A stretch of DNA of 64,000 bases from Actinomycetota bacterium (GTDB lineage Bacteria; Actinomycetota; Actinomycetes; Streptosporangiales; Streptosporangiaceae), in NCBI GenBank assembly GCA_027313705.1, contig DAHVDE010000026.1, positions 62,001 to 126,000 on the forward strand, written 5' to 3'. The position numbers and the translations under genes are program-made. Within the stretch, counting starts at the first letter, position 1. Every line of letters starts with the position of its first letter. The notes under the pieces are model-generated. The model was not told the DNA's origin. It searched no databases and saw nothing but the letters and a program-made list of their open reading frames with translations. Below, piece after piece: positions 1-64,000 of this stretch.

Positions 1-3
1 GGC

Positions 4-930
4 ATGACCAAGGCGCTTGATGCGGTCGTCGAGTTGCTTGATCTGGAGCAGATCGAGCTCAACATTTTCCGCGGCCGAAGCCCGGAAGGTGAGCGGCGGC
101 AGCGGGTATTCGGCGGGCAGGTGGCTGGCCAGGCGCTGGTGGCGGCCGGGCGCACGGTGCCTGCCGACCGGCCGGTGCACTCGCTGCAGGCCTACTTCAT
201 CAGGCCAGGTGACCCCGCCGTGCCGCTGATCTACCTGGTCGACCGGGTCAGGGATGGCCGGTCGTTCACCACCAGGCGGGTATCGGCCGTGCAGCACGGG
301 AAGACGATCTTCACTCTGTCGGCCTCCTTTCACCATCCAGAAGAAGGCGTGGCCCATCAGCGGCGATCGATGCCAGAGGTGCCGCTGCCCGGGGAACTGC
401 CCACGATGGCCGAGCGGCTCAGGCAGCGTTTCGGCGCGGCGGCGGCGGACTACTCGGGCAATAACCCGATAGATATCCGCCAGATTGGCCCCATGAGCAT
501 CGAGGCAGTAAGCGACTCTTCGCTGGGTGAGCAAACCCCTGGTGCTGAGCCCGCCGACGCCGGCCTGCGGGCCGGGCAGCGGGTCGCATCGACCATGGCC
601 TGGATCAAGGCGGACGGTGACCTGGCCGACGACGAATTGCTGCACGTCTGCCTCGTGACCTACGCCTCGGACATGACGCTGCTCGACTCCGTGCTACTGG
701 CCAACGGCCTGTCCTGGGCAGACGGCAGGACGATGGGGGCCAGTCTCGATCACGCGATGTGGTTCCACCGGCCGTTCCGCGCCGACAGGTGGCTGCTTTA
801 CGCCCAGGAGTCGCCGGTTGCCGCCGGTGCCAGAGGACTGGCCAGGGGCGAGCTTTACACCGAAGCAGGCGAACTCGTCGTCTCGGTTGTGCAAGAAGGT
901 CTGGTCCGGACCGTCAGCCAGAAAAAGTGA
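4..930 (+). CDS. tesB: Acyl-CoA thioesterase II (TesB family)
   Basis: Hydrolyses acyl-CoA thioesters in the cytoplasm. The 308-residue length fits the double hot-dog TesB family. An N-terminal RVFGGQVAGQAL motif and the second-half motifs YASDMTLLDS and LDHAMWFHRPF are diagnostic. The catalytic triad known from E. coli TesB (Asp, Thr, Gln) aligns with Asp223, Ser247 and Gln297, so Thr is replaced by Ser. The ATG lies three bases into the window, so the upstream ribosome-binding site is cut off. The coding end is A-rich and runs directly into the promoter-like sequence before whiB7. Confidence 0.93.
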   Translation: MTKALDAVVELLDLEQIELNIFRGRSPEGERRQRVFGGQVAGQALVAAGRTVPADRPVHSLQAYFIRPGDPAVPLIYLVDRVRDGRSFTTRRVSAVQHGKTIFTLSASFHHPEEGVAHQRRSMPEVPLPGELPTMAERLRQRFGAAAADYSGNNPIDIRQIGPMSIEAVSDSSLGEQTPGAEPADAGLRAGQRVASTMAWIKADGDLADDELLHVCLVTYASDMTLLDSVLLANGLSWADGRTMGASLDHAMWFHRPFRADRWLLYAQESPVAAGARGLARGELYTEAGELVVSVVQEGLVRTVSQKK

Positions 931-931
931 C

Positions 932-970
932 GAAAAAAAGTTGCCTGCACGTGGTACCGCTGCTTAAGGT
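932..970 (+). promoter_or_regulatory. Putative WhiB7-type promoter for the whiB7 leader
   Basis: An A-rich block (933-939) sits just upstream of a -35-like TTGCCT (941-946). A -10-like TAAGGT (965-970) follows after 18 bp. WhiB7 is known to activate sigma-A promoters that carry an AT-rich stretch next to the -35 element, which its C-terminal AT-hook contacts. In this GC-rich genome the A-tract stands out. Autoregulation of whiB7 is inferred, not shown. Confidence 0.55.
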
Positions 971-1030
971 CGGTGGTAGTTCATCTCAGCCAGGCGGTCT
1001 CGTGATGCTGCAAAGAGGGAGGTGCCCGTG

Positions 1031-1381
1031 ATGCTGAGCCTGATTACACCGGCCGACGCCGCGCCCGCGTGCGCGCCTTCCCGCATGGGCACGTGGTTCT
1101 TCTGCGGCAGCACGGCCGTCCCTCGTGACCTAGCCGATTGGCCGGCCGTCCTGGGTGCGCCCGACTGCGCCCAGAGGAGTGCCATGCCATTTGCGCGACC
1201 GAAGGCGCGCGAAGCGGTTTATCAGCTCGGCGACGGCACCCAGGCGTCTGGCCAGGCGGGATTCGCCGGGCAGCAGCGCAGCAGCAAAGTCAGGAACGCC
1301 CACACGACCCGTATCGCCGCCCGTCGCATGACCAAGGGTGGCGGTCATCTGGGTCCGCAACCGCCAAGGGATCCGGTCTAG
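1031..1381 (+). CDS. Possible upstream reading frame in the whiB7 leader
   Basis: The frame opens at ATG 1031 (GTG at 1022 or 1028 is also possible) behind a strong ribosome-binding sequence, AAAGAGGGAGGT at 1011-1023. It runs 116 codons and stops at TAG 1379-1381, 21 bases before the leader terminator. The protein matches no family I know, and its composition is only partly gene-like. Its value may lie in being translated: ribosomes reading to the stop would cover the 5' arm of the alternative antiterminator pairing (1351-1358). whiB7 leaders in Mycobacterium and Streptomyces are known to use upstream reading frames for attenuation, although those are usually short. The function is inferred. 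Confidence 0.4.
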   Translation: MLSLITPADAAPACAPSRMGTWFFCGSTAVPRDLADWPAVLGAPDCAQRSAMPFARPKAREAVYQLGDGTQASGQAGFAGQQRSSKVRNAHTTRIAARRMTKGGGHLGPQPPRDPV

Positions 1382-1416
1382 CCAGACCGGCCAAGATCCC
1401 CTAAGGCCGCGGACCC
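1351..1416 (+). promoter_or_regulatory. Candidate antiterminator pairing in the whiB7 leader
   Basis: GGGTCCGC at 1351-1358 is perfectly complementary to GCGGACCC at 1409-1416, which is most of the 5' arm of the terminator. The two pairings exclude each other. Between the arms, CCGGTCT (1373-1379) and AGACCGG (1384-1390) can form an inner hairpin. The 5' arm lies inside the last codons of the upstream reading frame, so ribosome position could decide which fold wins. The structure was worked out by eye. Confidence 0.45.
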
Positions 1417-1437
1417 GCAGATCGGGTCCGCGGCCTT
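1403..1437 (+). terminator. Intrinsic terminator in the whiB7 leader (attenuator)
   Basis: A perfect 14-bp stem, 1403-1416 with 1424-1437, encloses a 7-base loop (1417-1423). It lies 71 bases before the whiB7 start and after the upstream reading frame. There is no long T tract, as is common in GC-rich actinomycetes. A strong hairpin between promoter and gene is the arrangement expected of transcription attenuation. Confidence 0.75.
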
Positions 1438-1508
1438 ACTCATGCAAGGCCAAGGTTGCCGGTCAAGACGACAGACGTTGCGACAGCAGATGAGAGGGGA
1501 TGAAGCCG

Positions 1509-1955
1509 ATGTACCGGCGAGGATCCGCCGCAGTCATAGAGGACTCAGCGGCGGCCGAGGCGGAATTCGTGCGGGTGACCGCGATCAGCGGAAGCGTACC
1601 GGTCGCCGTGGTGGTGAGGTCGGATGTGGATTCGGCCGAGGCAACGGAGCCGGCCGGCCTGGGTTTCGGGCCTGCTGGTGTCGGGGTGGCTGGGGTCGGA
1701 TCTGTCGTGGTCGGGCGGGCGAGCGCGCCGGCCTGCTCGCAGGATCCTGACTTGTTCTTCGCCGAGTCGCCCGTTGACGTCGAGCTTGCCAAGTCCATTT
1801 GCCTGGGCTGCTCGGTCAGGGTTGCGTGCCTGGCCGGAGCGGTCGAGCGCAGGGAGCCTTGGGGCGTATGGGGTGGTGAGCTGTTCATTCGCGGCGAGAT
1901 AGTGCCAAGGAAGAGGGCACGTGGCCGCCCGCGCAAGGACGAAGTTGCCGCCTGA
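1509..1955 (+). CDS. whiB7: WhiB7-type iron-sulfur transcription regulator
   Basis: Regulator of intrinsic resistance to ribosome-targeting antibiotics in related actinomycetes, acting with the primary sigma factor. Four cluster cysteines are visible (Cys76, Cys98, Cys101, Cys107), followed by the EPWGVWGGE turn and a C-terminal AT-hook, KRARGRPRK. The AT-hook distinguishes WhiB7 from other Wbl proteins. ATG 1509 is preferred because GAGAGGGG lies 9 bases upstream; ATG 1500 abuts that sequence. The roughly 70-residue N-terminal stretch before the first cysteine is long and Val/Ala/Gly-rich for the family. It is controlled by the leader upstream and flanked by terminators on both sides. Confidence 0.9.
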   Translation: MYRRGSAAVIEDSAAAEAEFVRVTAISGSVPVAVVVRSDVDSAEATEPAGLGFGPAGVGVAGVGSVVVGRASAPACSQDPDLFFAESPVDVELAKSICLGCSVRVACLAGAVERREPWGVWGGELFIRGEIVPRKRARGRPRKDEVAA

Positions 1956-1970
1956 TTGCCCGGCTGGTAT

Positions 1971-2005
1971 GGGGTAGCCGCAGGCGCCGGACCTGCGGCT
2001 ACCCC
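1971..2005 (+). terminator. Intrinsic terminator after whiB7
   Basis: A perfect 14-bp stem (1971-1984 with 1992-2005) around a 7-base loop lies 15 bases past the whiB7 stop. It may also serve the converging gene that ends at 2091. Confidence 0.75.
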
Positions 2006-2090
2006 AGAGCGGGCGCGCTTGAGCAAGTTAACGCGGATCCCAGGGCTGCCCTGGCCGGCCGGACTGCGCGTAGGCGTCCAGGGCAGCGGA

Positions 2091-3443
2091 TTAGCCGGCC
2101 GCTACCGGGTCCGCGCCGACCGCGTCGGCGGGGCCGTAGCCTGGGATCCAGCGGAGCACTTCGGCGCGGAAGCTGGCCGTAGCCTCAAGCTGGCAGAGCA
2201 CGCCGATGCCTGCGGTCGAAACCCGGTGAATCAGGATATAGGACGGCGGCAGGTTGAGCAGCCTGCCGATATTGGTACCGCGCAGGTCGGCCATTCTGCC
2301 AGCTTCTGCGCGCATCCATTCCCTGGTGAACGAGAACGACTCGTACTTGGAAGGCTCGGCTAGCGGCGCGAGGTAGGTCTTGAGCGCGTCGAGATCAACG
2401 GTGATTCCTGGCAGCAGAAAACCGTGCGCCCTGAGCTCGGCCTCCACGTCGGCAATATCTCCGTCGGTATGCACAAGCCAGAGCATCTTGCCGAACAACG
2501 GCGGCAGTCCGTCGGGCAACCGGTCGACGGCGCCGAAGTCAAGCACCCCGAGCCTGCCGTCCGAGAGCAGCCTGAAGTTGCCAGGATGCGGATCGGCGTG
2601 CAGCAGCCCGACGCGTGCCGGGCTGGAGAACAAAAGCCTGACCAAGAGCAGGCCCGCCCTGTCGCGCTGCTCCTTGGTGCCGTCGGAAATGATTGAGGAA
2701 AGCGGCGTGCCGTCCATCCAGTCACTGACCAGCACGTGATCGGTAGCCATGACGACCTGCGGCACCGCGAAGTCGGGATCATCGGCGAAGGCCTTAGCGA
2801 AGGCTTGCTGAGCCACGCCTTCCATCCGGTAATCGAGTTCCTCGACTACCCGCGCGCGAAGCTCGTCGAGCAGCGGCTTGACCTCGAGGCCTGGCATCAG
2901 TACGCCGAAAAGCCTGCCCACCCTGCTGATCTGCGTGAAATCGTTGATCAGGGCCTTTCCCGCGCCCGGATACTGGATCTTCACCGCAACCTGCCTGCCA
3001 TCACGCCAGACCGCCTTGTGCACCTGTCCTATCGACGCGGCGGCGGCGGGCTCGTTGTTGAATTCGGCGAACAGATCACGCCAGTCCTCGCCGAGATCGC
3101 TGGCGATTACCCGGTGCACGGTCGCGGCGGGCAGCGGCGGCGCCGCCTCCTGCAGCCTGGTGAGCGTGGCCCGGTAGGGCGCGGCCAGCTCGGGTGGCAG
3201 TGCGGCTTCGAAGATCGACAGAGCCTGGCCGACCTTGAGCGCGCCGCCCTTGAGCTCGCCGAGCACGCGGAAGATCTGGTCGGCGGTCCGCTGCTGTATC
3301 TCGCGGGCGACAAGTTCGGCCGGCCGCCCGCCGACCCTCTTGCCCAGGCCGACAACGGTGCGTCCAGCTAGCCCCGCTGGCAGCGCTGCCAGCTTGATGG
3401 TCCTGGTCACTGCCCGGCGTGGCAAGTCGCTCATGACTTCCAT
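2091..3443 (-). CDS. ABC1/UbiB-family atypical protein kinase
   Basis: A 450-residue ABC1K/UbiB-like ATP-binding protein. Visible motifs are the family-specific LKVGQALS near residue 68, the Ala-rich loop PAAAASIGQVHKA, the lysine strand VAVKIQYPG, the catalytic-loop equivalent LLHADPHPGN and LGVLDFGAVD. In Mycobacterium the homologue next to whiB7 (Rv3197) has been linked to macrolide tolerance, so a role in the WhiB7 response is plausible but inferred. It starts 6 bp after the upstream ThiF-like gene on the same strand, suggesting one transcript. A second in-frame ATG lies at 3434. Confidence 0.88.
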   Translation of the reverse strand: MEVMSDLPRRAVTRTIKLAALPAGLAGRTVVGLGKRVGGRPAELVAREIQQRTADQIFRVLGELKGGALKVGQALSIFEAALPPELAAPYRATLTRLQEAAPPLPAATVHRVIASDLGEDWRDLFAEFNNEPAAAASIGQVHKAVWRDGRQVAVKIQYPGAGKALINDFTQISRVGRLFGVLMPGLEVKPLLDELRARVVEELDYRMEGVAQQAFAKAFADDPDFAVPQVVMATDHVLVSDWMDGTPLSSIISDGTKEQRDRAGLLLVRLLFSSPARVGLLHADPHPGNFRLLSDGRLGVLDFGAVDRLPDGLPPLFGKMLWLVHTDGDIADVEAELRAHGFLLPGITVDLDALKTYLAPLAEPSKYESFSFTREWMRAEAGRMADLRGTNIGRLLNLPPSYILIHRVSTAGIGVLCQLEATASFRAEVLRWIPGYGPADAVGADPVAAG

Positions 3444-3449
3444 TGTCGG

Positions 3450-4394
3450 TTACCACCCGGTGTGACTGGTGCAGTAACAGCCTGGGTGCGGCGGCCAGGT
3501 CCGGCGGCGCCAGCGCCAGTCAGGCAGGACAAGTTCCAGCGTCCCGTTAACCGTCGCGGCGCAAGACGGCGACCTGTCGATGGCGATCAGTGCCTGAGCG
3601 GCCGCCTGGGCGGCGACCGCCGCGCTCAGCACCGCGTCGCACGCGGGCGGGTCAGGTCGCCTGAGCGCTAGCTGCGCGAGGATGAGCGGCCAGGCCGGGT
3701 CCATGCTGGCCCTGATGTGATCAAGGCAGCGCAGGCAGGAAGTCCGGCCAGGAATCACCAGCGGGCCGACCACGCCGATCGCTTCCCCTGCCAGCACCGC
3801 CAGGTGCGGAATTCCGTTCGCGACCAGGCCAGCCATCCGGTCCTGGTGCTGCCTGCCCACGACAACCGCCAGGTCGGGACGCCGATCCTGGATCGCTCCG
3901 ACCATGACCCTGACAACGCCTGAGGCAGAAAGGATCCTGGCTACCGCCCGGCCGATCTGGCGCTCGCCGTCTATCCACACCGCCACGTCCCTGCGCCTGG
4001 CCAGTGACCGTGCTCCGCCGTCGCAGTCACCGTGCGCCAGCGACGTCGTGGCGAGTTCGGCAGCCAGCCTCGCCCGAGACCTGGCCGGCAACTCGCGAAA
4101 TGTGCTGGCAGGAAAGTCGTCGAGCGCGCCGCCGCTTGCCAGCAAGGTCAAGATCCGCTCCGTCGCCTCGCTCGGCACGCCGCTCTCTGCGGCGGCCGCG
4201 ATGACCTGATCCCGGTCGCGACTCCCGTCGAGCAAGCCGAGCACCACCGCCGCCCGCGCCATCCCCGAGAGTGCTATCGCGCGCCGGGGATCGATCCCGA
4301 TCTGCACGGTGTCCCGGTCCCGCCAGACCGGCAATAAACCTGACTTCAAGGCTGGTCTCATGACTGCACTGTGCCAGCCAGGTCCGACATCCAT
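3450..4394 (-). CDS. ThiF/E1-like protein with zinc cysteines
   Basis: About 300 residues with a degenerate ThiF/MoeB-like Rossmann half. A CLRCLD motif and a C-terminal HPGCYC provide four cysteines arranged as in zinc-binding ThiF relatives. The N-terminal third resembles the winged partner-binding region of TOMM/bacteriocin ThiF-like proteins. No clear nucleotide-binding GxGxxG is seen, so adenylating activity is doubtful. It matches the position of Rv3196 in Mycobacterium. ATG 4361 is an alternative start. It probably shares a transcript with the ABC1-type kinase gene downstream. The partner and substrate are unknown. Confidence 0.7.
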   Translation of the reverse strand: MDVGPGWHSAVMRPALKSGLLPVWRDRDTVQIGIDPRRAIALSGMARAAVVLGLLDGSRDRDQVIAAAAESGVPSEATERILTLLASGGALDDFPASTFRELPARSRARLAAELATTSLAHGDCDGGARSLARRRDVAVWIDGERQIGRAVARILSASGVVRVMVGAIQDRRPDLAVVVGRQHQDRMAGLVANGIPHLAVLAGEAIGVVGPLVIPGRTSCLRCLDHIRASMDPAWPLILAQLALRRPDPPACDAVLSAAVAAQAAAQALIAIDRSPSCAATVNGTLELVLPDWRWRRRTWPPHPGCYCTSHTGW

Positions 4395-4410
4395 GCCAGC
4401 TCGGCGTCAG

Positions 4411-4679
4411 CCTGTGGAAACCTGGCGTGCCCTTTGGCAACCCCTGTGGACAGACCGACAGCGGCCGGGCTCAGGCGCCGCAGCCGCCGCGGCGGCGCTA
4501 CGACTTCACCGGCTCAGGGGATACCGCCAGCGGGCCCCGGTCGCGAACGGTTCAGGCCGGCACCGGCCGAGCGGCGGTCAGTCGTTGTGGATATCGGCTG
4601 CCGGCCTGTGAATTTCTCCCCCAGCAGGATAAGGGACTCGGCTCTGGCCTGGGCGTATATCGTTCGCTGGTTGTGGATA
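4411..4679 (+). other. Four same-oriented DnaA-box-like sites in a 490-bp gap
   Basis: The gap 4395-4886 holds no convincing gene. It contains CCTGTGGAA (4411-4419), CCTGTGGAC (4443-4451), TTGTGGATA (4585-4593) and TTGTGGATA followed by A (4671-4680). The last is the exact reverse complement of the E. coli box TTATCCACA, and the others differ at one to three positions. All four point the same way. No replication genes are nearby, so a titration or regulatory cluster is more likely than an origin. Binding is not demonstrated. Confidence 0.45.
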
Positions 4680-4710
4680 AGTTAGATTTCCCTGACTGCG
4701 CCATGGGTTT

Positions 4711-4752
4711 CTGTGCTCTGGGTGCTGTGCTCTGGGTGCTGTGCCCTGGGGA
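4711..4752 (+). repeat. Three 14-bp tandem units
   Basis: CTGTGCTCTGGGTG occurs twice in perfect register (4711-4724, 4725-4738) with a third degenerate copy at 4739-4752. It lies in the same gene-free gap as the DnaA-box-like sites. No function is apparent. Confidence 0.7.
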
Positions 4753-4886
4753 GGTGCTGCCCCTGGGCGGCGGTCAGGCAGGGACTCGGGCGCCGTGCTA
4801 ACGGTCAGGAGAAATTCCAGCTGGCTGGCCAATAACCAAATGACCACGGAAAATGACGTGGGAAGGGATCGCGAATCGCGGGATCC

Positions 4887-6329
4887 CTACCTGCGGCCGC
4901 CGTCGTCTTCGCCACCAGGGTCTTCATTATCTGGTATGCGGTCGGTCTCGCCTTGCGGCTGTTCCAGGTCGGAAATGTCCAGCTCCGGACTGCCGTGGAC
5001 GAAAGCGTCTGGGTCGTCTAGGTCGTCGGCGGTGGGTATCAGATCGGGATGGCTCCAGATCTGGTCCCGGCCGGCGGCGCCGCGGGCTTCGGTGAGCCCG
5101 GCCCAGATGGCGGCCGCCTCGCGCAGGCGGCGCGGGCGGAGCTCGAGGCCGACCAGGGTCGCGAAGGTGCGCTCCGCCGGGCCGCCGGTGGCCCGGCGGC
5201 GCCTGATCGCCTCTGCCAGGGCGCCAGCTTGCGGCAGGCGGTTCTTGGCCGCCTCCGCCACTACCGTGGCCACCCAGCCTTCAACCAGCGCTAGAAGCGT
5301 CTCCAGGCGCGATAGCGCCGCCTTCTGCTCCTCGGTGTCTGCTGGCGCGAACAGCGCCGAGCCGGAGAGTACTTCGTTGAGTGCTTCAGGGTTGGCTAGG
5401 TCGATTTGCGGCAGCGCGTTGCGCATGGCCTCGGCGTCGACCTTGATGCCCCTGGCATAGTCCTCGACCGCGCCGAGCAGCCGGGCGCGCAGCCAGGGCA
5501 CATGGCTGAACAAGCGGTGATGCGCTGCCTCGCGGAGCGCCACGAAGAGCCTGACCTCATCGAGGTCGACGGAAAGACCCGCGCCGAAGGCCGCCACGCC
5601 AGCCGGAAGCAGCGCAGCCGTTCCCTCAGGGCCGATCGGCAGGCCGATGTCGCTTGAGCTGATGATTTCCTCGGCAAGGGCGCCTACCGCGGCACCGGCC
5701 TGGCCGCCGATCATCATGCCGCCGACCCTGCGCATCATCTCGCCCAGGCCACCGAGCCCGCCCTGGCCGCCGCCGGAGAGCATTCCGAACATGGAAGCCA
5801 TCTCAGGCGGAAGGTCGCTCAGCTCTTCCTGGCCGATAGACACCAGGCCGCTCATGGAGTCCACGGCCCGGTCGGCCACAGGGCCGCAGAGCTTGATCCA
5901 CACCGGCATCGTCGCTTCGACCCATTCCGAGCGACTCCAGGCCGTGGCCGACCGCACGCCGCTCGGCAGCGTAGTCGCATCTTCCAGCCACAGGTCGGCC
6001 AGCCTGATCGCCTCGGTGACCGCGGCCTTCTCCCTGGCTGCTACGCTCGGGTCGCCCTTGGCCGCGACCGCCTGCCTGGCGGTGTTCTTCGCCAGGTCCC
6101 AGTTGATGGCGCCGCCCTGGTAGGTCATCATGTCGGCGAACTGACGCAGCGCCTCCGCTAGCTGCTGCGGGTCGCCGAACGGATTTCCCTGGCCGAACGG
6201 ATCGCCGGCGCCGGACTGGCCGCCGGCCCCTGACGAGCCGCCTTGGCCAGAACCGCCGGCCCCTGAGGCCGGATCACGGTCGTCACCTGGTTCTCCAGGC
6301 AGGCTGAAGCCGAAGGGAGGCTCATTCAT
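4887..6329 (-). CDS. Zinc-dependent metalloprotease, DUF2342 family
   Basis: A 480-residue protein of the DUF2342/zincin type-2 family, found across actinobacteria (Rv3195 position in Mycobacterium). After a Gly/Ser/Gln-rich flexible N-terminus (residues 1-50), helical segments lead to the metal motif AAHHRLFSHVPW, which supplies an HxxxH-like pair. The C-terminus is acidic (DLEQPQGETD to the end). A physiological substrate is not known. It stands divergently from the SDR-like gene at 6365 with 35 bp between them, so their promoters must overlap. Confidence 0.82.
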   Translation of the reverse strand: MNEPPFGFSLPGEPGDDRDPASGAGGSGQGGSSGAGGQSGAGDPFGQGNPFGDPQQLAEALRQFADMMTYQGGAINWDLAKNTARQAVAAKGDPSVAAREKAAVTEAIRLADLWLEDATTLPSGVRSATAWSRSEWVEATMPVWIKLCGPVADRAVDSMSGLVSIGQEELSDLPPEMASMFGMLSGGGQGGLGGLGEMMRRVGGMMIGGQAGAAVGALAEEIISSSDIGLPIGPEGTAALLPAGVAAFGAGLSVDLDEVRLFVALREAAHHRLFSHVPWLRARLLGAVEDYARGIKVDAEAMRNALPQIDLANPEALNEVLSGSALFAPADTEEQKAALSRLETLLALVEGWVATVVAEAAKNRLPQAGALAEAIRRRRATGGPAERTFATLVGLELRPRRLREAAAIWAGLTEARGAAGRDQIWSHPDLIPTADDLDDPDAFVHGSPELDISDLEQPQGETDRIPDNEDPGGEDDGGRR

Positions 6330-6364
6330 CGTCGCGGCCTCTCAGGCAGGATGGAGGTGTCACA

Positions 6365-7525
6365 TTGGCCAAGCTATCCCAGGAGCGCTTCCAGGTGAGC
6401 GACCGAGTAGGCAAGGTTCGCCAAGGGCGCAGCGACAAGCGCCGCGACGCTGGCGGTCAAGCAGGCGGCCAGAGCAGGCCTGTGGTGGCCGTGACCGGAG
6501 CCGCGCATGACCTCGGCCTGGCGCTGACCGCGCGGCTCGCCAGGTCAGATCGATTCAGCCGGGTCATCGCCATCGACAGTCAAAGAGGCGACCTGACCGG
6601 GGTGGTGTGGCGGATCGCTGACGTCAGGGATCCGGTGATCGCCGGCCGGCTGGCCGGAATCGATGTCATCGTCCACACCGACCTTGACCTCGCGGCCGGG
6701 TCTGACCCGAAGGCCAGGCGGGCACATAACGTGCGCGGCGCGCAGACCGTGCTGACGGCGTCGGCTGCGGGCGGTGTCCGCCGGGTCGTCTTGGTGACCA
6801 GCGCGATGGTGTACGGGGCAAATCCCGACAACCCGGTGCCGCTGGCGGAAAACGCGCCGCTGAACGCCGACCCGGACGGCAGCGTGGTCGGCGACTTCAT
6901 GGAGATCGAGCAGCTGGCGCAGCGCTCCCCGCGCGCCTATCCGGGCACCGAGGTCACCGTGGTCCGCCCGGCCGCGCTGGTTGGCGAGGGTATCGACACG
7001 CTGATCACCAGGCATTTCGAGGCACCGAGGCTGCTCGCGGTCAAGGGCTGCGCGCCTCGCTGGCAGTTCTGTCACGTGACCGACCTGATGTCCGCGATCG
7101 AACTGGCCGCAGCTGGCGAGGTCGCCGGCGCCTTCGCGGTTGGCTGCGACGGCTGGCTCGACCAGGGTGAAGTGGAAGAACTATCTGGTTTGCGGCAGAT
7201 CGAGCTGCCTGCTGGCGTGACCTTCGCGACCGCGCAGCGGCTCTACCGTGCGGGCATAACTCCGGCACCGGTCGCCGACCTGCATTACGTCGTCTATCCG
7301 TGGGTAGTGGACTGCCAGACGCTGCGGGAAGCAGGCTGGCGGCCGGAGGTTACCAACACCCAGGCGCTCGCCGCGCTGCTCGAACTGCGGGCCGGGCACC
7401 ACGCGCTGGCCGGGCGCAGGCTGGCGAAGAAGGACGCGGCGATCACGGCGGCCAGCGCCACGGTGGCCGTCATCGGCACCGCCGCGATCGTCAGGCAGGT
7501 GCGCAAGCGCGGCAGGGATTCCTGA
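6365..7525 (+). CDS. Extended SDR / NAD-dependent epimerase-like protein, probably catalytically atypical
   Basis: A 386-residue protein with a nucleotide-binding fold: VAVTGAAHDLGLAL near residue 40 stands where TGxxGxxG is expected, and SAMVYGANPDN matches the catalytic-Ser strand. The catalytic YxxxK pair of extended SDRs is not present; the corresponding stretch reads SVVGDFMEIEQ. The usual GxxGxxG is also weak. A hydrophobic C-terminal segment (ITAASATVAVIGTAAIV) may anchor it to the membrane. The TTG start is supported by a GGAGG 10 bases upstream. A binding or scaffold role is a reasonable inference. Confidence 0.72.
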   Translation: MAKLSQERFQVSDRVGKVRQGRSDKRRDAGGQAGGQSRPVVAVTGAAHDLGLALTARLARSDRFSRVIAIDSQRGDLTGVVWRIADVRDPVIAGRLAGIDVIVHTDLDLAAGSDPKARRAHNVRGAQTVLTASAAGGVRRVVLVTSAMVYGANPDNPVPLAENAPLNADPDGSVVGDFMEIEQLAQRSPRAYPGTEVTVVRPAALVGEGIDTLITRHFEAPRLLAVKGCAPRWQFCHVTDLMSAIELAAAGEVAGAFAVGCDGWLDQGEVEELSGLRQIELPAGVTFATAQRLYRAGITPAPVADLHYVVYPWVVDCQTLREAGWRPEVTNTQALAALLELRAGHHALAGRRLAKKDAAITAASATVAVIGTAAIVRQVRKRGRDS

Positions 7526-7543
7526 ATTGCCCCGGCCAGGTTG

Positions 7544-7549
7544 TAACGT
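7544..7549 (+). promoter_or_regulatory. -10 element suggesting a leaderless moaE transcript
   Basis: TAACGT ends 6 bases before the GTG start of moaE, the spacing at which transcription would begin at the start codon. No ribosome-binding sequence is seen. Leaderless genes are common in actinobacteria. Confidence 0.4.
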
Positions 7550-7555
7550 GGCCGG

Positions 7556-7990
7556 GTGAACGTGAACTCCGATGTGGTCAGGCTGGCCGAGGTGCGCAGC
7601 ACGCCTTTGTCTGTCGACGAGGCGCGCGAGGCGGTAGCCGATCCGGCCGCAGGCGGCATCGCGCTTTTCGCCGGCGCCGTCCGCGACCACGATCATGGCC
7701 AGGAGGTCACTGCGCTTTCTTACAGTGCACACCCCATAGCCGCCAGCGAGCTCCGTGCGGTCGCGAACCGGATCGCAGGCAAGTTCGACGTCAAGGCCGT
7801 CGCCGCCGTGCACAGGACTGGCGACCTCCAGATCGGCGATCTCGCCGTGGTCGTGGCCGTATCGAGCGCGCACCGCGCCGTTGCCTTCGACGCTTGCCGT
7901 GCGTTGATCGACGAGCTCAAGGAGACCGTGCCGATCTGGAAGCACCAGCGCTTCACGGGCGGCGCGAGCGAATGGGTCAACAGCGCGTAG
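7556..7990 (+). CDS. moaE: Molybdopterin synthase catalytic subunit MoaE
   Basis: Transfers sulfur from the MoaD thiocarboxylate to precursor Z (cPMP) to make molybdopterin. The 144-residue size is typical. The N-terminal half carries GGIALFAGAVRDH and the C-terminus has VPIWKHQRFTGG...W, including the catalytic lysine. No moaD lies nearby. The next gene begins 10 bp downstream. Confidence 0.92.
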   Translation: MNVNSDVVRLAEVRSTPLSVDEAREAVADPAAGGIALFAGAVRDHDHGQEVTALSYSAHPIAASELRAVANRIAGKFDVKAVAAVHRTGDLQIGDLAVVVAVSSAHRAVAFDACRALIDELKETVPIWKHQRFTGGASEWVNSA

Positions 7991-8000
7991 CCTTGCCCCC

Positions 8001-9056
8001 ATGTCACGTCGCGCCGTCACACTGCTCATCGCGAGCGCCGGGGTCATCGGAGCGCTTCTCATAGCCGCGCTTATCCCCGTGCCCTACGTGTCGCTGATGC
8101 CGGGCCCGACGTTCAACACGCTTGGCAGCCAGGGCAGTCCGGCAGGCAAGAAAGCCGTTCCGCTCATCCAGATCTCAGGCCGCCGCACGTTCCCGACCGA
8201 CGGTCATCTCAATATGGTAACGGTTTCTTACATCGGCGGGCCTGGCTATCGTCCGCCGTTCAATGTCTTCGCGGCTATTGCGTCCTGGCTTAATCCGAAC
8301 AACGCGGTCGTGCCTGAGCAAGAACTTTTCCCGCCAGGCCAGTCGCAGCAGCAGGTGAACAGGCAGGACACCGAGGAGATGGCCGGCTCGCAGCAGGCGG
8401 CCACGGCGGCGGCGCTCTGCCAGCTCAAGATCAAGTTCACCACTGACAGCACGGTCACCAACACGATCAAAGGGCTGCCGGCCTACGGCGTGCTGCATGC
8501 GGGCGACGTCATCGAGGCGGTCGGCGGCACTCCGGTGAGCTGTCAGGCAAGCGTCGGGTCATTGATCCAGGCCAGGCAGGCAGGCCGGCCGGTCAGGCTG
8601 ACGGTCAGGCGGGCGGGCAAGCTGATGAACGTCACCTTGCGCACGGTCAAGTCGGGCGGCGTCCCGGTAATCGGCGTGAACGTCGTGGTGTCCTTTGTGT
8701 TTCCCTTCAGGGTGAAGATCAATCTCAGCGATGTCGGCGGGCCAAGCGCCGGAATGATGTTCGCACTCGGCATCATCGACAAGCTGACGCCGATGAACCT
8801 CACCGACGGCAAGTTCATCGCGGGCACCGGTGAAATCGCCGAGAACGGCACCGTCGCCCCGATCGGCGGGATACAGCAGAAAATGGTCGCGGCCAGGGCG
8901 GCAGGCGCGACTGTCTTCCTGACTCCGGCAAGCAACTGCCCGGACACCGCGGGCGCGGTGCCTCCCGGCCTCCGGCTGATCAAGGTGAGCACGCTGAGCG
9001 GCGCCATCGCCGCGCTCAAGGCTCTCAACGCCGGCCGCCGGGTACCTGGCTGCTAG
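8001..9056 (+). CDS. Membrane-anchored PDZ / Lon-like serine protease (YlbL family)
   Basis: 351 residues. A signal-anchor (residues 8-30) is followed by a PDZ domain (about 125-205) and a Lon-type proteolytic domain. The Ser-Lys dyad is visible as VGGPSAGMMFALG and GIQQKMVAARAAGA. The active domain should lie outside the membrane. It corresponds to Rv3194c/YlbL and is followed by the UPF0182 gene, as in Mycobacterium. TAGCCT, which includes the moaE stop, lies 7 bases before the ATG, so the gene may have a leaderless transcript as well as read-through from moaE. Confidence 0.9.
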   Translation: MSRRAVTLLIASAGVIGALLIAALIPVPYVSLMPGPTFNTLGSQGSPAGKKAVPLIQISGRRTFPTDGHLNMVTVSYIGGPGYRPPFNVFAAIASWLNPNNAVVPEQELFPPGQSQQQVNRQDTEEMAGSQQAATAAALCQLKIKFTTDSTVTNTIKGLPAYGVLHAGDVIEAVGGTPVSCQASVGSLIQARQAGRPVRLTVRRAGKLMNVTLRTVKSGGVPVIGVNVVVSFVFPFRVKINLSDVGGPSAGMMFALGIIDKLTPMNLTDGKFIAGTGEIAENGTVAPIGGIQQKMVAARAAGATVFLTPASNCPDTAGAVPPGLRLIKVSTLSGAIAALKALNAGRRVPGC

Positions 9057-9158
9057 GCGATAAAGGGCCGGCCACTAGGGTGTCCGGCTCTTAGGCAATA
9101 GGCTGCACTGACGTCGTAGGGTCGGCTTGCGAGGGGATGTGCTCAGAAGGGAAGATTC

Positions 9159-12068
9159 GTGGCTTTCCGAGTTCCTGGCCCGCAGCATGCAGGTGCCGGC
9201 CGCCAAGTGACCGTGCCGCGCTGGCCGAGGTACGTGATACCAACCGCCATCGTCATCGTGGCTGCCGCGATCGGAATATCAGTCGTCGCCGGAATCTGGA
9301 CCGACTTCCTGTGGTTCTCATCCGTTCACCAGACGCAAGTATTCGAGACGACTTACGGCACCAAATGGATGCTGTTCCTGGTGACCGCCGTCCTCATGAT
9401 CACGATCATCGGCGCGAACCTGGTACTTGCCTACCGCATGCGGCCCAAGGAACCGCCCTCAGGGCCCGAGCATCAAGGCGTCGAGGCGTACCGGCAGGCC
9501 ATCGACCCGCACCGGCGCGGTGCCGCCATCGTGGTACTGGGGCTCATCGGGCTGGTCGGAGGACTCACTGCGGCCGGCAACTGGCAGACCTGGCTGCTGT
9601 TCATCAACCGGGTGCCGTTCGGAGTCACCGATCCGCAGTTCCACCTTGACCTGTCGTTTTTCATCAACGTCTATCCATTTCTTCGGATGGCTCTCTCCTT
9701 CCTGTTCGCCACCGTGCTGCTTTCCATCGTGCTCGCTACCGCCGTGCACGTGCTCTACGGCGGGCTCCGCCTGGCCAGGCACGCCCAGCCGACGAGGGCG
9801 GCCAGGGCTCACCTGTTCGTGCTCGTCGGCATCTTCGTCGCGCTGAAGGCCGTCGCCTACTGGGTGGACAGGTACGGCATCGACTTCAGCCAGCGCGGCG
9901 TCGTGCAGACCGGCGCCTCTTACACCGACGTGCACGCCGTGCTGCCGGCCAAGACCGTGCTCGCCGTGATCGCGGTCATCTGCGCCGTTCTCTTCCTGGC
10001 TGGCGCGGTCAGGCGCGGCTCGCTGCTTCCCGCGATGGGCTTCGGGCTGCTCGTCTTGTCGGCCGTGCTGATCGGCGGCGTCTACCCGTTCGTCATACAG
10101 CAGTTCGTGGTGAAGCCGAACCAGGCGGTCAAGGAACGCCCGTACATCGCGCGGGAGATCTTCAATACCAGAGCGGCCTACGGCGTGAACGGCGCCCAGG
10201 TGATCAGCTACCCGGCCAGTTCCACCGAGAAGCCGGCCACCCTGGCTGCGCAGGCAGCCGCCATGCCTGACCTCCGGTTGATCGACCAGGACGTAATCTC
10301 CACCGCCTTCCAGCAGTTGCAGCAGGTCAAGAGCTACTATCAGTTTGCCGGCGTGCTCGGCATGGACAGGTACCAGGTAGGCGCGGGCAAGCAGCCGCAG
10401 GACATGGTCGTCGGCGTCAGGGACATGGCCGGCCCGCCAGCCGGCCAGGGCACCTGGATCAACACGCACCTGATCTACACTCACGGCTACGGGTTCGTCG
10501 CGGCCAGCGCCTCAACCGCGCAGCCGGACGGTAACCCGCAGTTCACGGAAAGCGACCTGCCGCCCACCGGGGTTCTCGGCAACTTCCAGCCGAGGATCTA
10601 CTTCGGTGACGCTGGCACCAGTTACGTCATCGCCGACACCAGGCAGCCAGAACTTGACTACCCCACCGAGAACAACGGCGGTCAGCAGAACAATCACTAT
10701 GGCGGCGGTGGCGGCGTTTCTATCGGCTCGTTCGGCAGGCGACTGCTTTACGCGATCAGGTTCCGCGAGCTTAACATCTTGCTCTCTGGCTCGATCGACG
10801 CCAACTCGCGGATACTTTACGTGCGGAACCCGCTGGCGCGGGTCGCCAAGGTGGCCCCGTTCCTTACCCTGGACTCCGACCCCTACCCCGTGATCGAGAA
10901 CGGCCAGATCGTCTGGGTAGTCGATGGTTACACCGCGACGGACAACTATCCGTACTCCGAGCGGATCAATCTTGGGCAGGCCACGTCGAACACCTTCAGC
11001 CCTGGTGGCCTCGCGACCGGCCCGAATGGCGGCGTGGTCAACTACCTGCGCAATTCGGTCAAGGCAACTGTGAACGCCTATACCGGGGCGGTGCACCTCT
11101 ACCAGTGGGGTCCGGCTAACCCGCTGCTTTCTGCCTGGGAGAAGGCCTTTCCCGGCCTCGTCCAGCCGCAGAAGGACATACCTGCGGCGCTGCTACCGCA
11201 TTTGCGTTATCCGGAGGTGCTTTTCGACGCGCAGCGCCAGGTGCTCACCCAGTTTCATGTGCGCCAGCCGGCAGCCTTCTATGGCGGCCAGAACTTCTGG
11301 GCCATTCCCAACGATCCGACCGCACCTGAGAGTTACCAGGTCAGCCAGCCGCCTTATTATTTCACCTTGCAGATGCCGGGCTCGAGCGCTCCTGAGTTCT
11401 CGCTGAGCACCTCGTTCACGCCGAAGGGCAGGCCCAACCTGGCCGCATTCATGGCCGTCAACAGCAATCCTCAGAGCCGCGATTACGGTCGCATCGAGAT
11501 CCTCCAGCTGCCGCAGAATACGGCCATCCCTGGACCGCAGACGATCCAGAGCAACTTCGAGTCTTACGTCCGCGCTTCGGTAGAACTGACCCAGCTACGC
11601 AAGGGCGGTTCCGAGGTGACGCTAGGTAACCTGATCACGGTGCCGCTCGGCGGCGGCCTGCTGTCCGTCGAGCCGGTGTACGTGCAGGCGTCTTCGCAGC
11701 TCAATACGGGCTCTTTCCCGCAGCTTAAAGAGGTGTTCACCTACTACAACGGCACGGTCGGCTTCGATAGCACGCTGGCCGGGTCGCTGGCGCAGTCGAT
11801 CACCGCGGTCGGCCCGCAGACCATTGGCACGCCATCGTCGCCAGGCGGCCAGGTCAACGCGGTCGTGCTCGGGTACCTCGCGCAGGCGCAGAGGTACTAC
11901 AACCAGGCGCAGGCCGCATTGCACGATAATCCACCTAATTTCCAGCTTTACGGTCAGGACATCACCAAGATGAAGACCGCGCTCGACCAGGCTCAGCAAG
12001 CCGCGAAGAGCACCGGCAGCAGGAAGACACCAGGCAAGCCGAGCCCGTCGCCTTCGGCGTCGCCGTAG
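9159..12068 (+). CDS. UPF0182 family large membrane protein
   Basis: 969 residues matching the UPF0182 (COG1615) family in length and layout (Rv3193c position). The N-terminal 300 residues hold about seven hydrophobic segments. A large extracytoplasmic domain follows, containing ERPYIAREIFNTRAAY and YQVGAGKQPQDMVVGVR-type conserved stretches and a Gly-rich loop (NNHYGGGGGVS). The C-terminus is Ser/Pro-rich and disordered. The GTG start has GAAGGGA about 7 bases upstream. The molecular function is not established. Confidence 0.9.
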   Translation: MAFRVPGPQHAGAGRQVTVPRWPRYVIPTAIVIVAAAIGISVVAGIWTDFLWFSSVHQTQVFETTYGTKWMLFLVTAVLMITIIGANLVLAYRMRPKEPPSGPEHQGVEAYRQAIDPHRRGAAIVVLGLIGLVGGLTAAGNWQTWLLFINRVPFGVTDPQFHLDLSFFINVYPFLRMALSFLFATVLLSIVLATAVHVLYGGLRLARHAQPTRAARAHLFVLVGIFVALKAVAYWVDRYGIDFSQRGVVQTGASYTDVHAVLPAKTVLAVIAVICAVLFLAGAVRRGSLLPAMGFGLLVLSAVLIGGVYPFVIQQFVVKPNQAVKERPYIAREIFNTRAAYGVNGAQVISYPASSTEKPATLAAQAAAMPDLRLIDQDVISTAFQQLQQVKSYYQFAGVLGMDRYQVGAGKQPQDMVVGVRDMAGPPAGQGTWINTHLIYTHGYGFVAASASTAQPDGNPQFTESDLPPTGVLGNFQPRIYFGDAGTSYVIADTRQPELDYPTENNGGQQNNHYGGGGGVSIGSFGRRLLYAIRFRELNILLSGSIDANSRILYVRNPLARVAKVAPFLTLDSDPYPVIENGQIVWVVDGYTATDNYPYSERINLGQATSNTFSPGGLATGPNGGVVNYLRNSVKATVNAYTGAVHLYQWGPANPLLSAWEKAFPGLVQPQKDIPAALLPHLRYPEVLFDAQRQVLTQFHVRQPAAFYGGQNFWAIPNDPTAPESYQVSQPPYYFTLQMPGSSAPEFSLSTSFTPKGRPNLAAFMAVNSNPQSRDYGRIEILQLPQNTAIPGPQTIQSNFESYVRASVELTQLRKGGSEVTLGNLITVPLGGGLLSVEPVYVQASSQLNTGSFPQLKEVFTYYNGTVGFDSTLAGSLAQSITAVGPQTIGTPSSPGGQVNAVVLGYLAQAQRYYNQAQAALHDNPPNFQLYGQDITKMKTALDQAQQAAKSTGSRKTPGKPSPSPSASP

Positions 12069-12080
12069 TTCGCCGTAGTG
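12061..12080 (+). repeat. 10-bp direct duplication over the UPF0182 stop codon
   Basis: CGCCGTAGTT (12061-12070) is followed directly by CGCCGTAGTG. The first unit contains the stop TAG, and the second repeats TAG in the +1 frame. Confidence 0.6.
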
Positions 12081-12387
12081 CTGCGCGGGGCCGTCCGGCG
12101 GCGTCGTCCGGTGGCGATGTCCGGTCAGTGTCGGCCCGGTGACGATGTGGTATCGCCGGGACGGCGATCAGGTGGCATGGCGTCACGGCAGTTACGGAAA
12201 CCGGCAAACGTCGCGCTTGCCATGCCACGCGGCGCCCGCTGAGGGCGTAGGCTCGTTGGCAGCGGGGACATCCGGGAGGGCGAAATTCACTGTGGCTGCT
12301 CCCGAACGTCATGCAGATGCTGCCGGACACGCTGCCGTGAGGGCAGGTGCGCTCCGGCCAATGCCAGAGGAAGGAGCCTGACGCGCA
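12069..12387 (+). other. Intergenic region with an inverted repeat, no clear gene
   Basis: GTGGCATGG (12172-12180) and CCATGCCAC (12220-12228) form a 9-bp inverted repeat around a 39-base spacer, possibly a terminator for the UPF0182 gene. A 29-codon frame from GTG 12292 to TGA 12381 ends 6 bases before the next gene, but I cannot show it is translated. Confidence 0.35.
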
Positions 12388-13524
12388 GTGGGCCCTCGTG
12401 TGCTCGTGGACGCGACCGGCGTGCCCGCTGACCGCGGTGCGCTCGGCCGGTACGTAGACGGTCTAGTCGATGCGCTATCCGCAGAAGGCGCTGACCTGGC
12501 GATTGCCTGTCAGCGCGCCGATGAGGAGCGCTATACCAGAATGCTGCCAGGCGCGCGGATCGTGCCTGGTCCGCCGGCCATCGCCCACCGCCCCGCCAGG
12601 CTCGCCTGGGAACAGAGCGGACTTCCCCTGGTCGCTACTCAGGTCGGCGCCGACGTCATTCACTCCCCGCACTACTCGATGCCGCTGCGGCCGGGCCTGC
12701 CGACCGTGGTGACCACTCACGACCTGACCTTCTTCACCGCGCCTGACGCGCATACCCCAGTGACGGCGACGTTCTACAAGGCCGCGATCCGCACCTCGAC
12801 CTGGCGGGCGACCCGGCTGATCGTGCCTTCGAAGGCCACCAGGGACGAGCTGGTCCGGGTGCTCGAGGCCGACTCGACGAAGATCGACGTCGCCTACCAC
12901 GGCGTTGACCACAACCTGTTCCGCCGTCCAGACGCTGTGCAACTCGACCGGGTGAACGGGAGACTTGGGCTGCACGGTCGCCCCTACGTCGCCTACCTCG
13001 GCAGCCTGGCACCGAGAAAGAACGTTCCCGCGCTGATCGCGGGCTGGGCGCAGGCGGTCGCCGACCTGCCTGAGCCGCCAGCCCTGGTGCTGGCCGGAGG
13101 CACCGGATGGAGTGATGAGGTCGACGAGGCAGTCGCCGCGGTGCCGGCCCAACTGCGACTGGTCAGGCCCGGCTACCTGCACTTCGCCGACTTGCCAGGG
13201 TTCTTCGGCGGCGCGCTTGTAGTTGCCTTTCCCAGCACCGGTGAAGGATTCGGCCTCCCCGTGCTTGAAGCGATGGCGTGCGGCGCACCCGTGCTCACCA
13301 CGCACAGGACCTCGCTTCCGGAGGTCGGCGGAGACGCGGTCGCCTACACCGAGCCAGACGCAGCCAGCATCAAGACCGCTCTGCGTGCCCTCATCGACGA
13401 CAAGGCGCAGCGTGAGGCCCTCGGCCGGGCCGGCTATGCGAGGTCGCAGGAATTTACCTGGAAGGTATCGGCGCATGCGCACCTTGCCTGCTATGAGCGC
13501 GCCGCAGCGGCTGGGCAAGGGTAG
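12388..13524 (+). CDS. GT4-family glycosyltransferase
   Basis: 378 residues of a GT-B fold enzyme using an NDP-sugar donor. The N-terminal domain holds the acceptor side (VTTHDLTFF), the linker has YVAYLGSLAPRKN, and the donor site shows the E-x7-E motif in STGEGFGLPVLEAMACG. The GTG start has AAGGAG upstream. It sits directly before a mannose-1-phosphate guanylyltransferase-like gene (11 bp), so GDP-mannose is a plausible donor, though the acceptor is unknown. Confidence 0.85.
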   Translation: MGPRVLVDATGVPADRGALGRYVDGLVDALSAEGADLAIACQRADEERYTRMLPGARIVPGPPAIAHRPARLAWEQSGLPLVATQVGADVIHSPHYSMPLRPGLPTVVTTHDLTFFTAPDAHTPVTATFYKAAIRTSTWRATRLIVPSKATRDELVRVLEADSTKIDVAYHGVDHNLFRRPDAVQLDRVNGRLGLHGRPYVAYLGSLAPRKNVPALIAGWAQAVADLPEPPALVLAGGTGWSDEVDEAVAAVPAQLRLVRPGYLHFADLPGFFGGALVVAFPSTGEGFGLPVLEAMACGAPVLTTHRTSLPEVGGDAVAYTEPDAASIKTALRALIDDKAQREALGRAGYARSQEFTWKVSAHAHLACYERAAAAGQG

Positions 13525-13535
13525 TCTCGCTGGTC

Positions 13536-14648
13536 ATGTCGACCGTTGAAAATCAGACTGCGCATGAGGCCGGCGAGCTTGAAGCGATCATGCTGGTCGG
13601 CGGCCAGGGCACCAGGCTGCGCCCGCTGACCATCGGAGTTCCTAAGCCGCTGCTGCCCACGGCGGGCGTTCCGTTCCTCGCCCACCAGCTCGCGCGCGCG
13701 GCGCAGGCCGGAGTTACCCGGATAATCATGGCCACCGCCTACCGGGCCGAGATGTTCGCCGAGGTCTTCGGCGACGGCACCGGATTCGGCCTGGAGATCG
13801 TGTACGTGCACGAAACCGAGCCGCTCGGCACTGGCGGCGGCATCAGGAACGCCGCCGCGAGCCTGCGCAGCGGCCCTGACGAGCCCGTGGTCGTGCTCAA
13901 CGGCGACATCCTCAGCGGCCACGACCTGTCTGCCCAGCTCGACCTGCACCGCAAGACCGATGCCGCGGTCACGCTCCACCTCGTAGAGGTACCCGACCCG
14001 GCCCGTTTCGGCTGCGTGCCGACCGACTTCGACGGCCGGGTCACCGCCTTCCTTGAGAAGACGCCGAACCCGGTCACCAATCAGATCAACGCCGGCTGCT
14101 ACGTCTTCACCAGGCGTTACATCGACGCGATGCCAGCCGGGCAGGTGCTTTCCGTCGAGCGGAACACGTTCCCTGACCTGATCGCCGCAGGCGAGACGAT
14201 CATGGGTTTCGTCGAATCCGCGTACTGGCTGGACGTGGGCACGCCTGAGGCCTACGTGCGTGGCTCATGTGACCTCGTGCTCGGCGAACTTTCCTCGCCG
14301 GCGGTGCCGGGAGCCACCGGATCGTCGCTGCTGCTGCCAGGTGCCTCCGCCGACCCGTCGGCGACGCTCTGCGGCGGCACGGTCCTCGGTTCGGGAAGCA
14401 GCGTAGGCGCAGGCGCCATGGTGGACGGCTCGGTTATCTTCGACGGCGTGCGGATCGGCGCTGGCGCGCAGGTGACCGCCAGCGTGATCGGCTCAGGCGC
14501 GAAGGTCGGCGATGGCGCGATACTTGATGGCGTGGTCATCGGCACGGGGGCCGACATAGCTGGCGGTAACGAGCTGAGGCACGGGCTGCGGGTCTGGCCG
14601 GGGGTCACGCTTCCAGGCACGGCGGTCAGGTTCTCGACCGATGCCTGA
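13536..14648 (+). CDS. Mannose-1-phosphate guanylyltransferase-like nucleotidyltransferase
   Basis: Activates a sugar phosphate to an NDP-sugar, probably GDP-mannose. The N-terminal NTP-transferase domain has LVGGQGTRLRPLT and PKPLLP, a G-rich LGTGGGIRNA loop and the metal Asp in VVLNGDILSG. The C-terminal 90 residues are left-handed beta-helix hexapeptide repeats (SGSSVGAGAMVDGSV). Substrate assignment rests on similarity to actinobacterial ManC-like proteins and on ManB at 34.5 kb. TAGTCT 8 bases before the ATG suggests its own leaderless start in addition to read-through from the GT4 gene. Confidence 0.82.
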   Translation: MSTVENQTAHEAGELEAIMLVGGQGTRLRPLTIGVPKPLLPTAGVPFLAHQLARAAQAGVTRIIMATAYRAEMFAEVFGDGTGFGLEIVYVHETEPLGTGGGIRNAAASLRSGPDEPVVVLNGDILSGHDLSAQLDLHRKTDAAVTLHLVEVPDPARFGCVPTDFDGRVTAFLEKTPNPVTNQINAGCYVFTRRYIDAMPAGQVLSVERNTFPDLIAAGETIMGFVESAYWLDVGTPEAYVRGSCDLVLGELSSPAVPGATGSSLLLPGASADPSATLCGGTVLGSGSSVGAGAMVDGSVIFDGVRIGAGAQVTASVIGSGAKVGDGAILDGVVIGTGADIAGGNELRHGLRVWPGVTLPGTAVRFSTDA

Positions 14649-14660
14649 CCTGGCCGGACG

Positions 14661-15626
14661 TTGACGCAGGCAGCTGAACCGGCCGCTGCCCGGTCGGCGC
14701 AGGCAGAGCGACGCTGGTCAGCCGCTTACGTGATCGACGTCAGATCGGTGCTCGCCGTGCACCGCCGCGGTTACGGCGATCCGGCTTTCGCTGTCGATGA
14801 CTCGGGTGCGATCTGGCGAGCCTGCCGAACGCCTGATGGCGCCGGTACGCTGCGCGTGGCCTGGCGGAGCTCGGCCGACCATGGCACGCTGGTGGCCGGC
14901 ACGGCCTGGGGACCAGGGGCCGGATGGCTGCTCGGCGCACTGCCCGCGATGGTCGGCGCCGACGACCGGCCGGAGGAATTCCGGCCGGCGCACCGGGTGC
15001 TGGCCGACATGGTCAGGCGGCGCGAGGGGTTCCGCGTCGGCAAGTCTGGCCTGGTGTTTGAGTCGCTGGTGCCCGCCGTGCTCGAGCAGAAGGTCGTCGG
15101 CAAGGAGGCGACCAGGGCCTGGCGGACGTTGCTGCGATGGTACGGCGAGCCGGCGCCAGGGCCGACGCCGCCAGTGCCGGCCGGGATGCGCGTGCCGCCA
15201 GGCCCGGCGGCCTGGGCGCAGGTGTCATCGTGGGACTGGCACAAGGCCGGAGTCGAGGCGGTGCGGGCCAGGACGATTGCCGGGGCGGCACGGGTCGCCG
15301 GAAGGCTCGAAGAGATCGTGTCGCTGCCACCGCGGGAGGCTGACCTGCGGTTGCGGTCACTGCCAGGAATCGGGGTCTGGACCTCGGCTGAGGTGCGGCA
15401 GCGCGCCTGCGGCGACGCCGACGCGGTGTCGGTAGGTGACTACCACTTGCCTAGCCTGGTCGGATGGGCGCTGGCTGGTCGGCCGGCCGACGACGCGGGA
15501 ATGCTTGAACTGCTCGCGCCCTATACGGGACACCGGCATCGGGCCAGCGTCCTCGCGGCCTCCGCCGGCCTAGGCCCGCCCCGGCGCGGCCCGCGCAACG
15601 CACCCAGAGACTACCGTGCAATATAA
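14661..15626 (+). CDS. AlkA-like DNA-3-methyladenine glycosylase (HhH-GPD)
   Basis: 321 residues. Base-excision repair of alkylated purines is the family role. The C-terminal half has the helix-hairpin-helix LRSLPGIGVWTSAEV followed by DADAVSVGDYHLPS, which carries the catalytic Asp. EQKVVGKEATRAW is the typical helical motif before it. The TTG start follows the previous gene by 12 bp. The same gene follows the nucleotidyltransferase in Streptomyces. Confidence 0.85.
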   Translation: MTQAAEPAAARSAQAERRWSAAYVIDVRSVLAVHRRGYGDPAFAVDDSGAIWRACRTPDGAGTLRVAWRSSADHGTLVAGTAWGPGAGWLLGALPAMVGADDRPEEFRPAHRVLADMVRRREGFRVGKSGLVFESLVPAVLEQKVVGKEATRAWRTLLRWYGEPAPGPTPPVPAGMRVPPGPAAWAQVSSWDWHKAGVEAVRARTIAGAARVAGRLEEIVSLPPREADLRLRSLPGIGVWTSAEVRQRACGDADAVSVGDYHLPSLVGWALAGRPADDAGMLELLAPYTGHRHRASVLAASAGLGPPRRGPRNAPRDYRAI

Positions 15627-15680
15627 CCCGCCCCGCCCCGCCCGCCCCGCCGCCCCGCCCCGGCCGGGGGCCAGGAGCCC

Positions 15681-15840
15681 CTGCGACGCCGCAACGTGGG
15701 GGTGCCGCCCCGCCCCGGCCCGGGCCGGGAGCCCCTGCGACGCCACAACGTGGGTGCCGGGGCACCTGCGACGCCGCAACGGGGGGGTGCCGCCGGGCCC
15801 GGCCGGGGCCGGGAGCGCCTGCGACGTCACAACGTGGGGT
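15681..15840 (+). repeat. Four dispersed copies of a GC-rich intergenic motif
   Basis: CTGCGACGCCGCAACGTGGG and close variants start at 15681, 15735, 15766 and 15819, spaced 54, 31 and 53 bp. The gap (15627-15875) is extremely C/G-rich and otherwise without a convincing gene. Open frames through it on both strands are artefacts of GC content. It looks like a short interspersed or REP-type element rather than a CRISPR, because spacing and sequence are irregular. Confidence 0.65.
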
Positions 15841-15959
15841 GCTGGGTGGGGCGGTGAAAGAGGGGAGGTTGGGCCATCTGGGGTGAGCGGCGGCGGGTAC
15901 GGGGGCTCGGGCTGGCGCCTGGGCGCCTTGAGCCAGGGCCACTGAACGCCATTACTGAC

Positions 15960-16898
15960 GTGGCCGGGGTGCGGGTCGGCCAGGTGACGATTGTCGAGGG
16001 CGCGGACATCCGCACAGGGGTGACGGCGATCGTGCCAGATGCGGTGGACAGGGCAGGGGGCGAACTGCCTGCCGGGCTGTTTGTCGGTAACGGCTACGGC
16101 AAGCTGGTCGGTGCGACCCAGTTGGCCGAGCTTGGCGTGCTCGAGACGCCGATCGTGCTGACCGGCACGCTTTCGGTGTTCCGTGCGGCGGACGCGCTCG
16201 TCACATACCTGATGAGCCTGCCTGGCAATTCCGGGCTGGTCTCGGTTAACCCGGTCGCGGGGGAGACCAACGACGGGTTCCTCTCCGACATCAGAGCCAG
16301 GCCGGTTACGGCGGATCATGTGCTCAGCGCCTTGTCAGGCGCCAGCGGCGGGCCGGTGGCGCAGGGGTGCGCTGGCGCGGGCACCGGGACTGCGGCCCTT
16401 GGCTTCAAGGGCGGGATCGGCTCGGCTTCGCGGGTGGCCTGGCTGGCTGACGGCCGGTCCTGCACGGTGGCGGCGCTCGTGCAGTCGAACTTTTCCGGCA
16501 CGCTGACCGTGCGGGGTGTTCGGTTCGAGCCGGCCAGGGGCGAGCCGCTGCCGGCGGCGGGCAACTCCTGCATGATCATTATCGCGACGGACCTGACGCT
16601 GGATTCCAGGCAGCTGACCAGGGTCGCCAGGCGGGCGGTCTTTTCGATGGGCACCGTCGGCTCTGACTTCGCGCCGCATAGCGGTGATTACGCGATCGCG
16701 TTCGCTACCTCGGAGCGGGCACGGGTGCATGACGACTTGCTCGGGCCGGTTTTCTCGGCGACGGCCGAGTCGGTAGCCGAGGCGATACTCGACTCGCTGT
16801 TCCTTGCCACCACGACGGTCGGCTATCTGGGACACGTCAAGCATGCCGTGCCCGCCGAGCGCGTGCTTGCGGCCTGCCGGCGAGCCGGAGTCGCCTGA
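15960..16898 (+). CDS. P1/S58-family peptidase (DmpA-like)
   Basis: An autoprocessing N-terminal nucleophile aminopeptidase-type protein. Recognisable stretches are AGVRVGQVTIVEG, LFVGNGYGKLVG, LVSVNPVAGETNDGFL and the nucleophile region ending NSCMIIIATDLTL. The annotated GTG at 15960 is the first canonical start, but the reading frame is open upstream to 15858 and encodes EPGPLNAITDVAGVRVG, the usual family N-terminus. The only positioned ribosome-binding sequence (AGAGGGGAGG, ending 15868) faces ATC 15876. The true start is therefore probably upstream and non-canonical, or a frameshift lies near 15880. The family is found widely; the substrate is unknown. Confidence 0.8.
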   Translation: MAGVRVGQVTIVEGADIRTGVTAIVPDAVDRAGGELPAGLFVGNGYGKLVGATQLAELGVLETPIVLTGTLSVFRAADALVTYLMSLPGNSGLVSVNPVAGETNDGFLSDIRARPVTADHVLSALSGASGGPVAQGCAGAGTGTAALGFKGGIGSASRVAWLADGRSCTVAALVQSNFSGTLTVRGVRFEPARGEPLPAAGNSCMIIIATDLTLDSRQLTRVARRAVFSMGTVGSDFAPHSGDYAIAFATSERARVHDDLLGPVFSATAESVAEAILDSLFLATTTVGYLGHVKHAVPAERVLAACRRAGVA

Positions 16899-16966
16899 GG
16901 TCAGGGTCGATGCGGGCTGCCATGCGACAATCGCGGTGCGGAACTGTCACCCACCTGGAGGATGCC

Positions 16967-17512
16967 GTGCTCTATGCCTTCGGATTCGAGCGGCTCGGAG
17001 TGCTGGTCAGCGACTTGTATTTCGTCAATCCGGCACCAAAGCCCGGCCAGGAAGGCGCAGAGCGCGGGGTGCGTCTTGAGTTGCGGATGCTCGGCTTGGG
17101 TGAGCCGAAGGGCTCGATCTATGCGGGCAGCGCGATCGAGATCGGCCATCCGGTCTGGCGGGTCGACCTGCTTGAGACCGTCTCTGGCCCGCCGGGCAGC
17201 CTGAACCGCGCTCACCACCATCCGGCGTTCAACGGCTGGGAGCCGGGGGCGCGAGTTTTCGATCCTGAGCTGTCGGCCAATCCAGTCGCCTGGCTTGGCG
17301 AGCAGCTCAGCGACCTGCCAGCCGTGCTGACCCGCGCCGGGGTCGCCTCCGATGGCAAAGCGGAGTTCGCGGCCGATGCGAAGCAGCTCGCCGAGCGTGC
17401 TGCCGAGATCATGGCGGCGGTGCGCGGGCTGCTCGGCGACGTCAAGGCCGGCCGGGCAGGCGTCCCGCCGGAAGGTGATCAGCCGGACAGCGCCAGGCTG
17501 AGCTGGCTATAG
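16967..17512 (+). CDS. Conserved hypothetical protein
   Basis: A soluble protein of 181 residues beginning MLYAFGFERLGVLVSDLYFVNP. The GTG start is chosen because CTGGAGG lies 6 bases upstream. The central stretch (AIEIGHPVWRVDLLETVSG, then NRAHHHPAFNGWEP) has a clustered triple histidine that could bind metal. The C-terminal part is helical. I do not recognise the family. It stands alone between the peptidase and fbiC. Confidence 0.65.
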   Translation: MLYAFGFERLGVLVSDLYFVNPAPKPGQEGAERGVRLELRMLGLGEPKGSIYAGSAIEIGHPVWRVDLLETVSGPPGSLNRAHHHPAFNGWEPGARVFDPELSANPVAWLGEQLSDLPAVLTRAGVASDGKAEFAADAKQLAERAAEIMAAVRGLLGDVKAGRAGVPPEGDQPDSARLSWL

Positions 17513-17544
17513 CGGCGCTGGCCATAGCGGCGCTGGCTATAGCG
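17503..17544 (+). repeat. 15-bp tandem repeat spanning a stop codon
   Basis: CTGGCTATAGCGGCG is repeated 2.8 times with one mismatch (17503-17517, 17518-17532, 17533-17544). The first unit contains the stop TAG of the preceding gene. Because the unit is a multiple of three, TAG recurs in the same frame in each copy. Confidence 0.75.
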
Positions 17545-17653
17545 TCTCGCTGGCGGCAGGGACCTTGAGCCTTACGCCGACGTGGCGCGTGCGCTTGAAG
17601 GACCTGCTCGGCGGCATCGTGGGGCCTCGCGACGCCTGGTCTGTACCCGCGCC

Positions 17654-17659
17654 TAGGGT
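17654..17659 (+). promoter_or_regulatory. -10 element suggesting a leaderless fbiC transcript
   Basis: TAGGGT lies 6 bases before the fbiC ATG and no ribosome-binding sequence is present. A clear -35 is not visible. Confidence 0.4.
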
Positions 17660-17665
17660 TAAGGC

Positions 17666-20266
17666 ATGGTGCGCACCCCCGATCAGGTCAAGCCGTCAGA
17701 TAGCGCCCTGCGGCGGGCGCTGGCCCGCGCGCGGGACGGTAAGCCGCTCGACCACGCCGAGGCCGTCGTCTTGCTGCATGCGCGGGGCGAGCAGCTGACG
17801 CAGCTGCTGAGTTACGCGGCGAGGGCCAGGGACGCCGGGCTGGCGGCGGCCGGTCGGCCAGGAGTGATCACGTACTCACGCAAGGTTTTCATTCCGCTGA
17901 CCAGGCTGTGCCGGGACCGGTGCGGGTACTGCACGTTCGTCACGGTGCCCGGGCGGCTGGAAAGCGCCTACCTGTCGCCGGACGAGGTGCTCGAAATCGC
18001 CGGCCAGGGAGCCGCTCTCGGCTGCAAGGAGGCGCTGTTTACCCTCGGTGACCAGCCAGAGGCCAGGTGGAAGCAGGCACGGGAGTGGCTGGATGCGCAC
18101 GGCTACGACGACACGCTGTCTTACGTTCGGGCCATGGCCATCAGGGTGCTCGAGGAGACCGGCCTGCTGCCGCACCTGAACCCTGGCGTGCTGACCTGGC
18201 GGGACTTCCAGCGGCTCAAGCCAGTGGCGCCGTCCATGGGAATGATGCTGGAAACGACGGCTGAACGCCTGTTCACCGGAAAGGGCGGCCCGCATTTCGG
18301 CAGTCCCGATAAAGATCCTGCCGTCAGGCGCAGGGTGCTCGAGGACGCGGGCCGCAGTGCCGTGCCGTTCACCACCGGGCTGCTGATCGGCATCGGCGAG
18401 ACCCTGCCTGAGCGGGTCGACTCGATCTTCGCGATCAGGGGCGTCGCCCGCGAGTACAACGGCATCCAGGAAGTCATCATCCAGAACTTCCGCGCCAAGC
18501 CTGACACCAAGATGCGCGGCATGCCGGACGCCGAACTCGATGACCTCGCGGCCACGATCGCGGTGACCAGGCTGCTGCTCGGCCCTTCGGCCAGGATTCA
18601 GGCGCCGCCGAACCTGATCGGCGATGAGTATCAGCTCATACTCGGCGCGGGCATTGACGACTGGGGCGGTGTCTCGCCGCTGACGCCCGACCACGTGAAT
18701 CCAGAACGCGCCTGGCCGCAGATCGATGACCTAGCCGGGCACACCGCCGCAGGCGGGTTCGAGTTGCGCGAGCGGCTCACGATTTACCCGCCTTACCAGC
18801 GCGAGCCCTGGCTCGATCCGAGGCTCGCCGCCCACGTGAGCGCCCTGGCCGATCCGGGCACCGGCCTCGCCAGGCCGGCCACGCGGCCAGGGGGAAGGCC
18901 ATGGCAGGAGCCTGACGGCGGCTGGGGTGAGTCTTCAGGCCGAACCGACCTGCACGTCACGATCGACACTACCGGCCGGACCGCTGATCGCCGCGCGGAC
19001 TTCGCCGAGGTCTACGGTGACTGGGACGAGATCGCCGCCCGGCTGCGGCCCGCCGGGTCAGGCCCGCGACGGCTGCGTTCAGAAGTGGCCGCCGCGCTGC
19101 GCAGCGCCGAGGCCAATCCGGCCGGGCTGACCGACGCGGAGGCGCTCGCCTTGCTCGACGCGGATGGCGCCGAACTCGACGCCCTCGCAGGGATCGCGGA
19201 CGCGATCCGCCGCGACGTCAACGGCGACCCGGTCACCTACGTCGTCAACCGCAACATCAACTTCACCAACGTCTGTTACACGGGCTGCCGTTTCTGCGCG
19301 TTCGCGCAGCGCCGCACCGACGCTGATGCCTACACGCTGTCCCTTGAGCAGATCGGCGACCGGGCCAGGGAAGCCTGGGAAGCCGGTGCCACCGAGGTCT
19401 GCATGCAGGGCGGCATCCACCCTGACCTGCCAGGCACCGCGTACTTCGACATAGCGGCCGAGGTCAAGCGCAGGCAGCCGGACATGCATGTTCACGCCTT
19501 CTCGCCGATGGAGGTCATGAACGGCGTTGCCCGCACCGGCCTTTCCGTCAGGGACTGGCTGACACGGGCCCGCGAGTCGGGCGTCGGCTCGCTGCCCGGC
19601 ACCGCGGCCGAGATACTCGACGACGACGTCCGCTGGGTACTCACCAAAGGCAAGCTCCCCACGGCCGCCTGGATCGAAGTGATCACGACCGCGCATGAGC
19701 TTGGCATCCCGACGTCGGCCACGATGATGTACGGCCACGTGGACACGCCCGCGCACTGGGTCGGCCACTTGCGCGTGATCAGGGGCATCGCCGAGAGGAC
19801 CGGCGGGTTCACCGAGTTCGTGCTGCTGCCGTTCGTGCACGCCAGTTCGCCGATCTACCTGGCCGGCCTGGCCAGGCCTGGCCCGACCAGCCGTGAGAAC
19901 CGCGCGGTCCACGCGCTGTCCCGTCTCATGCTGCACGGCGCGATCAACTCGATCCAGTGCTCGTGGGTCAAGCTGGGCGACGATCTGTGCCGTGAGGTGC
20001 TGGCCGGCGGTGTCAACGACCTGGGCGGGACCTTGATGGAGGAGACCATCAGCCGGATGGCGGGATCTGTCAACGGCTCGTTCAAGACGATCAGCCAGCT
20101 AGCAGCCATGGTCGAGCCGACCGGACGGCCGGTGAAGCAGCGGACCACGACCTACCAGGAGCCTGCGGCTGACCGGGTCGCCGCCGCCGGGGCGAGCGAT
20201 GGCGTGTGCTCGTCGGTACGCGGGCGAGCGCTGCCGCTGATCGCGTCGCCCGGCATCGGGGCCTGA
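17666..20266 (+). CDS. fbiC: FO synthase FbiC (CofG-CofH fusion)
   Basis: Makes 7,8-didemethyl-8-hydroxy-5-deazariboflavin (FO), the F420 chromophore, from tyrosine and the flavin precursor. 866 residues hold two radical-SAM domains. The CofG-like half has CRDRCGYC (Cys82, Cys86, Cys89) and the CofH-like half CYTGCRFC (Cys537, Cys541, Cys544). The fused form is the actinobacterial arrangement. fbiB and fbiA lie 4-6 kb downstream; no fbiD is in the window. Confidence 0.96.
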
Positions 20267-20280
20267 CCGGGCTGGTGGCG

Positions 20281-20318
20281 GCTCAGGTCACGAACTGGTA
20301 TCGAGGATGGACCTGAGC
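20281..20318 (+). terminator. Inverted repeat between fbiC and the DprE1 homologue
   Basis: GCTCAGGTC (20281-20289) pairs perfectly with GACCTGAGC (20310-20318) around a 20-base spacer, 14 bases after the fbiC stop. It has no T tract. It could end the fbiC transcript or act as an operator for the next gene. Confidence 0.35.
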
Positions 20319-20401
20319 GGGAATGCTCGCCTCGGTGTTGGTACTCAGCTACGAAGCGGACAACGCCCGTCGCCACCTGGGCTCACAAAGGAGCAGTATA
20401 A

Positions 20402-21772
20402 ATGGCCGTAAAGCTGGAGCTGCGCAGGCAGCGGCTCACCGGCTGGGGCATGACCGAGCCGACCTGGGCGCAGGTGGCCGTACCTGACTCGGCGCAGGAC
20501 GTGGCCGGCCTGGTCAAGAGCGCCTCTTGCGCTGCCGGGGTGATCGCGCGCGGGCTCGGGCGCAGTTACAACAACGCCGCGCAGAACGACGGCGGCGTCG
20601 TCGTGTCCACGGCAGGACTGCGGCAGGTGCTGTCGTTCGACGCCGCCTCTGGCGTGGTGGTGTGCGAGGCGGGTGTCTCGCTCGAAGAGCTGATGGTGCG
20701 CTTCTTGCCTGAGGGCTGGTTCGTACCGGTGACGCCGGGCACCAGGAAGGTGTCGGTAGGCGGTGCGATCGCCGCGGACGTGCACGGGAAGAACCATCAC
20801 TCGGCGGGCAGCTTTGCCAGCCACGTGCTGTCCTTCGACCTGCTTACCTCGGACGGCGCGGTCAGGACCGTGACGCAGGAAGGCAGCCGCGAGCTGTTCT
20901 GGGCGACGGCGGGCGGCATGGGACTGACAGGGGTGGTGCTGCGGGCGAGCGTGCGGCTCAAGCCCGTGCGGACGTCGCGGCTGATCGTGGACACGGTGCG
21001 GACCGCCGACATCGACGAGACGATGGCCTATCTGTCGAAGACCGACGCCGAGTTCGACTACACGGTGGCCTGGACCGACTGCCTGGCGGCTGGCGGCAAG
21101 CTCGGCCGCTCGGTTATCACCAGCGGCAACTTCGCCGACGTGGCGGACCTGCCGGCCAAGGAGCGCGGCACGCCGCTGGCGTTCAGGGAATCTTCGCTGG
21201 TAGGAGCGCCGCCGCTGTTCCCGAACGGGCTGATCAACCGGCGGACCGTCGCCATGCTCAACGAGGCTTACTACCGTAAGGCACCACTGAGGCGGATCGG
21301 TGAGATCCAGTCCATCGGCGAGTTCTTCCATCCGCTCGACTCGATCAGGAACTGGAATCGCGTATACGGGCCCGCCGGGTTCAGGCAGTACCAGTACGTG
21401 GTGCCTTTCGAGGCATCTGACGTCGTCAGGCGATCGCTTGAGCGGATAAGCGCCCTGCGCGCACCCTCGTTCGTGACCGTGCTCAAGCGGTTCGGCGCCG
21501 CCGACCCTGGCCTGCTTTCCTTCCCGATGCCCGGCTGGACCCTGGCGCTCGACTTCCCGGCAAAGACGCCATGGCTCAGGCAGTTGCTAGGCGAGCTAGA
21601 CGACCTTGTCATCGAGGCAGGCGGAAGACTCTACCTGGCCAAGGACTCGCGGATTCCCGCTGGTCTCATGGACCGCATGTATCCCAGGCTCGAGGAGTTC
21701 AGGCGGCTGCGCAGCCAGCTAGACCCTGACGGGCTCTTCGCTTCCGATCTGTCCAGGAGGCTCGCGCTCTGA
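20402..21772 (+). CDS. dprE1: DprE1-like decaprenylphosphoryl-ribose oxidase
   Basis: An FAD-dependent oxidase. In mycobacteria DprE1 works with DprE2 to convert decaprenylphosphoryl-ribose to the arabinose donor. 456 residues align along the whole length: RGLGRSYNN, PVTPGTRKVSVGGAIAADVHGK, NHHSAGSF, YGPAGFRQYQYVVP and LYLAKDSR. The conserved active-site lysines are kept (VLKRFG and LYLAKDSR). The strand WNICVDFP of M. tuberculosis reads WTLALDFP, placing Ala382 at the benzothiazinone-reactive Cys387 and Thr at Asn385. The ATG follows AAAGGAG. No dprE2 candidate is adjacent, so the exact substrate is an inference. Confidence 0.85.
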   Translation: MAVKLELRRQRLTGWGMTEPTWAQVAVPDSAQDVAGLVKSASCAAGVIARGLGRSYNNAAQNDGGVVVSTAGLRQVLSFDAASGVVVCEAGVSLEELMVRFLPEGWFVPVTPGTRKVSVGGAIAADVHGKNHHSAGSFASHVLSFDLLTSDGAVRTVTQEGSRELFWATAGGMGLTGVVLRASVRLKPVRTSRLIVDTVRTADIDETMAYLSKTDAEFDYTVAWTDCLAAGGKLGRSVITSGNFADVADLPAKERGTPLAFRESSLVGAPPLFPNGLINRRTVAMLNEAYYRKAPLRRIGEIQSIGEFFHPLDSIRNWNRVYGPAGFRQYQYVVPFEASDVVRRSLERISALRAPSFVTVLKRFGAADPGLLSFPMPGWTLALDFPAKTPWLRQLLGELDDLVIEAGGRLYLAKDSRIPAGLMDRMYPRLEEFRRLRSQLDPDGLFASDLSRRLAL

Positions 21773-21883
21773 GGCCGCTCGAGTGCCCGCTCGAAGGCCC
21801 GCTCGCTGGCCGTTAGCACGGTTGCCGACGTATCGTCGCCTGGAACGATAAGCAGGCTTACTGGCGTTGCGGCGGTGCGGCCA

Positions 21884-23086
21884 ATGGAAGACATCATCAT
21901 CGGGAGCACTGACCGCCCGCCTGGCGGCCCGCGCCGCAAGCTGGCCATCGCGGCGGCGGTAACGATCCTGGCCGCGGTCATCCTCGCCGAGCACTTTCCG
22001 CACGGCGGCTCGGGCGCGCGCCCGCCGACCACGGGCCGTGACGGCGCCAAGACGATCATCAGGCTGCGAGCCGAGGCGCCGGCCGGCCCGAGCGGCATAC
22101 TCGGCGTGCACCTTCCGGTGCCGTCCTGGGCCAGGCTGCCAAGGACAGGCGCGCGGCCTGACTGGTACTGGCCGGCCAGCGGCACTTCCGCGCCGATCGG
22201 CGGATTGCCTGACCGCAAGCTCGGCTACGTGTTCACCCGAGTCGGCGGCGGCTGGGCGATCGTGCCGCAATCCGCTGGCAAGGCGGGCTGCGGCAATTGC
22301 CCTGGGTCGCCAAGGCCGGTGTACTACCTCGCCAGCAGCTCCCGGTCTGCGGACGTCATCGGTTCTGGCACGATGGCGGCTCCTGGCGCCGATGCAGGCA
22401 GGATCTGGCTGACGACCTTTGCGGCGAGCCGTGACCTCGGCACTAAGGCGGGCGTGGCGCGCGAGTACTCGGGCGCCGGCGTGCCGATCGGTCCCTCGGT
22501 CACGCTGCCAGTCGGCTATGAGATCGCCCAGGGAACCGCGCGCGGGCTGCTGCTCGTCCCCATCGCCGCCCGCGCCAGCATCGCCGCCGCCGACCTGCTG
22601 TGGAACCCGGTGGCACGGCGCGCGACGGGCCTCTTTTACGGCGTGATCGCGGTCAGCGCGACGTGGCTAGCGCAGACCCCGCCGTGCACGGCGACCTGCC
22701 CGGTGCGCGTGGTCAGCTTGAACACGGGCCGCAGCGTAATGCTGAAGGTGCCGCACGGAGACACCGCTACCGACGGTGACTTCAGTCCGGACGGACGCTT
22801 CCTGGCCCTTCAGGTCAGCGTCGGTGACAACGGTGCCGACGGCGCGCTGGCGCTGCAGCTCGAGGTGGCCGATCTGGCCTGGCCGCGGCTGGTGCCCGTA
22901 CCGCATACCTGGGTGAGCAGCGACGCGCTCGACGGTTTCGGCTGGCCAGCCGAGGGCGACAACCTCGCCGCCGAGCTCACCTTCGCCACCAGGGTTCAGG
23001 TCGCTTTCTGGAACCCGGCCACGGGCAGGTTCGCGGTGGCCGACGTCAGCAGGCACGACTATCCCGCCGCCCTCGTCACTGGCTGA
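21884..23086 (+). CDS. Membrane-anchored beta-propeller-like hypothetical protein
   Basis: About 400 residues with one N-terminal membrane segment (LAIAAAVTILAAVILAEHF). The outer portion contains short repeats resembling TolB/WD-like blades, such as DGDFSPDGRFLALQV. A CGNC pair and CTATC near the middle could form disulfides. ATG 21884 is chosen; the upstream GTG 21875 has no better signal. No function can be assigned. It is followed by the PadR operator. Confidence 0.6.
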   Translation: MEDIIIGSTDRPPGGPRRKLAIAAAVTILAAVILAEHFPHGGSGARPPTTGRDGAKTIIRLRAEAPAGPSGILGVHLPVPSWARLPRTGARPDWYWPASGTSAPIGGLPDRKLGYVFTRVGGGWAIVPQSAGKAGCGNCPGSPRPVYYLASSSRSADVIGSGTMAAPGADAGRIWLTTFAASRDLGTKAGVAREYSGAGVPIGPSVTLPVGYEIAQGTARGLLLVPIAARASIAAADLLWNPVARRATGLFYGVIAVSATWLAQTPPCTATCPVRVVSLNTGRSVMLKVPHGDTATDGDFSPDGRFLALQVSVGDNGADGALALQLEVADLAWPRLVPVPHTWVSSDALDGFGWPAEGDNLAAELTFATRVQVAFWNPATGRFAVADVSRHDYPAALVTG

Positions 23087-23106
23087 CGCAGGCAAGCGGC
23101 TCGACG

Positions 23107-23137
23107 TATCTAATAGATAACTGCTATCTATTAGATA
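23107..23137 (+). promoter_or_regulatory. Likely PadR operator
   Basis: TATCTAATAGATA (23107-23119) and its exact reverse complement TATCTATTAGATA (23125-23137) are separated by ACTGC. Each arm is itself a palindrome around a central base. It is strongly AT-rich for this genome and lies 22 bp before the padR start, so autorepression of a PadR dimer is likely. Confidence 0.75.
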
Positions 23138-23159
23138 ACCGTTAGGGAAGAGGTGCCTC

Positions 23160-24428
23160 GTGCAAGAAGTGGTGCTGGCGTTGCTTGCCAAGGAGCCCTC
23201 GCACGGCTACCAGTTGCGGACGCGGCTGCGGCTGGCGCTCGGGCCGGTCGGTGACGCCATGAACGCCGGCCAGATCTACGTGACGCTGACCAGGCTCGAG
23301 AAGGCCGGACTGGTCGAGTCGCAGCGCGAGGCTGGGGTCGCAGAACGACCCGACCGCAACGTGTACGCGCTCACCGCAGCGGGCCAGCAGCGGGTGGCTA
23401 CCTGGCTCGCCGAAGCGGCCTGGCCGGGAGTCGCGCCGGTGGAGTTCCACCTCAAGCTGGTCGCGGCCGCCGCTTCCAGGCTGGCGGATCCACTGACGAT
23501 CGTGGATGCGCAACGGCGCGAGTTGCTGCGCCGACTCGGTGAGGCGCAGCGGGCGGCGATGGCCGAGCCTGAGCGGTCTGCGGCCGGGCTGCTGCTCGAA
23601 GGACTGGTACTTCGGCTGCAAGCCGACCTGCGCTGGCTGGAAGCCTGCGAGCGGCACTGGGCAGGGACGGGAATGCGAAATGAGCGACATGGAGGGCAGG
23701 CGCAGCATGCTGAGCGCTGTAGGCGTAGCCAAGACTTACGGATCAGGAACCGGGCTGGTACGCGCCGTCGACGGCCTGATCGGCCCGCAGGGATCGCCAT
23801 CGGTCACCGGGGGAGACGTCGGGCTGACGCTCGGGCTTGCCCTGGCCGTGGCCTTGCTGTCCACTTTCATTCCCGCGCTTCATGCCGCCAGGACGAGCAC
23901 GGTCAGTGCGCTCGCCGGCGCGGCGCGGCGCCCGTGCCGGCGGCGCATGCTGATCGCGCTGTCGCGGCGCCTGCCGGTTCCCTGGCTGATCGGCCTCCGG
24001 CTGGCGGTGCGAAGGCCAAGGCGGCTCGCGCTGGGCGCGGCGAGCACCGCGATCACCGTGGCGCTCATCGTCGCCGTCGTCGACGTGCACGACCGAAGCC
24101 AGGTGAGCCGGGTGATCGAGGCCAACAACAGGGCGGGCTCGCCGGTCTTCCCCTCGGCAGGAGCGCTGATCGCGGTCTGGGCATGCGCGGTGGCCGTGGT
24201 GACGGCGCTCGCTGCTCTCACGTCATGGCTCGGCACCAGGCGCCCGGCGGTGGCTATCCTGCAGGCCGAACTGGCCTGACCTGTGCCAGGTTCGGTCAGC
24301 GGACGACGATGGCGTCGCCAGGGTCGCGCCCGGGACGCGGCCTGGGCGGCGCAGCCGGGTGGCCGACGCCGACCGCGCCCATCGGCTCCCAGCCCTGCGG
24401 CAGGCCGAGCGCGGCGGCGGCGACCTGA
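23160..24428 (+). CDS. PadR-family transcription regulator with an aberrant C-terminal extension
   Basis: Residues 1-85 are a PadR winged helix ([34 protein letters not shown]) and residues 90-165 form the Vir_C-like helical dimerisation part. A normal member would end near residue 170, about 23680. Here the frame has no stop until 24428 and continues in an Arg/Gly/Ala-rich sequence that reads through an ABC-transporter remnant in another frame and overlaps the end of fbiB. A frameshift that removed the original stop is the simplest reading. The functional protein is probably only the first 170-180 residues. It probably regulates itself and the lost transporter. Confidence 0.7.
23680..24279 (+). 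pseudogene. ABC transporter remnant: ATPase N-terminus joined to FtsX-type permease C-terminus
   Basis: From ATG 23680 the frame reads [21 protein letters not shown], the first strand of an ABC ATPase, for about 33 residues. It then passes directly into permease sequence: [29 protein letters not shown] and later hydrophobic segments ending [13 protein letters not shown]. The Walker A, signature and Walker B parts and most of the permease are missing. This is what a deletion between the ATPase and permease genes of a PadR-regulated exporter would leave. The frame is intact (199 residues), so a small membrane protein might still be made. Confidence 0.7.
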
Positions 24429-25576
24429 CCGCAGAACAAGGTGCTCGATACCCAGCAGGAACCGAGACCCTCGACGGCCAGCGCGACCAGCAGGTTCTCT
24501 ACCCCGGCGCCCATCGAGACGAGGAACATCGCCCGCTCCGCACCGGCCCTGCGCTCGTCGGGGTAGTGATGGGCGGCGTCGCTCACCAGGCAGGGCACGA
24601 TGATCACCGGAGCTGCCCGCAGCGGCTCGCCCCGCTTAGTGCGGCGCGCGATCTGGTCTTCGGTGAAGCCGTCGGCGCGCAGGTCGGCGATCCAGGCGGC
24701 CAGCATGTCGTCGAGCAGCCGTTGCCTGGTGGCAGCGGTCTCGACGATCGCGAACCGCCAGGGCTGGCTGTGGTGCGGCGCGGGTGCGGTAAGCGCGGCA
24801 GCGACGGCTCGCCTGATCGCCGCGCTATCGACCGGCTCGGCGGTGAACTCCCTGATGGTGCGGCGCTCGGCAAGCACATCGGCGGCGCCTAGCCGGAACA
24901 TGTCCTCTTCTGGCGGTCTGACCAGGGCGGCAGCGCCGGGACCTGGCTCGGGGGTGACGAGTTCGGCCAGGCCGCGCACGATCGCTACCGGAAGCTGGCC
25001 GGTCTTGCCCTTGACGAGTTCCGCCGCCGCCGCGATCTCGTCGGCGACGGCCGCCACGGTGACCTCGAGCACATTGCCGAAGGAGTCTGGCTGGCCGCGG
25101 TGGTCGCGAAGCGGCAGCACGCCCGCCGCGCCGATCGCCGCGTCCGTCTGGCCGTTGCGCCACGGCCTGCCCATGGTGTCGGTGATCAGCACGCCGACGT
25201 TGGCACCGGTCAGGCCGGCCAGCCCGGCTCTCAGCCGCCGCGCTGACTCGTCAGGGTACTCGGGCAGCAGCACCGCGGTTCCCGCTGCCGTATTCGACCG
25301 GTCAACGCCTGCCGCGGCGAGCACGAGTCCTTGCCTGGTCGCGGCAATGGTCGTAGCGCCGCGCCTGGCCACCACGCGCACGGTCTCGGCCGCGATCGCG
25401 TCCTCGCGGCTGGCCTCGATCACGCGGCCTTCCGCCTTGCTGACGATCTTCGAGGTGACGACGACGATGTCGCCGTCGATCAGGCCAGGCGCGCTGTCGG
25501 CGATGAGCCTGGCCAGGTCGGTGCCTGCGGTTATCTCCGGCAGGCCAGGGATCGCCGTGATCGTGACCTGGCTCAT
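24296..25576 (-). CDS. fbiB: F420:glutamyl ligase FbiB (CofE plus nitroreductase-like domain)
   Basis: Adds the poly-glutamate tail to F420-0. Residues 1-240 are the CofE-like GTP-dependent ligase ([28 protein letters not shown]). Residues 245-426 are a nitroreductase/FMN-type domain ([22 protein letters not shown]). The fusion is typical of actinobacteria. Its start overlaps the fbiA stop by four bases, so the two are cotranscribed. Confidence 0.93.
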
Positions 25577-26523
25577 CGGGATAGCTCCGTCGCGAGTTCG
25601 ATCGCCGCCTTCGCCATCGCGGTGGTGGCCGGGATGGCGTGCATGTAAAGCGGCACCGCCCGCACCGCGATGCCTGCCAGTTCTGGCGCGGTCGCGGCGG
25701 CGGCGTCCTTGGTATCGACCAGCCAGCCGTCAAGCAGGTCACTGCCGTAGTGCGCGGCGACGGCGGCCGCGCTCGTCTGGACCCCGATCGCGGTCAGGCA
25801 CGCATCGGCCATGCCGCGCACCGGCGCGCCGCCGATCACCGGGGAGACTCCGACGACGGTCTTGGCCGCCACGGCCTTCGCGATGCCTGGGACGGCGAGG
25901 ATGACGCCGATGCTGACTACCGGGTTAGAGGGAGGCAGCAGCACGAAGTCGGCTTCAGCGATCGCGGTGAGCACGCCAGGAGCGGGCGCTGACAGGTCGG
26001 CGCCGGCGAACGTGAAACCGAGTGCGGGAACCTTCGCGTGCAGCCGCACCCACCATTCCTGGAAATGGATTTCCCTGCGGCCGCCTTCGTCGGCAATGAG
26101 CACATGCGTCTGAACGTCGTCGTCGGTCATCGGAAGCAACCTGACTCCCGGCCGCCAGCGCTCGCACAGCCTGGCCGTTGCCGCTGACAGCGGCATCCCC
26201 GCCGTCAGCAGCGAGGTCCTGGCGATGTGCGTCGCGAAGTCACGGTCACCGAGGCTGAACCAAGCGGGTCCGGCACCGTAGGCGGTCAGTTCTGACTGCA
26301 CCGCGAAGGTCTCGTCGTCCCTGCCCCAGCCCTGGTCCTCGCTGATGCCGCCGCCCAGCGTGTACATCACCGTGTCCAGGTCAGGAGATACGTGCAGCCC
26401 GAAAAGCGTGATGTCGTCACCGGTGTTCCCGATGACGGTGATCTCGGCGTCTGGTGCGGCGGCCAGCAGGCCACGCAAGAATCTGGCGCCGCCGACTCCG
26501 CCAGCGAGCAAGGTGATCCGCAT
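25573..26523 (-). CDS. fbiA: 2-phospho-L-lactate transferase FbiA (CofD)
   Basis: Transfers the phospholactyl or phosphoenolpyruvyl group to FO, making (dehydro-)F420-0. 316 residues, with the N-terminal [14 protein letters not shown], the GNTGDD motif, [13 protein letters not shown] and [13 protein letters not shown]. It is first in the fbiA-fbiB operon and is divergent from whiB2, as in Mycobacterium. Confidence 0.95.
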
Positions 26524-26703
26524 GCGCCTGAGTCTGCCAGGCGAATTCCCGGCGACCCTGACCGGCCCATGGCCGATGCGGTGCCCGGGCCGACGTAGCG
26601 CCTGGCCCTGGCGGGCAGACCAGGCTCAGGCTGGGACCCCAAGATTGCCGGCAGACTTTCCCGTCATCACGGGCAACCGGGCGGGCTCTATCACGTATCT
26701 GCC

Positions 26704-26733
26704 TTGACGGCTGGCAAGACACGCGGGTGTAAT
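26704..26733 (+). promoter_or_regulatory. Putative whiB2 promoter
   Basis: TTGACG (26704-26709) and TGTAAT (26728-26733) are separated by 18 bp, about 90 bp upstream of whiB2. TGTAATT is repeated 14 bp downstream (26742-26748), which may be a second -10 or part of an operator. Confidence 0.5.
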
Positions 26734-26820
26734 TTCAATGATGTAATTCTCCGGTCGGCCACCTGCGAATGGTGCCGGGCAGCGGAGAGCCGACGGGGTA
26801 GCGAGGGGTGGAGGTGCGCG

Positions 26821-27102
26821 GTGACTGACGCAATCGTCGCGATTGTGCACGACGCGTTTGACATCGGCGCGGATGAGACCGCAGAGCCGACATGGCAAGA
26901 CCGGGCGCTTTGCGCCCAAACCGATCCTGAGGCATTTTTTCCCGAGAAGGGCGGCTCGACCAGGGAAGCCAAGCGGGTGTGCCGGAGCTGCGAGGTAAGA
27001 GCCGAGTGCCTGGAATACGCGCTCGCGCACGACGAGCGGTTCGGCATCTGGGGCGGCCTGTCCGAGCGGGAGCGCCGCAGGCTCAAGCGCCAGGCGGGGT
27101 AG
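26821..27102 (+). CDS. whiB2: WhiB2/WhiB-type iron-sulfur regulator
   Basis: A 93-residue Wbl protein tied to septation and sporulation in relatives. Cluster cysteines are Cys31, Cys54, Cys57 and Cys63, followed by the FGIWGGLSERERRRLKR turn. The GTG start is fixed by GGAGG 6 bases upstream. The order whiB2 divergent from fbiA matches Mycobacterium. A small hairpin (27110-27124) follows. Confidence 0.92.
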   Translation: MTDAIVAIVHDAFDIGADETAEPTWQDRALCAQTDPEAFFPEKGGSTREAKRVCRSCEVRAECLEYALAHDERFGIWGGLSERERRRLKRQAG

Positions 27103-27403
27103 CGGGCCAGCGCGGTGGCCGCGCCAGGCGCGGAGGAAACGGCGACTTTGGAAATTGGGGATTGAGCGGATAATCCAGTCAGAACATCGTGGCATATCGC
27201 TCGTCTTGTCGGGTTATGGTGCTGGGTGAGGGTGCCGGGGCCGCGCTTCGCAAGCCTGGTTGTTTCCAGCAAGCACGGCGTCTGGCAGTGACACCACCCA
27301 AGCTTCGCGTATCGTTCGATGGGTAATCCGGCCCGCGAACCGGCCGCAGGCCTGCCTGCGGCAACCGCCGGCCCGCCTCACACCGAGCAGCAACCGGATC
27401 ACC
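27103..27403 (+). other. Intergenic region before the GT2 gene
   Basis: A GCGCGG/CCGCGC hairpin (27110-27124) may weakly terminate whiB2. The rest has lower GC at third positions than real genes. An in-frame TTG at 27260 could lengthen the next gene, but that stretch does not look coding. No clear promoter was identified. Confidence 0.3.
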
Positions 27404-30400
27404 TTGTCCTCGAACGATTCTTATCCGCAGTACGTCGTCACAGCGGTCATCGTCGCCCATGACGGCGGTACCTGGCTGCCAGGCGTCGCCGATGCGCTGG
27501 CCGGGCAGACCCGCGCGGTGCAGCGCGTGGTTGCCGTCGATACCGGCAGCAGGGACCGGAGCGGTGCCGTGCTGGCATCGAAGTTCGGCCAGGCCGCTGT
27601 CTTCGGCATGGACCGTGCCACTGGTTACGGCGCGGCGGTGGCACGGGCGCTCGCGCACCGGGCCGCGAACTCGCCGGTGGCCGGCGCTGCCGGCATCTCG
27701 GCCAGGGACCGGGTTGAGTGGATCTGGCTGCTGCACGACGACTGCGAGCCCGCGCCAGACGCGCTCGAGCAACTGCTGCGCGGCGCGGCGGAGACCGGTG
27801 CGGCGGCCGTGCTCGGCCCCAAGCTGAGGGACTGGTCGAACCGTGAGGTGATTCTCGAGGCCGGGATCACTCTCGATACGGCGGCCAGGCGGCTGACTGG
27901 CATCGAGCCGCGTGAAGTTGACCAGGGCCAGCATGACGGCGATCGCGACACCCTCGCGGTCGCCAGCGCAGGCATGCTCGTCCGCCGTGACATCTGGGAA
28001 CAGGTCGGTGGCTTCGACGCCGGCATGGGCCTGTTCATGGAGGACGTCGACTTCTGCTGGCGGGTGCATTCGGCCGGCTACCGCGTTCGGGTCATTACTG
28101 ACGCCGTCTGCTATCACGTTCAGGCGGCGAGCAAGCATCGCCGTGCGATCTCCGTCGGCCGCCGGGCGCGAATGCTTGACCGCCGTAACGGGCTGCTTAC
28201 CTTGTTCGGCAACCTGCCTTTCTGGCAGATGGCGGCCGCGGTCGGCGGCAACGTACTGGTTTCGCTGCTGAGAATCACCTTCTTCCTGCTGGCCAAGCGG
28301 CTGACTGCGGCGCTTGACGAGGCTGCGGCTGTTTCGGCTGTGCTCATGCACCCGTTCAGGCTGATCAGCATGCGTCGGCGCCGCAGCGCTGGCAGGCGGG
28401 CGGCCTACCGCCGGGTCAAGGCCGATTTGCCCGCTGGTCACTCGGTCAGGCGGGTGGTCGAGTTTGCCGCTGCGGCAGCCTCGAAGTCGCAGGCGGACAC
28501 GACAGGAACGCATCACGCCTCGGCTGACCCGACCGAGGACGACTCGCTGCTCGTCGACAACGGCCTCGGCCGCAGGCTGCTGACCAGCCCCGCGCTTGCC
28601 GCATTCGCGGCGCTGCTGGTGGTCGCGCTGGTCGCTGGCCACTCGCTCCTTGGCGGCGGGCCGCTCGGCGGCGGCTCCCTGATACCCGCCTGGGGCGGTG
28701 CCTCCGACCTATGGCATACCTACCTGCAAGCGTTCCACCCGAGCGGGGTCGGCTCGTCCGCTCCGGCTCCCGCCTACCTGGCGGTGCTTGCGGTGCTCGC
28801 GACCGTGCTCGCGGGCAAGCCCTGGCTGGCTATCGTGGTGCTGCTCGTCGGCTGCGTGCCGCTCGCCGGGATGTCGGCGATGCTTGCCGTGCGGCGCATT
28901 ACCGCCTCGGCGCCGATCCGGGTCTGGGCATCGGTGACCTATGCGCTCCTGCCTGTCGCGATGGGGGTCGTCGCCTCAGGGCGCTTCGGTTCCGCTGTCG
29001 TATTCGTGCTCTTGCCGCTGATCGCGCTGACCGCCGGCCGGGTGGTGACCCGCTCGGGATCAGCTGCCAGCCGCGCTGCCTGGGCGACCGGATTTCTCGT
29101 GGCAGTCGGCTCCGCGTTCGTGCCGCTACTCTGGCTGGTCGCGCTGACCGGCTGCGTGATCGCCGCGATCGTCTTGCGCAACACCAGGCCGGGCTTGCTG
29201 CGCAACCTCGCGATCATCGTGCTGACCGCGCCCGTGCTTCTCATGCCATGGACCTTGACCCTGTTCTCTGCGCCGGCCGGCCTGCTGCTCGAGGCTGGCC
29301 TGCCGCAGCCTGGCTCGCCGGCCACGGGCCTGTCGGGCAAGATGCTGATCCTGCTGAGCCCCGGCGGTCCTGGCATGCCGCCGTACTGGGTGACCGGCGG
29401 CCTGCTGCTCGCCGCGCTTGCCGCGCTCTTCGCCGGCCGGCGCCGCCGGCTGATCATGGCGGGCTGGGGACTTGCGCTTGCCAGCCTTTTGCTCGCGGTG
29501 GTGATCAGCCGTCTGGTCGTCGCACCGCCAGACGGCGGGCGCGTCGTGGTCTGGGCCGGGCTTCCGCTGGCGATGGCGGCTCTCGGGCTGCTGCTCGCCG
29601 CCTCGGCCGGTGCCGAGGCGCTGCCCAGGCTGCTCGCGGCACGCAAGGGCAAGGGCTGGCGCTCGTCGATCGGCAGTGCGCGAGGTGCCTGGGTCGCGGT
29701 CATCGCCCTGCTGGCCTGCTCGGCGCCCTTGCTCGCCGCCGTAAGCTGGCTGGGCACCGGAGTCAGCGGGCCCGTCTACCACGCCTCAAGCGAGGTCGTG
29801 CCTGAACTGGTGGCGGTGGCTGACGGGCAAAGCCGTCAGGTCAGGACCCTGGTGCTGCGGTCAGGTCACGGTCACCTCTCTTACCTGCTGCTGCGGGGCG
29901 CAAGCCCGCAGCTTGGCGACCCGGCACTGACCGCGCCGCCGGACGCCGAGCGCGCGCTTGCCAGGGTAGTCGCCGCCCTCATCACGCCCGGCGGTGGCCT
30001 GGCCGCCGATCAGAGCCAGTTGCTCGCGGACTTCGACATCGGCTACGTCCTCGTGCAGGCGCCGGTAGACTCCCAGCTCAGCGCCACCCTTGACGACGTC
30101 GGCGGGCTGCGCACTTACAGCACCACGTCGAGCTATGCACTTTGGCAGCTAATCAATCCCCCGGCTCGGGTCAGTGTGCTCGAGCCGAACGGCACGGTGG
30201 TGCCGGTCGCGGCCGGCCAGACTGGCGTCTTCGGCGCACAAGCTCCGGCCGCTGGCGGGATCTTGATGCTCGCCGAGCCGGCCGGCGGCTGGAGCGCTTC
30301 GCTCAACGGGCATGCCCTGACTCAGGTGCGCTCGCCCGCTGGCAGCTGGGCGCAGGCTTTCCGGCTGCCCGCAGGCGGTGGCACGCTCGATGTCGGCCAC

Positions 30401-31786
30401 ACCAGTCTCGGCCACGACCTCTGGCTGGTGTTCGAGTTGCTTGTCCTGCTCGCGGTCGTTGCGCTCGCGTTGCCCGGCATTGGCCTCGCCGAGGACGCCC
30501 AGCGGGCAGGCGCGGCAGCGGACCAGGCGGCAGGGACGGCTAAGGCCGCGGGCGAGGCTGGTGGCAGGCGTGCCGCGACCAGCCGGACGGCAGGAATGCG
30601 CGGTGCGGGCGGGCGCAGGGCGGCAGGCGGCAGGTCGGCTGCGGGCGCAGGGACGGAGGCAGGCGACCTGGACGAGGCGGCGGAACTGGACGGCCTGTCA
30701 GTCTCAGGTAGTGCGGCCTCAGCCGGTGCAGGTTCCCGTGCCGCCGCGTCACGGCGCGGCCTCGCGGGTGCATCCAGCCCCACCGCGGCGAGGACGCAGC
30801 GGGGTGGCGGCCGGAGCCGTGGCAAGGCAGGCGGCCGTGGCAAGCCGGCCAGTGAAGGCGCCGCCGCGACAGGTTCCAGGTCGGGCCGGCGTGGCACTGA
30901 CCGCCGTGACCTCGACCGCCATGATGTGGATAGCCGTGATGTGGATAGCCGGGACCTTGACCTGGGCGAGCCAGGCGGTGACCGGCTTGAGCGGGCCGGG
31001 CTCGGCGAGCCTGCCGTGGCCGTTCGGCCGGGCCGGGGCAGGGAACCTGAGCGAGGCGGCAAGCAGGCACGCTCCGACCGCCGTCCGCGGGCCGTTACTG
31101 CCCCGCAGGCAAAGGCATGGCCCTACGCGAGCACCCCGGCAGGGGAGGATGCGGACGGCTATGCCGGCGACGGATATACCTCGGGCGGGCATGCCCCAGA
31201 TGGCTATCAGGACGACGACAGGTACGCTGCGAGCCGGCCTGCGGCCAGGCGGTCACCTTCAGGATCCGCGCCGCCACCCCAATGGTCGGCTCGGTCTGGC
31301 CAGAGCCTGGCCGACGCCGATTTCGGTCAGGACCGCGACTACGAAGAAGGCGGCTACCGTGCTGGCGGGCCCGAGGCGCCGCGCCACGGCCGCCGCGAGT
31401 CAGGGCGCCGCGGCGGCCAGGCACCCGATCCTTACGGCGCCGGGCAGTACGGCTCCGACCGTTACCAGCCAGACCCTTATGAGCCAGGCAGGTACGAGTC
31501 AGGCAGGTATGAGTCAGGTCGCGACGGCCGCCCGGCGCCCTGGCCGGGCGCGGCAGGCGAGGCGCTTGAGCCGCTGCCGCCCGCCGGGCCTGCTCAGGCG
31601 GGGCGGCAAGGCTCTCCCGGCGACCGGGAGGAGAGCGCAGGAGCTTCTGACTGGCGGCGTTCCGATCGCGCCTGGGGTCGCCGCCGCGAGTTTCCTGGCG
31701 GCAGCAAAGACCAGGCAGGCTCGGGCCATCCTTACGAGTCCAGGCGAACTGAGCGTGACGACGAGTACGAGGGAGAGACCTGGTGA
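27404..31786 (+). CDS. Very large GT2 glycosyltransferase membrane protein with disordered tail
   Basis: About 1,460 residues. An N-terminal GT2 domain (VTAVIVAHDGGTWLPG, WIWLLHDDCEP with a DxD-like pair, MEDVDFCWR) is followed by a block of many membrane segments and an outer domain. A final membrane segment near 30420-30490 leads into a roughly 430-residue disordered tail rich in Gly, Arg, Ala, Asp, Tyr and Pro. The tail contains tandem 15-bp units. The equivalent gene follows whiB2 in other actinomycetes. The TTG start at 27404 is chosen because upstream codons look non-coding. Its GTGA overlap with the next gene indicates coupling. Donor and acceptor are unknown; a cell-envelope glycan is likely. 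Confidence 0.8.
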   Translation: MSSNDSYPQYVVTAVIVAHDGGTWLPGVADALAGQTRAVQRVVAVDTGSRDRSGAVLASKFGQAAVFGMDRATGYGAAVARALAHRAANSPVAGAAGISARDRVEWIWLLHDDCEPAPDALEQLLRGAAETGAAAVLGPKLRDWSNREVILEAGITLDTAARRLTGIEPREVDQGQHDGDRDTLAVASAGMLVRRDIWEQVGGFDAGMGLFMEDVDFCWRVHSAGYRVRVITDAVCYHVQAASKHRRAISVGRRARMLDRRNGLLTLFGNLPFWQMAAAVGGNVLVSLLRITFFLLAKRLTAALDEAAAVSAVLMHPFRLISMRRRRSAGRRAAYRRVKADLPAGHSVRRVVEFAAAAASKSQADTTGTHHASADPTEDDSLLVDNGLGRRLLTSPALAAFAALLVVALVAGHSLLGGGPLGGGSLIPAWGGASDLWHTYLQAFHPSGVGSSAPAPAYLAVLAVLATVLAGKPWLAIVVLLVGCVPLAGMSAMLAVRRITASAPIRVWASVTYALLPVAMGVVASGRFGSAVVFVLLPLIALTAGRVVTRSGSAASRAAWATGFLVAVGSAFVPLLWLVALTGCVIAAIVLRNTRPGLLRNLAIIVLTAPVLLMPWTLTLFSAPAGLLLEAGLPQPGSPATGLSGKMLILLSPGGPGMPPYWVTGGLLLAALAALFAGRRRRLIMAGWGLALASLLLAVVISRLVVAPPDGGRVVVWAGLPLAMAALGLLLAASAGAEALPRLLAARKGKGWRSSIGSARGAWVAVIALLACSAPLLAAVSWLGTGVSGPVYHASSEVVPELVAVADGQSRQVRTLVLRSGHGHLSYLLLRGASPQLGDPALTAPPDAERALARVVAALITPGGGLAADQSQLLADFDIGYVLVQAPVDSQLSATLDDVGGLRTYSTTSSYALWQLINPPARVSVLEPNGTVVPVAAGQTGVFGAQAPAAGGILMLAEPAGGWSASLNGHALTQVRSPAGSWAQAFRLPAGGGTLDVGHTSLGHDLWLVFELLVLLAVVALALPGIGLAEDAQRAGAAADQAAGTAKAAGEAGGRRAATSRTAGMRGAGGRRAAGGRSAAGAGTEAGDLDEAAELDGLSVSGSAASAGAGSRAAASRRGLAGASSPTAARTQRGGGRSRGKAGGRGKPASEGAAATGSRSGRRGTDRRDLDRHDVDSRDVDSRDLDLGEPGGDRLERAGLGEPAVAVRPGRGREPERGGKQARSDRRPRAVTAPQAKAWPYASTPAGEDADGYAGDGYTSGGHAPDGYQDDDRYAASRPAARRSPSGSAPPPQWSARSGQSLADADFGQDRDYEEGGYRAGGPEAPRHGRRESGRRGGQAPDPYGAGQYGSDRYQPDPYEPGRYESGRYESGRDGRPAPWPGAAGEALEPLPPAGPAQAGRQGSPGDREESAGASDWRRSDRAWGRRREFPGGSKDQAGSGHPYESRRTERDDEYEGETW
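31466..31525 (+). repeat. 15-bp tandem units inside the GT2 tail
   Basis: Four degenerate 15-bp units, best copies GAGCCAGGCAGGTAC and GAGTCAGGCAGGTAT (31481-31510), encode YEPGR/YESGR repeats. A shorter pair (30923-30952) encodes VDSRD. Both keep the reading frame. Confidence 0.65.
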
Positions 31787-33324
31787 CGACCCGCAAGAAT
31801 CGCCAGGCCAGGAACCGCGTGGTCGCGAATCGGGTCATACTCGCCTTCCTGGTGCTCGTCGTGCTCGCCGCTGTCTACGAACTCGTCGGTGTCATCAAGC
31901 CGGTCACGGTGAACACCGCGAGCAGCATCACCAGTGCAAGCCGCAACGACGTAAGTACCGCGCTGCTCGGCTGCCCCGCCCCTGGATCGGCTGGCACCAC
32001 GGGCGGCGGTGTCGCGATAGCGAACGTGCCGTTGTCGGCCGCCGGCGGCGGGGCGGCTTTTACCCTGCTTTCCGGGTCGCCTGCTGGTGCTCAGGTCGGA
32101 TCTGTTCCCCGCCCGGGGCAGCTCACTGTCGAAGCCATTCCTGCCGCTAAGGCACTGCGGAAGAAGTCACAGAACATCACGCTGATGGCTGGCGGCCTGG
32201 TGCCTACCACGCCTGCCAGGGGCGGCCTGATCGTCTCGGCGCAGGGCGCTAACGCCCAAGGTCTCGATGTCGAGCAGCTAGGGCCAGGCGGACAGGCCAC
32301 GGCCAGATGCCAGCCCGCCGGCTCAGACTTCTGGTTCGTCAGCCCCGGGTCGGCAAGACTGCATATCTACCTGTACCTGATGAATACAGATAGCGAGCCC
32401 GCCGACGTCTCTGTCGGCGTGCAGACCGACAGCGGGCCATTGCTCGGCACCCAGGACTCTGGCATCGTCGTGCCGCCGCACAGCATGATCGTCCAGACCC
32501 TTGACAAGCTGGTGCGCTCGGCGAAGGCCATCGCGCTCCAGGTGACGACGAGCACGGGCCGGGTCGTGGCGGCGGTGCGGGAGACGACGAGTGCCGCGAA
32601 AGAAGGCGCCTGGCTGCCTGCCGCGGCAGAGCCGGCGACCAGCCAGTACCTGGCCGGCCTGCCGGCCATCTCTGGGGCTCGTGAGCTCTACGTGACCGTA
32701 CCTGGCAATGCCTCGGCCCAGGTTAAGGTAACCGTCATCACCGCGCACGGCACCTACCAGCCAACCGGCGGCAGCGGCATCAGCCTGCTCGGGCATCTCA
32801 CCAGCGGGATCTCGATTCCCTCGCTAAGCGGGGTTACCGGCACGATCGAGATTTCCGCCAATGTGCCGGTAACAGGGACCCTGGTGATCCCCGGTGGCCC
32901 GCAGGGAGCGCCAGGCACGTTCATCGTCGGTGCTCCGGCACTCAACGGGCCAGGTGTCGTGGCGGCGAGCACCGCGGGCCGGCTTGGCGCGACCTACGTC
33001 CAACTGGCGGCGCCCGCGACGGCCGCCAGCGTGCGCATAGCCCAGGCGGCGCCTGGATCGCCGCTCGCGGCCACTTCTGGTCAGGTGGTGCACATTCCAG
33101 CCAGGTCGGCGATCCAGGTCAGCCTGAGCCTTCCGAAGCGGCTGGCGAAGACTCCCCTGATCGCTTTCGTGGTGACGCCATTGCCGGGATCTGGCCCGGT
33201 TTACGCCGGCCGGGCATCGATCATCAGGAACAGCGTGCAGACGATACTGCCCGTGGTGTCCTCGCCTGACCAGATCCAGTTCGCCGATGTGCGCGAGTCG
33301 CTGCTCGCGATACTCGGCTCATGA
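31783..33324 (+). CDS. DUF5719-family secreted or anchored protein
   Basis: 513 residues with an N-terminal membrane segment (VILAFLVLVVLAAVYELVGVI). The remaining exported part is rich in Ala, Gly, Val and Thr with beta-type repeats, matching the DUF5719 protein found after the GT2 gene in other actinomycetes. It overlaps that gene by four bases (GTGA). It probably works with the GT2 protein in the envelope, by context only. Confidence 0.8.
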   Translation: MTTRKNRQARNRVVANRVILAFLVLVVLAAVYELVGVIKPVTVNTASSITSASRNDVSTALLGCPAPGSAGTTGGGVAIANVPLSAAGGGAAFTLLSGSPAGAQVGSVPRPGQLTVEAIPAAKALRKKSQNITLMAGGLVPTTPARGGLIVSAQGANAQGLDVEQLGPGGQATARCQPAGSDFWFVSPGSARLHIYLYLMNTDSEPADVSVGVQTDSGPLLGTQDSGIVVPPHSMIVQTLDKLVRSAKAIALQVTTSTGRVVAAVRETTSAAKEGAWLPAAAEPATSQYLAGLPAISGARELYVTVPGNASAQVKVTVITAHGTYQPTGGSGISLLGHLTSGISIPSLSGVTGTIEISANVPVTGTLVIPGGPQGAPGTFIVGAPALNGPGVVAASTAGRLGATYVQLAAPATAASVRIAQAAPGSPLAATSGQVVHIPARSAIQVSLSLPKRLAKTPLIAFVVTPLPGSGPVYAGRASIIRNSVQTILPVVSSPDQIQFADVRESLLAILGS

Positions 33325-33335
33325 ACCTGGCAAGG

Positions 33336-33821
33336 CTAATCGTCTTCGTAACCAGGGTCGACCGTCGTCGGGTCGATGCCAAGCAGCCTCGCGAACTCCT
33401 CGATGACGACGTCAAGCACGAGGTCACTTAGCTCGTCCTCGCCGTCGGCGCGGGCAAGCAGCGGCCTGCGGTACAGCACGATCCTGGCCGGCCTGGCCGG
33501 ATGATCCTGGTCGCCGGTCTGCGACCAGGCCGGGTCGAGCCTGGCGAGGGGTACCGGATCGTACTCGTCGGCCGGCAGCCCTTCTTCAGGAAAATCGGCG
33601 GCAGGAACTTCTTCGACCGCGAACTCGACGCCCGCCAGTTCCGCTTCCCAGCGCGGCTCGAGCTGGGCTACTGCCGCGAGTACCAGTTCGTCGAAGCGCT
33701 CAGAGCGGCTGCGATTCAGGGGCGAGCCTGCCGGAGCCAGCGGCCCGCGAAGGCCTCGTCCGTGCCTGTCGCGGCGCCGGATAACCGAGGCCCCAGGATG
33801 CCTGCCATCAGCCGGGCGCAC
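33336..33821 (-). CDS. Zincin-like metallopeptidase family protein, degenerate active site
   Basis: 161 residues with the actinobacterial N-terminal signature RRRDRHGRGLRGPLAP and the core FDELVLAAVAQLEPRW. The region that holds HExxH in related families reads VIEEFARLLGIDP, with no histidine, so zinc protease activity is unlikely. This degeneracy is common in actinobacterial members next to DUF3499. It converges with the DUF5719 gene, 11 bp apart. Confidence 0.75.
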   Translation of the reverse strand: MRPADGRHPGASVIRRRDRHGRGLRGPLAPAGSPLNRSRSERFDELVLAAVAQLEPRWEAELAGVEFAVEEVPAADFPEEGLPADEYDPVPLARLDPAWSQTGDQDHPARPARIVLYRRPLLARADGEDELSDLVLDVVIEEFARLLGIDPTTVDPGYEDD

Positions 33822-34045
33822 GTTACCAGCCTAGCCGCCCGCGCGCGCGGCGGCACGGCACCGGTACTTACCAAGACACGATCGTGCAGAGTGCCCTGGG
33901 TGATGGCGTTACCGCCTGGCATACCGGTACCGTCAGCCGTTGTGAGCGAACTACGCGGGCACGTCCTTTGCGGGACGCCCCGGTGCCTGCTACGGCCGTG
34001 GTCGCGAGCTGAAATCGGGAACCTAGCCGTGAGCGAGGAGGGTCG

Positions 34046-34411
34046 TTGAGTTCTCGCCGCTGCTCCCGGCCAGCCTGCAATCGAGATGCGGTATGCACGC
34101 TGACCTACGTCTACAGGGACTCGACCGCCGTACTCGGCCCGCTCGCTGCCTACGTCGAGCCGCATTGCTATGACTTGTGCAGCGCGCATGCCGACCGGCT
34201 TACCGCGCCGAGAGGCTGGGATATCGTCAGGCTTCCGCTCGGGCCGAGCCAGGAAGCCGCTGCCGACGACCTCGAGGCGCTGGCCAATGCCGTGCGCGAG
34301 GCGGCTGCCCCTCGCACGCCCGCCGAGCCAGTCGGGCAGGGCGTCGAGGTGGGAAGGCGCGGCCACCTGCGGGTGCTGAGGTCGGCGCCGCCGGAGCGCG
34401 GCCGCTCCTAG
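34046..34411 (+). CDS. DUF3499 family protein
   Basis: 121 residues beginning RRCSRPAC and containing ATLTYVYRDSTAVLGPL-like and EPHCYDLCSAHADRLTAPRGW stretches characteristic of DUF3499. The paired Cys and His residues suggest a zinc ribbon. The TTG start has AGGAGG 4-5 bases upstream. The stop codon lies in a perfect 18-bp duplication. The function is unknown; it sits before manB as in Streptomyces. Confidence 0.85.
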   Translation: MSSRRCSRPACNRDAVCTLTYVYRDSTAVLGPLAAYVEPHCYDLCSAHADRLTAPRGWDIVRLPLGPSQEAAADDLEALANAVREAAAPRTPAEPVGQGVEVGRRGHLRVLRSAPPERGRS

Positions 34412-34444
34412 CCGTCCGCCTGCGCGTAGCCGTCCGCCTGCGCG
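34409..34444 (+). repeat. Perfect 18-bp duplication starting at the DUF3499 stop
   Basis: TAGCCGTCCGCCTGCGCG occurs twice without mismatch (34409-34426, 34427-34444). The first three bases are the stop codon, so a second in-frame TAG follows 18 bases later. Confidence 0.85.
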
Positions 34445-34515
34445 CGAAGAGTGGCGGCAGCGGCCGATAGTCTTGGGGACCTGTACTTGATTCGAGCCGG
34501 CGAGCGTGCCCGCGC

Positions 34516-35895
34516 GTGAGCGATCAGGAGAGACAAGCAGAAGTGGCCGACTACGCGAAGATCTTCAAGGCATACGACATTCGTGGCCTGGTGCCTGGCG
34601 AACTCGACGAGGGTGTAGCGGAGGCCGTCGGTGCGGCGTTCGCCAGCATGACCGAGGCAGAGTCCGTCGTCGTCGTGCACGACATGCGAGCCTCGTCTGA
34701 GCCGCTCGCCGCGGCCTTCGCCCGCGGTGCCGCTGCCGCAGGCGCCAATGTCGTCGATGGCGGGCTTGGCTCTACTGATCTCCTGTACTACGGCAGCGGC
34801 AGCCTCGGCGTGCCCGGTGCCATGATCACGGCTAGCCATAACCCGGCGAGGTACAACGGGATCAAGCTGTGCCGCGCGGGAGCCAGGCCGGTCGGCCAGG
34901 ACACAGGCCTTGCCGCGCTGCGCACGATGGCGAGCGCGGGCGAGCGGGTCAAGGCGGCCGTGCCGGGAGTCGTGACGAGGCAGGACCTGCTTTCCGGCTA
35001 TGCCAGCTACCTGAAGTCACTTGTCGACTTGTCTGTCATCAGGCCGCTCAAAGTGGCAGTCGACGCGGGGAACGGCATGGCCGGGCTCACCGTGCCCAAG
35101 GTATTGCAAGGCCTGCCGATTGAGACCGTGCCGCTCTACTTCGAACTCGACGGCTCGTTCCCCAACCACGAGGCGAACCCGATCGACCCGGCCAACCTGG
35201 TCGATTTGCAGGCCGCGGTCCGCGAGTCAGGCGCGGATATCGGACTTGCCTTCGATGGCGACGCAGACCGCTGCTTCGTCGTGGACGAGCGTGGCGCGGT
35301 CGTTTCTCCTTCGGTGCTTACCGCACTGATAGCGACGCGCGAACTGGCCCGCGAGCCTGGCGCGGCCATCATCCACAACCTGATCACCTCGAAGGCGGTA
35401 CCCGAGATCGTGACCGAGCACGGCGGCACGCCTGTGCGCACCAGGGTCGGGCATTCCTTCATCAAGGCGGTCATGTCCGAGCATGGCGCGATCTTCGGCG
35501 GCGAGCATTCAGGGCATTTTTACTTCAGGGACTTCTGGTTCGCTGACTCGGGCATGCTCGCCGCGCTGCACGTGCTCGCCGCGCTCGGCGGTCAGGATCT
35601 GCCGCTGTCAGAACTGCTCGGCCAGTACTCAAGGTACGTCGCCTCGGGTGAGATCAACAGCGAGGTCAGCGACCAGGCCGCCGCTACGGAGAAGGTCAGG
35701 CTGGCCTACTGCGGCCAGGAAGGCGTCACGGCCGACGAGCTTGACGGGCTGACGATCAAGAGCGCGGACTGGTGGCTCAACCTGCGGCCGTCGAACACCG
35801 AGCCGCTGCTGCGCCTCAACGTGGAGGCTGACAACGACGCCATCTTGGCTAAAGTGACTGAGGACGTACTGCGAATCGTCCGCGATGGAGACTAG
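34516..35895 (+). CDS. manB: Phosphomannomutase/phosphoglucomutase ManB
   Basis: Interconverts mannose-6- and mannose-1-phosphate, feeding GDP-mannose synthesis. 459 residues of the alpha-D-phosphohexomutase family: active serine in TASHNP, metal loop DGDADRCF, sugar loop GGEHSGHFYF and phosphate loop RPSNTEPLLRL. GTG 34543, with AGGAGAG upstream, is an alternative start. It is linked to the nucleotidyltransferase and GT4 genes at 12.4-14.6 kb by pathway. The Trm112-like gene begins at the next base. Confidence 0.93.
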   Translation: MSDQERQAEVADYAKIFKAYDIRGLVPGELDEGVAEAVGAAFASMTEAESVVVVHDMRASSEPLAAAFARGAAAAGANVVDGGLGSTDLLYYGSGSLGVPGAMITASHNPARYNGIKLCRAGARPVGQDTGLAALRTMASAGERVKAAVPGVVTRQDLLSGYASYLKSLVDLSVIRPLKVAVDAGNGMAGLTVPKVLQGLPIETVPLYFELDGSFPNHEANPIDPANLVDLQAAVRESGADIGLAFDGDADRCFVVDERGAVVSPSVLTALIATRELAREPGAAIIHNLITSKAVPEIVTEHGGTPVRTRVGHSFIKAVMSEHGAIFGGEHSGHFYFRDFWFADSGMLAALHVLAALGGQDLPLSELLGQYSRYVASGEINSEVSDQAAATEKVRLAYCGQEGVTADELDGLTIKSADWWLNLRPSNTEPLLRLNVEADNDAILAKVTEDVLRIVRDGD

Positions 35896-36075
35896 GTGAA
35901 GATCGAGGACTGGCTACTAGCGATTCTCGCTTGCCCCAAATGCCACTCGCCGCTGCGGGTAGACGACGAGGCGAGCGAGCTGATCTGCACTGGCGCTGGC
36001 TGCGGCCTTGCCTATCCGGTGCGCGACGACATCCCTGTGCTCCTGGTCAGCGAAGCGCGTGATCCCGCGCCGTGA
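35896..36075 (+). CDS. Trm112-family small zinc protein
   Basis: A 59-residue protein translated from GTG 35896 as MKIEDWLLAILACPKCHSPL and continuing to IPVLLVSEARDPAP. Two Cys pairs (CPKC and a CTGAGC pair) and the YPVRDDIPVLL end are typical of Trm112/YcaR proteins, which activate methyltransferases or other partners. It begins immediately after the manB stop. Its stop lies in a 13-bp duplication. Confidence 0.88.
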   Translation: MKIEDWLLAILACPKCHSPLRVDDEASELICTGAGCGLAYPVRDDIPVLLVSEARDPAP

Positions 36076-36083
36076 TCCCGCTT
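36058..36083 (+). repeat. 13-bp duplication at the Trm112 stop
   Basis: CGTGATCCCGCGC (36058-36070) and CGTGATCCCGCTT (36071-36083) match at 11 of 13 positions. The stop TGA lies in the second unit. Confidence 0.55.
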
Positions 36084-36094
36084 CGCGGTAAGGG

Positions 36095-37138
36095 ATGAGC
36101 TCGAGCACGGCTCAGCCGGCAAGTTCCCCGGCTGGCGGTGGGCATGGCGATAGTCCGCGTGCCGTGCTCGCGGCGCTCGCCGCGAACCTGGGCATAGCGG
36201 CGACTAAGTTCGCTGCGTTCGCGATCACCGGCTCAGCCTCGATGCTCGCCGAGTCAGTCCACTCCGTCGCCGACTCGGCCAACCAGGTTCTCCTGCTGGT
36301 CGGGCGGACTCGGTCGCGAAGAGAAGAAACCGACGAGCATCCGTTCGGTTTCGGCGCAGAGCGCTACGTGTACGCGTTCATCGTCGCCGTCGTGCTCTTC
36401 GTGGTCGGGGCGATCTTCTCCGTCTACGAGGGCATCAGCCGGATCAGGCATCCTGAGCAGGTCGTATCTCCGGTCGTGGCCTTCAGCGTGCTTGGCATCG
36501 CGATCGGCCTCGAGGCGTTCTCGTTCCGCACCGCGATCAGTGAGTCTGGCCGCAGCAGGGGATCGGCGACCTGGCGCGCGTTCATCAGGCACGCAAAGGC
36601 ACCTGAGCTGCCCGTAGTACTGCTCGAGGACTTCGCGGCCCTCATCGGCCTCGGTTTCGCGCTGATCGCGCTGATCTTGACCGCGGTCACAGGCAACCCG
36701 AGGTGGGATGGCGCCGGGTCGCTGGCCATCGGGTTGCTGCTCGGCTGCGTCGCGATCGTGCTCGCGACCGAGATGAAAAGCTTGCTGGTGGGTGAATCGG
36801 CGGCACCGCAGGTGCAGCGCGCGATTGTGGCCGCGCTCGAAGCCGATGCAGGCATCGAGCGGGTGATCCACCTTCGGACCCTGCACGTGGGTCCTGAGTC
36901 GCTGCTCGTGGTCGCTAAGATCGCGGTGAGTCCCGGTCAGGACGCACGGGGTATCGCCTGCGCCATCGACGACGCCGAGCGAAGGATCAGGGCGGCGGTG
37001 CCGATCGCCGGGCTGATCTTCCTCGAGCCCGACCTGTACGCCGAAGCCAGGCTCGACCCCGGTGATCCGGCCGTCCGGGCGGCGCGGCTCGGCCGCGAGG
37101 ACGCCCCGCCAGGGCAGGACGCCCCAGCCGGGCAGTAA
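36095..37138 (+). CDS. Cation diffusion facilitator (CDF) transporter
   Basis: A metal-ion/proton antiporter of 347 residues with about six membrane segments. The first metal pair is in ESVHSVADS and the second region has LLEDFAALIG, where the usual HxxxD is reduced to an ExxED-like form. DEHPFGFGAERYVY is the typical loop. The C-terminal cytoplasmic domain (about 215-310) is followed by a Pro/Gly tail made by an 18-bp duplication. The substrate (Zn or Mn) cannot be told. Confidence 0.85.
   Translation: MSSSTAQPASSPAGGGHGDSPRAVLAALAANLGIAATKFAAFAITGSASMLAESVHSVADSANQVLLLVGRTRSRREETDEHPFGFGAERYVYAFIVAVVLFVVGAIFSVYEGISRIRHPEQVVSPVVAFSVLGIAIGLEAFSFRTAISESGRSRGSATWRAFIRHAKAPELPVVLLEDFAALIGLGFALIALILTAVTGNPRWDGAGSLAIGLLLGCVAIVLATEMKSLLVGESAAPQVQRAIVAALEADAGIERVIHLRTLHVGPESLLVVAKIAVSPGQDARGIACAIDDAERRIRAAVPIAGLIFLEPDLYAEARLDPGDPAVRAARLGREDAPPGQDAPAGQ
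37098..37133 (+). repeat. 18-bp near-duplication at the end of the CDF gene
   Basis: AGGACGCCCCGCCAGGGC (37098-37115) and AGGACGCCCCAGCCGGGC (37116-37133) encode EDAPPG/QDAPAG. A degenerate third copy begins at 37134 and contains the stop, followed by a 9-bp AGCCCTGCC duplication. Confidence 0.6.
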
Positions 37139-37165
37139 GACGCCAGCCCTGCCAGCCCTGCCAGC

Positions 37166-37504
37166 TCAGCCGGTGCCGAGGAAACGAGCGGCGCGCTCTT
37201 TCTCGAAGTCCATGGCCATCGCCGGAATCGGCCTGATCTGCCCGATCCTACGGCCGAGTTCGGCCACCTCGGCCCGCGCCACCGGATCGGCGAGCACCCG
37301 CAGGCCGAAGGCCAGGGCGGCCGGGCTGACGTCGTAGCGCCGCTCGATCGCGATGCCGAGTGCGACCGCGTCGAGGTCGGCACCGCCGAACTGCCGGTGC
37401 CCGGCGACGACGCACTGAACCTGAGGAAGGAGGTTGAGCGATTCCCGGTATCTGAGCATCCGGGCGGAAATTCCAAGGCGCTGAGCGGCCTCCGTGATGC
37501 GCAT
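37166..37504 (-). CDS. MerR-family regulator
   Basis: 112 residues with an N-terminal MerR helix-turn-helix (RITEAAQRLGISARMLRYRE) and the wing YD-like AGHRQFGGADLDAV. There are no effector cysteines in the short C-terminal helix. It is divergent from sahH with a shared 112-bp control region, so it may regulate sahH. The effector is unknown. Confidence 0.82.
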   Translation of the reverse strand: MRITEAAQRLGISARMLRYRESLNLLPQVQCVVAGHRQFGGADLDAVALGIAIERRYDVSPAALAFGLRVLADPVARAEVAELGRRIGQIRPIPAMAMDFEKERAARFLGTG

Positions 37505-37530
37505 GACGCTAATTTAACAAATCTACGTCA
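37504..37530 (+). promoter_or_regulatory. AT-rich imperfect palindrome between merR and sahH
   Basis: TGACG (37504-37508) and CGTCA (37526-37530) frame an AT-rich core in a strongly GC-rich setting, overlapping the merR start codon. It fits a MerR operator with autoregulation and possible control of sahH. It is inferred from position. Confidence 0.35.
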
Positions 37531-37615
37531 AGAAACCACTCTGCAGGGTGCGCGGGACAGGTCGGTCCCGTAGCGTTTGGCTGACAGCCCAGCCATGCCA
37601 GATGAGGAGCGCAGC

Positions 37616-39100
37616 ATGTCAGCGGAGCAGTTTCCGTTCAAGGTCGCGGATCTATCGCTCGCCGAGTTCGGCCGTAAGGAAATACGGCTGGCCGAGCATG
37701 AAATGCCGGGCCTGATGGCGGTGCGCGAGGAGTACGGCCGTACCAAGCCGCTGGCCGGCGCCCGGATCACCGGCTCGCTGCACATGACGATACAGACCGC
37801 GGTGCTGATCGAGACGCTCGTCGCGCTTGGCGCGCAGGTCAGGTGGGCGAGTTGCAACATCTTCTCCACCCAGGACCACGCCGCCGCCGCGGTCGCGGTC
37901 GGGCCTGATGGCACGCCGGAGGATCCGCGCGGCATCCCCGTGTTCGCCTGGAAAGGCGAGACGCTGCCAGAGTACTGGTGGTGCACCGAGCAGGCATTGA
38001 CCTGGCCAGGCCAGGACGGCCCGAACATGCTCCTCGACGACGGCGGCGACGCCACGCTGCTGGTCCACAAGGGCGCCGATTACGAGGCGGCTGGCCAGGT
38101 TCCTGAGGACGCCGACGACGACCCGGAGGAGTGGACGGTCATACTCGGCGTGCTGCGGGCCAGCCTGGCGGCCGACCCGGCGAGATGGACGAGTGCGGCC
38201 AAGGAGATCCGCGGCGTCACCGAGGAAACCACGACGGGCGTGCACCGGCTCTATGAGATGTTCAGGGCGGGCACGCTGCGGTTCCCTGCCATCAACGTGA
38301 ACGACTCTGTCACCAAGTCCAAGTTCGACAACAAGTACGGCTGCCGTCACTCCCTGATCGACGGCATCAACCGTGCCACGGACACCCTGATCGGCGGCAA
38401 GGTCGCCGTCGTCTGCGGTTACGGCGATGTCGGCAAGGGCTGCGCCGAGTCGCTGCGCGGTCAGGGCGCACGGGTAATCATCACCGAGATCGACCCGATC
38501 TGCGCCTTGCAGGCGGCAATGGACGGCTTCCAGGTCGCCACCCTCGACGACGTCGTCGAGACGGCCGACATCTTCGTGACGGCAACAGGAAATCTCCGCA
38601 TCATCACCGCCGAGCACATGAGCAGAATGAAGCACCAGGCGATCGTCGGAAACATCGGCCATTTCGACAACGAAATCGACATGGCTGGCCTGGCCAGGCT
38701 GCCTGGTGTCCGACGGGTGAACATCAAGCCGCAGGTGGACGAGTGGGTCATCCCCGGCGGCCCGCACGGGCGGATGGCAGCAGAAACCGACGAAGGCGGC
38801 CACTCGGTCATCGTGCTGTCCGAGGGCCGGCTGCTCAACCTCGGCAACGCTACCGGCCACCCGAGCTTCGTGATGTCCTCGAGCTTCACCAACCAGGTGC
38901 TCGCGCAGATCGAGTTGTTTACCAAGACACAGGAATATCCGCTTGGCGTCTACGTGCTGCCCAAGGTGCTCGACGAGCGAGTCGCCAGGTTGCACCTGGC
39001 CGCTCTCGGCGTCCACCTCACTGAATTGAACAAGGAGCAGGCCGATTACATCGGCGTGCCAGTCGAGGGCCCTTACAAGCCTGACCACTACCGCTACTGA
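37616..39100 (+). CDS. sahH: S-adenosylhomocysteine hydrolase
   Basis: Splits S-adenosylhomocysteine to adenosine and homocysteine, using tightly bound NAD. 494 residues of the standard bacterial/eukaryotic long form, with the roughly 40-residue insertion near [17 protein letters not shown]. Catalytic motifs are intact: [49 protein letters not shown] and the C-terminal KPDHYRY. ATG 37616 is preferred over an upstream TTG because GAGGAGC lies 7 bases before it. Confidence 0.96.
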
Positions 39101-39105
39101 GGATC

Positions 39106-40335
39106 GTGCCAGTGCTTGGCGAGGCGCGCGTCGCCTGGGCCGAACGAGCCATGCCCGTGCTCGGGCTGCTGCGCAGGGAATTCGGCGCCAGCCGGCCGTT
39201 CGCGGGGCGCACCATCGCGGCCTGCCTGCACATCACCGCGGAAACCGCGGTGCTTGTCGGCGTGCTTACCGAGGGCGGGGGCGAGGTGCACCTGGCCGCC
39301 TCGAACCCGCTGTCCACCCAGGACGATATCGCGGCGATGCTGGCTGGCCAGCCCGGAGTCTTCGTGTACGCGAAGGCGGGCGTAGATCGCGATACCTACT
39401 ACGCGCACCTGAACCGTGCCCTGGACTCCGTGCCCGACCTGGTCATAGACGATGGCTGTGACCTGGTGCACACGTTGCATTCCCAGCGCCAGGAGCTGCT
39501 GGCGAGCGTGGCGGGCGGTTGTGAGTCGACGGCTACCGGGGTGGCGCGGCTGCGCCTGATGGCCGCCTCGGGCACGCTGGCCTTTCCCGTGCTCGCGGCC
39601 GACGGGTCGGTGACGAGGCGGATGTTCGACAACGGGCACGGCACCGGCCAGTCGGTCATAGACGGCTTGCTGCGTGCCACCAACCTGCTCCTGGCAGGGA
39701 AGACAGTGGTGGTCGCGGGGTACGGCTCGTGCGGGGCGAGCATCGCCGACCGGGCGGCCGGACTCGGCGCTGCGGTCATCGTGACCGAGGTTGATCCGGT
39801 CAGGGCACTCGACGCGCTGATGCGCGGATACCGGGTACTCCCGATGGCCGCCGCGGCGCCGCTCGGTGAGGTGTTCATCACCGCTACCGGTTCCCGCGAC
39901 GTGATCGGCGCCCAGCATTTCTGGCTGATGCGAGACGGCGCGGTGCTGGCCAACGCCGGCCATTTCGATGTAGAGATCGACGTGCGCGGCCTGGCCGCTG
40001 CCTCGGTCAAGGTCAATCACGGGGTAAGGCCGCACTCTGACGAGTATGTGCTTGCCAGCGGGACCAGGCTGGTCTTGCTCGCCGAAGGCAGGGTGGTCAA
40101 CCTGATCGCGGCCGAGGGTAACCCGGCCGCGGTCATGGACCTGTCCTTCGCGGCTCAGGCCCTCGCACTGGCCTGGCTGGCCGGCGGGGCAGACCTGCCC
40201 GCAGGGGTGCACCCGATACCCGCCACGATCGACGTCAGCGTGGCCGCGCACGCCCTCGCCGCCCAGGGCGTCGGCATTGACGCGCTGACCGCCGCCCAGC
40301 GCGAGTACCTCGCATCCTGGCGCCAGGGCAGCTAG
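39106..40335 (+). CDS. Second, short archaeal/Thermotoga-type SAH hydrolase paralogue with altered active site
   Basis: 409 residues, lacking the long-form insertion and the KPDHYRY tail and ending EYLASWRQGS as short-form enzymes do. The NAD motif GYGSCG and residues equivalent to human His55 (His42), Asp190 (Asp175) and His301 (His286) are kept. Three adenosine-contact residues differ: human Glu156 is Ser141, Lys186 is Arg171 and His353 is Asn339 (GNPAAVM instead of GHPxxxM). It starts 5 bp after sahH, so both are probably cotranscribed. It may act on a related nucleoside-homocysteine, or be a regulatory or inactive partner. That part is inference. Confidence 0.82.
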   Translation: MPVLGEARVAWAERAMPVLGLLRREFGASRPFAGRTIAACLHITAETAVLVGVLTEGGGEVHLAASNPLSTQDDIAAMLAGQPGVFVYAKAGVDRDTYYAHLNRALDSVPDLVIDDGCDLVHTLHSQRQELLASVAGGCESTATGVARLRLMAASGTLAFPVLAADGSVTRRMFDNGHGTGQSVIDGLLRATNLLLAGKTVVVAGYGSCGASIADRAAGLGAAVIVTEVDPVRALDALMRGYRVLPMAAAAPLGEVFITATGSRDVIGAQHFWLMRDGAVLANAGHFDVEIDVRGLAAASVKVNHGVRPHSDEYVLASGTRLVLLAEGRVVNLIAAEGNPAAVMDLSFAAQALALAWLAGGADLPAGVHPIPATIDVSVAAHALAAQGVGIDALTAAQREYLASWRQGS

Positions 40336-40384
40336 CCGGGCGCCACTATTTTCCGCACTCGCCTGCTAATGGCACCCTAGAGTC

Positions 40385-40897
40385 ATGACGACCGAGCGCA
40401 CCGTCCAGCCAATGCCGCCAGGGCTCCGTGTGCCGGCCAATCGGATCAGCCGTCGTGCGATTAGCTACTGGACGGCCAGGGCGGCTCTCGGCGGCGCATT
40501 TGTCGTGCTCGTCGAGGCTGCTATCGCGGTCGCCGGCGGATTTTCCGCCGCAATGGGCTACCTGATTGCCTGCACCTTCGCCGCCGTGGCCGCGCACGCG
40601 GTGATCATGCCGCGCTGGCGCTACCGCGTGCACCGCTGGGAGGTCACCGACCAGGCCCTGTACACCAGGTCGGGCTGGTTCTCCGTGCACTGGCAGATCG
40701 CGCCGATTAGCCGCATCCAGACCATCGACAGTCATCGGTCCGTCGGCGAGCGGATTTTCGGCCTCGCCAACGTCACCGCGACGACGGCCTCGGCCGCCGG
40801 ACCTGTCCGGATCCACGGCCTTGACCGTGAACTGGCCGACATGCTGCTCGATCAGCTAGCCGTGGCCACCGGGCAGTCAGCCGGGGACGCTACGTGA
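40385..40897 (+). CDS. PH-domain (bPH2/YdbS-like) membrane protein
   Basis: 170 residues with two hydrophobic segments (about 30-75) then one bacterial PH domain: YRVHRWEVTDQALYTRSGWF and ISRIQTIDSHRSVGERIFGLANVTATTAS. It overlaps the next gene by four bases (ATGA), forming the YdbS-YdbT-like pair. Confidence 0.85.
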   Translation: MTTERTVQPMPPGLRVPANRISRRAISYWTARAALGGAFVVLVEAAIAVAGGFSAAMGYLIACTFAAVAAHAVIMPRWRYRVHRWEVTDQALYTRSGWFSVHWQIAPISRIQTIDSHRSVGERIFGLANVTATTASAAGPVRIHGLDRELADMLLDQLAVATGQSAGDAT

Positions 40898-42450
40898 CCG
40901 GCCTGGCCGCCGGGCTCGGCGACGCGGGCGCCGAGTGGCTGCGGCTGAGTCCGCGCAGCCTCATCGTGCGGCCGCTGACCGACCTGTCCAGGTTGCTTCC
41001 GCTGGTGGCCGCCCTGCTGATCCTGCATTCCCGGATCGGCAGCTACGTGACCTGGAGCGTGCTCGCCGCCGTGGCGGCGGTGGTGCCCGGCATGCTGCAC
41101 TGGATCACGACCAGGTACAAGATCACCGACGAGCGGGTGTACCTGCGCCATGGCGTGTTCAACCAGAAGGTGCTCTCTGTTGCCAGGGACAGGATCAGGA
41201 CGGTCGACGTGACCGCGCACCTGCTTTACCGGTTGCTCGGCGTCTGCCACGTCACCATCGGCACCGGCCGCAATGACCTCAGGTCGGGTCATCTCGACCT
41301 TGACGGGATGACCAGGACCGACGCCGAGTCGCTGCGGCTCATGCTGCTTCCCGCGACGGCCGGCACGGCAGCGCGGCCCGCCGCGGGTGGTCAGGGCGCG
41401 GCCGCCGCGAGTTCGGCTGGCGCGGAATATGCCAGGCTGCGGCTGAGCTGGCTCAGGTTCGCGCCGCTGACCATGACCGGCCTGGTCGTGCTCGGAGTGC
41501 TGTTCGGCTTCGTGCTTCAGCTAAGCAACGCGACCGACATTAACCTGGCCAAGACCGGGCCGGTCAGATACCTGGTGCGCGAATTCGCCTCGTTCAGCAT
41601 CGTCGAGCGCGTCGGCGTTAGCGCACCGCTGGCGATGGCCGGCTATGTGCTGATCGCGCTGATCGGCTACACGGCGGTCTACTGGAACTTCCGCGTTGCC
41701 GGGTACGGCGCCGATACCGTCCGGGTGACCAGGGGCCTGCTCTCGCTGCGGGTGACGGCGATCTCGCTGAGCAGGCTGCGCGGCATCGAGATCAGCGAAC
41801 CGCTGCTGCTGCGCGCGGCCGGGGGTGCGAAGTGCATCGCCATCACGACCGGCCTGCGGGTCGGGAAGGGCGCCGAGCACGAAGGCTCGGTGCTGCTGCC
41901 GCCCGCGCCGCGTCAGGTGGCGCACCGTGTCGCCTCCGAGCTGCTCGGAGTGCCAGGGGAACTTGCTCGCGGGCCATTGCGGCGGCACGGCCAGGCAGCG
42001 CTGCGCCGCCGCTACATCCGCGCCCTCACCGCTGCCTGCCTGCTCATCGCGGCCATCGAAGCCGCAGCCTGGATCAGGCACGGACCCGCCTGGGTGCGGG
42101 CGGGATCGCTGCTGCTGATTCCGGCCGCCGTGCTCATCGCGGCCGACAGGTACCGCAACCTCGGGCATCGCCTGGCAGGCGGCTGGCTGGTGACAATGAC
42201 TGGCAGCTTCACGCGGCGTCGCAGCATCGTAGGCACCGACGCGATCATCGGCTGGCGCATCAGGCAGACGTGGTTCCAGCGCAGGCTCGGGCTGATGACG
42301 CTGACCGCGACGACGGCGGCCGGCCATCAGCGTTACTCGCTGCGCGACGTCCCGGTCGACGTCGGCCTGGCTGTGGCCGCGGCGGCTACCAGTGACCTGA
42401 TCAAGCCCTTCGAACTTCAGCCGGACGCCAAGCCGGCTACCAAGGCTTAG
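40894..42450 (+). CDS. PH-domain (YdbT-like) membrane protein
   Basis: 518 residues with three bPH2 domains and paired membrane segments between them. Clear repeats are YKITDERVYLRHGVFNQKVLSVARDRIRTVDV and the later TRGLLSLRVTAISLSRLRGIEI. YdbST-type pairs act in envelope stress protection in other bacteria. Its 3' end overlaps that of the RDD gene. Confidence 0.85.
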   Translation: MTGLAAGLGDAGAEWLRLSPRSLIVRPLTDLSRLLPLVAALLILHSRIGSYVTWSVLAAVAAVVPGMLHWITTRYKITDERVYLRHGVFNQKVLSVARDRIRTVDVTAHLLYRLLGVCHVTIGTGRNDLRSGHLDLDGMTRTDAESLRLMLLPATAGTAARPAAGGQGAAAASSAGAEYARLRLSWLRFAPLTMTGLVVLGVLFGFVLQLSNATDINLAKTGPVRYLVREFASFSIVERVGVSAPLAMAGYVLIALIGYTAVYWNFRVAGYGADTVRVTRGLLSLRVTAISLSRLRGIEISEPLLLRAAGGAKCIAITTGLRVGKGAEHEGSVLLPPAPRQVAHRVASELLGVPGELARGPLRRHGQAALRRRYIRALTAACLLIAAIEAAAWIRHGPAWVRAGSLLLIPAAVLIAADRYRNLGHRLAGGWLVTMTGSFTRRRSIVGTDAIIGWRIRQTWFQRRLGLMTLTATTAAGHQRYSLRDVPVDVGLAVAAAATSDLIKPFELQPDAKPATKA

Positions 42451-43411
42451 CGAACCCGTAGTCCTCCGGAGGTTGGGCGGGCTCTTCCCCGCCTGCCCGC
42501 TGCGGCCCGGCCGGCATCTCGGTGCTGGCTATCTCGGTGACCGGTGCGTAGACAGTGTGACCAGGGCCGTAGTTCGGCGCGGCCTGCGGTGCGGCGGCGA
42601 GCTTGGCCAGGTCGCGGGTGCGGCGGATGGTGAGGATGGCGCCGAGGTAGATGTCCGCCGGTATGGCTGCGGGCGGCGGCGGGCTGACATGGGCGAAGAC
42701 CTCGCTGGTGAGCGCCATGCCGATGCCCAGCCTGGCTTCCTTGCGCAGTTGCGGGTACCGGCGCAGGTAGCTGCTTGCGGCGGCGGCGGTGTGCTCGGGC
42801 AGCCTGGAAAGCTCCACGTGGTGTGCCCAGTCGAGCAGCGGCGGCGGTATGTAAGTGTAGAGGGCAGGCAGTTCAGGCCGCCGCGGTGTGCGCTCTTGCA
42901 CGACGAAAGTGCCCGCGAACAGGTCGCCTAGTCGCTTGCCCTTGGCCGAGACCATCGAGGAGGTCAGGCCGATCGGCATGCCGATCAGCGAAATGGGCGG
43001 CCAGATCTCGATGAAAGTCCCGGCCAGCGCACGGATCAGGGCTTGCCTGAATCGCTCGGGGCCGCCGTCGTCGCTCACCACCCTGATGCCCAGGGCCAGC
43101 TTGCCGAGAGTTCTGCCGCGGCTCAGCGTCTCGAAGGTCACCGGGTAGGCGATGATGATCAGGACGTAGCTGACGATCGAAAGCGCGGCGGCCGACGCCG
43201 GGTTGAGGTGCCCCGCAGCCTGGGTGAGGGAGCCACCGACAAAGAAGATCGCGATCAACTCGACGGCAATGTCGATCATCTCGGCCAGGATGCGAACCGG
43301 AAATCTTGCCACCGCCAGGTCAAGTACCACAGCTTCGCCGGTCACTACCTCGGCCACGCCGGTACCTCCGCCAGTGGTTGTCAAGCTTCGAGCCTGGCCA
43401 AGGATATCCAC
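42437..43411 (-). CDS. RDD-family membrane protein
   Basis: 324 residues. The RDD domain (20-175) has the Arg-Asp features in RFPVRILAEMIDIAVE and TLGKLALGIRVVSDDG. A Pro-rich cytoplasmic C-terminus follows. It is divergent from spoIIM with 24 bp between starts, as seen in Mycobacterium (Rv3694c/Rv3695). Confidence 0.85.
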   Translation of the reverse strand: MDILGQARSLTTTGGGTGVAEVVTGEAVVLDLAVARFPVRILAEMIDIAVELIAIFFVGGSLTQAAGHLNPASAAALSIVSYVLIIIAYPVTFETLSRGRTLGKLALGIRVVSDDGGPERFRQALIRALAGTFIEIWPPISLIGMPIGLTSSMVSAKGKRLGDLFAGTFVVQERTPRRPELPALYTYIPPPLLDWAHHVELSRLPEHTAAAASSYLRRYPQLRKEARLGIGMALTSEVFAHVSPPPPAAIPADIYLGAILTIRRTRDLAKLAAAPQAAPNYGPGHTVYAPVTEIASTEMPAGPQRAGGEEPAQPPEDYGFAKPW

Positions 43412-43423
43412 TCACCCGCGCTG

Positions 43424-43429
43424 TAGTCT
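43424..43429 (+). promoter_or_regulatory. -10 element suggesting leaderless spoIIM
   Basis: TAGTCT lies 6 bases before the spoIIM GTG. The divergent RDD start is only 24 bp away, so the two promoters must overlap. Confidence 0.4.
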
Positions 43430-43435
43430 CCAGGC

Positions 43436-44431
43436 GTGGACGTAGACGTGTTCGCGGCCGAACACCGCGACGCCTGGGCCAGGCTCGACCGGCTGGTCAG
43501 CCGCCGTAGCCACCTGACAGGCGCCGAAGTCGACGAGCTAGTCGCCCTCTACCAGGCCACGGCCGCCCAGCTTGCCGCCGTCCAGGCGGCCAGCCTCGAC
43601 CCCGCGCTTGCCGCGGCGCTTTCCGCCAGGCTGGCGCGGGCCAGGGCGGTCGTGACCGGAGCCCAGCCGTCCTCGTTCGGTGCCATCGCCAGGTTCTTGA
43701 CGATCTCCTTTCCCGCCGCGGCCTACCGCGCCCGCTGGTGGTGGCTTGGCAGCGCGGCAGGGACGATCCTGGTCGCCGTGCTGATCGGCCGCGAGGTCGC
43801 TACCTCGCCCGCGCTCCAGGCCGCGCTGCTTCCCGGCGCCGGCGCCAGGAAGCTGGTAACGCACGAGTTCAGGCACTACTACTCGACGTACAGCGCCCAG
43901 TCGTTCGCGGCTCAGGTCTGGACCCACAACGCCTTGCTGGCCGCGGAATCGGTCACGTTCGGGCTGCTGCTCGGCATTCCAGTGCTCTACTTCCTGTTCG
44001 CGAACGCGCAGAATATCGGCGTCGACGCTGGGCTGCTGACTGGTTACGGACGGTCAGGTGAGTTCTGGACCCTGGTGCTGCCGCACGGCATGCTCGAGCT
44101 GACCGCGGTGTTCCTGGCTGCGGGCGCCGGGCTGCGGCTCGGCTGGGCTGTCGTCGATCCTGGACCGCGCAGCAGGGCAGCGGCCATCGGCGCCGAGGGC
44201 CGTGCCATGTTCACGGTCGCCATCGGCCTGGTCTTCGTGCTGGCGGTCTCCGGCCTGCTCGAGGCCTTCCTGACTCCTTCGCCGCTGCCCGCCTGGGCCA
44301 GGATCGGCATCGGCGGCGTGGTGGAAGCGGCCTTCCTTGGCTATGTCATCCTCTTCGGACGCCGGGCGGTCATGACCGGGGAAACCGGTGACATCGCGGA
44401 AGCCCCTGACACCTTGCCTGTGACCGGCTGA
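43436..44431 (+). CDS. SpoIIM-like integral membrane protein
   Basis: 331 residues of the stage II sporulation protein M family. After a helical N-terminal cytoplasmic region with SRRSHLTGAEVDELV, about six membrane segments follow, including the family stretch HNALLAAESVTFGLLLGIPVLYF and LPHGMLELTAVFLAAGAGLRLG. In non-endospore-formers it may shape peptidoglycan or the envelope; that is unknown here. It converges with the DUF58 gene. Confidence 0.88.
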   Translation: MDVDVFAAEHRDAWARLDRLVSRRSHLTGAEVDELVALYQATAAQLAAVQAASLDPALAAALSARLARARAVVTGAQPSSFGAIARFLTISFPAAAYRARWWWLGSAAGTILVAVLIGREVATSPALQAALLPGAGARKLVTHEFRHYYSTYSAQSFAAQVWTHNALLAAESVTFGLLLGIPVLYFLFANAQNIGVDAGLLTGYGRSGEFWTLVLPHGMLELTAVFLAAGAGLRLGWAVVDPGPRSRAAAIGAEGRAMFTVAIGLVFVLAVSGLLEAFLTPSPLPAWARIGIGGVVEAAFLGYVILFGRRAVMTGETGDIAEAPDTLPVTG

Positions 44432-44448
44432 GGTGCCTGACGCGCCGC

Positions 44449-45741
44449 TCACAGGCGGCCGGCGGCTTTCATGGTGAGATAGGCGTCGGCCAGGGCGGGG
44501 GGCAGTTCCTGCGGCGTAGCGTCGACGACGTCCACATTGTGCCGCTTGAGCAGCGCGCTGACCTCGGCTCGCGCGCCTTGCGCGCGGATCGCCGCGGCGG
44601 CGTCGAATATGGCCGCCACGCTGCCGCGGCCGGCGGCCATCTCGGCGAGCCTCGGATCGGCGACCGCCGCGATCAGCACGTGATGCCTGCCTGTCAGGGA
44701 CCGCAGGTTCGGCAGCAGGCCGTGCTCGATAGAGGCCGGGTTGAGGTCGGTCATGAGCACCACCAGGCATCGCTGCCTGGCGATGCTAAGCGCCGTGGCG
44801 GTCACCAAGGTCAGGTCTGGTTCGGTCAGCTCTGGTTCGAGCAGCGCGAGCTCGCTGGTGATGGCGGCGAGCACGGTGTTGCGTCCCTCGCCGGTGACCA
44901 TGGCTCTGATCCTGCGGTCGGCCGCGATCAGGTCGACGTGATCGCCTGCCTGCACCGCGAGCGCGGCAAGCAGCAGCGCGGCGTCCATGGACGCGTCCAG
45001 CCTGGTGATACCGCCGATCCGGCCAGCGGACCCGCGGCCGGTGTCGAGGACGATCAGGACACGGCGGTTGCGCTCTGGCCGCCAGGTCCGCACCAGGACG
45101 TCACCGCGGCGCGCCGACGAGCGCCAGTCGATGGACCTGACGTCGTCGCCGAGCACATAGGGACGCAGCGAGTCGAACTCGCTGCCCTGGCCGCGGATCA
45201 GCGACCGGTACTGGCCGTCCAGCTCACGCAGCCTGGAGAGCTTGGCGGGCAGGTGCTTGCGGGAAAGGAAAGGCGGCAGCACTCGCACCGTCCATGGCGC
45301 GGTCAGGTTACGCTGCCTCCCCGCCAGCCCGAGCGGCCCGAGCGAGCGGAGGGTCACGTACCCGGCGGTGACGTCGCCGCGCCGTGCCGGGGTGAGCGTG
45401 GTCGTCAGCGTGACGCTCAGGCCTGCGGGCACCGAGGTGAAGCTGCGAGCCGGCGCGGCGCCCGCGCTTGGCCGCCAGCCGTCCCTGACCTGCGCTCTCA
45501 GCCTGCGCCTGCCCAGGTTGGCGATGGCCAGGCTGATCGTGCCGGTTTCGCCAAGACGCACCTTGGCGTCACCTGACCTGGTCGCCGTGACTCGCCTCGG
45601 GCTGGCCGCCAGCGTCAGGTCGGCGACGACGAGGGCCGCGAGCACGATCCCGCAGGCCAGGACCGCCAGCGGCGTGCCGAAAATCGCCACCGCGATGGCG
45701 GCGGCAGCGGCGGCTAGCGCGGCACGGCCGGTGAGGATCAT
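44449..45741 (-). CDS. DUF58 (von Willebrand A-like) protein
   Basis: 430 residues. Two N-terminal membrane segments precede a beta-rich part and the DUF58 core QYRSLIRGQGSEFDSLRPYVLGDDVRSIDWRSSARRGD. A VWA-type MIDAS-like strand, RRVLIVLDTGRGSAG, follows. It overlaps moxR by four bases. DUF58 and MoxR proteins usually act together as chaperone pairs. Confidence 0.88.
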   Translation of the reverse strand: MILTGRAALAAAAAAIAVAIFGTPLAVLACGIVLAALVVADLTLAASPRRVTATRSGDAKVRLGETGTISLAIANLGRRRLRAQVRDGWRPSAGAAPARSFTSVPAGLSVTLTTTLTPARRGDVTAGYVTLRSLGPLGLAGRQRNLTAPWTVRVLPPFLSRKHLPAKLSRLRELDGQYRSLIRGQGSEFDSLRPYVLGDDVRSIDWRSSARRGDVLVRTWRPERNRRVLIVLDTGRGSAGRIGGITRLDASMDAALLLAALAVQAGDHVDLIAADRRIRAMVTGEGRNTVLAAITSELALLEPELTEPDLTLVTATALSIARQRCLVVLMTDLNPASIEHGLLPNLRSLTGRHHVLIAAVADPRLAEMAAGRGSVAAIFDAAAAIRAQGARAEVSALLKRHNVDVVDATPQELPPALADAYLTMKAAGRL

Positions 45742-46742
45742 CGCGGCACAGGGACCGTCGCGAGCAGGCCGGCCAGTACCCCGTCGGAGGTCGCTCCGTC
45801 AAGCTCGGCCTGCGGACGCAGTTGTACCCGGTGCCGCAGGGTCGGGCTGGCCAGGGACTTGACGTCATCAGGGGTCACGTAGTCGCGGCCGGAGAGCCAC
45901 GCCCACGCCCGGCTTGTCGCCATCAGTGCCGTCGCGCCCCGCGGCGAGACGCCGAGCCGCAGCGAAGGCGAGGTCCTTGTCGCGCGGCAAAGGTCGACGA
46001 TATAGCCGGTCACCTCAGGCGATACCAGCACCTTGCGGGCTTCGTCCCTGGCTTGCGCGAGGTCGGCCGGCGCGGCGGCCGGCCTGATCCCGGCCGCGCG
46101 CAGGTCGCGCGGGTCGAAGCCGGCCGCGTGCCGGCGAAGGATCGCGATCTCGTCGGCACGTTCAGGCAGCGGCACGGTCAGCGTGAGCATGAACCGGTCT
46201 AGCTGGGCCTCGGGCAGCGGATACGTGCCCTCGTACTCGACCGGGTTCTGGGTGGCGGCGACGCAGAAGGGGACGGGCAGCGGGTGCGGCTGGCCGTCCA
46301 CGGACACCTGCCGTTCCTCCATCGCCTCGAGCAGTGCCGCTTGCGTCTTCGGCGGTGTCCTGTTGATCTCGTCGGCCAGCAGCAGGTTGGTGAACACCGG
46401 CCCGGCCCTGAACTCGAAGGCCGCCGTCCTCGCGTCGTAGATCAGCGATCCGGTCACGTCGCCTGGCATCAGGTCAGGGGTGAACTGCAACCGCTTGCCG
46501 TCAAGCGAGAGCGCTCCGGCGAGCGCGCGGATCAGCAGTGTCTTGGCGACTCCAGGTACGCCTTCAAGCAGCACATGCCCGCCGCAGATCAGCGCGATGA
46601 GCAGGCCGGTGACTACCGGGTCCTGCCCGACGACGGCCTTGGCCACCTCCTGCCTGACCGCGGCCAGGGCGGCCCGCGGTCCGGCAGCCGCAGGTCCGGC
46701 GTCCTTCGGCCCGTCAGGCTGGCATGCGTCTTCGGCGATCAC
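45738..46742 (-). CDS. MoxR-family AAA+ ATPase
   Basis: 334 residues: Walker A GVPGVAKT, Walker B LLLADEIN, sensor 1 VAATQNPVEYEGTYPLPEAQLDRF and a C-terminal lid. A cytosolic chaperone-like ATPase for assembling complexes or inserting cofactors. It is in the middle of a five-gene minus-strand operon with ATGA-type overlaps at both ends. Confidence 0.92.
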   Translation of the reverse strand: MIAEDACQPDGPKDAGPAAAGPRAALAAVRQEVAKAVVGQDPVVTGLLIALICGGHVLLEGVPGVAKTLLIRALAGALSLDGKRLQFTPDLMPGDVTGSLIYDARTAAFEFRAGPVFTNLLLADEINRTPPKTQAALLEAMEERQVSVDGQPHPLPVPFCVAATQNPVEYEGTYPLPEAQLDRFMLTLTVPLPERADEIAILRRHAAGFDPRDLRAAGIRPAAAPADLAQARDEARKVLVSPEVTGYIVDLCRATRTSPSLRLGVSPRGATALMATSRAWAWLSGRDYVTPDDVKSLASPTLRHRVQLRPQAELDGATSDGVLAGLLATVPVPR

Positions 46743-47932
46743 CGTGAACGTACCTCTCTTTCCAGTTCATCAAGCTCATCAGCCAGCTTGACCAGTTCGA
46801 GGTCGCTGGCAGGATGCGGCCCGTAGCCGATCGCCGTGACGTCAGCGGCCGGCCGCGCCGACCGGCTGGCCAGCGCGTCGGTGACGGCCTCAGGCGAGGC
46901 GTCAGGCGGCAGGCCGAGCGCGGGCCTGACCCGGCCGAGCATCGCCTGGCGCAGCGCCGCTGCCGCCCTGTCCCTTGACCGCCGTGCCTGGTAGAGCCTG
47001 GCGTGGCCTTCGACAGTCTCAGACGCCCGCACGACAAGCGGCAGCCGCTCGGCGATCAGCGGCCCGAACCTGCGTGACCGCCAGATCACTGCCACCGCGA
47101 GCGCGATGCCTAGCTGCAGGACCACCAGCCAGGCGGCTGCGGGAACCAGAGCGGGCGCGGATTGTCCTGGAAGACGAGGCGGCAGGGCGGCGGCGACGAC
47201 TGGCTGAGGAGTGAGCCAGACGATCCGGCGGTGTGAGCTCAGCAGGTTGAGCGCGAGCGCCGCGTTGCCTTCTTCGCCCAGATAGGCGTTGGCCATCGGC
47301 AGGCCGGCGCCAACTATGGTCAGGCCGCGCCCGGCCGCCAGGTACCTGACCACGGTCGGATGGCCGCCGACCGGGTAACAGCCGGTCGCGCCGTCGGGCA
47401 CGAGGTAACTGGTAAGGCCAGCCAGGGCAGGTCCGGCCAGCCTGGCTCCCGCCAGCGCGCACGAGGGGGAAACTTCGAGGGAAATCGGCAGGCTGGCCTG
47501 CGCCACCCGCACCTGCGGAGCGAGATCGCGCAGTGCGGCGGCCCCTGGCTGGACGAGGACAAGGCCGGCATCGGCCGTGGCGAGCTGCCTGCGCTGCCCG
47601 GCGGTCAGCAGGTCAGGGCTGGTGATGATCAAGGTTACGCCGGCCCGTCCGGCCGCAGGCCCGGCGTCGGCCAGCGCGCTTGCCGCAGTGTACGCATCGG
47701 TGATCTGGAATCCGCGCTGGCGCAGGATCGCAGCTAGCGCCTTGGCGCCGCCTGGCCCGGCGCTCTCCGGGTCGAGGTAGTCGTTGGACTTCGGCTGCGC
47801 CGAGAACAGGAGCACGCTCAGCACGGCCCCGAGCACCACGACCACCAGCAGCGCCAGCGGTACCCAGCTTCGGCGCCAGGCGCGGGTCAGTCCAGAGCTC
47901 GCGGTCATGCCCGCAAGGCCTGGCGCCGTCAT
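46739..47932 (-). CDS. DUF4350-domain membrane protein
   Basis: 397 residues. An N-terminal membrane segment (about 25-45), an outer DUF4350 domain (DPESAGPGGAKALAAILRQRGF, then GLPMANAYLGEEGNAALALNLL) and a second membrane segment near residue 270 precede a cytoplasmic helical end. It is a standard partner of MoxR/DUF58 clusters. Confidence 0.83.
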   Translation of the reverse strand: MTAPGLAGMTASSGLTRAWRRSWVPLALLVVVVLGAVLSVLLFSAQPKSNDYLDPESAGPGGAKALAAILRQRGFQITDAYTAASALADAGPAAGRAGVTLIITSPDLLTAGQRRQLATADAGLVLVQPGAAALRDLAPQVRVAQASLPISLEVSPSCALAGARLAGPALAGLTSYLVPDGATGCYPVGGHPTVVRYLAAGRGLTIVGAGLPMANAYLGEEGNAALALNLLSSHRRIVWLTPQPVVAAALPPRLPGQSAPALVPAAAWLVVLQLGIALAVAVIWRSRRFGPLIAERLPLVVRASETVEGHARLYQARRSRDRAAAALRQAMLGRVRPALGLPPDASPEAVTDALASRSARPAADVTAIGYGPHPASDLELVKLADELDELEREVRSR

Positions 47933-48567
47933 CGCGGGACCGCCGACCGGCCAGGTGCCGTGCCGCTGGCCTGCGCCGCGGCCCGTGCGGTTGCCCCCCT
48001 GACCGTCCTGACCTGCGCGTCTACCCGAATGACCAGCTCATATCCCGCCGCCGTGCCAGCCCGGCCGCCGTACCGCACGTCGTCGAAGAGCCTGGCTGCG
48101 CTGCGAAGGCCGCCCGCCAGGGCGGGCAGTTCCGCTCCTGCCTCGGCCGCGACTTCGTTGGCAGTTCGCCCGGCCTTCTGCATCAGGACCCCGCGCTCGG
48201 TCAGCTCGGCAGCTACCGCGCGTACTCCTTCGACGATCGCCCCGCTGAAGTCGCCGGCCTCGGCCAGCCGCGCCGCCTGCACCCGGTACCCGGCGGCTGT
48301 CTGCTGCTTTCCGCCGAGCACTCCGCCGCCGGCGCGGCCGCGGCGCCCGGCGCGCGGCGCGGCCGCAGCCAAGACGACCACGACAAGCAGCAGGATGAGG
48401 ACGGCGAGCACGATCAGCACAGCCTGGCCGGCGCCAGAGCCGGCCAGGCCGCGGAAGATAACTTCGAGCGCACGCTCCCACAACGGCAACCTGGCTAGCT
48501 GGCTGAGTTCGTGCCTGGCCAGTCGTTGCGCGGGCAGGCGTCCGATCAGCGGGCCAGCGCCGGTCAT
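47929..48567 (-). CDS. DUF4129-domain membrane protein
   Basis: 212 residues. A mid-protein membrane segment (VLIVLAVLILLLVVVVLAAAAP) follows an N-terminal outer portion (LARLPLWERALEVIF). The cytoplasmic C-terminus is the DUF4129 part (AIVEGVRAVAAELTERGVL, GGLRSAARLFDDVRYGGR). It is cotranscribed with its neighbours by four-base overlaps. Confidence 0.83.
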   Translation of the reverse strand: MTGAGPLIGRLPAQRLARHELSQLARLPLWERALEVIFRGLAGSGAGQAVLIVLAVLILLLVVVVLAAAAPRAGRRGRAGGGVLGGKQQTAAGYRVQAARLAEAGDFSGAIVEGVRAVAAELTERGVLMQKAGRTANEVAAEAGAELPALAGGLRSAARLFDDVRYGGRAGTAAGYELVIRVDAQVRTVRGATARAAAQASGTAPGRSAVPR

Positions 48568-49508
48568 GCCGCCGGCCAGTGCCCTGGCGGAGGAGCGGCG
48601 GGCGGCGACGGCACCGTGGCCGCAAATTCGGTGCCCGGCTGCCCCGCCGCCCAGGACGGCAGGCGCAGCATCAGGTCAAGGCCCTCCCTGCGCATCCGGG
48701 CGTCGGTATACAGCAGGCAGATGAACGCCAGCCAGATCGGAGCGACAAGGGTGAGGAGGGCCAGCGTGACGACGATGATCGTGACCAGCCAGAGCAAGCC
48801 CGGATTGGCTGGCAGCTTGCCATGTGCCCGCAGCAGGGTAATCCCGAGCCCGGTGACGACGGATACGAAAAGGGCAGCGATGACGAGCAGCACCGTGACC
48901 ACGATGACCATCAGGAGGAACCTGCCGAGGAAGCGCCAGTAGCTGCCGTAGACCAGCCGCCAGGACCTGCCGATTGCGGCGAACGGGTTCCGCCGTTCAA
49001 GCACCACAACGGGAAAGGTGAGGCTGAGCATCACGCCGAGCCAGATCCAGGCCGGCAGCGAAAGCAGGATGCCGAACCCGGATAGCGCCAGCAACGGAAC
49101 TGCCCAGACGAGGGCGATGATCACCGAGCAGGTGAGCCAGGCGAGCAGGATCCACCCGGTGCGCCCGCGCCGCAGCGCGGTGCGGGCGCAGATCCTGCGG
49201 CCGAACATTCCCTCGCCGAGCGCGGTGATCACCCCGCCAGACACAGCCACGATCGCGCTGTCGAGCACGAAGCTGGCCAGGTTGCTGGTAACGGTCGCTG
49301 AGGTGGTGCCGCGGGTGGCAACGACCACGATGATGGCCAGCACCGCGCCGGCTACGGTGCCGGCTGCGGTCAGCCCGATCGTGGCGGTCGGGTTCTGCCT
49401 GACCAGGGTGAAAGCAGCGGACAATAGCTCGCCGGTGCCGAACGGGCGCAACTGGACCGGGGATCGCGCAAGCGGGTACCCTTGGCCGGCGCCCGGTATG
49501 TTGGTCAT
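48564..49508 (-). CDS. Multi-pass membrane protein at the head of the MoxR operon
   Basis: About 314 residues from ATG 49508, chosen because GGAGAGG lies just upstream. The N-terminus (LRPFGTGELLSAAFTLVRQNP) and six or so membrane segments match the glycerophosphoryl-diester-phosphodiesterase membrane-domain type found before DUF4129 genes in actinobacteria. It has no catalytic domain. It shares its control region with mtnA, which is divergent. Confidence 0.75.
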   Translation of the reverse strand: MTNIPGAGQGYPLARSPVQLRPFGTGELLSAAFTLVRQNPTATIGLTAAGTVAGAVLAIIVVVATRGTTSATVTSNLASFVLDSAIVAVSGGVITALGEGMFGRRICARTALRRGRTGWILLAWLTCSVIIALVWAVPLLALSGFGILLSLPAWIWLGVMLSLTFPVVVLERRNPFAAIGRSWRLVYGSYWRFLGRFLLMVIVVTVLLVIAALFVSVVTGLGITLLRAHGKLPANPGLLWLVTIIVVTLALLTLVAPIWLAFICLLYTDARMRREGLDLMLRLPSWAAGQPGTEFAATVPSPPAAPPPGHWPAA

Positions 49509-49642
49509 TGTCCTCTCCTGCAAGTGACCATCGCCCTGGCCGGGTCGTCCACCCGGCGTCAGGCGACCATCGCCCATACTTGCACAAAGCACAGATCCCC
49601 GGAGCCGTGACACTGGCTGGCCAGAAGGCAGACACTGCGAAC

Positions 49643-50686
49643 ATGACCGCTGCCGTATTCCGCTGGGTTGACCCGCCCGCAGGGCCCGCCATCGAGTTGC
49701 TAGACCAGACCAGGCTGCCTCGGGCTGAGGTGGTAGTGACCTGCGCCGACGTGCCCTCGCTGATCGACGCGATTGCGCGCCTCGCAGTGCGCGGTGCCCC
49801 GTTGCTTGGCATCGCGGGCGCTTTCGGCGTCGCGCTGGCGGCGGCCAGGGGCGACGACGTGGCAGCGGCCGCCGAGGCGATCAGCGCGGCCAGGCCGACC
49901 GCGGTCAACCTGGCCTGGGGCGCAGGGCTGGCACTCGATGCTTACCTGCGGGCGCGGCCGGCCGGTGATTTTCTGGCGGCAGGGAAAAGGCCTTACGAAG
50001 CTGCACTTGAGCAGGCGCGGGCCATCGCGGACGCGGATCGGCTGGCCTGCAGGCAAATGGCCGGCCACGGGCTCGCGCTGGTGCCAGAAGGCGCCAGGAT
50101 CTTGACCCACTGCAATACCGGTGCCCTGGTCACAGCCGGGGAGGGAACCGCGTTCGGGCTTGTCATGGCCGCGCACCGGGCCGGGCGGCTGGCGATGCTC
50201 TGGATCGACGAGACCAGGCCGTTGCTGCAGGGCGCCAGGCTGACCGCCTACGAGGCGAGCCTGGCGGGCCTGCCGCACCGGGTGCTTGCCGACTGCGCGG
50301 CCGCCTCGCTGATGGCGGCGGGACAGGTAGACCTGGTCGCGGTCGGCGCCGACCGGATCGCCGCGGACGGCAGCGTCGCCAACAAGATCGGCACCTATTC
50401 GCTGGCAGTGCTTGCCAGGCATCATCGGGTGCCGTTCCTGGTTGTCGCGCCGATGTCCACGGTGGATTTCTGCACCAAGGACGGACGGTCGATCGTGATC
50501 GAAGAACGGGCGCCCGACGAGGTCACGTCGCTGGCCGGACAGCCGATAGCCCCGGCGGGAAGCGGCGCCTATAATCCGGCATTCGACGTGACACCGCCAG
50601 AGCTCGTGACGGCGATCGTCACGGAACGTGGCGTCGCGCATCCTGTCACACCAGGTAGTCTGCGTGTTCTGGGTGCGGATGCGTAG
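49643..50686 (+). CDS. mtnA: Methylthioribose-1-phosphate isomerase MtnA
   Basis: Converts 5-methylthioribose-1-phosphate to methylthioribulose-1-phosphate in methionine salvage. The catalytic Cys157 is in THCNTGAL and Asp237 in GADRIAADGSVANKIGT, as in the eIF2B-like family. ATG 49643 is chosen because the family starts here. An open frame extends to 49508, but that part is divergent-promoter sequence. The stop lies in a 20-bp tandem repeat. Confidence 0.9.
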   Translation: MTAAVFRWVDPPAGPAIELLDQTRLPRAEVVVTCADVPSLIDAIARLAVRGAPLLGIAGAFGVALAAARGDDVAAAAEAISAARPTAVNLAWGAGLALDAYLRARPAGDFLAAGKRPYEAALEQARAIADADRLACRQMAGHGLALVPEGARILTHCNTGALVTAGEGTAFGLVMAAHRAGRLAMLWIDETRPLLQGARLTAYEASLAGLPHRVLADCAAASLMAAGQVDLVAVGADRIAADGSVANKIGTYSLAVLARHHRVPFLVVAPMSTVDFCTKDGRSIVIEERAPDEVTSLAGQPIAPAGSGAYNPAFDVTPPELVTAIVTERGVAHPVTPGSLRVLGADA

Positions 50687-50760
50687 CAGTGCTGGTCTCT
50701 GCGTAGCAGTGCTGGCCTCTGCGTAGCAGTGCTGGCCTCTGCATAGCAGTGCTGGTCTCC
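50681..50760 (+). repeat. Four 20-bp tandem units spanning the mtnA stop
   Basis: GCGTAGCAGTGCTGGTCTCT and three near-identical units run in exact 20-bp register (50681-50700, 50701-50720, 50721-50740, 50741-50760). The first contains the mtnA stop TAG. Because 20 is not a multiple of three, TAG then appears in each frame in turn. The block ends 22 bp before mtrA. Confidence 0.95.
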
Positions 50761-50782
50761 GTACCGCCGTTTCCATGGAACG

Positions 50783-51469
50783 ATGGGGATTATGAAAGGT
50801 CGCGTGCTAGTCGTCGACGATGACGCAGCCCTTGCCGAGATGCTAGGGATCGTCTTGCGCGGCGAAGGTTTCGAGCCGACGTTCGTCGCCGACGGCGACC
50901 GGGCGCTTGAGGCGTTCAGGGAGACAAAACCTGACTTGATCCTCCTGGATCTGATGCTGCCGGGAATCGACGGTATCGATGTCTGCCGTCAGATCAGGGC
51001 TGAGTCGGGCGTTCCGATCGTGATGCTCACCGCTAAGAGCGACACGGTCGACGTAGTGCTCGGGCTCGAGTCAGGGGCGGACGACTACATCGTCAAGCCG
51101 TTCCAGGCCAAGGTGCTCGTCGCGCGGGTCAGGGCGCGGCTGCGCCGTACCGATGATCCGGCTCCGGAGATGCTCTCGATCGGCGATGTCACGATCGACG
51201 TGGCCGGCCATTCGGTGAAGCGCGACGGCGAGCCGATCAGCCTGACTCCGCTCGAGTTCGATCTTTTGGTCGCCCTGGCACGCAAGCCGCGCCAGGTGTT
51301 CACCAGGGAAGTGCTGCTCGAGCAGGTGTGGGGTTACCGGCACGCGGCCGACACGCGCCTGGTCAATGTGCACGTGCAGCGGCTGCGGGCCAAGATCGAG
51401 CGCGACCCTGAGCGACCTGACATCGTGGTGACCGTGCGCGGCGTCGGCTATAAGGCCGGGCCTGGCTGA
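50783..51469 (+). CDS. mtrA: Response regulator MtrA
   Basis: An OmpR-family regulator of cell-wall metabolism, division and, in relatives, replication and antibiotic production. The receiver domain has DDD (about 11-13), phosphoacceptor Asp56 in LLDLMLPG and Lys in DDYIVKPF. The C-terminal winged helix reads SLTPLEFDLLVALARKPRQVF and VNVHVQRLRAKIE, nearly identical to mycobacterial MtrA. It lies directly before mtrB (37 bp) and just after the 20-bp repeat block. Confidence 0.96.
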   Translation: MGIMKGRVLVVDDDAALAEMLGIVLRGEGFEPTFVADGDRALEAFRETKPDLILLDLMLPGIDGIDVCRQIRAESGVPIVMLTAKSDTVDVVLGLESGADDYIVKPFQAKVLVARVRARLRRTDDPAPEMLSIGDVTIDVAGHSVKRDGEPISLTPLEFDLLVALARKPRQVFTREVLLEQVWGYRHAADTRLVNVHVQRLRAKIERDPERPDIVVTVRGVGYKAGPG

Positions 51470-51506
51470 GTAACTTGTCCGCCAGGCTCGCGCGGCGGCT
51501 GTTCAT

Positions 51507-53258
51507 GTGGAGAGTACCGTGACAGGCACAGCGGCCCATCGGTCAGACCGCCGGGGCGGCGCGCCTGGCTGGTGGCAGCTGGCCAGGTCAGCCGGGCAGG
51601 TACCTGGCCAGGTCTCCGCCTGGCTCGAGCGGGCCAGGTGGCGCTGGGGCAGTTCGCTGCGGCTTCGCGTGGTCAGCACCACGCTCGTGGCTTCGGCGAT
51701 CGTGGTATCGCTGCTCGGCTTCTTCCTGATGCAGGAGATCACCGCGAATCTGCTGAGGCACGAAGAACAGTCAGCCGCCACTCAGGTCGCTGACGGACTG
51801 GAGTTCGCGAAGTCACAGCCGAACGTCTCCGCCTTGCCTGGTGCTTCGGCCAAGCAGTTCATGACGGGCCTGGTTACCAGCCTTCAGCCGAGCGGCGAGA
51901 GTCCTTCTGACGAGTACGGCATCGCCGTGGGCGTGGACCACCCGGTCCCGCCGGACTACTGGAAATTCGCCGTTCAGAGCCTGCCGTGGACTTACCTTCC
52001 GCAAAAGGTGCAAGAAGAGGTTGCCGCGCACCGGCGGGACAGCATGCAAAGCGGTAACTTCAGCATCAGCGTTTACGCCCGGATGCCTTACCCGAACGCT
52101 AACAGCCAGGAAACCTCCGGCCTGCTATTCGCGGCGCCATTCGGCAGCGAGTACACGCTTTACTACTTCTTCCCGCTGACTCAGTTTCAGTCCGAGCTCA
52201 GCGTGATCCTGCGCGGCCTGGCGGCGGCTGGCGTGGCGCTGGTTTTCCTGCTGGCCTGGATTGCCTGGCTGCTGACCCGCTGGGTCGTCATACCCGTGGC
52301 CAGGGCCGCCCGTGGCGCCCAGTTGCTCGCGACTGGCAAGCTTGACGAGCGCCTCGACGTGCGCGGCAACGACGAGGTCGCGGCGCTCGCTGGCTCGTTC
52401 AACGAGATGGCGGCGAGCCTGCAGCAAAAGATGCGCGAGCTCCAGGATCTCTCGCAGGTGCAGCGCCAGTTCGTCTCCGATGTCAGCCATGAACTCAGGA
52501 CCCCGCTGACTACCATCAGGATGGCCGCCGACCTGCTCTTCGAGTCAAGAGAAGATCTTGACCCGCAGGCGAAGCGGTCGGCGGAACTGCTGCACGGCCA
52601 GCTCGGCCGGTTCGAGTCGCTGCTGGTCGACCTGCTCGAGATCAGCAGGTACGACGCCAACGTGGCCACGCTCGACGCGGAGCTTGTCGACGTGTGCGAC
52701 CTGGTGCGTAACTCCGCCGATGTGGCTCAGCAACTCGCCGAGCGGCGAGGGGCGAGGATCGAGTTCCGGTTGCCTGCCGAGCCGTGCGTGGCCGAGGTCG
52801 ACCGCAGGCGGGTGGCGAGAATCCTGCGGAACCTGCTGGTCAACGCGGTAGAGCACGGGGAAGGCAGGGATGTGGTGGTCAGTTCCGCGGCCGATCGCGG
52901 CGCGGTCGCCATCACCGTGCGCGACTACGGTGTCGGCCTTGCTCCCGGTGAGGAGATCTTGGTTTTCGACCGGTTCTGGCGCGCCGACCCGGCACGGGCG
53001 CGGACCACTGGCGGCACCGGGCTCGGGCTGGCGATCGCGCTCGAGGACGCGCGGCTGCACGGCGGCTGGCTTGAGGCATGGGGCCTGCCGGGGCAGGGCT
53101 CGGTGTTCAGGCTGACATTGCCCAGGATCGTGGGCGCGGAGATCGCGGGGTCGCCCCTGCCGCTGCGGCCGGACCTGACCGAGCTGGACAGCCTGCACCG
53201 GCGCGGGGACGTGGCGAGAGACGAGTTTCCGCTCGGGCAGACCGCGGAGCAGCGGTGA
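51507..53258 (+). CDS. mtrB: Sensor histidine kinase MtrB
   Basis: 583 residues. Two membrane segments (about 58-80 and 232-256) flank an outer sensor domain. HAMP is followed by HisKA with the phospho-accepting His328 in SDVSHELRTPLTTIRMA, then HATPase boxes (NLLVNAVEHGEG, GTGLGLAIA). It partners MtrA. Its stop overlaps the lpqB start (GTGA). Confidence 0.95.
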   Translation: MESTVTGTAAHRSDRRGGAPGWWQLARSAGQVPGQVSAWLERARWRWGSSLRLRVVSTTLVASAIVVSLLGFFLMQEITANLLRHEEQSAATQVADGLEFAKSQPNVSALPGASAKQFMTGLVTSLQPSGESPSDEYGIAVGVDHPVPPDYWKFAVQSLPWTYLPQKVQEEVAAHRRDSMQSGNFSISVYARMPYPNANSQETSGLLFAAPFGSEYTLYYFFPLTQFQSELSVILRGLAAAGVALVFLLAWIAWLLTRWVVIPVARAARGAQLLATGKLDERLDVRGNDEVAALAGSFNEMAASLQQKMRELQDLSQVQRQFVSDVSHELRTPLTTIRMAADLLFESREDLDPQAKRSAELLHGQLGRFESLLVDLLEISRYDANVATLDAELVDVCDLVRNSADVAQQLAERRGARIEFRLPAEPCVAEVDRRRVARILRNLLVNAVEHGEGRDVVVSSAADRGAVAITVRDYGVGLAPGEEILVFDRFWRADPARARTTGGTGLGLAIALEDARLHGGWLEAWGLPGQGSVFRLTLPRIVGAEIAGSPLPLRPDLTELDSLHRRGDVARDEFPLGQTAEQR

Positions 53259-55174
53259 AGGGGCGCGGCCTGGCCCTGCTCGCTGGCGCGGCCGCGACCG
53301 CGCTGCTCAGCGGCTGCGTTTCCCTGCCCGTGACCGGTGCGATCAACAGCGCCGGCCAGCCGTCAAACGCGCCTGGCACGACGCAGCAGGGCATCCAGCT
53401 TGTGCCGATACCGCCAGGGTCGCAATGGCAGCCACCGCAGATCGTCTCTGGCTTCCTTGCCGCGACCGGCGCCACGTGGAACGGCCAGCAAAGCTCGCTG
53501 AGCATCGCGCGTGAGTACCTGACCGCGGGGTTCGCGAAGAACTGGCGGCCGACTCCGGCGGCGACCGTGATCGACACCGCGCCCAAGGTGGTGCCGATTC
53601 AGGCACCGCCTCACGTCACCGGAGGCCCGGAATTCACGGTGGCGGTGACCAGCCAGCATCTGGCCAGGCTGGTGTCGGCGAACGCCAAGGAGGCGGGCAG
53701 TATCCAGGTGTCGTCTGCACCCGCCCCCCACGTCTATGACTTCGACCTGGTTCAGGTCGACGCGAAGTGGCGTATCGCCAGCATCTCAGGGCCGGGGATC
53801 CCGACGATCAAGGGCGGTCATCCCGATGACCGCACGATCCTGCTGCTGGAGAACTCCGACTTCCAGCGTGACTATCAGCCGCGCAACCTGTACTTCCCCG
53901 CCGCCTCGGTGCCGCAGACGCTGGTGCCCTTCCCCGTCTACATACTCGACCAGAGCGGCCTGCTCGGTGTCGAGTCGCTGGTCGACGGACTTACGTCGCT
54001 GCCGCCCGCGGGCTCGAACTGGCTTTACCGGTCGGTGACCACGGCCATCCCGCCTGGCACCCAGCTGTCCACCCAGGTACAGGCGCATAGCAGCCAGGTG
54101 ACAGTCAATATTGCCGGGCAAGGCGCCAGAGTCGGCCAGGCCAGGCTGACCGAGATCGAGGCGCAGCTCGTCTGGACGCTGACAAGCTCGCCTTATGCGG
54201 CAGGCAGCGGCATCCAGTCGGTGCTGGTTCAGATCGGGAGCAAAGAGGTGCAGCTGCTGCCATCCAGGTTCGCGAGCTGGGTACCGAGTCAGACGACCGG
54301 CGCCGTGTATTTCCAGAAACCGGACCTGGCCGGCTACCCCGAGTTCGACATGACAAGCACGTCCGAGGCAATCGCCTCCGGGCAGACCAGGAACGGCCCT
54401 GCCTACACGACCGAGATCAGGCCGGCCAGCCTTGGCAGCGGACTGCTCACCGCGGTCGCCGTGTCCCCGCCCTCGCGGAGCGACGCGTTGCGGACGCCGC
54501 TCTTCGCCGGCTGCAGAAGCAAGGCCAAGACGGTCTACGTGGCCGAGCTCGGCTATCAGAGCCCGGTGACGACTCAGCAGATCACCGCTGGATGCACATC
54601 ACTGAGCTGGGATAACAATGGATATCTGTGGGTAACGGCTGAATCAAGCATATTCCGGGTCACGGTCACCGCCGACGGCCTGCAAGTCACGCCGATCGCG
54701 ATCGCGGCGCCGCTTCAGCCCTCAGATACCTTCACTTCGCTCAAGGTAGCCCCCGACGGCGTGCGAGCGGCGATGATCATCGCGCACGGCAAGGGCCGCG
54801 CATCGGTCGTCGTCACCTCGATCAGCCAGAGCAAGAGGGACAGGCTGCTGATCTACCTGGCGCAAAACCAGCACTTCCTTGCCGTCGGGCCCGAGCTCAC
54901 CGATCCGGTCTCGCTGAGCTGGTGGGGTCCTGATCACTTGCTTGTGCTTGACAAGACGGCCGGAGGTGCCCGCCTGTACGAGGTGCCGCTGAACGGCGGC
55001 CAGTCCACGCTGGTGCCGAACGTGCCGCTTGACGCGGTGTCGGTAGCGGCCGACGGCTCAAGCGTCGCGATCGAGTGCACCGGTCCGCGCGGGCCTGTGG
55101 TCATGGTTTCCAGAGACCTGGGCGGAGTCTGGCACCGCATACCAGGTGCAAGTTCGCCGACCTATCCCGGCTGA
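53255..55174 (+). CDS. lpqB: Lipoprotein LpqB
   Basis: 639 residues, an extracytoplasmic lipoprotein that modulates MtrB in relatives. The lipobox is LLSGC after a short hydrophobic signal. A GerMN-like domain (about residues 230-390) and a C-terminal beta-propeller follow. GTG 53255 overlaps the mtrB stop. The comF-type gene that follows lpqB in Streptomyces is not seen here. Confidence 0.92.
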   Translation: MKGRGLALLAGAAATALLSGCVSLPVTGAINSAGQPSNAPGTTQQGIQLVPIPPGSQWQPPQIVSGFLAATGATWNGQQSSLSIAREYLTAGFAKNWRPTPAATVIDTAPKVVPIQAPPHVTGGPEFTVAVTSQHLARLVSANAKEAGSIQVSSAPAPHVYDFDLVQVDAKWRIASISGPGIPTIKGGHPDDRTILLLENSDFQRDYQPRNLYFPAASVPQTLVPFPVYILDQSGLLGVESLVDGLTSLPPAGSNWLYRSVTTAIPPGTQLSTQVQAHSSQVTVNIAGQGARVGQARLTEIEAQLVWTLTSSPYAAGSGIQSVLVQIGSKEVQLLPSRFASWVPSQTTGAVYFQKPDLAGYPEFDMTSTSEAIASGQTRNGPAYTTEIRPASLGSGLLTAVAVSPPSRSDALRTPLFAGCRSKAKTVYVAELGYQSPVTTQQITAGCTSLSWDNNGYLWVTAESSIFRVTVTADGLQVTPIAIAAPLQPSDTFTSLKVAPDGVRAAMIIAHGKGRASVVVTSISQSKRDRLLIYLAQNQHFLAVGPELTDPVSLSWWGPDHLLVLDKTAGGARLYEVPLNGGQSTLVPNVPLDAVSVAADGSSVAIECTGPRGPVVMVSRDLGGVWHRIPGASSPTYPG

Positions 55175-55546
55175 GCCTGGTTCTTGGCCAAGTCGGTGCC
55201 CCCGGTCCTGACATCGGGCTCGGACAGGACTACCGTCAAGGTGTGGCACCCGTCCGGGTCCGTGGTTGCGCCTGGCGCCGCATCCCCGCTGCGGGGGCGT
55301 GGCGCGGGCAAGCCGATGCCAGCCGCAGGCGAAACGGTCCACGTAAGGCGACTCACTGTCGACTGATCACGGTGCGGCTTAGAAGTAAGTCCTGCCCTAG
55401 CCGCGGGATCGGATATCTCGCGGTGCGGGAGAAGAGCGTTAGTGGCATAGACAAGCCGCGAAGCTTTCAGCAGGCGGATGTGGGGTCGAAGACCAGGTCG
55501 GCCGGACGGGTGCCGCTTCCACACCCGACGGAAGGGGGCTCAGGTC
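55175..55546 (+). other. Gene-poor gap between lpqB and hpf
   Basis: No frame here resembles a known protein, and the few open frames lack ribosome-binding sites. A CGGGTG/CACCCG hairpin (55507-55527) lies just before the hpf ribosome-binding sequence and could affect its translation. The remains of a lost comF-like gene could lie here, but I cannot see them. Confidence 0.35.
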
Positions 55547-56293
55547 ATGGAAATCATCTTCAAGGGTCGTCATACCGAGGTGGCGAGCCGGTTCCGCGAC
55601 CAGGCAGCGGCCAAGCTGGAGAAGCTGGAGAAGCTGGACCAGAAGGCCATCAGAGTAGATGTGGAAGTGTCGGTCGAGCGCAACCCGCGGCAGTCGAGCC
55701 AGAAAGAGCGGGTTGAGCTGACGATCGTTTCGCGGGGACCCGTGATCAGGGCGGAGGCGGCGGCCGAGGATCGTTTCGCTGCCCTTGACCTGGCCATGGC
55801 GAAGCTGGACTCGCGCCTGCGGCGCGCGCTTGACCGGCGTAAGCGGCACCAGGCCGCTCATGGGCCAGGGCGTGCCGCCGACCGGATCTCCGATCGGGTG
55901 GAGGCCGGGCAACTTGTGCTCCCCGAGGACATGGAGTTGCCCCCCCAGCGAGCGTCAGCCGGCCAGGCCGGGCCTGGTTCCGCCGAGAGCATGGTCGCCA
56001 TCCCTACGGAGGGTGACGGGCCGCTGGTGGTGAGGCAGAAATTCCACCACGCCATGCCGATCGCGATTGATCAGGCGTTGCTCGAGATGGAACTGGTCGG
56101 TCACGATTTCTACTTGTTCCAGGACATTGACTCTGGCATGCCGAGTGTCGTGTATCGAAGGCGCGGATACCAGTACGGCGTCATTAGGCTTGTCGAGGAA
56201 CCGGCATGGTCCGGTCAGAGCACGACGCCGGCCGGACCTCCGGCCGGCGCGCCGGCCAGCCAGGGACACGCTACGGCGGCGCATTCTGGCTGA
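55547..56293 (+). CDS. hpf: Long-form hibernation promoting factor (HPF)
   Basis: 248 residues. The N-terminal S30AE domain (1-105: IIFKGRHTEVASRF, RNPRQSSQKERVELTI) binds the small ribosomal subunit. The C-terminal domain (about 160-225: VVRQKFHHAMPIAIDQALLEM, DIDSGMPSVVYRRRGYQYG) dimerises 70S ribosomes. The ATG has GGGGG/AGG upstream. The gene order hpf, NarL regulator, secA matches Streptomyces. Confidence 0.92.
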   Translation: MEIIFKGRHTEVASRFRDQAAAKLEKLEKLDQKAIRVDVEVSVERNPRQSSQKERVELTIVSRGPVIRAEAAAEDRFAALDLAMAKLDSRLRRALDRRKRHQAAHGPGRAADRISDRVEAGQLVLPEDMELPPQRASAGQAGPGSAESMVAIPTEGDGPLVVRQKFHHAMPIAIDQALLEMELVGHDFYLFQDIDSGMPSVVYRRRGYQYGVIRLVEEPAWSGQSTTPAGPPAGAPASQGHATAAHSG

Positions 56294-56430
56294 CCCTCGC
56301 GCTTGCTTGACCATGCGGCAGGCCGGACGCGGTGTGGCGTCGCGCGCCGCGGCCTGCCTGACGCGGGCTTGAGCCCGTGGCTGGCGGATCGAAAGGCACA
56401 TATCATGGAATGTGATCACGGAAGGTGACA

Positions 56431-57141
56431 GTGAGCCTGGGAAGTGTCGCAGTGCCGGAGTCCGGCCCCCGCCCGGAGCCCATCCGCACGCTGATCGTCG
56501 ACGACCACGCCTTGTTCCGTCGCGGACTTGAGATTGTCCTGGTCACCGAGCCCGATATCGAGGTCGTGGGTCAGGCAGGCGACGGCGCCGAGGCGATCGG
56601 CAAGGCCAGTGAATCCGTGCCTGACATCGTGCTGATGGACGTGAAGATGCCGCGAAGCAGCGGCATCGCGGCCTGCCGCGCCATCAAGGCAGCCGTTCCC
56701 AGCGCCAAGATCATCATCTTGACGATGAGCGACGAGGAAGAGGACCTGTTCGAGGCGATCAGGGCAGGCGCCAGCGGCTATCTGCTCAAGGACATCTCAC
56801 TCGACGAAGTAGCCGAGGCCGTCAGGTCAGTGCATGGCGGGCAATCGCTGATAAGCCCCTCCATGGCAGGGAAGCTGCTCCATGAATTCGCGACGCTGGC
56901 CAAGCGCGACGCTGGGGAAGTGCCACAGCAGGTCCCTGCTCCCAAACTGACCGACAGGGAGATGCAGGTGCTGAGACTGGTGGCGCGAGGCATGAACAAT
57001 CGCGACATCGCTAAGGAACTCTTCATCTCCGACAACACAGTGAAAAATCATGTGCGGAATATTCTGGAGAAACTCCAGATCCACTCGCGCATGGAAGCGG
57101 TGATGGTTGCCGTCCGCGAGAAGCTCATCGAGCTGGGCTAG
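56431..57141 (+). CDS. NarL/FixJ-type response regulator (orphan)
   Basis: 236 residues. A receiver domain (IVDDHALFRRGLEIVL, phosphoacceptor in VLMDVKMPRSSG, Lys in YLLKDIS) and a LuxR-type helix-turn-helix (LTDREMQVLRLVARGMNNRDIAKELFISDNTVKNHVRNI) are clear. No kinase gene adjoins it. GTG 56431 with GGAAGG upstream is preferred; GTG 56425 is possible. It converges with the YcaQ-like gene 7 bp away. Confidence 0.9.
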   Translation: MSLGSVAVPESGPRPEPIRTLIVDDHALFRRGLEIVLVTEPDIEVVGQAGDGAEAIGKASESVPDIVLMDVKMPRSSGIAACRAIKAAVPSAKIIILTMSDEEEDLFEAIRAGASGYLLKDISLDEVAEAVRSVHGGQSLISPSMAGKLLHEFATLAKRDAGEVPQQVPAPKLTDREMQVLRLVARGMNNRDIAKELFISDNTVKNHVRNILEKLQIHSRMEAVMVAVREKLIELG

Positions 57142-57148
57142 CCGGTAT

Positions 57149-58390
57149 TTAGGCCAGGGCGGCGGACAGGGCGGCTTCCAGGCGGGGTCGCAGGCCGGCC
57201 GGGTTAACCTGCTCAAGGCGGACGTTGTCGCAGCCGACCCAGGACGCCGCCTCCGCCAGGGCGCGGGCCATCGGCTCGGCGGCCTTCTGCGTATCGAGGG
57301 TGAGCTGCCTGGCGATCAGCGTCCTGCCTTCCCTGGCCGGGTCGACCCGGCCGACCAGCCTTCCGCCAGCGAGCAGCGGCATGGTGAAGTACCCGTGTAC
57401 GCGCTTCTCGCGCGGTACGTACGCCTCGAGGCTGTGCTCAAAGCCGAACATGCGCAAGGTGCGCTTGCGGTCCCACACCAGTGAGTCAAACGGGGAAAGC
57501 AGGGTCACCCGATGCCTTCCGGTCGCTATTTCCGCGGCCGCCATGTCCGCCCAGGCCCGCACGGGGGCGTTCGCGTGGCCGCCGCTGATCTCGACCGGGA
57601 TCAAGCCGGCCGCGAGAGCGGCGTCGTCGGCGGACAGGCCGGCCGCGTTCTTGCCGGTGGCGAAATTACTGACCCGCTGGTAGTCGCTCAGGTCCGCCCT
57701 GGTGGCAATGCCGAGAGCCCGCCCGGTAACGCCGGCCAGGTGGATAAGGCACTCGGCATCGGTCGGAACGGTCTTGAGCAGTTCGGCAGGAAGCACGCGT
57801 TCTGGCAGGTCATAGACCCGGCGCCACCCGCTGCGGCGCACGCAGATGGCTTCACCCGTGTCGAGCAGCCACTCCACCGCGATCTTGGCATCCGACCAGT
57901 CCCACCAAGGTCCGCCACGCTTGGCCCCGCCAAGCTGGGTCGCAGTCAGCGGTCCCTCCGACCTCAGCCTGGCGAGAATCTCGGCGGCGAGGCCCTTATG
58001 GTTGTCGTGCCAGCGCTTGCCCCTGGCGATGAAGGCACGCCTGCGGAACGCGTAGTACGGCCATTCCTCGGCCGGCAGCACGCAGGCGGCATGAGACCAG
58101 TACTCGAAAGCCCCGGCGGTGCGCGGGTGCCAGTAAGCACGCTCCACCGCGGTCCGGCCGATGGCACCAAGCCGTGCGTAGGCGACCAGTTCGTGCGAAC
58201 GGGCTAGCACGCTGATCGTGTCGAGCTGGACCGCGCCGACCCGGCGCAGCATCGCCGCGACGCCGCCGGCGCGAGTCCGCGCCCCGATCATTCCCTGAGC
58301 TTGCAGGGTGATGATTCTCGCCTCATCCGGCGTCAGCTTGAGCTCAGGGGGCGGTGTCAGTTCGCGAGCGGGAGCACTGGAGGTCGCCAC
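57149..58390 (-). CDS. Winged-helix DNA glycosylase of the YcaQ/AlkX family
   Basis: 413 residues of the HTH_42/YcaQ family, which unhooks interstrand crosslinks and removes alkylated bases. The catalytic QxD appears as VQLDTISVLARSH. Later family motifs are WSHAACVLP and LLSPFDSLVWDRKRTLRMFGFEHSLEAYVP. It is the second base-repair gene in the window, with the AlkA-like one at 14.7 kb. Confidence 0.88.
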   Translation of the reverse strand: MATSSAPARELTPPPELKLTPDEARIITLQAQGMIGARTRAGGVAAMLRRVGAVQLDTISVLARSHELVAYARLGAIGRTAVERAYWHPRTAGAFEYWSHAACVLPAEEWPYYAFRRRAFIARGKRWHDNHKGLAAEILARLRSEGPLTATQLGGAKRGGPWWDWSDAKIAVEWLLDTGEAICVRRSGWRRVYDLPERVLPAELLKTVPTDAECLIHLAGVTGRALGIATRADLSDYQRVSNFATGKNAAGLSADDAALAAGLIPVEISGGHANAPVRAWADMAAAEIATGRHRVTLLSPFDSLVWDRKRTLRMFGFEHSLEAYVPREKRVHGYFTMPLLAGGRLVGRVDPAREGRTLIARQLTLDTQKAAEPMARALAEAASWVGCDNVRLEQVNPAGLRPRLEAALSAALA

Positions 58391-58447
58391 GCATGGCAGC
58401 GTAGCTGGCGCCTGTGACAGTCAGGCTGGTCCGGGAATATTGGCGGC

Positions 58448-58801
58448 TTAATACCAGTCTTCGAACGTGTTGCTGACAAGCGTGATAAGCAGCCCGAGTA
58501 CCGCCACGCCGGCGCCGGTCCAGAACAGCCACCAGATCGAGCCGTGGTGGCCGAGTATCAGGGCCAGACCGCCGATCAGGAACCCGACCATCACGATCGA
58601 CACCGCGATCCAGGAGATCTTGCGGCCATGGAACGGGGGATAGGGCAGTGGCGTGGCGCTCGCGGCCGTGCTGACGGCGCCCTGGCCGGTGCCTTCGCCG
58701 TGACTGGCGGGTCCGGCATCGGCGGGGAGTACCTGGCCGTGCGCGGTGGCACCGCCCGATGCCGTGCCCCCCATGGTGGCGGGGTCCACTTGGTGTGCCA
58801 T
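58448..58801 (-). CDS. Small two-segment membrane protein (HGxxx-W family)
   Basis: 117 residues. A Gly/Ala-rich N-terminus leads to [19 protein letters not shown] and a second hydrophobic segment ([20 protein letters not shown]), the pattern of actinobacterial DUF6704-like proteins. The ATG has AGGAGG upstream. The function is unknown. It is divergent from secA. Confidence 0.8.
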
Positions 58802-59082
58802 GGCGGTGCTCCTCCTGTGTACTTCCCGTATTTCCTGCATGCGGTTCTGGCCAGTTATTCGCGTTGTGCCTAGTATTGTCGCCGGACCTGGCTGAGCGCT
58901 CGCGACCGGGCGGACGACTGGTTTCCCTGAGCATGTTATTGGAGTTGGCCGGCTCGGGTGCGCGGAGGACCCCGGCTAGACACGTCCGCTCGGCAATGGC
59001 CGTTATCTCGCCTACCATGGCAGGCGAAGACTTGTGCCGGCCGGCAGGCCAGCCGATGACGATCCGCGAGGAGCCGACAGAC

Positions 59083-62007
<2,925 letters not shown>

Positions 62008-62092
62008 CCCGGCGCGCGGTTGGCGGGAGTCCCCACGGCCCGGCCGGCAGTCGCCCTGGCGTCAGCGCCGGAGGCGCGCTGCCGCGGGCGGC

Positions 62093-62803
62093 TCACGCCG
62101 CTTCGATGGCCGTGCAGTACCAGCGAGGAGCCTGCCCGCGCGGGGCCGCCGCGCTTGCTGGCCTGACCCAGCCAGGTTGAGTCCTGCCTGCGACCGGTTC
62201 TGGCCGGTCCTGACCTGGCGGCGGCGGCTGCGAAGGTCCGCGCCTGACCGTCTTGAGTTCTCTGGCGGCCGGCCAGGACAGCCCTGGCGCGCGGCTGTCC
62301 TGGCCGGCCGGGTCGGTGGGCTCGGGCGGGGCGGACGGGTCGTCGCGTTCCAGCCGGACGGCCAGGGCGCAAGCCCTGGTGCCGAGCCAGACGACCATGG
62401 TCATTTCCACCACGCCGTCGGCAGGAGAGCGGACTATTACCCGTCGCAGCCGAGGCTGGTGCGCCGTGGCGAGGGTGGCGCTCAACTGGCTGATGCGCTT
62501 GCGGGTCTGCTCGGTCGTCCATGGTGCGAGTTGCCTGGGCGGCCGTGAGCCAGCCAGCGTCTCGGCGAGAACCTGGGCAAACCGGCTCGGCCAGGGCCCG
62601 GCCGCCCAGCCCTCGGTCGGACCGCCGCTGCCGAGAGTGCTGGTGCCCGCGGGTGCTGGCGCTGGGGTAAGACCAGCCTGCGGAGCGCGCGATGGCACCG
62701 CGTCGTCGTAAGGAGGCGCCGCTTCTGGCACGCTGACCGGCTGAATGGCCACGGCGATGCGAGCAGGCCAGGACGAGGGCGGGGAAGGTAGGCGTTCAGG
62801 CAT
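62093..62803 (-). CDS. Rv3235-family protein with an inserted disordered stretch
   Basis: 236 residues. The family core is visible: FAQVLAETLAGSRPPRQLAPW, VRSPADGVVEMTMVVWLGTRACALAVRLE and the terminal RWYCTAIEAA. Between ALAVRLE and RWYCTA, where homologues have only a few residues, there is a roughly 60-residue Pro/Ala/Gly/Arg-rich insertion. ATG 62803 is chosen; an upstream start at 62884 adds sequence that does not look coding. The function is unknown. It lies after secA, as in Mycobacterium. Confidence 0.8.
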   Translation of the reverse strand: MPERLPSPPSSWPARIAVAIQPVSVPEAAPPYDDAVPSRAPQAGLTPAPAPAGTSTLGSGGPTEGWAAGPWPSRFAQVLAETLAGSRPPRQLAPWTTEQTRKRISQLSATLATAHQPRLRRVIVRSPADGVVEMTMVVWLGTRACALAVRLERDDPSAPPEPTDPAGQDSRAPGLSWPAARELKTVRRGPSQPPPPGQDRPEPVAGRTQPGWVRPASAAAPRGQAPRWYCTAIEAA

Positions 62804-62968
62804 GACCCCGTTGTACAGCCGGCCACCGACAGCGAGCCGTCCGCGCGGGTCACGCCGCTGCCTGCCGCAGGCTGCCAGGAGCATGGCTGGAATGCAAGGA
62901 TGACTCGCGTGGTTTCGCTAGGTGTCGGGTTTTCCGATTGCAGCTGCCATCTCGACTTGGAGATAACC

Positions 62969-64000
62969 GTGTCACTGCCGCCGCTTGTTGAGCCGGCCGA
63001 AGAGCTCAGCGTCAACGAGGTCAAGCGTTACTCCCGGCACCTGATCATTCCCGACGTCGGAATGTCCGGGCAGAAGCGGCTGAAGAACGCGAAGGTTCTG
63101 TGCGTGGGGGCCGGCGGTCTCGGCTCGCCGGCGCTGCTCTACCTGGCTGCGGCCGGGGTCGGAACGCTTGGCGTGATCGATTTCGACGTGGTCGACGAAT
63201 CGAACCTTCAGCGCCAGATCATCCACGGCCAGTCTGACATCGGCCGGCCGAAGGCGCTCTCGGCGCGCGACAGCATCAAGGAAGTCAATCCTTACGTCAA
63301 CGTGGTCGTGCACGAAGAGGCGCTGACCAACGACAACGTGATGGACATCTTCTCCGGATATGACCTGATCGTGGACGGCACGGACAACTTCGCGACCAGG
63401 TACATGGTGAACGATGCCTGCGTGCTGCTCGGCAAGCCGTACGTCTGGGGATCCATCTTCAGGTTCGACGGTCAGGCGAGCGTGTTCTGGGCGGAGTACG
63501 GGCCCTGCTACCGCTGCCTTTACCCTGAGCCGCCGCCGCCGGGCATGGTGCCCTCTTGCGCCGAGGGCGGCGTGCTCGGCGTGCTGTGCGCTTCCATCGG
63601 ATCGGTCCAGGTCACCGAGGCGATCAAGGTGCTGGCCGGCATCGGCGAGCCGCTGGTGGGGCGGTTGATGATCTACGACGCGCTCGAGATGAATTACCGC
63701 ACGCTGAACATCAAGAAGGACCCGGACTGCGCGATCTGCGGTGCGAACGCGACCATCACAGAACTGATCGACTACGACAATTTCTGCGGAGTGGTCACTG
63801 CGGACGCCCAGGAGGCAGCGGCGGGCTCGACGATCACGGCCGCCGACCTGAAGGGCATGCTGGACAGGGAAGAGAAGATCTACCTGGTCGACGTCAGGGA
63901 GCCGAACGAGTACGAGATCGTGTCCATTCCCGGTGCCGTGCTGATTCCCAAGGACCAGATTCTCTCCGGAGCAGCGCTCGAGGCGCTGCCTCAGGACCGG
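62969..64000 (+). CDS. moeZ: MoeZ: adenylyltransferase/sulfurtransferase (5' part, runs off the window)
   Basis: Activates small sulfur-carrier proteins by adenylation and sulfur transfer. The 344 codons present encode a MoeB/ThiF domain (VLCVGAGGLGSPAL, the Cys pairs CYRC and CAIC, GVPSC-like MVPSCAEGGVLG) followed by the start of a rhodanese domain (YLVDVREPNEYEI). The GTG start has TTGGAGA 6 bases upstream. The gene is incomplete at the window edge. Together with moaE it marks molybdopterin or sulfur-cofactor metabolism. Confidence 0.93.
   Translation, partial: MSLPPLVEPAEELSVNEVKRYSRHLIIPDVGMSGQKRLKNAKVLCVGAGGLGSPALLYLAAAGVGTLGVIDFDVVDESNLQRQIIHGQSDIGRPKALSARDSIKEVNPYVNVVVHEEALTNDNVMDIFSGYDLIVDGTDNFATRYMVNDACVLLGKPYVWGSIFRFDGQASVFWAEYGPCYRCLYPEPPPPGMVPSCAEGGVLGVLCASIGSVQVTEAIKVLAGIGEPLVGRLMIYDALEMNYRTLNIKKDPDCAICGANATITELIDYDNFCGVVTADAQEAAAGSTITAADLKGMLDREEKIYLVDVREPNEYEIVSIPGAVLIPKDQILSGAALEALPQDR

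Follow-up and report, generated by a model that had tools for sequence, protein, structure and literature searches.

Ribosome-mediated attenuators are taught as sensors for one amino acid or one drug, and the whiB7 leader described here, in which a frame of 116 codons precedes a perfect hairpin and the gene itself, raises the question of what the ribosome on such a frame would sense. Attenuation of whiB7/wblC, a regulator of antibiotic resistance, by an upstream open reading frame (uORF), a terminator and an antiterminator, as well as the induction of this attenuator by antibiotics and by amino-acid starvation, is a published mechanism according to the available parts of several sources (PMC10727445, PMC11550727, PMC12421871, PMC13393426, PMC12121999), and the available part of one of them, citing Lee 2022, names amino-acid starvation as an inducer of whiB7 (PMC12121999). 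The leader studied here lies in the window (the whole stretch of 64,000 nucleotides that was analysed) of a draft actinobacterial genome of 5.3 Mb, and it is a further member of this known class. The original prediction had read it as a translation-sensing attenuator, a reading that our analysis supports and that agrees with the published mechanism. Its parts, in window coordinates, are as follows.

932 to 970, + strand: WhiB7-type promoter, GAAAAAAAG-TTGCCT-N18-TAAGGT
1014 to 1022, + strand: Shine-Dalgarno (SD) sequence of the uORF, AGAGGGAGG, recognized from the sequence
1031 to 1381, + strand: uORF of 116 codons, ATG 1031 to TAG 1379-1381
1351 to 1358, + strand: 5' arm of the antiterminator, GGGTCCGC, inside uORF codons 107-110 and pairing with 1409-1416
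1368 to 1400, + strand: middle hairpin across the uORF stop codon (1373-1379 with 1384-1390, outer part 1368-1372 with 1396-1400), enclosed by the antiterminator
1402 to 1438, + strand: terminator-like stem-loop of 16 perfect bp (1402-1417 with 1423-1438) with the 5-nt loop CAGAT
1409 to 1416, + strand: segment common to the terminator 5' arm and the antiterminator, from the fold and the pairing in the family
1509 to 1955, + strand: whiB7, ATG 1509 in frame with ATG 1500, Pfam Whib 6.9e-13

The gene located 5' of the leader encodes an acyl-CoA thioesterase, and whiB7 on its 3' side is followed by a convergent gene for an ABC1-family kinase. The identity of WhiB7 was based on the Pfam Whib domain together with the GVWGG and RGRPRK motifs, and the gene was the single best match across the genome; ATG 1509 is the start that aligns with those of same-genus relatives. 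A second WhiB-like gene with 43% identity over the domain is located at about 26911-27060 (+) of the window. A search of Rfam at the gathering threshold gave no match within the whiB7 leader. Elsewhere in the window, a raiA RNA (RF03072, 146.9 bits) was found at 55249-55510 (+), directly upstream of a gene (frame 55478-56293) that has the look of one encoding a ribosome hibernation factor.

The predicted A-tract promoter is present, with the -35 element TTGCCT at 941-946, a spacer of 18 nt and the -10 element TAAGGT at 965-970, and transcription would start near 977. It has been reported that the WblC site, GAAAWY, is located 3 nt 5' of the -35 element (PMC7157823); the window has GAAAAA-AAG-TTGCCT, which matches five of the six letters at the same distance. 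The promoter layout was detected upstream of the uORF in 76 of 122 leaders of the same GTDB family, where 0.1 would be expected after shuffling. The strong ribosome-binding site and the 116-codon frame proposed earlier were likewise borne out. A GGAGG-like SD sequence precedes the aligned uORF ATG in the same-genus leaders, and both the SD sequence and the open frame are kept in relatives, from which translation of the uORF is predicted. The fold of the whole leader beats its own shuffles (z -3.65).

The suggestion that the long frame might be lineage-specific did not survive the comparison, as uORFs of about 50 to 150 codons were found in many actinobacterial families. The uORFs have 74-144 codons (median 102) in the 122 family leaders, for which the search accepted 60-150, 95-116 codons (median 107) in 19 Streptomyces leaders, and 58-147 codons (median 84) in 45 leaders of other families, so that a long frame is a general feature. 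The uORF starts were chosen automatically by SD strength, the family names of the relatives' genomes were inferred, a few of the included loci are less certain, and about 60 further loci outside the family, which had no clear uORF-terminator pair at the settings used, were left out. Because GC-rich DNA yields long open frames, openness in a single genome was not used as coding evidence, and the frames of 85 family leaders were compared instead: in 84 of them, no stop codon interrupts the final 80 codons of the uORF frame, versus 17 and 16 leaders for the other two frames. The rare-codon load of the window uORF is slightly raised (3.6% versus a mean of 1.2%, with 2.7% of fragments as high).

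The exact 8-bp alternative pairing between 1351-1358 and 1409-1416, with its 5' arm inside the last uORF codons, was confirmed. A complement of 8 nt is by itself weak evidence, being matched by 177 of 5000 shuffles (3.5%) of the 80 nt before the terminator; support for the pairing comes from its conservation at the same place in relatives. Among the 85 family leaders, in which the arm is located about 50 nt before the stem, positions 1352-1357 pair in 80 to 85, and the end positions 1351 and 1358 pair in 66 of 84 and 81 of 85, respectively. The antiterminator is therefore a conserved pairing built from uORF-end and terminator sequences. Of the 85 leaders, 81 use GGT for the glycine within the arm, a codon that accounts for 139 of 779 (18%) glycine codons elsewhere in the uORFs. 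The arms hardly vary, and covariation of the competing stems, which the original prediction had expected among relatives, is therefore thin: one leader (L103) has all three arms changed in concert (GCGAACCC, GGGTTCGC, GGGTTCGC) with pairing kept, and another (L089) has a joint change at 1356-1411 and at the terminator partner of this pair, next to a mismatched antiterminator pair. When the whole alignment was folded by RNAalifold, the terminator was recovered and the antiterminator only in part, because the length of the middle hairpin varies.

This middle hairpin was absent from the original prediction. A stem of at least 4 bp was found in all 122 family leaders, and it spans the stop codon in 117 of them. 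Its arms occur as 34 different pairs, such as CCGGTCT/AGACCGG, CCGGCCT/AGGCCGG, and TCAGGTC/GACCTGA, and the pairing therefore survives sequence change; taken one sequence at a time, the hairpin clearly beats shuffling in 77 of 122. Arginine codons among the last 8 codons of the uORFs are AGG or AGA in 73 of 96 cases (for example at 1367-1369 of the window) versus 38 of 540 elsewhere in the uORFs, a bias that might be due to base pairing with the C-rich stretch preceding the stem.

Folding of the growing transcript, with and without masked RNA, indicated how these elements could compete. With no ribosome, the antiterminator was formed at 3' ends of about 1412-1430, and once the second terminator arm was out, the terminator was preferred (-52.7 versus -42.6 kcal/mol for the antiterminator). 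Since the terminator is more stable once complete, antitermination has to be kinetic. When the RNA was masked up to 1375, the terminator alone was formed. It had been proposed that normal translation would cover the antiterminator arm, and this was supported only for a ribosome on the approximately 10 codons before the stop codon; with a ribosome at the stop codon, for which we assumed a footprint of 1364-1394, the arm is free and its pairing is allowed by the folding, and the 5' strand of the middle hairpin is covered instead. Beyond folding, the choice of the terminator would then depend on a steric block or on the loss of the middle hairpin.

The window uORF contains all 20 amino acids, all of them within the first 103 codons, where a stalled ribosome leaves the arm free. 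Among the 122 family uORFs, 90 contain 20 amino acids, 31 contain 19, and one contains 18. For the 52 of these with less than 50% identity, 14 amino acids were missing in total versus 66 +/- 6 by residue permutation, and the counts of Cys, Trp, Tyr, His, Lys, Phe, and Ile had variances well below their means. This test was conceived after the window uORF had been seen to contain all 20 amino acids, and the other families (37 missing versus 83 +/- 6 expected) and Streptomyces (5 versus 23 +/- 3, among closely related uORFs) served as a second look, on sets of loci chosen beforehand by visual judgement of whether the stem was plausible. In 62 uORFs from all families with less than 40% identity, a filter that reduces shared ancestry and leaves some of it, 34 amino acids were missing versus 95.5 +/- 6.9, and none of 1000 permutations reached this number. 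The same was true after removal of the last 13 codons (57 versus 127.1 +/- 7.3, 0 of 1000 permutations); after removal of the first 10 and the last 25 codons, the excess was down to z -4.5 (194 versus 229.5 +/- 8.0). Completeness is not absolute, in that all 20 amino acids are found upstream of the last 13 codons in 77 of 122 uORFs, with Cys, Trp, and Glu most often absent there.

The best surviving alternative, which we consider unlikely though worth keeping in mind, is an ordinary whiB7 attenuator that senses the general speed of translation or one abundant amino acid, and whose completeness is a by-product of length, composition, and ancestry. This alternative agrees with the attenuator being known from the literature, with the Trp, His, Tyr, and Lys residues that lie in conserved motifs at the two ends of the frame, with the incomplete amino-acid sets of the mycobacterial-type uORFs, and with the weakly greater conservation of single-copy over multi-copy residues (odds ratio 1.4-1.6, z 2.0-2.6, with both directions counted). 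However, the permutations and four further comparisons weigh against a by-product. Random frames with the codon-position composition of each uORF lacked a mean of 2.10 amino acids versus 0.55 observed, a Markov null pointed in the same direction, and length-matched gene fragments from the same loci lacked 220 versus 34 for the uORFs. Frames of 80 codons or fewer were also nearly complete, with 18 amino acids missing versus 46 +/- 4 expected.

The fourth comparison concerns relocation. For residues C, W, Y, H, F, K, N, and I that are present as a single copy in one member of independent pairs of relatives, 52 of the 58 losses at the aligned place were accompanied by a copy at another position, whereas a second copy was found in 46 of 142 cases in which the place was kept. 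Under strict conditions (local identity no lower than 40%, and the 6 residues on either side of the aligned place free of a copy), the numbers were 17 of 22 versus 31 of 125 (p 4e-6); p values from such 2x2 tables are somewhat too small because each pair is read in both directions. In the shuffling test, which used one direction, shuffled partner substitutions gave a mean of 12 losses without replacement versus the 3 seen, and never as few in 300 trials. For instance, Phe 29 in one uORF corresponds to Phe 63 in its relative (L126/L148), Tyr 59 to Tyr 65 (L169/L217), and Tyr 64 to Tyr 43 (L162/L159). This suggests that the uORF is maintained in a form that includes each of the 20 amino acids. 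C-terminal residues such as Trp and His showed no tendency to stand in for copies in the rest of the frame, and most uORFs have both. A related candidate, coverage of tRNA isoacceptors rather than of amino acids, was rejected, as synonymous diversity was at expectation (34.95 distinct codons per uORF versus 34.89 by synonymous permutation), including the split Arg, Leu, and Ser boxes.

The stem itself raises a second alternative. It is far beyond chance (fold z -7.1), and it is perfect, as had been predicted; its size and position differ from the prediction, being 16 bp at 1402-1438 rather than 14 bp at 1403-1437. Of the two elements of a Rho-independent terminator, the stem is present, and the T-rich tail is absent in the window genus and present in most of the family. 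The letters 3' of the window stem are CTCATGC, with no run of T, and a terminator scan demanding T found none at this stem. The window genus has 2-4 T per 10 nt after the stem, whereas the rest of the family leaders average 6.2. The T-rich tail is lacking in the window (1439-1448) and in the same-genus leaders L089, L092, L093, and L096, which keep stems of 14-17 bp, and TCATGCGAGG-like letters are found 3' of the stem in several such leaders. Intrinsic termination is uncertain in the window genus because of the absent T-tract. A perfect stem of this kind could instead affect the stability or processing of the mRNA, or take part in Rho-dependent ending of transcription. We regard this as improbable, given that at least 5 T within 10 nt follow the homologous stem in 103 of 117 family leaders and that the competing antiterminator is conserved.

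The peptide encoded by the uORF drifts almost neutrally. In 16 pairs of relatives, pN/pS was 0.79 for the uORF (core 0.77) versus 0.13 for the WhiB7 domain; most of these pairs had been selected for at least 60% peptide identity, a choice that biases the ratio towards lower values. The final 22 codons have few changes of either kind (synonymous 0.095 versus 0.219 in the core, replacement 0.073 versus 0.168), which is what conservation of RNA pairing would produce. Therefore, an arrest-peptide uORF, in which a particular nascent peptide stalls the ribosome under drug as in ermCL or tnaC, was rejected as very improbable, despite a GP(H/Y/Q)PWRxPV-like C-terminal motif that recurs in the family, since no nascent peptide is conserved (the core ratio being far above that of WhiB7), the scarcity of both types of change over the final 22 codons speaks for RNA pairing and not for a peptide, and the codons of the recurring residues lie in the antiterminator arm and the middle hairpin.

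The most probable reading is a whiB7 uORF attenuator with a frame kept to hold all 20 amino acids. Termination, antitermination, stalling, and the physiological signal in the window leader are what we infer for such a device, in the following manner. WhiB7 would drive its own promoter, RNA polymerase would make the leader, and a ribosome would translate the 116-codon frame behind the polymerase. A ribosome that keeps pace would be on the last codons and the stop codon while the polymerase is synthesising the 3' half of the leader, and the occupied end of the frame would block the antiterminator arm or the middle hairpin, so that the 16-bp stem would stop transcription. If there is no ribosome, or if it is slow or has stalled within the first ~103 codons, time would remain for the middle hairpin and for the pairing of 1351-1358 with 1409-1416 to form before the second terminator arm exists, resulting in read-through into whiB7. 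The frame would need to be long and open to provide at least one codon per amino acid, with no need for a particular peptide, and any shortage of charged tRNA or any drug acting on the ribosome might trip the switch. We also lean, with somewhat less confidence, towards the more general proposal that, outside Mycobacterium, the whiB7 uORF serves most actinobacteria as a universal amino-acid sensor, in which at least one codon for each amino acid is selected upstream of the antiterminator with no fixed place or context, so that a single cis-acting leader would report any amino-acid shortage or ribosome block to the resistance regulon. The evidence consists of comparisons among sequences, namely the anatomy, the conservation of pairing, the near-neutral peptide, the completeness of the amino acids, and its apparent upkeep by relocation. 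If this is true, the leader would be a general-purpose attenuator that gives an alarm under antibiotics and whenever any amino acid runs short. Such a device would account for the response of whiB7 to many unlike stresses and for a uORF that is long and yet poorly conserved, and it would predict the inducing stresses for each lineage, with a narrowed response in mycobacteria.

Leaders of amino-acid biosynthesis genes are short and rich in codons for the controlled amino acid. In these leaders (trp, his, and ilv; for Corynebacterium ilvBNC, PMC10272879), the position of the ribosome likewise picks the terminator or the antiterminator; in contrast, the whiB7 frame here has ~100 codons and at least one of nearly every amino acid. 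That the window leader is itself a biosynthesis leader was rejected, as it has no run of codons and its composition extends over all 20 amino acids, with Ala the most frequent (20 of 116). The toiL uORF of the E. coli topAI-yjhQ operon (PMC12121999) is also one uORF that reports several classes of ribosome drugs, for another gene in another host. The mycobacterial whiB7 uORF belongs to the same gene and the same control as the window leader, and the available parts of PMC10727445 and PMC13236596, citing Poulton 2024, connect it with alanine starvation. The four mycobacterial-type uORFs in our set (L273-L276, putatively Mycobacteriaceae) have 45-68 codons with 26-35% Ala and 3-5 amino acids missing, and no strong terminator stem was found for them at the settings used; these alanine-rich frames fit the published alanine response of mycobacteria. 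The closest systems are the whiB7/wblC attenuators of Streptomyces and Mycobacterium (PMC11550727, PMC10727445, and PMC13393426, summarising Burian & Thompson 2018 and Lee, Lee & Roe 2022), which, in the available parts of these accounts, have in common with the window leader the uORF, the terminator, the antiterminator over the uORF end, the WhiB7-driven promoter, and the gene. The window genus differs from them in the absent T-tract, and the available parts of their accounts make no mention of amino-acid completeness; in the literature searched, which lacked key whiB7 papers, no match was found for whiB7 together with "all 20 amino acids", and an earlier description is possible. Against this background of a known attenuator mechanism, what appears to be new here is a leader frame that is free in its sequence and has its list of amino acids kept complete.
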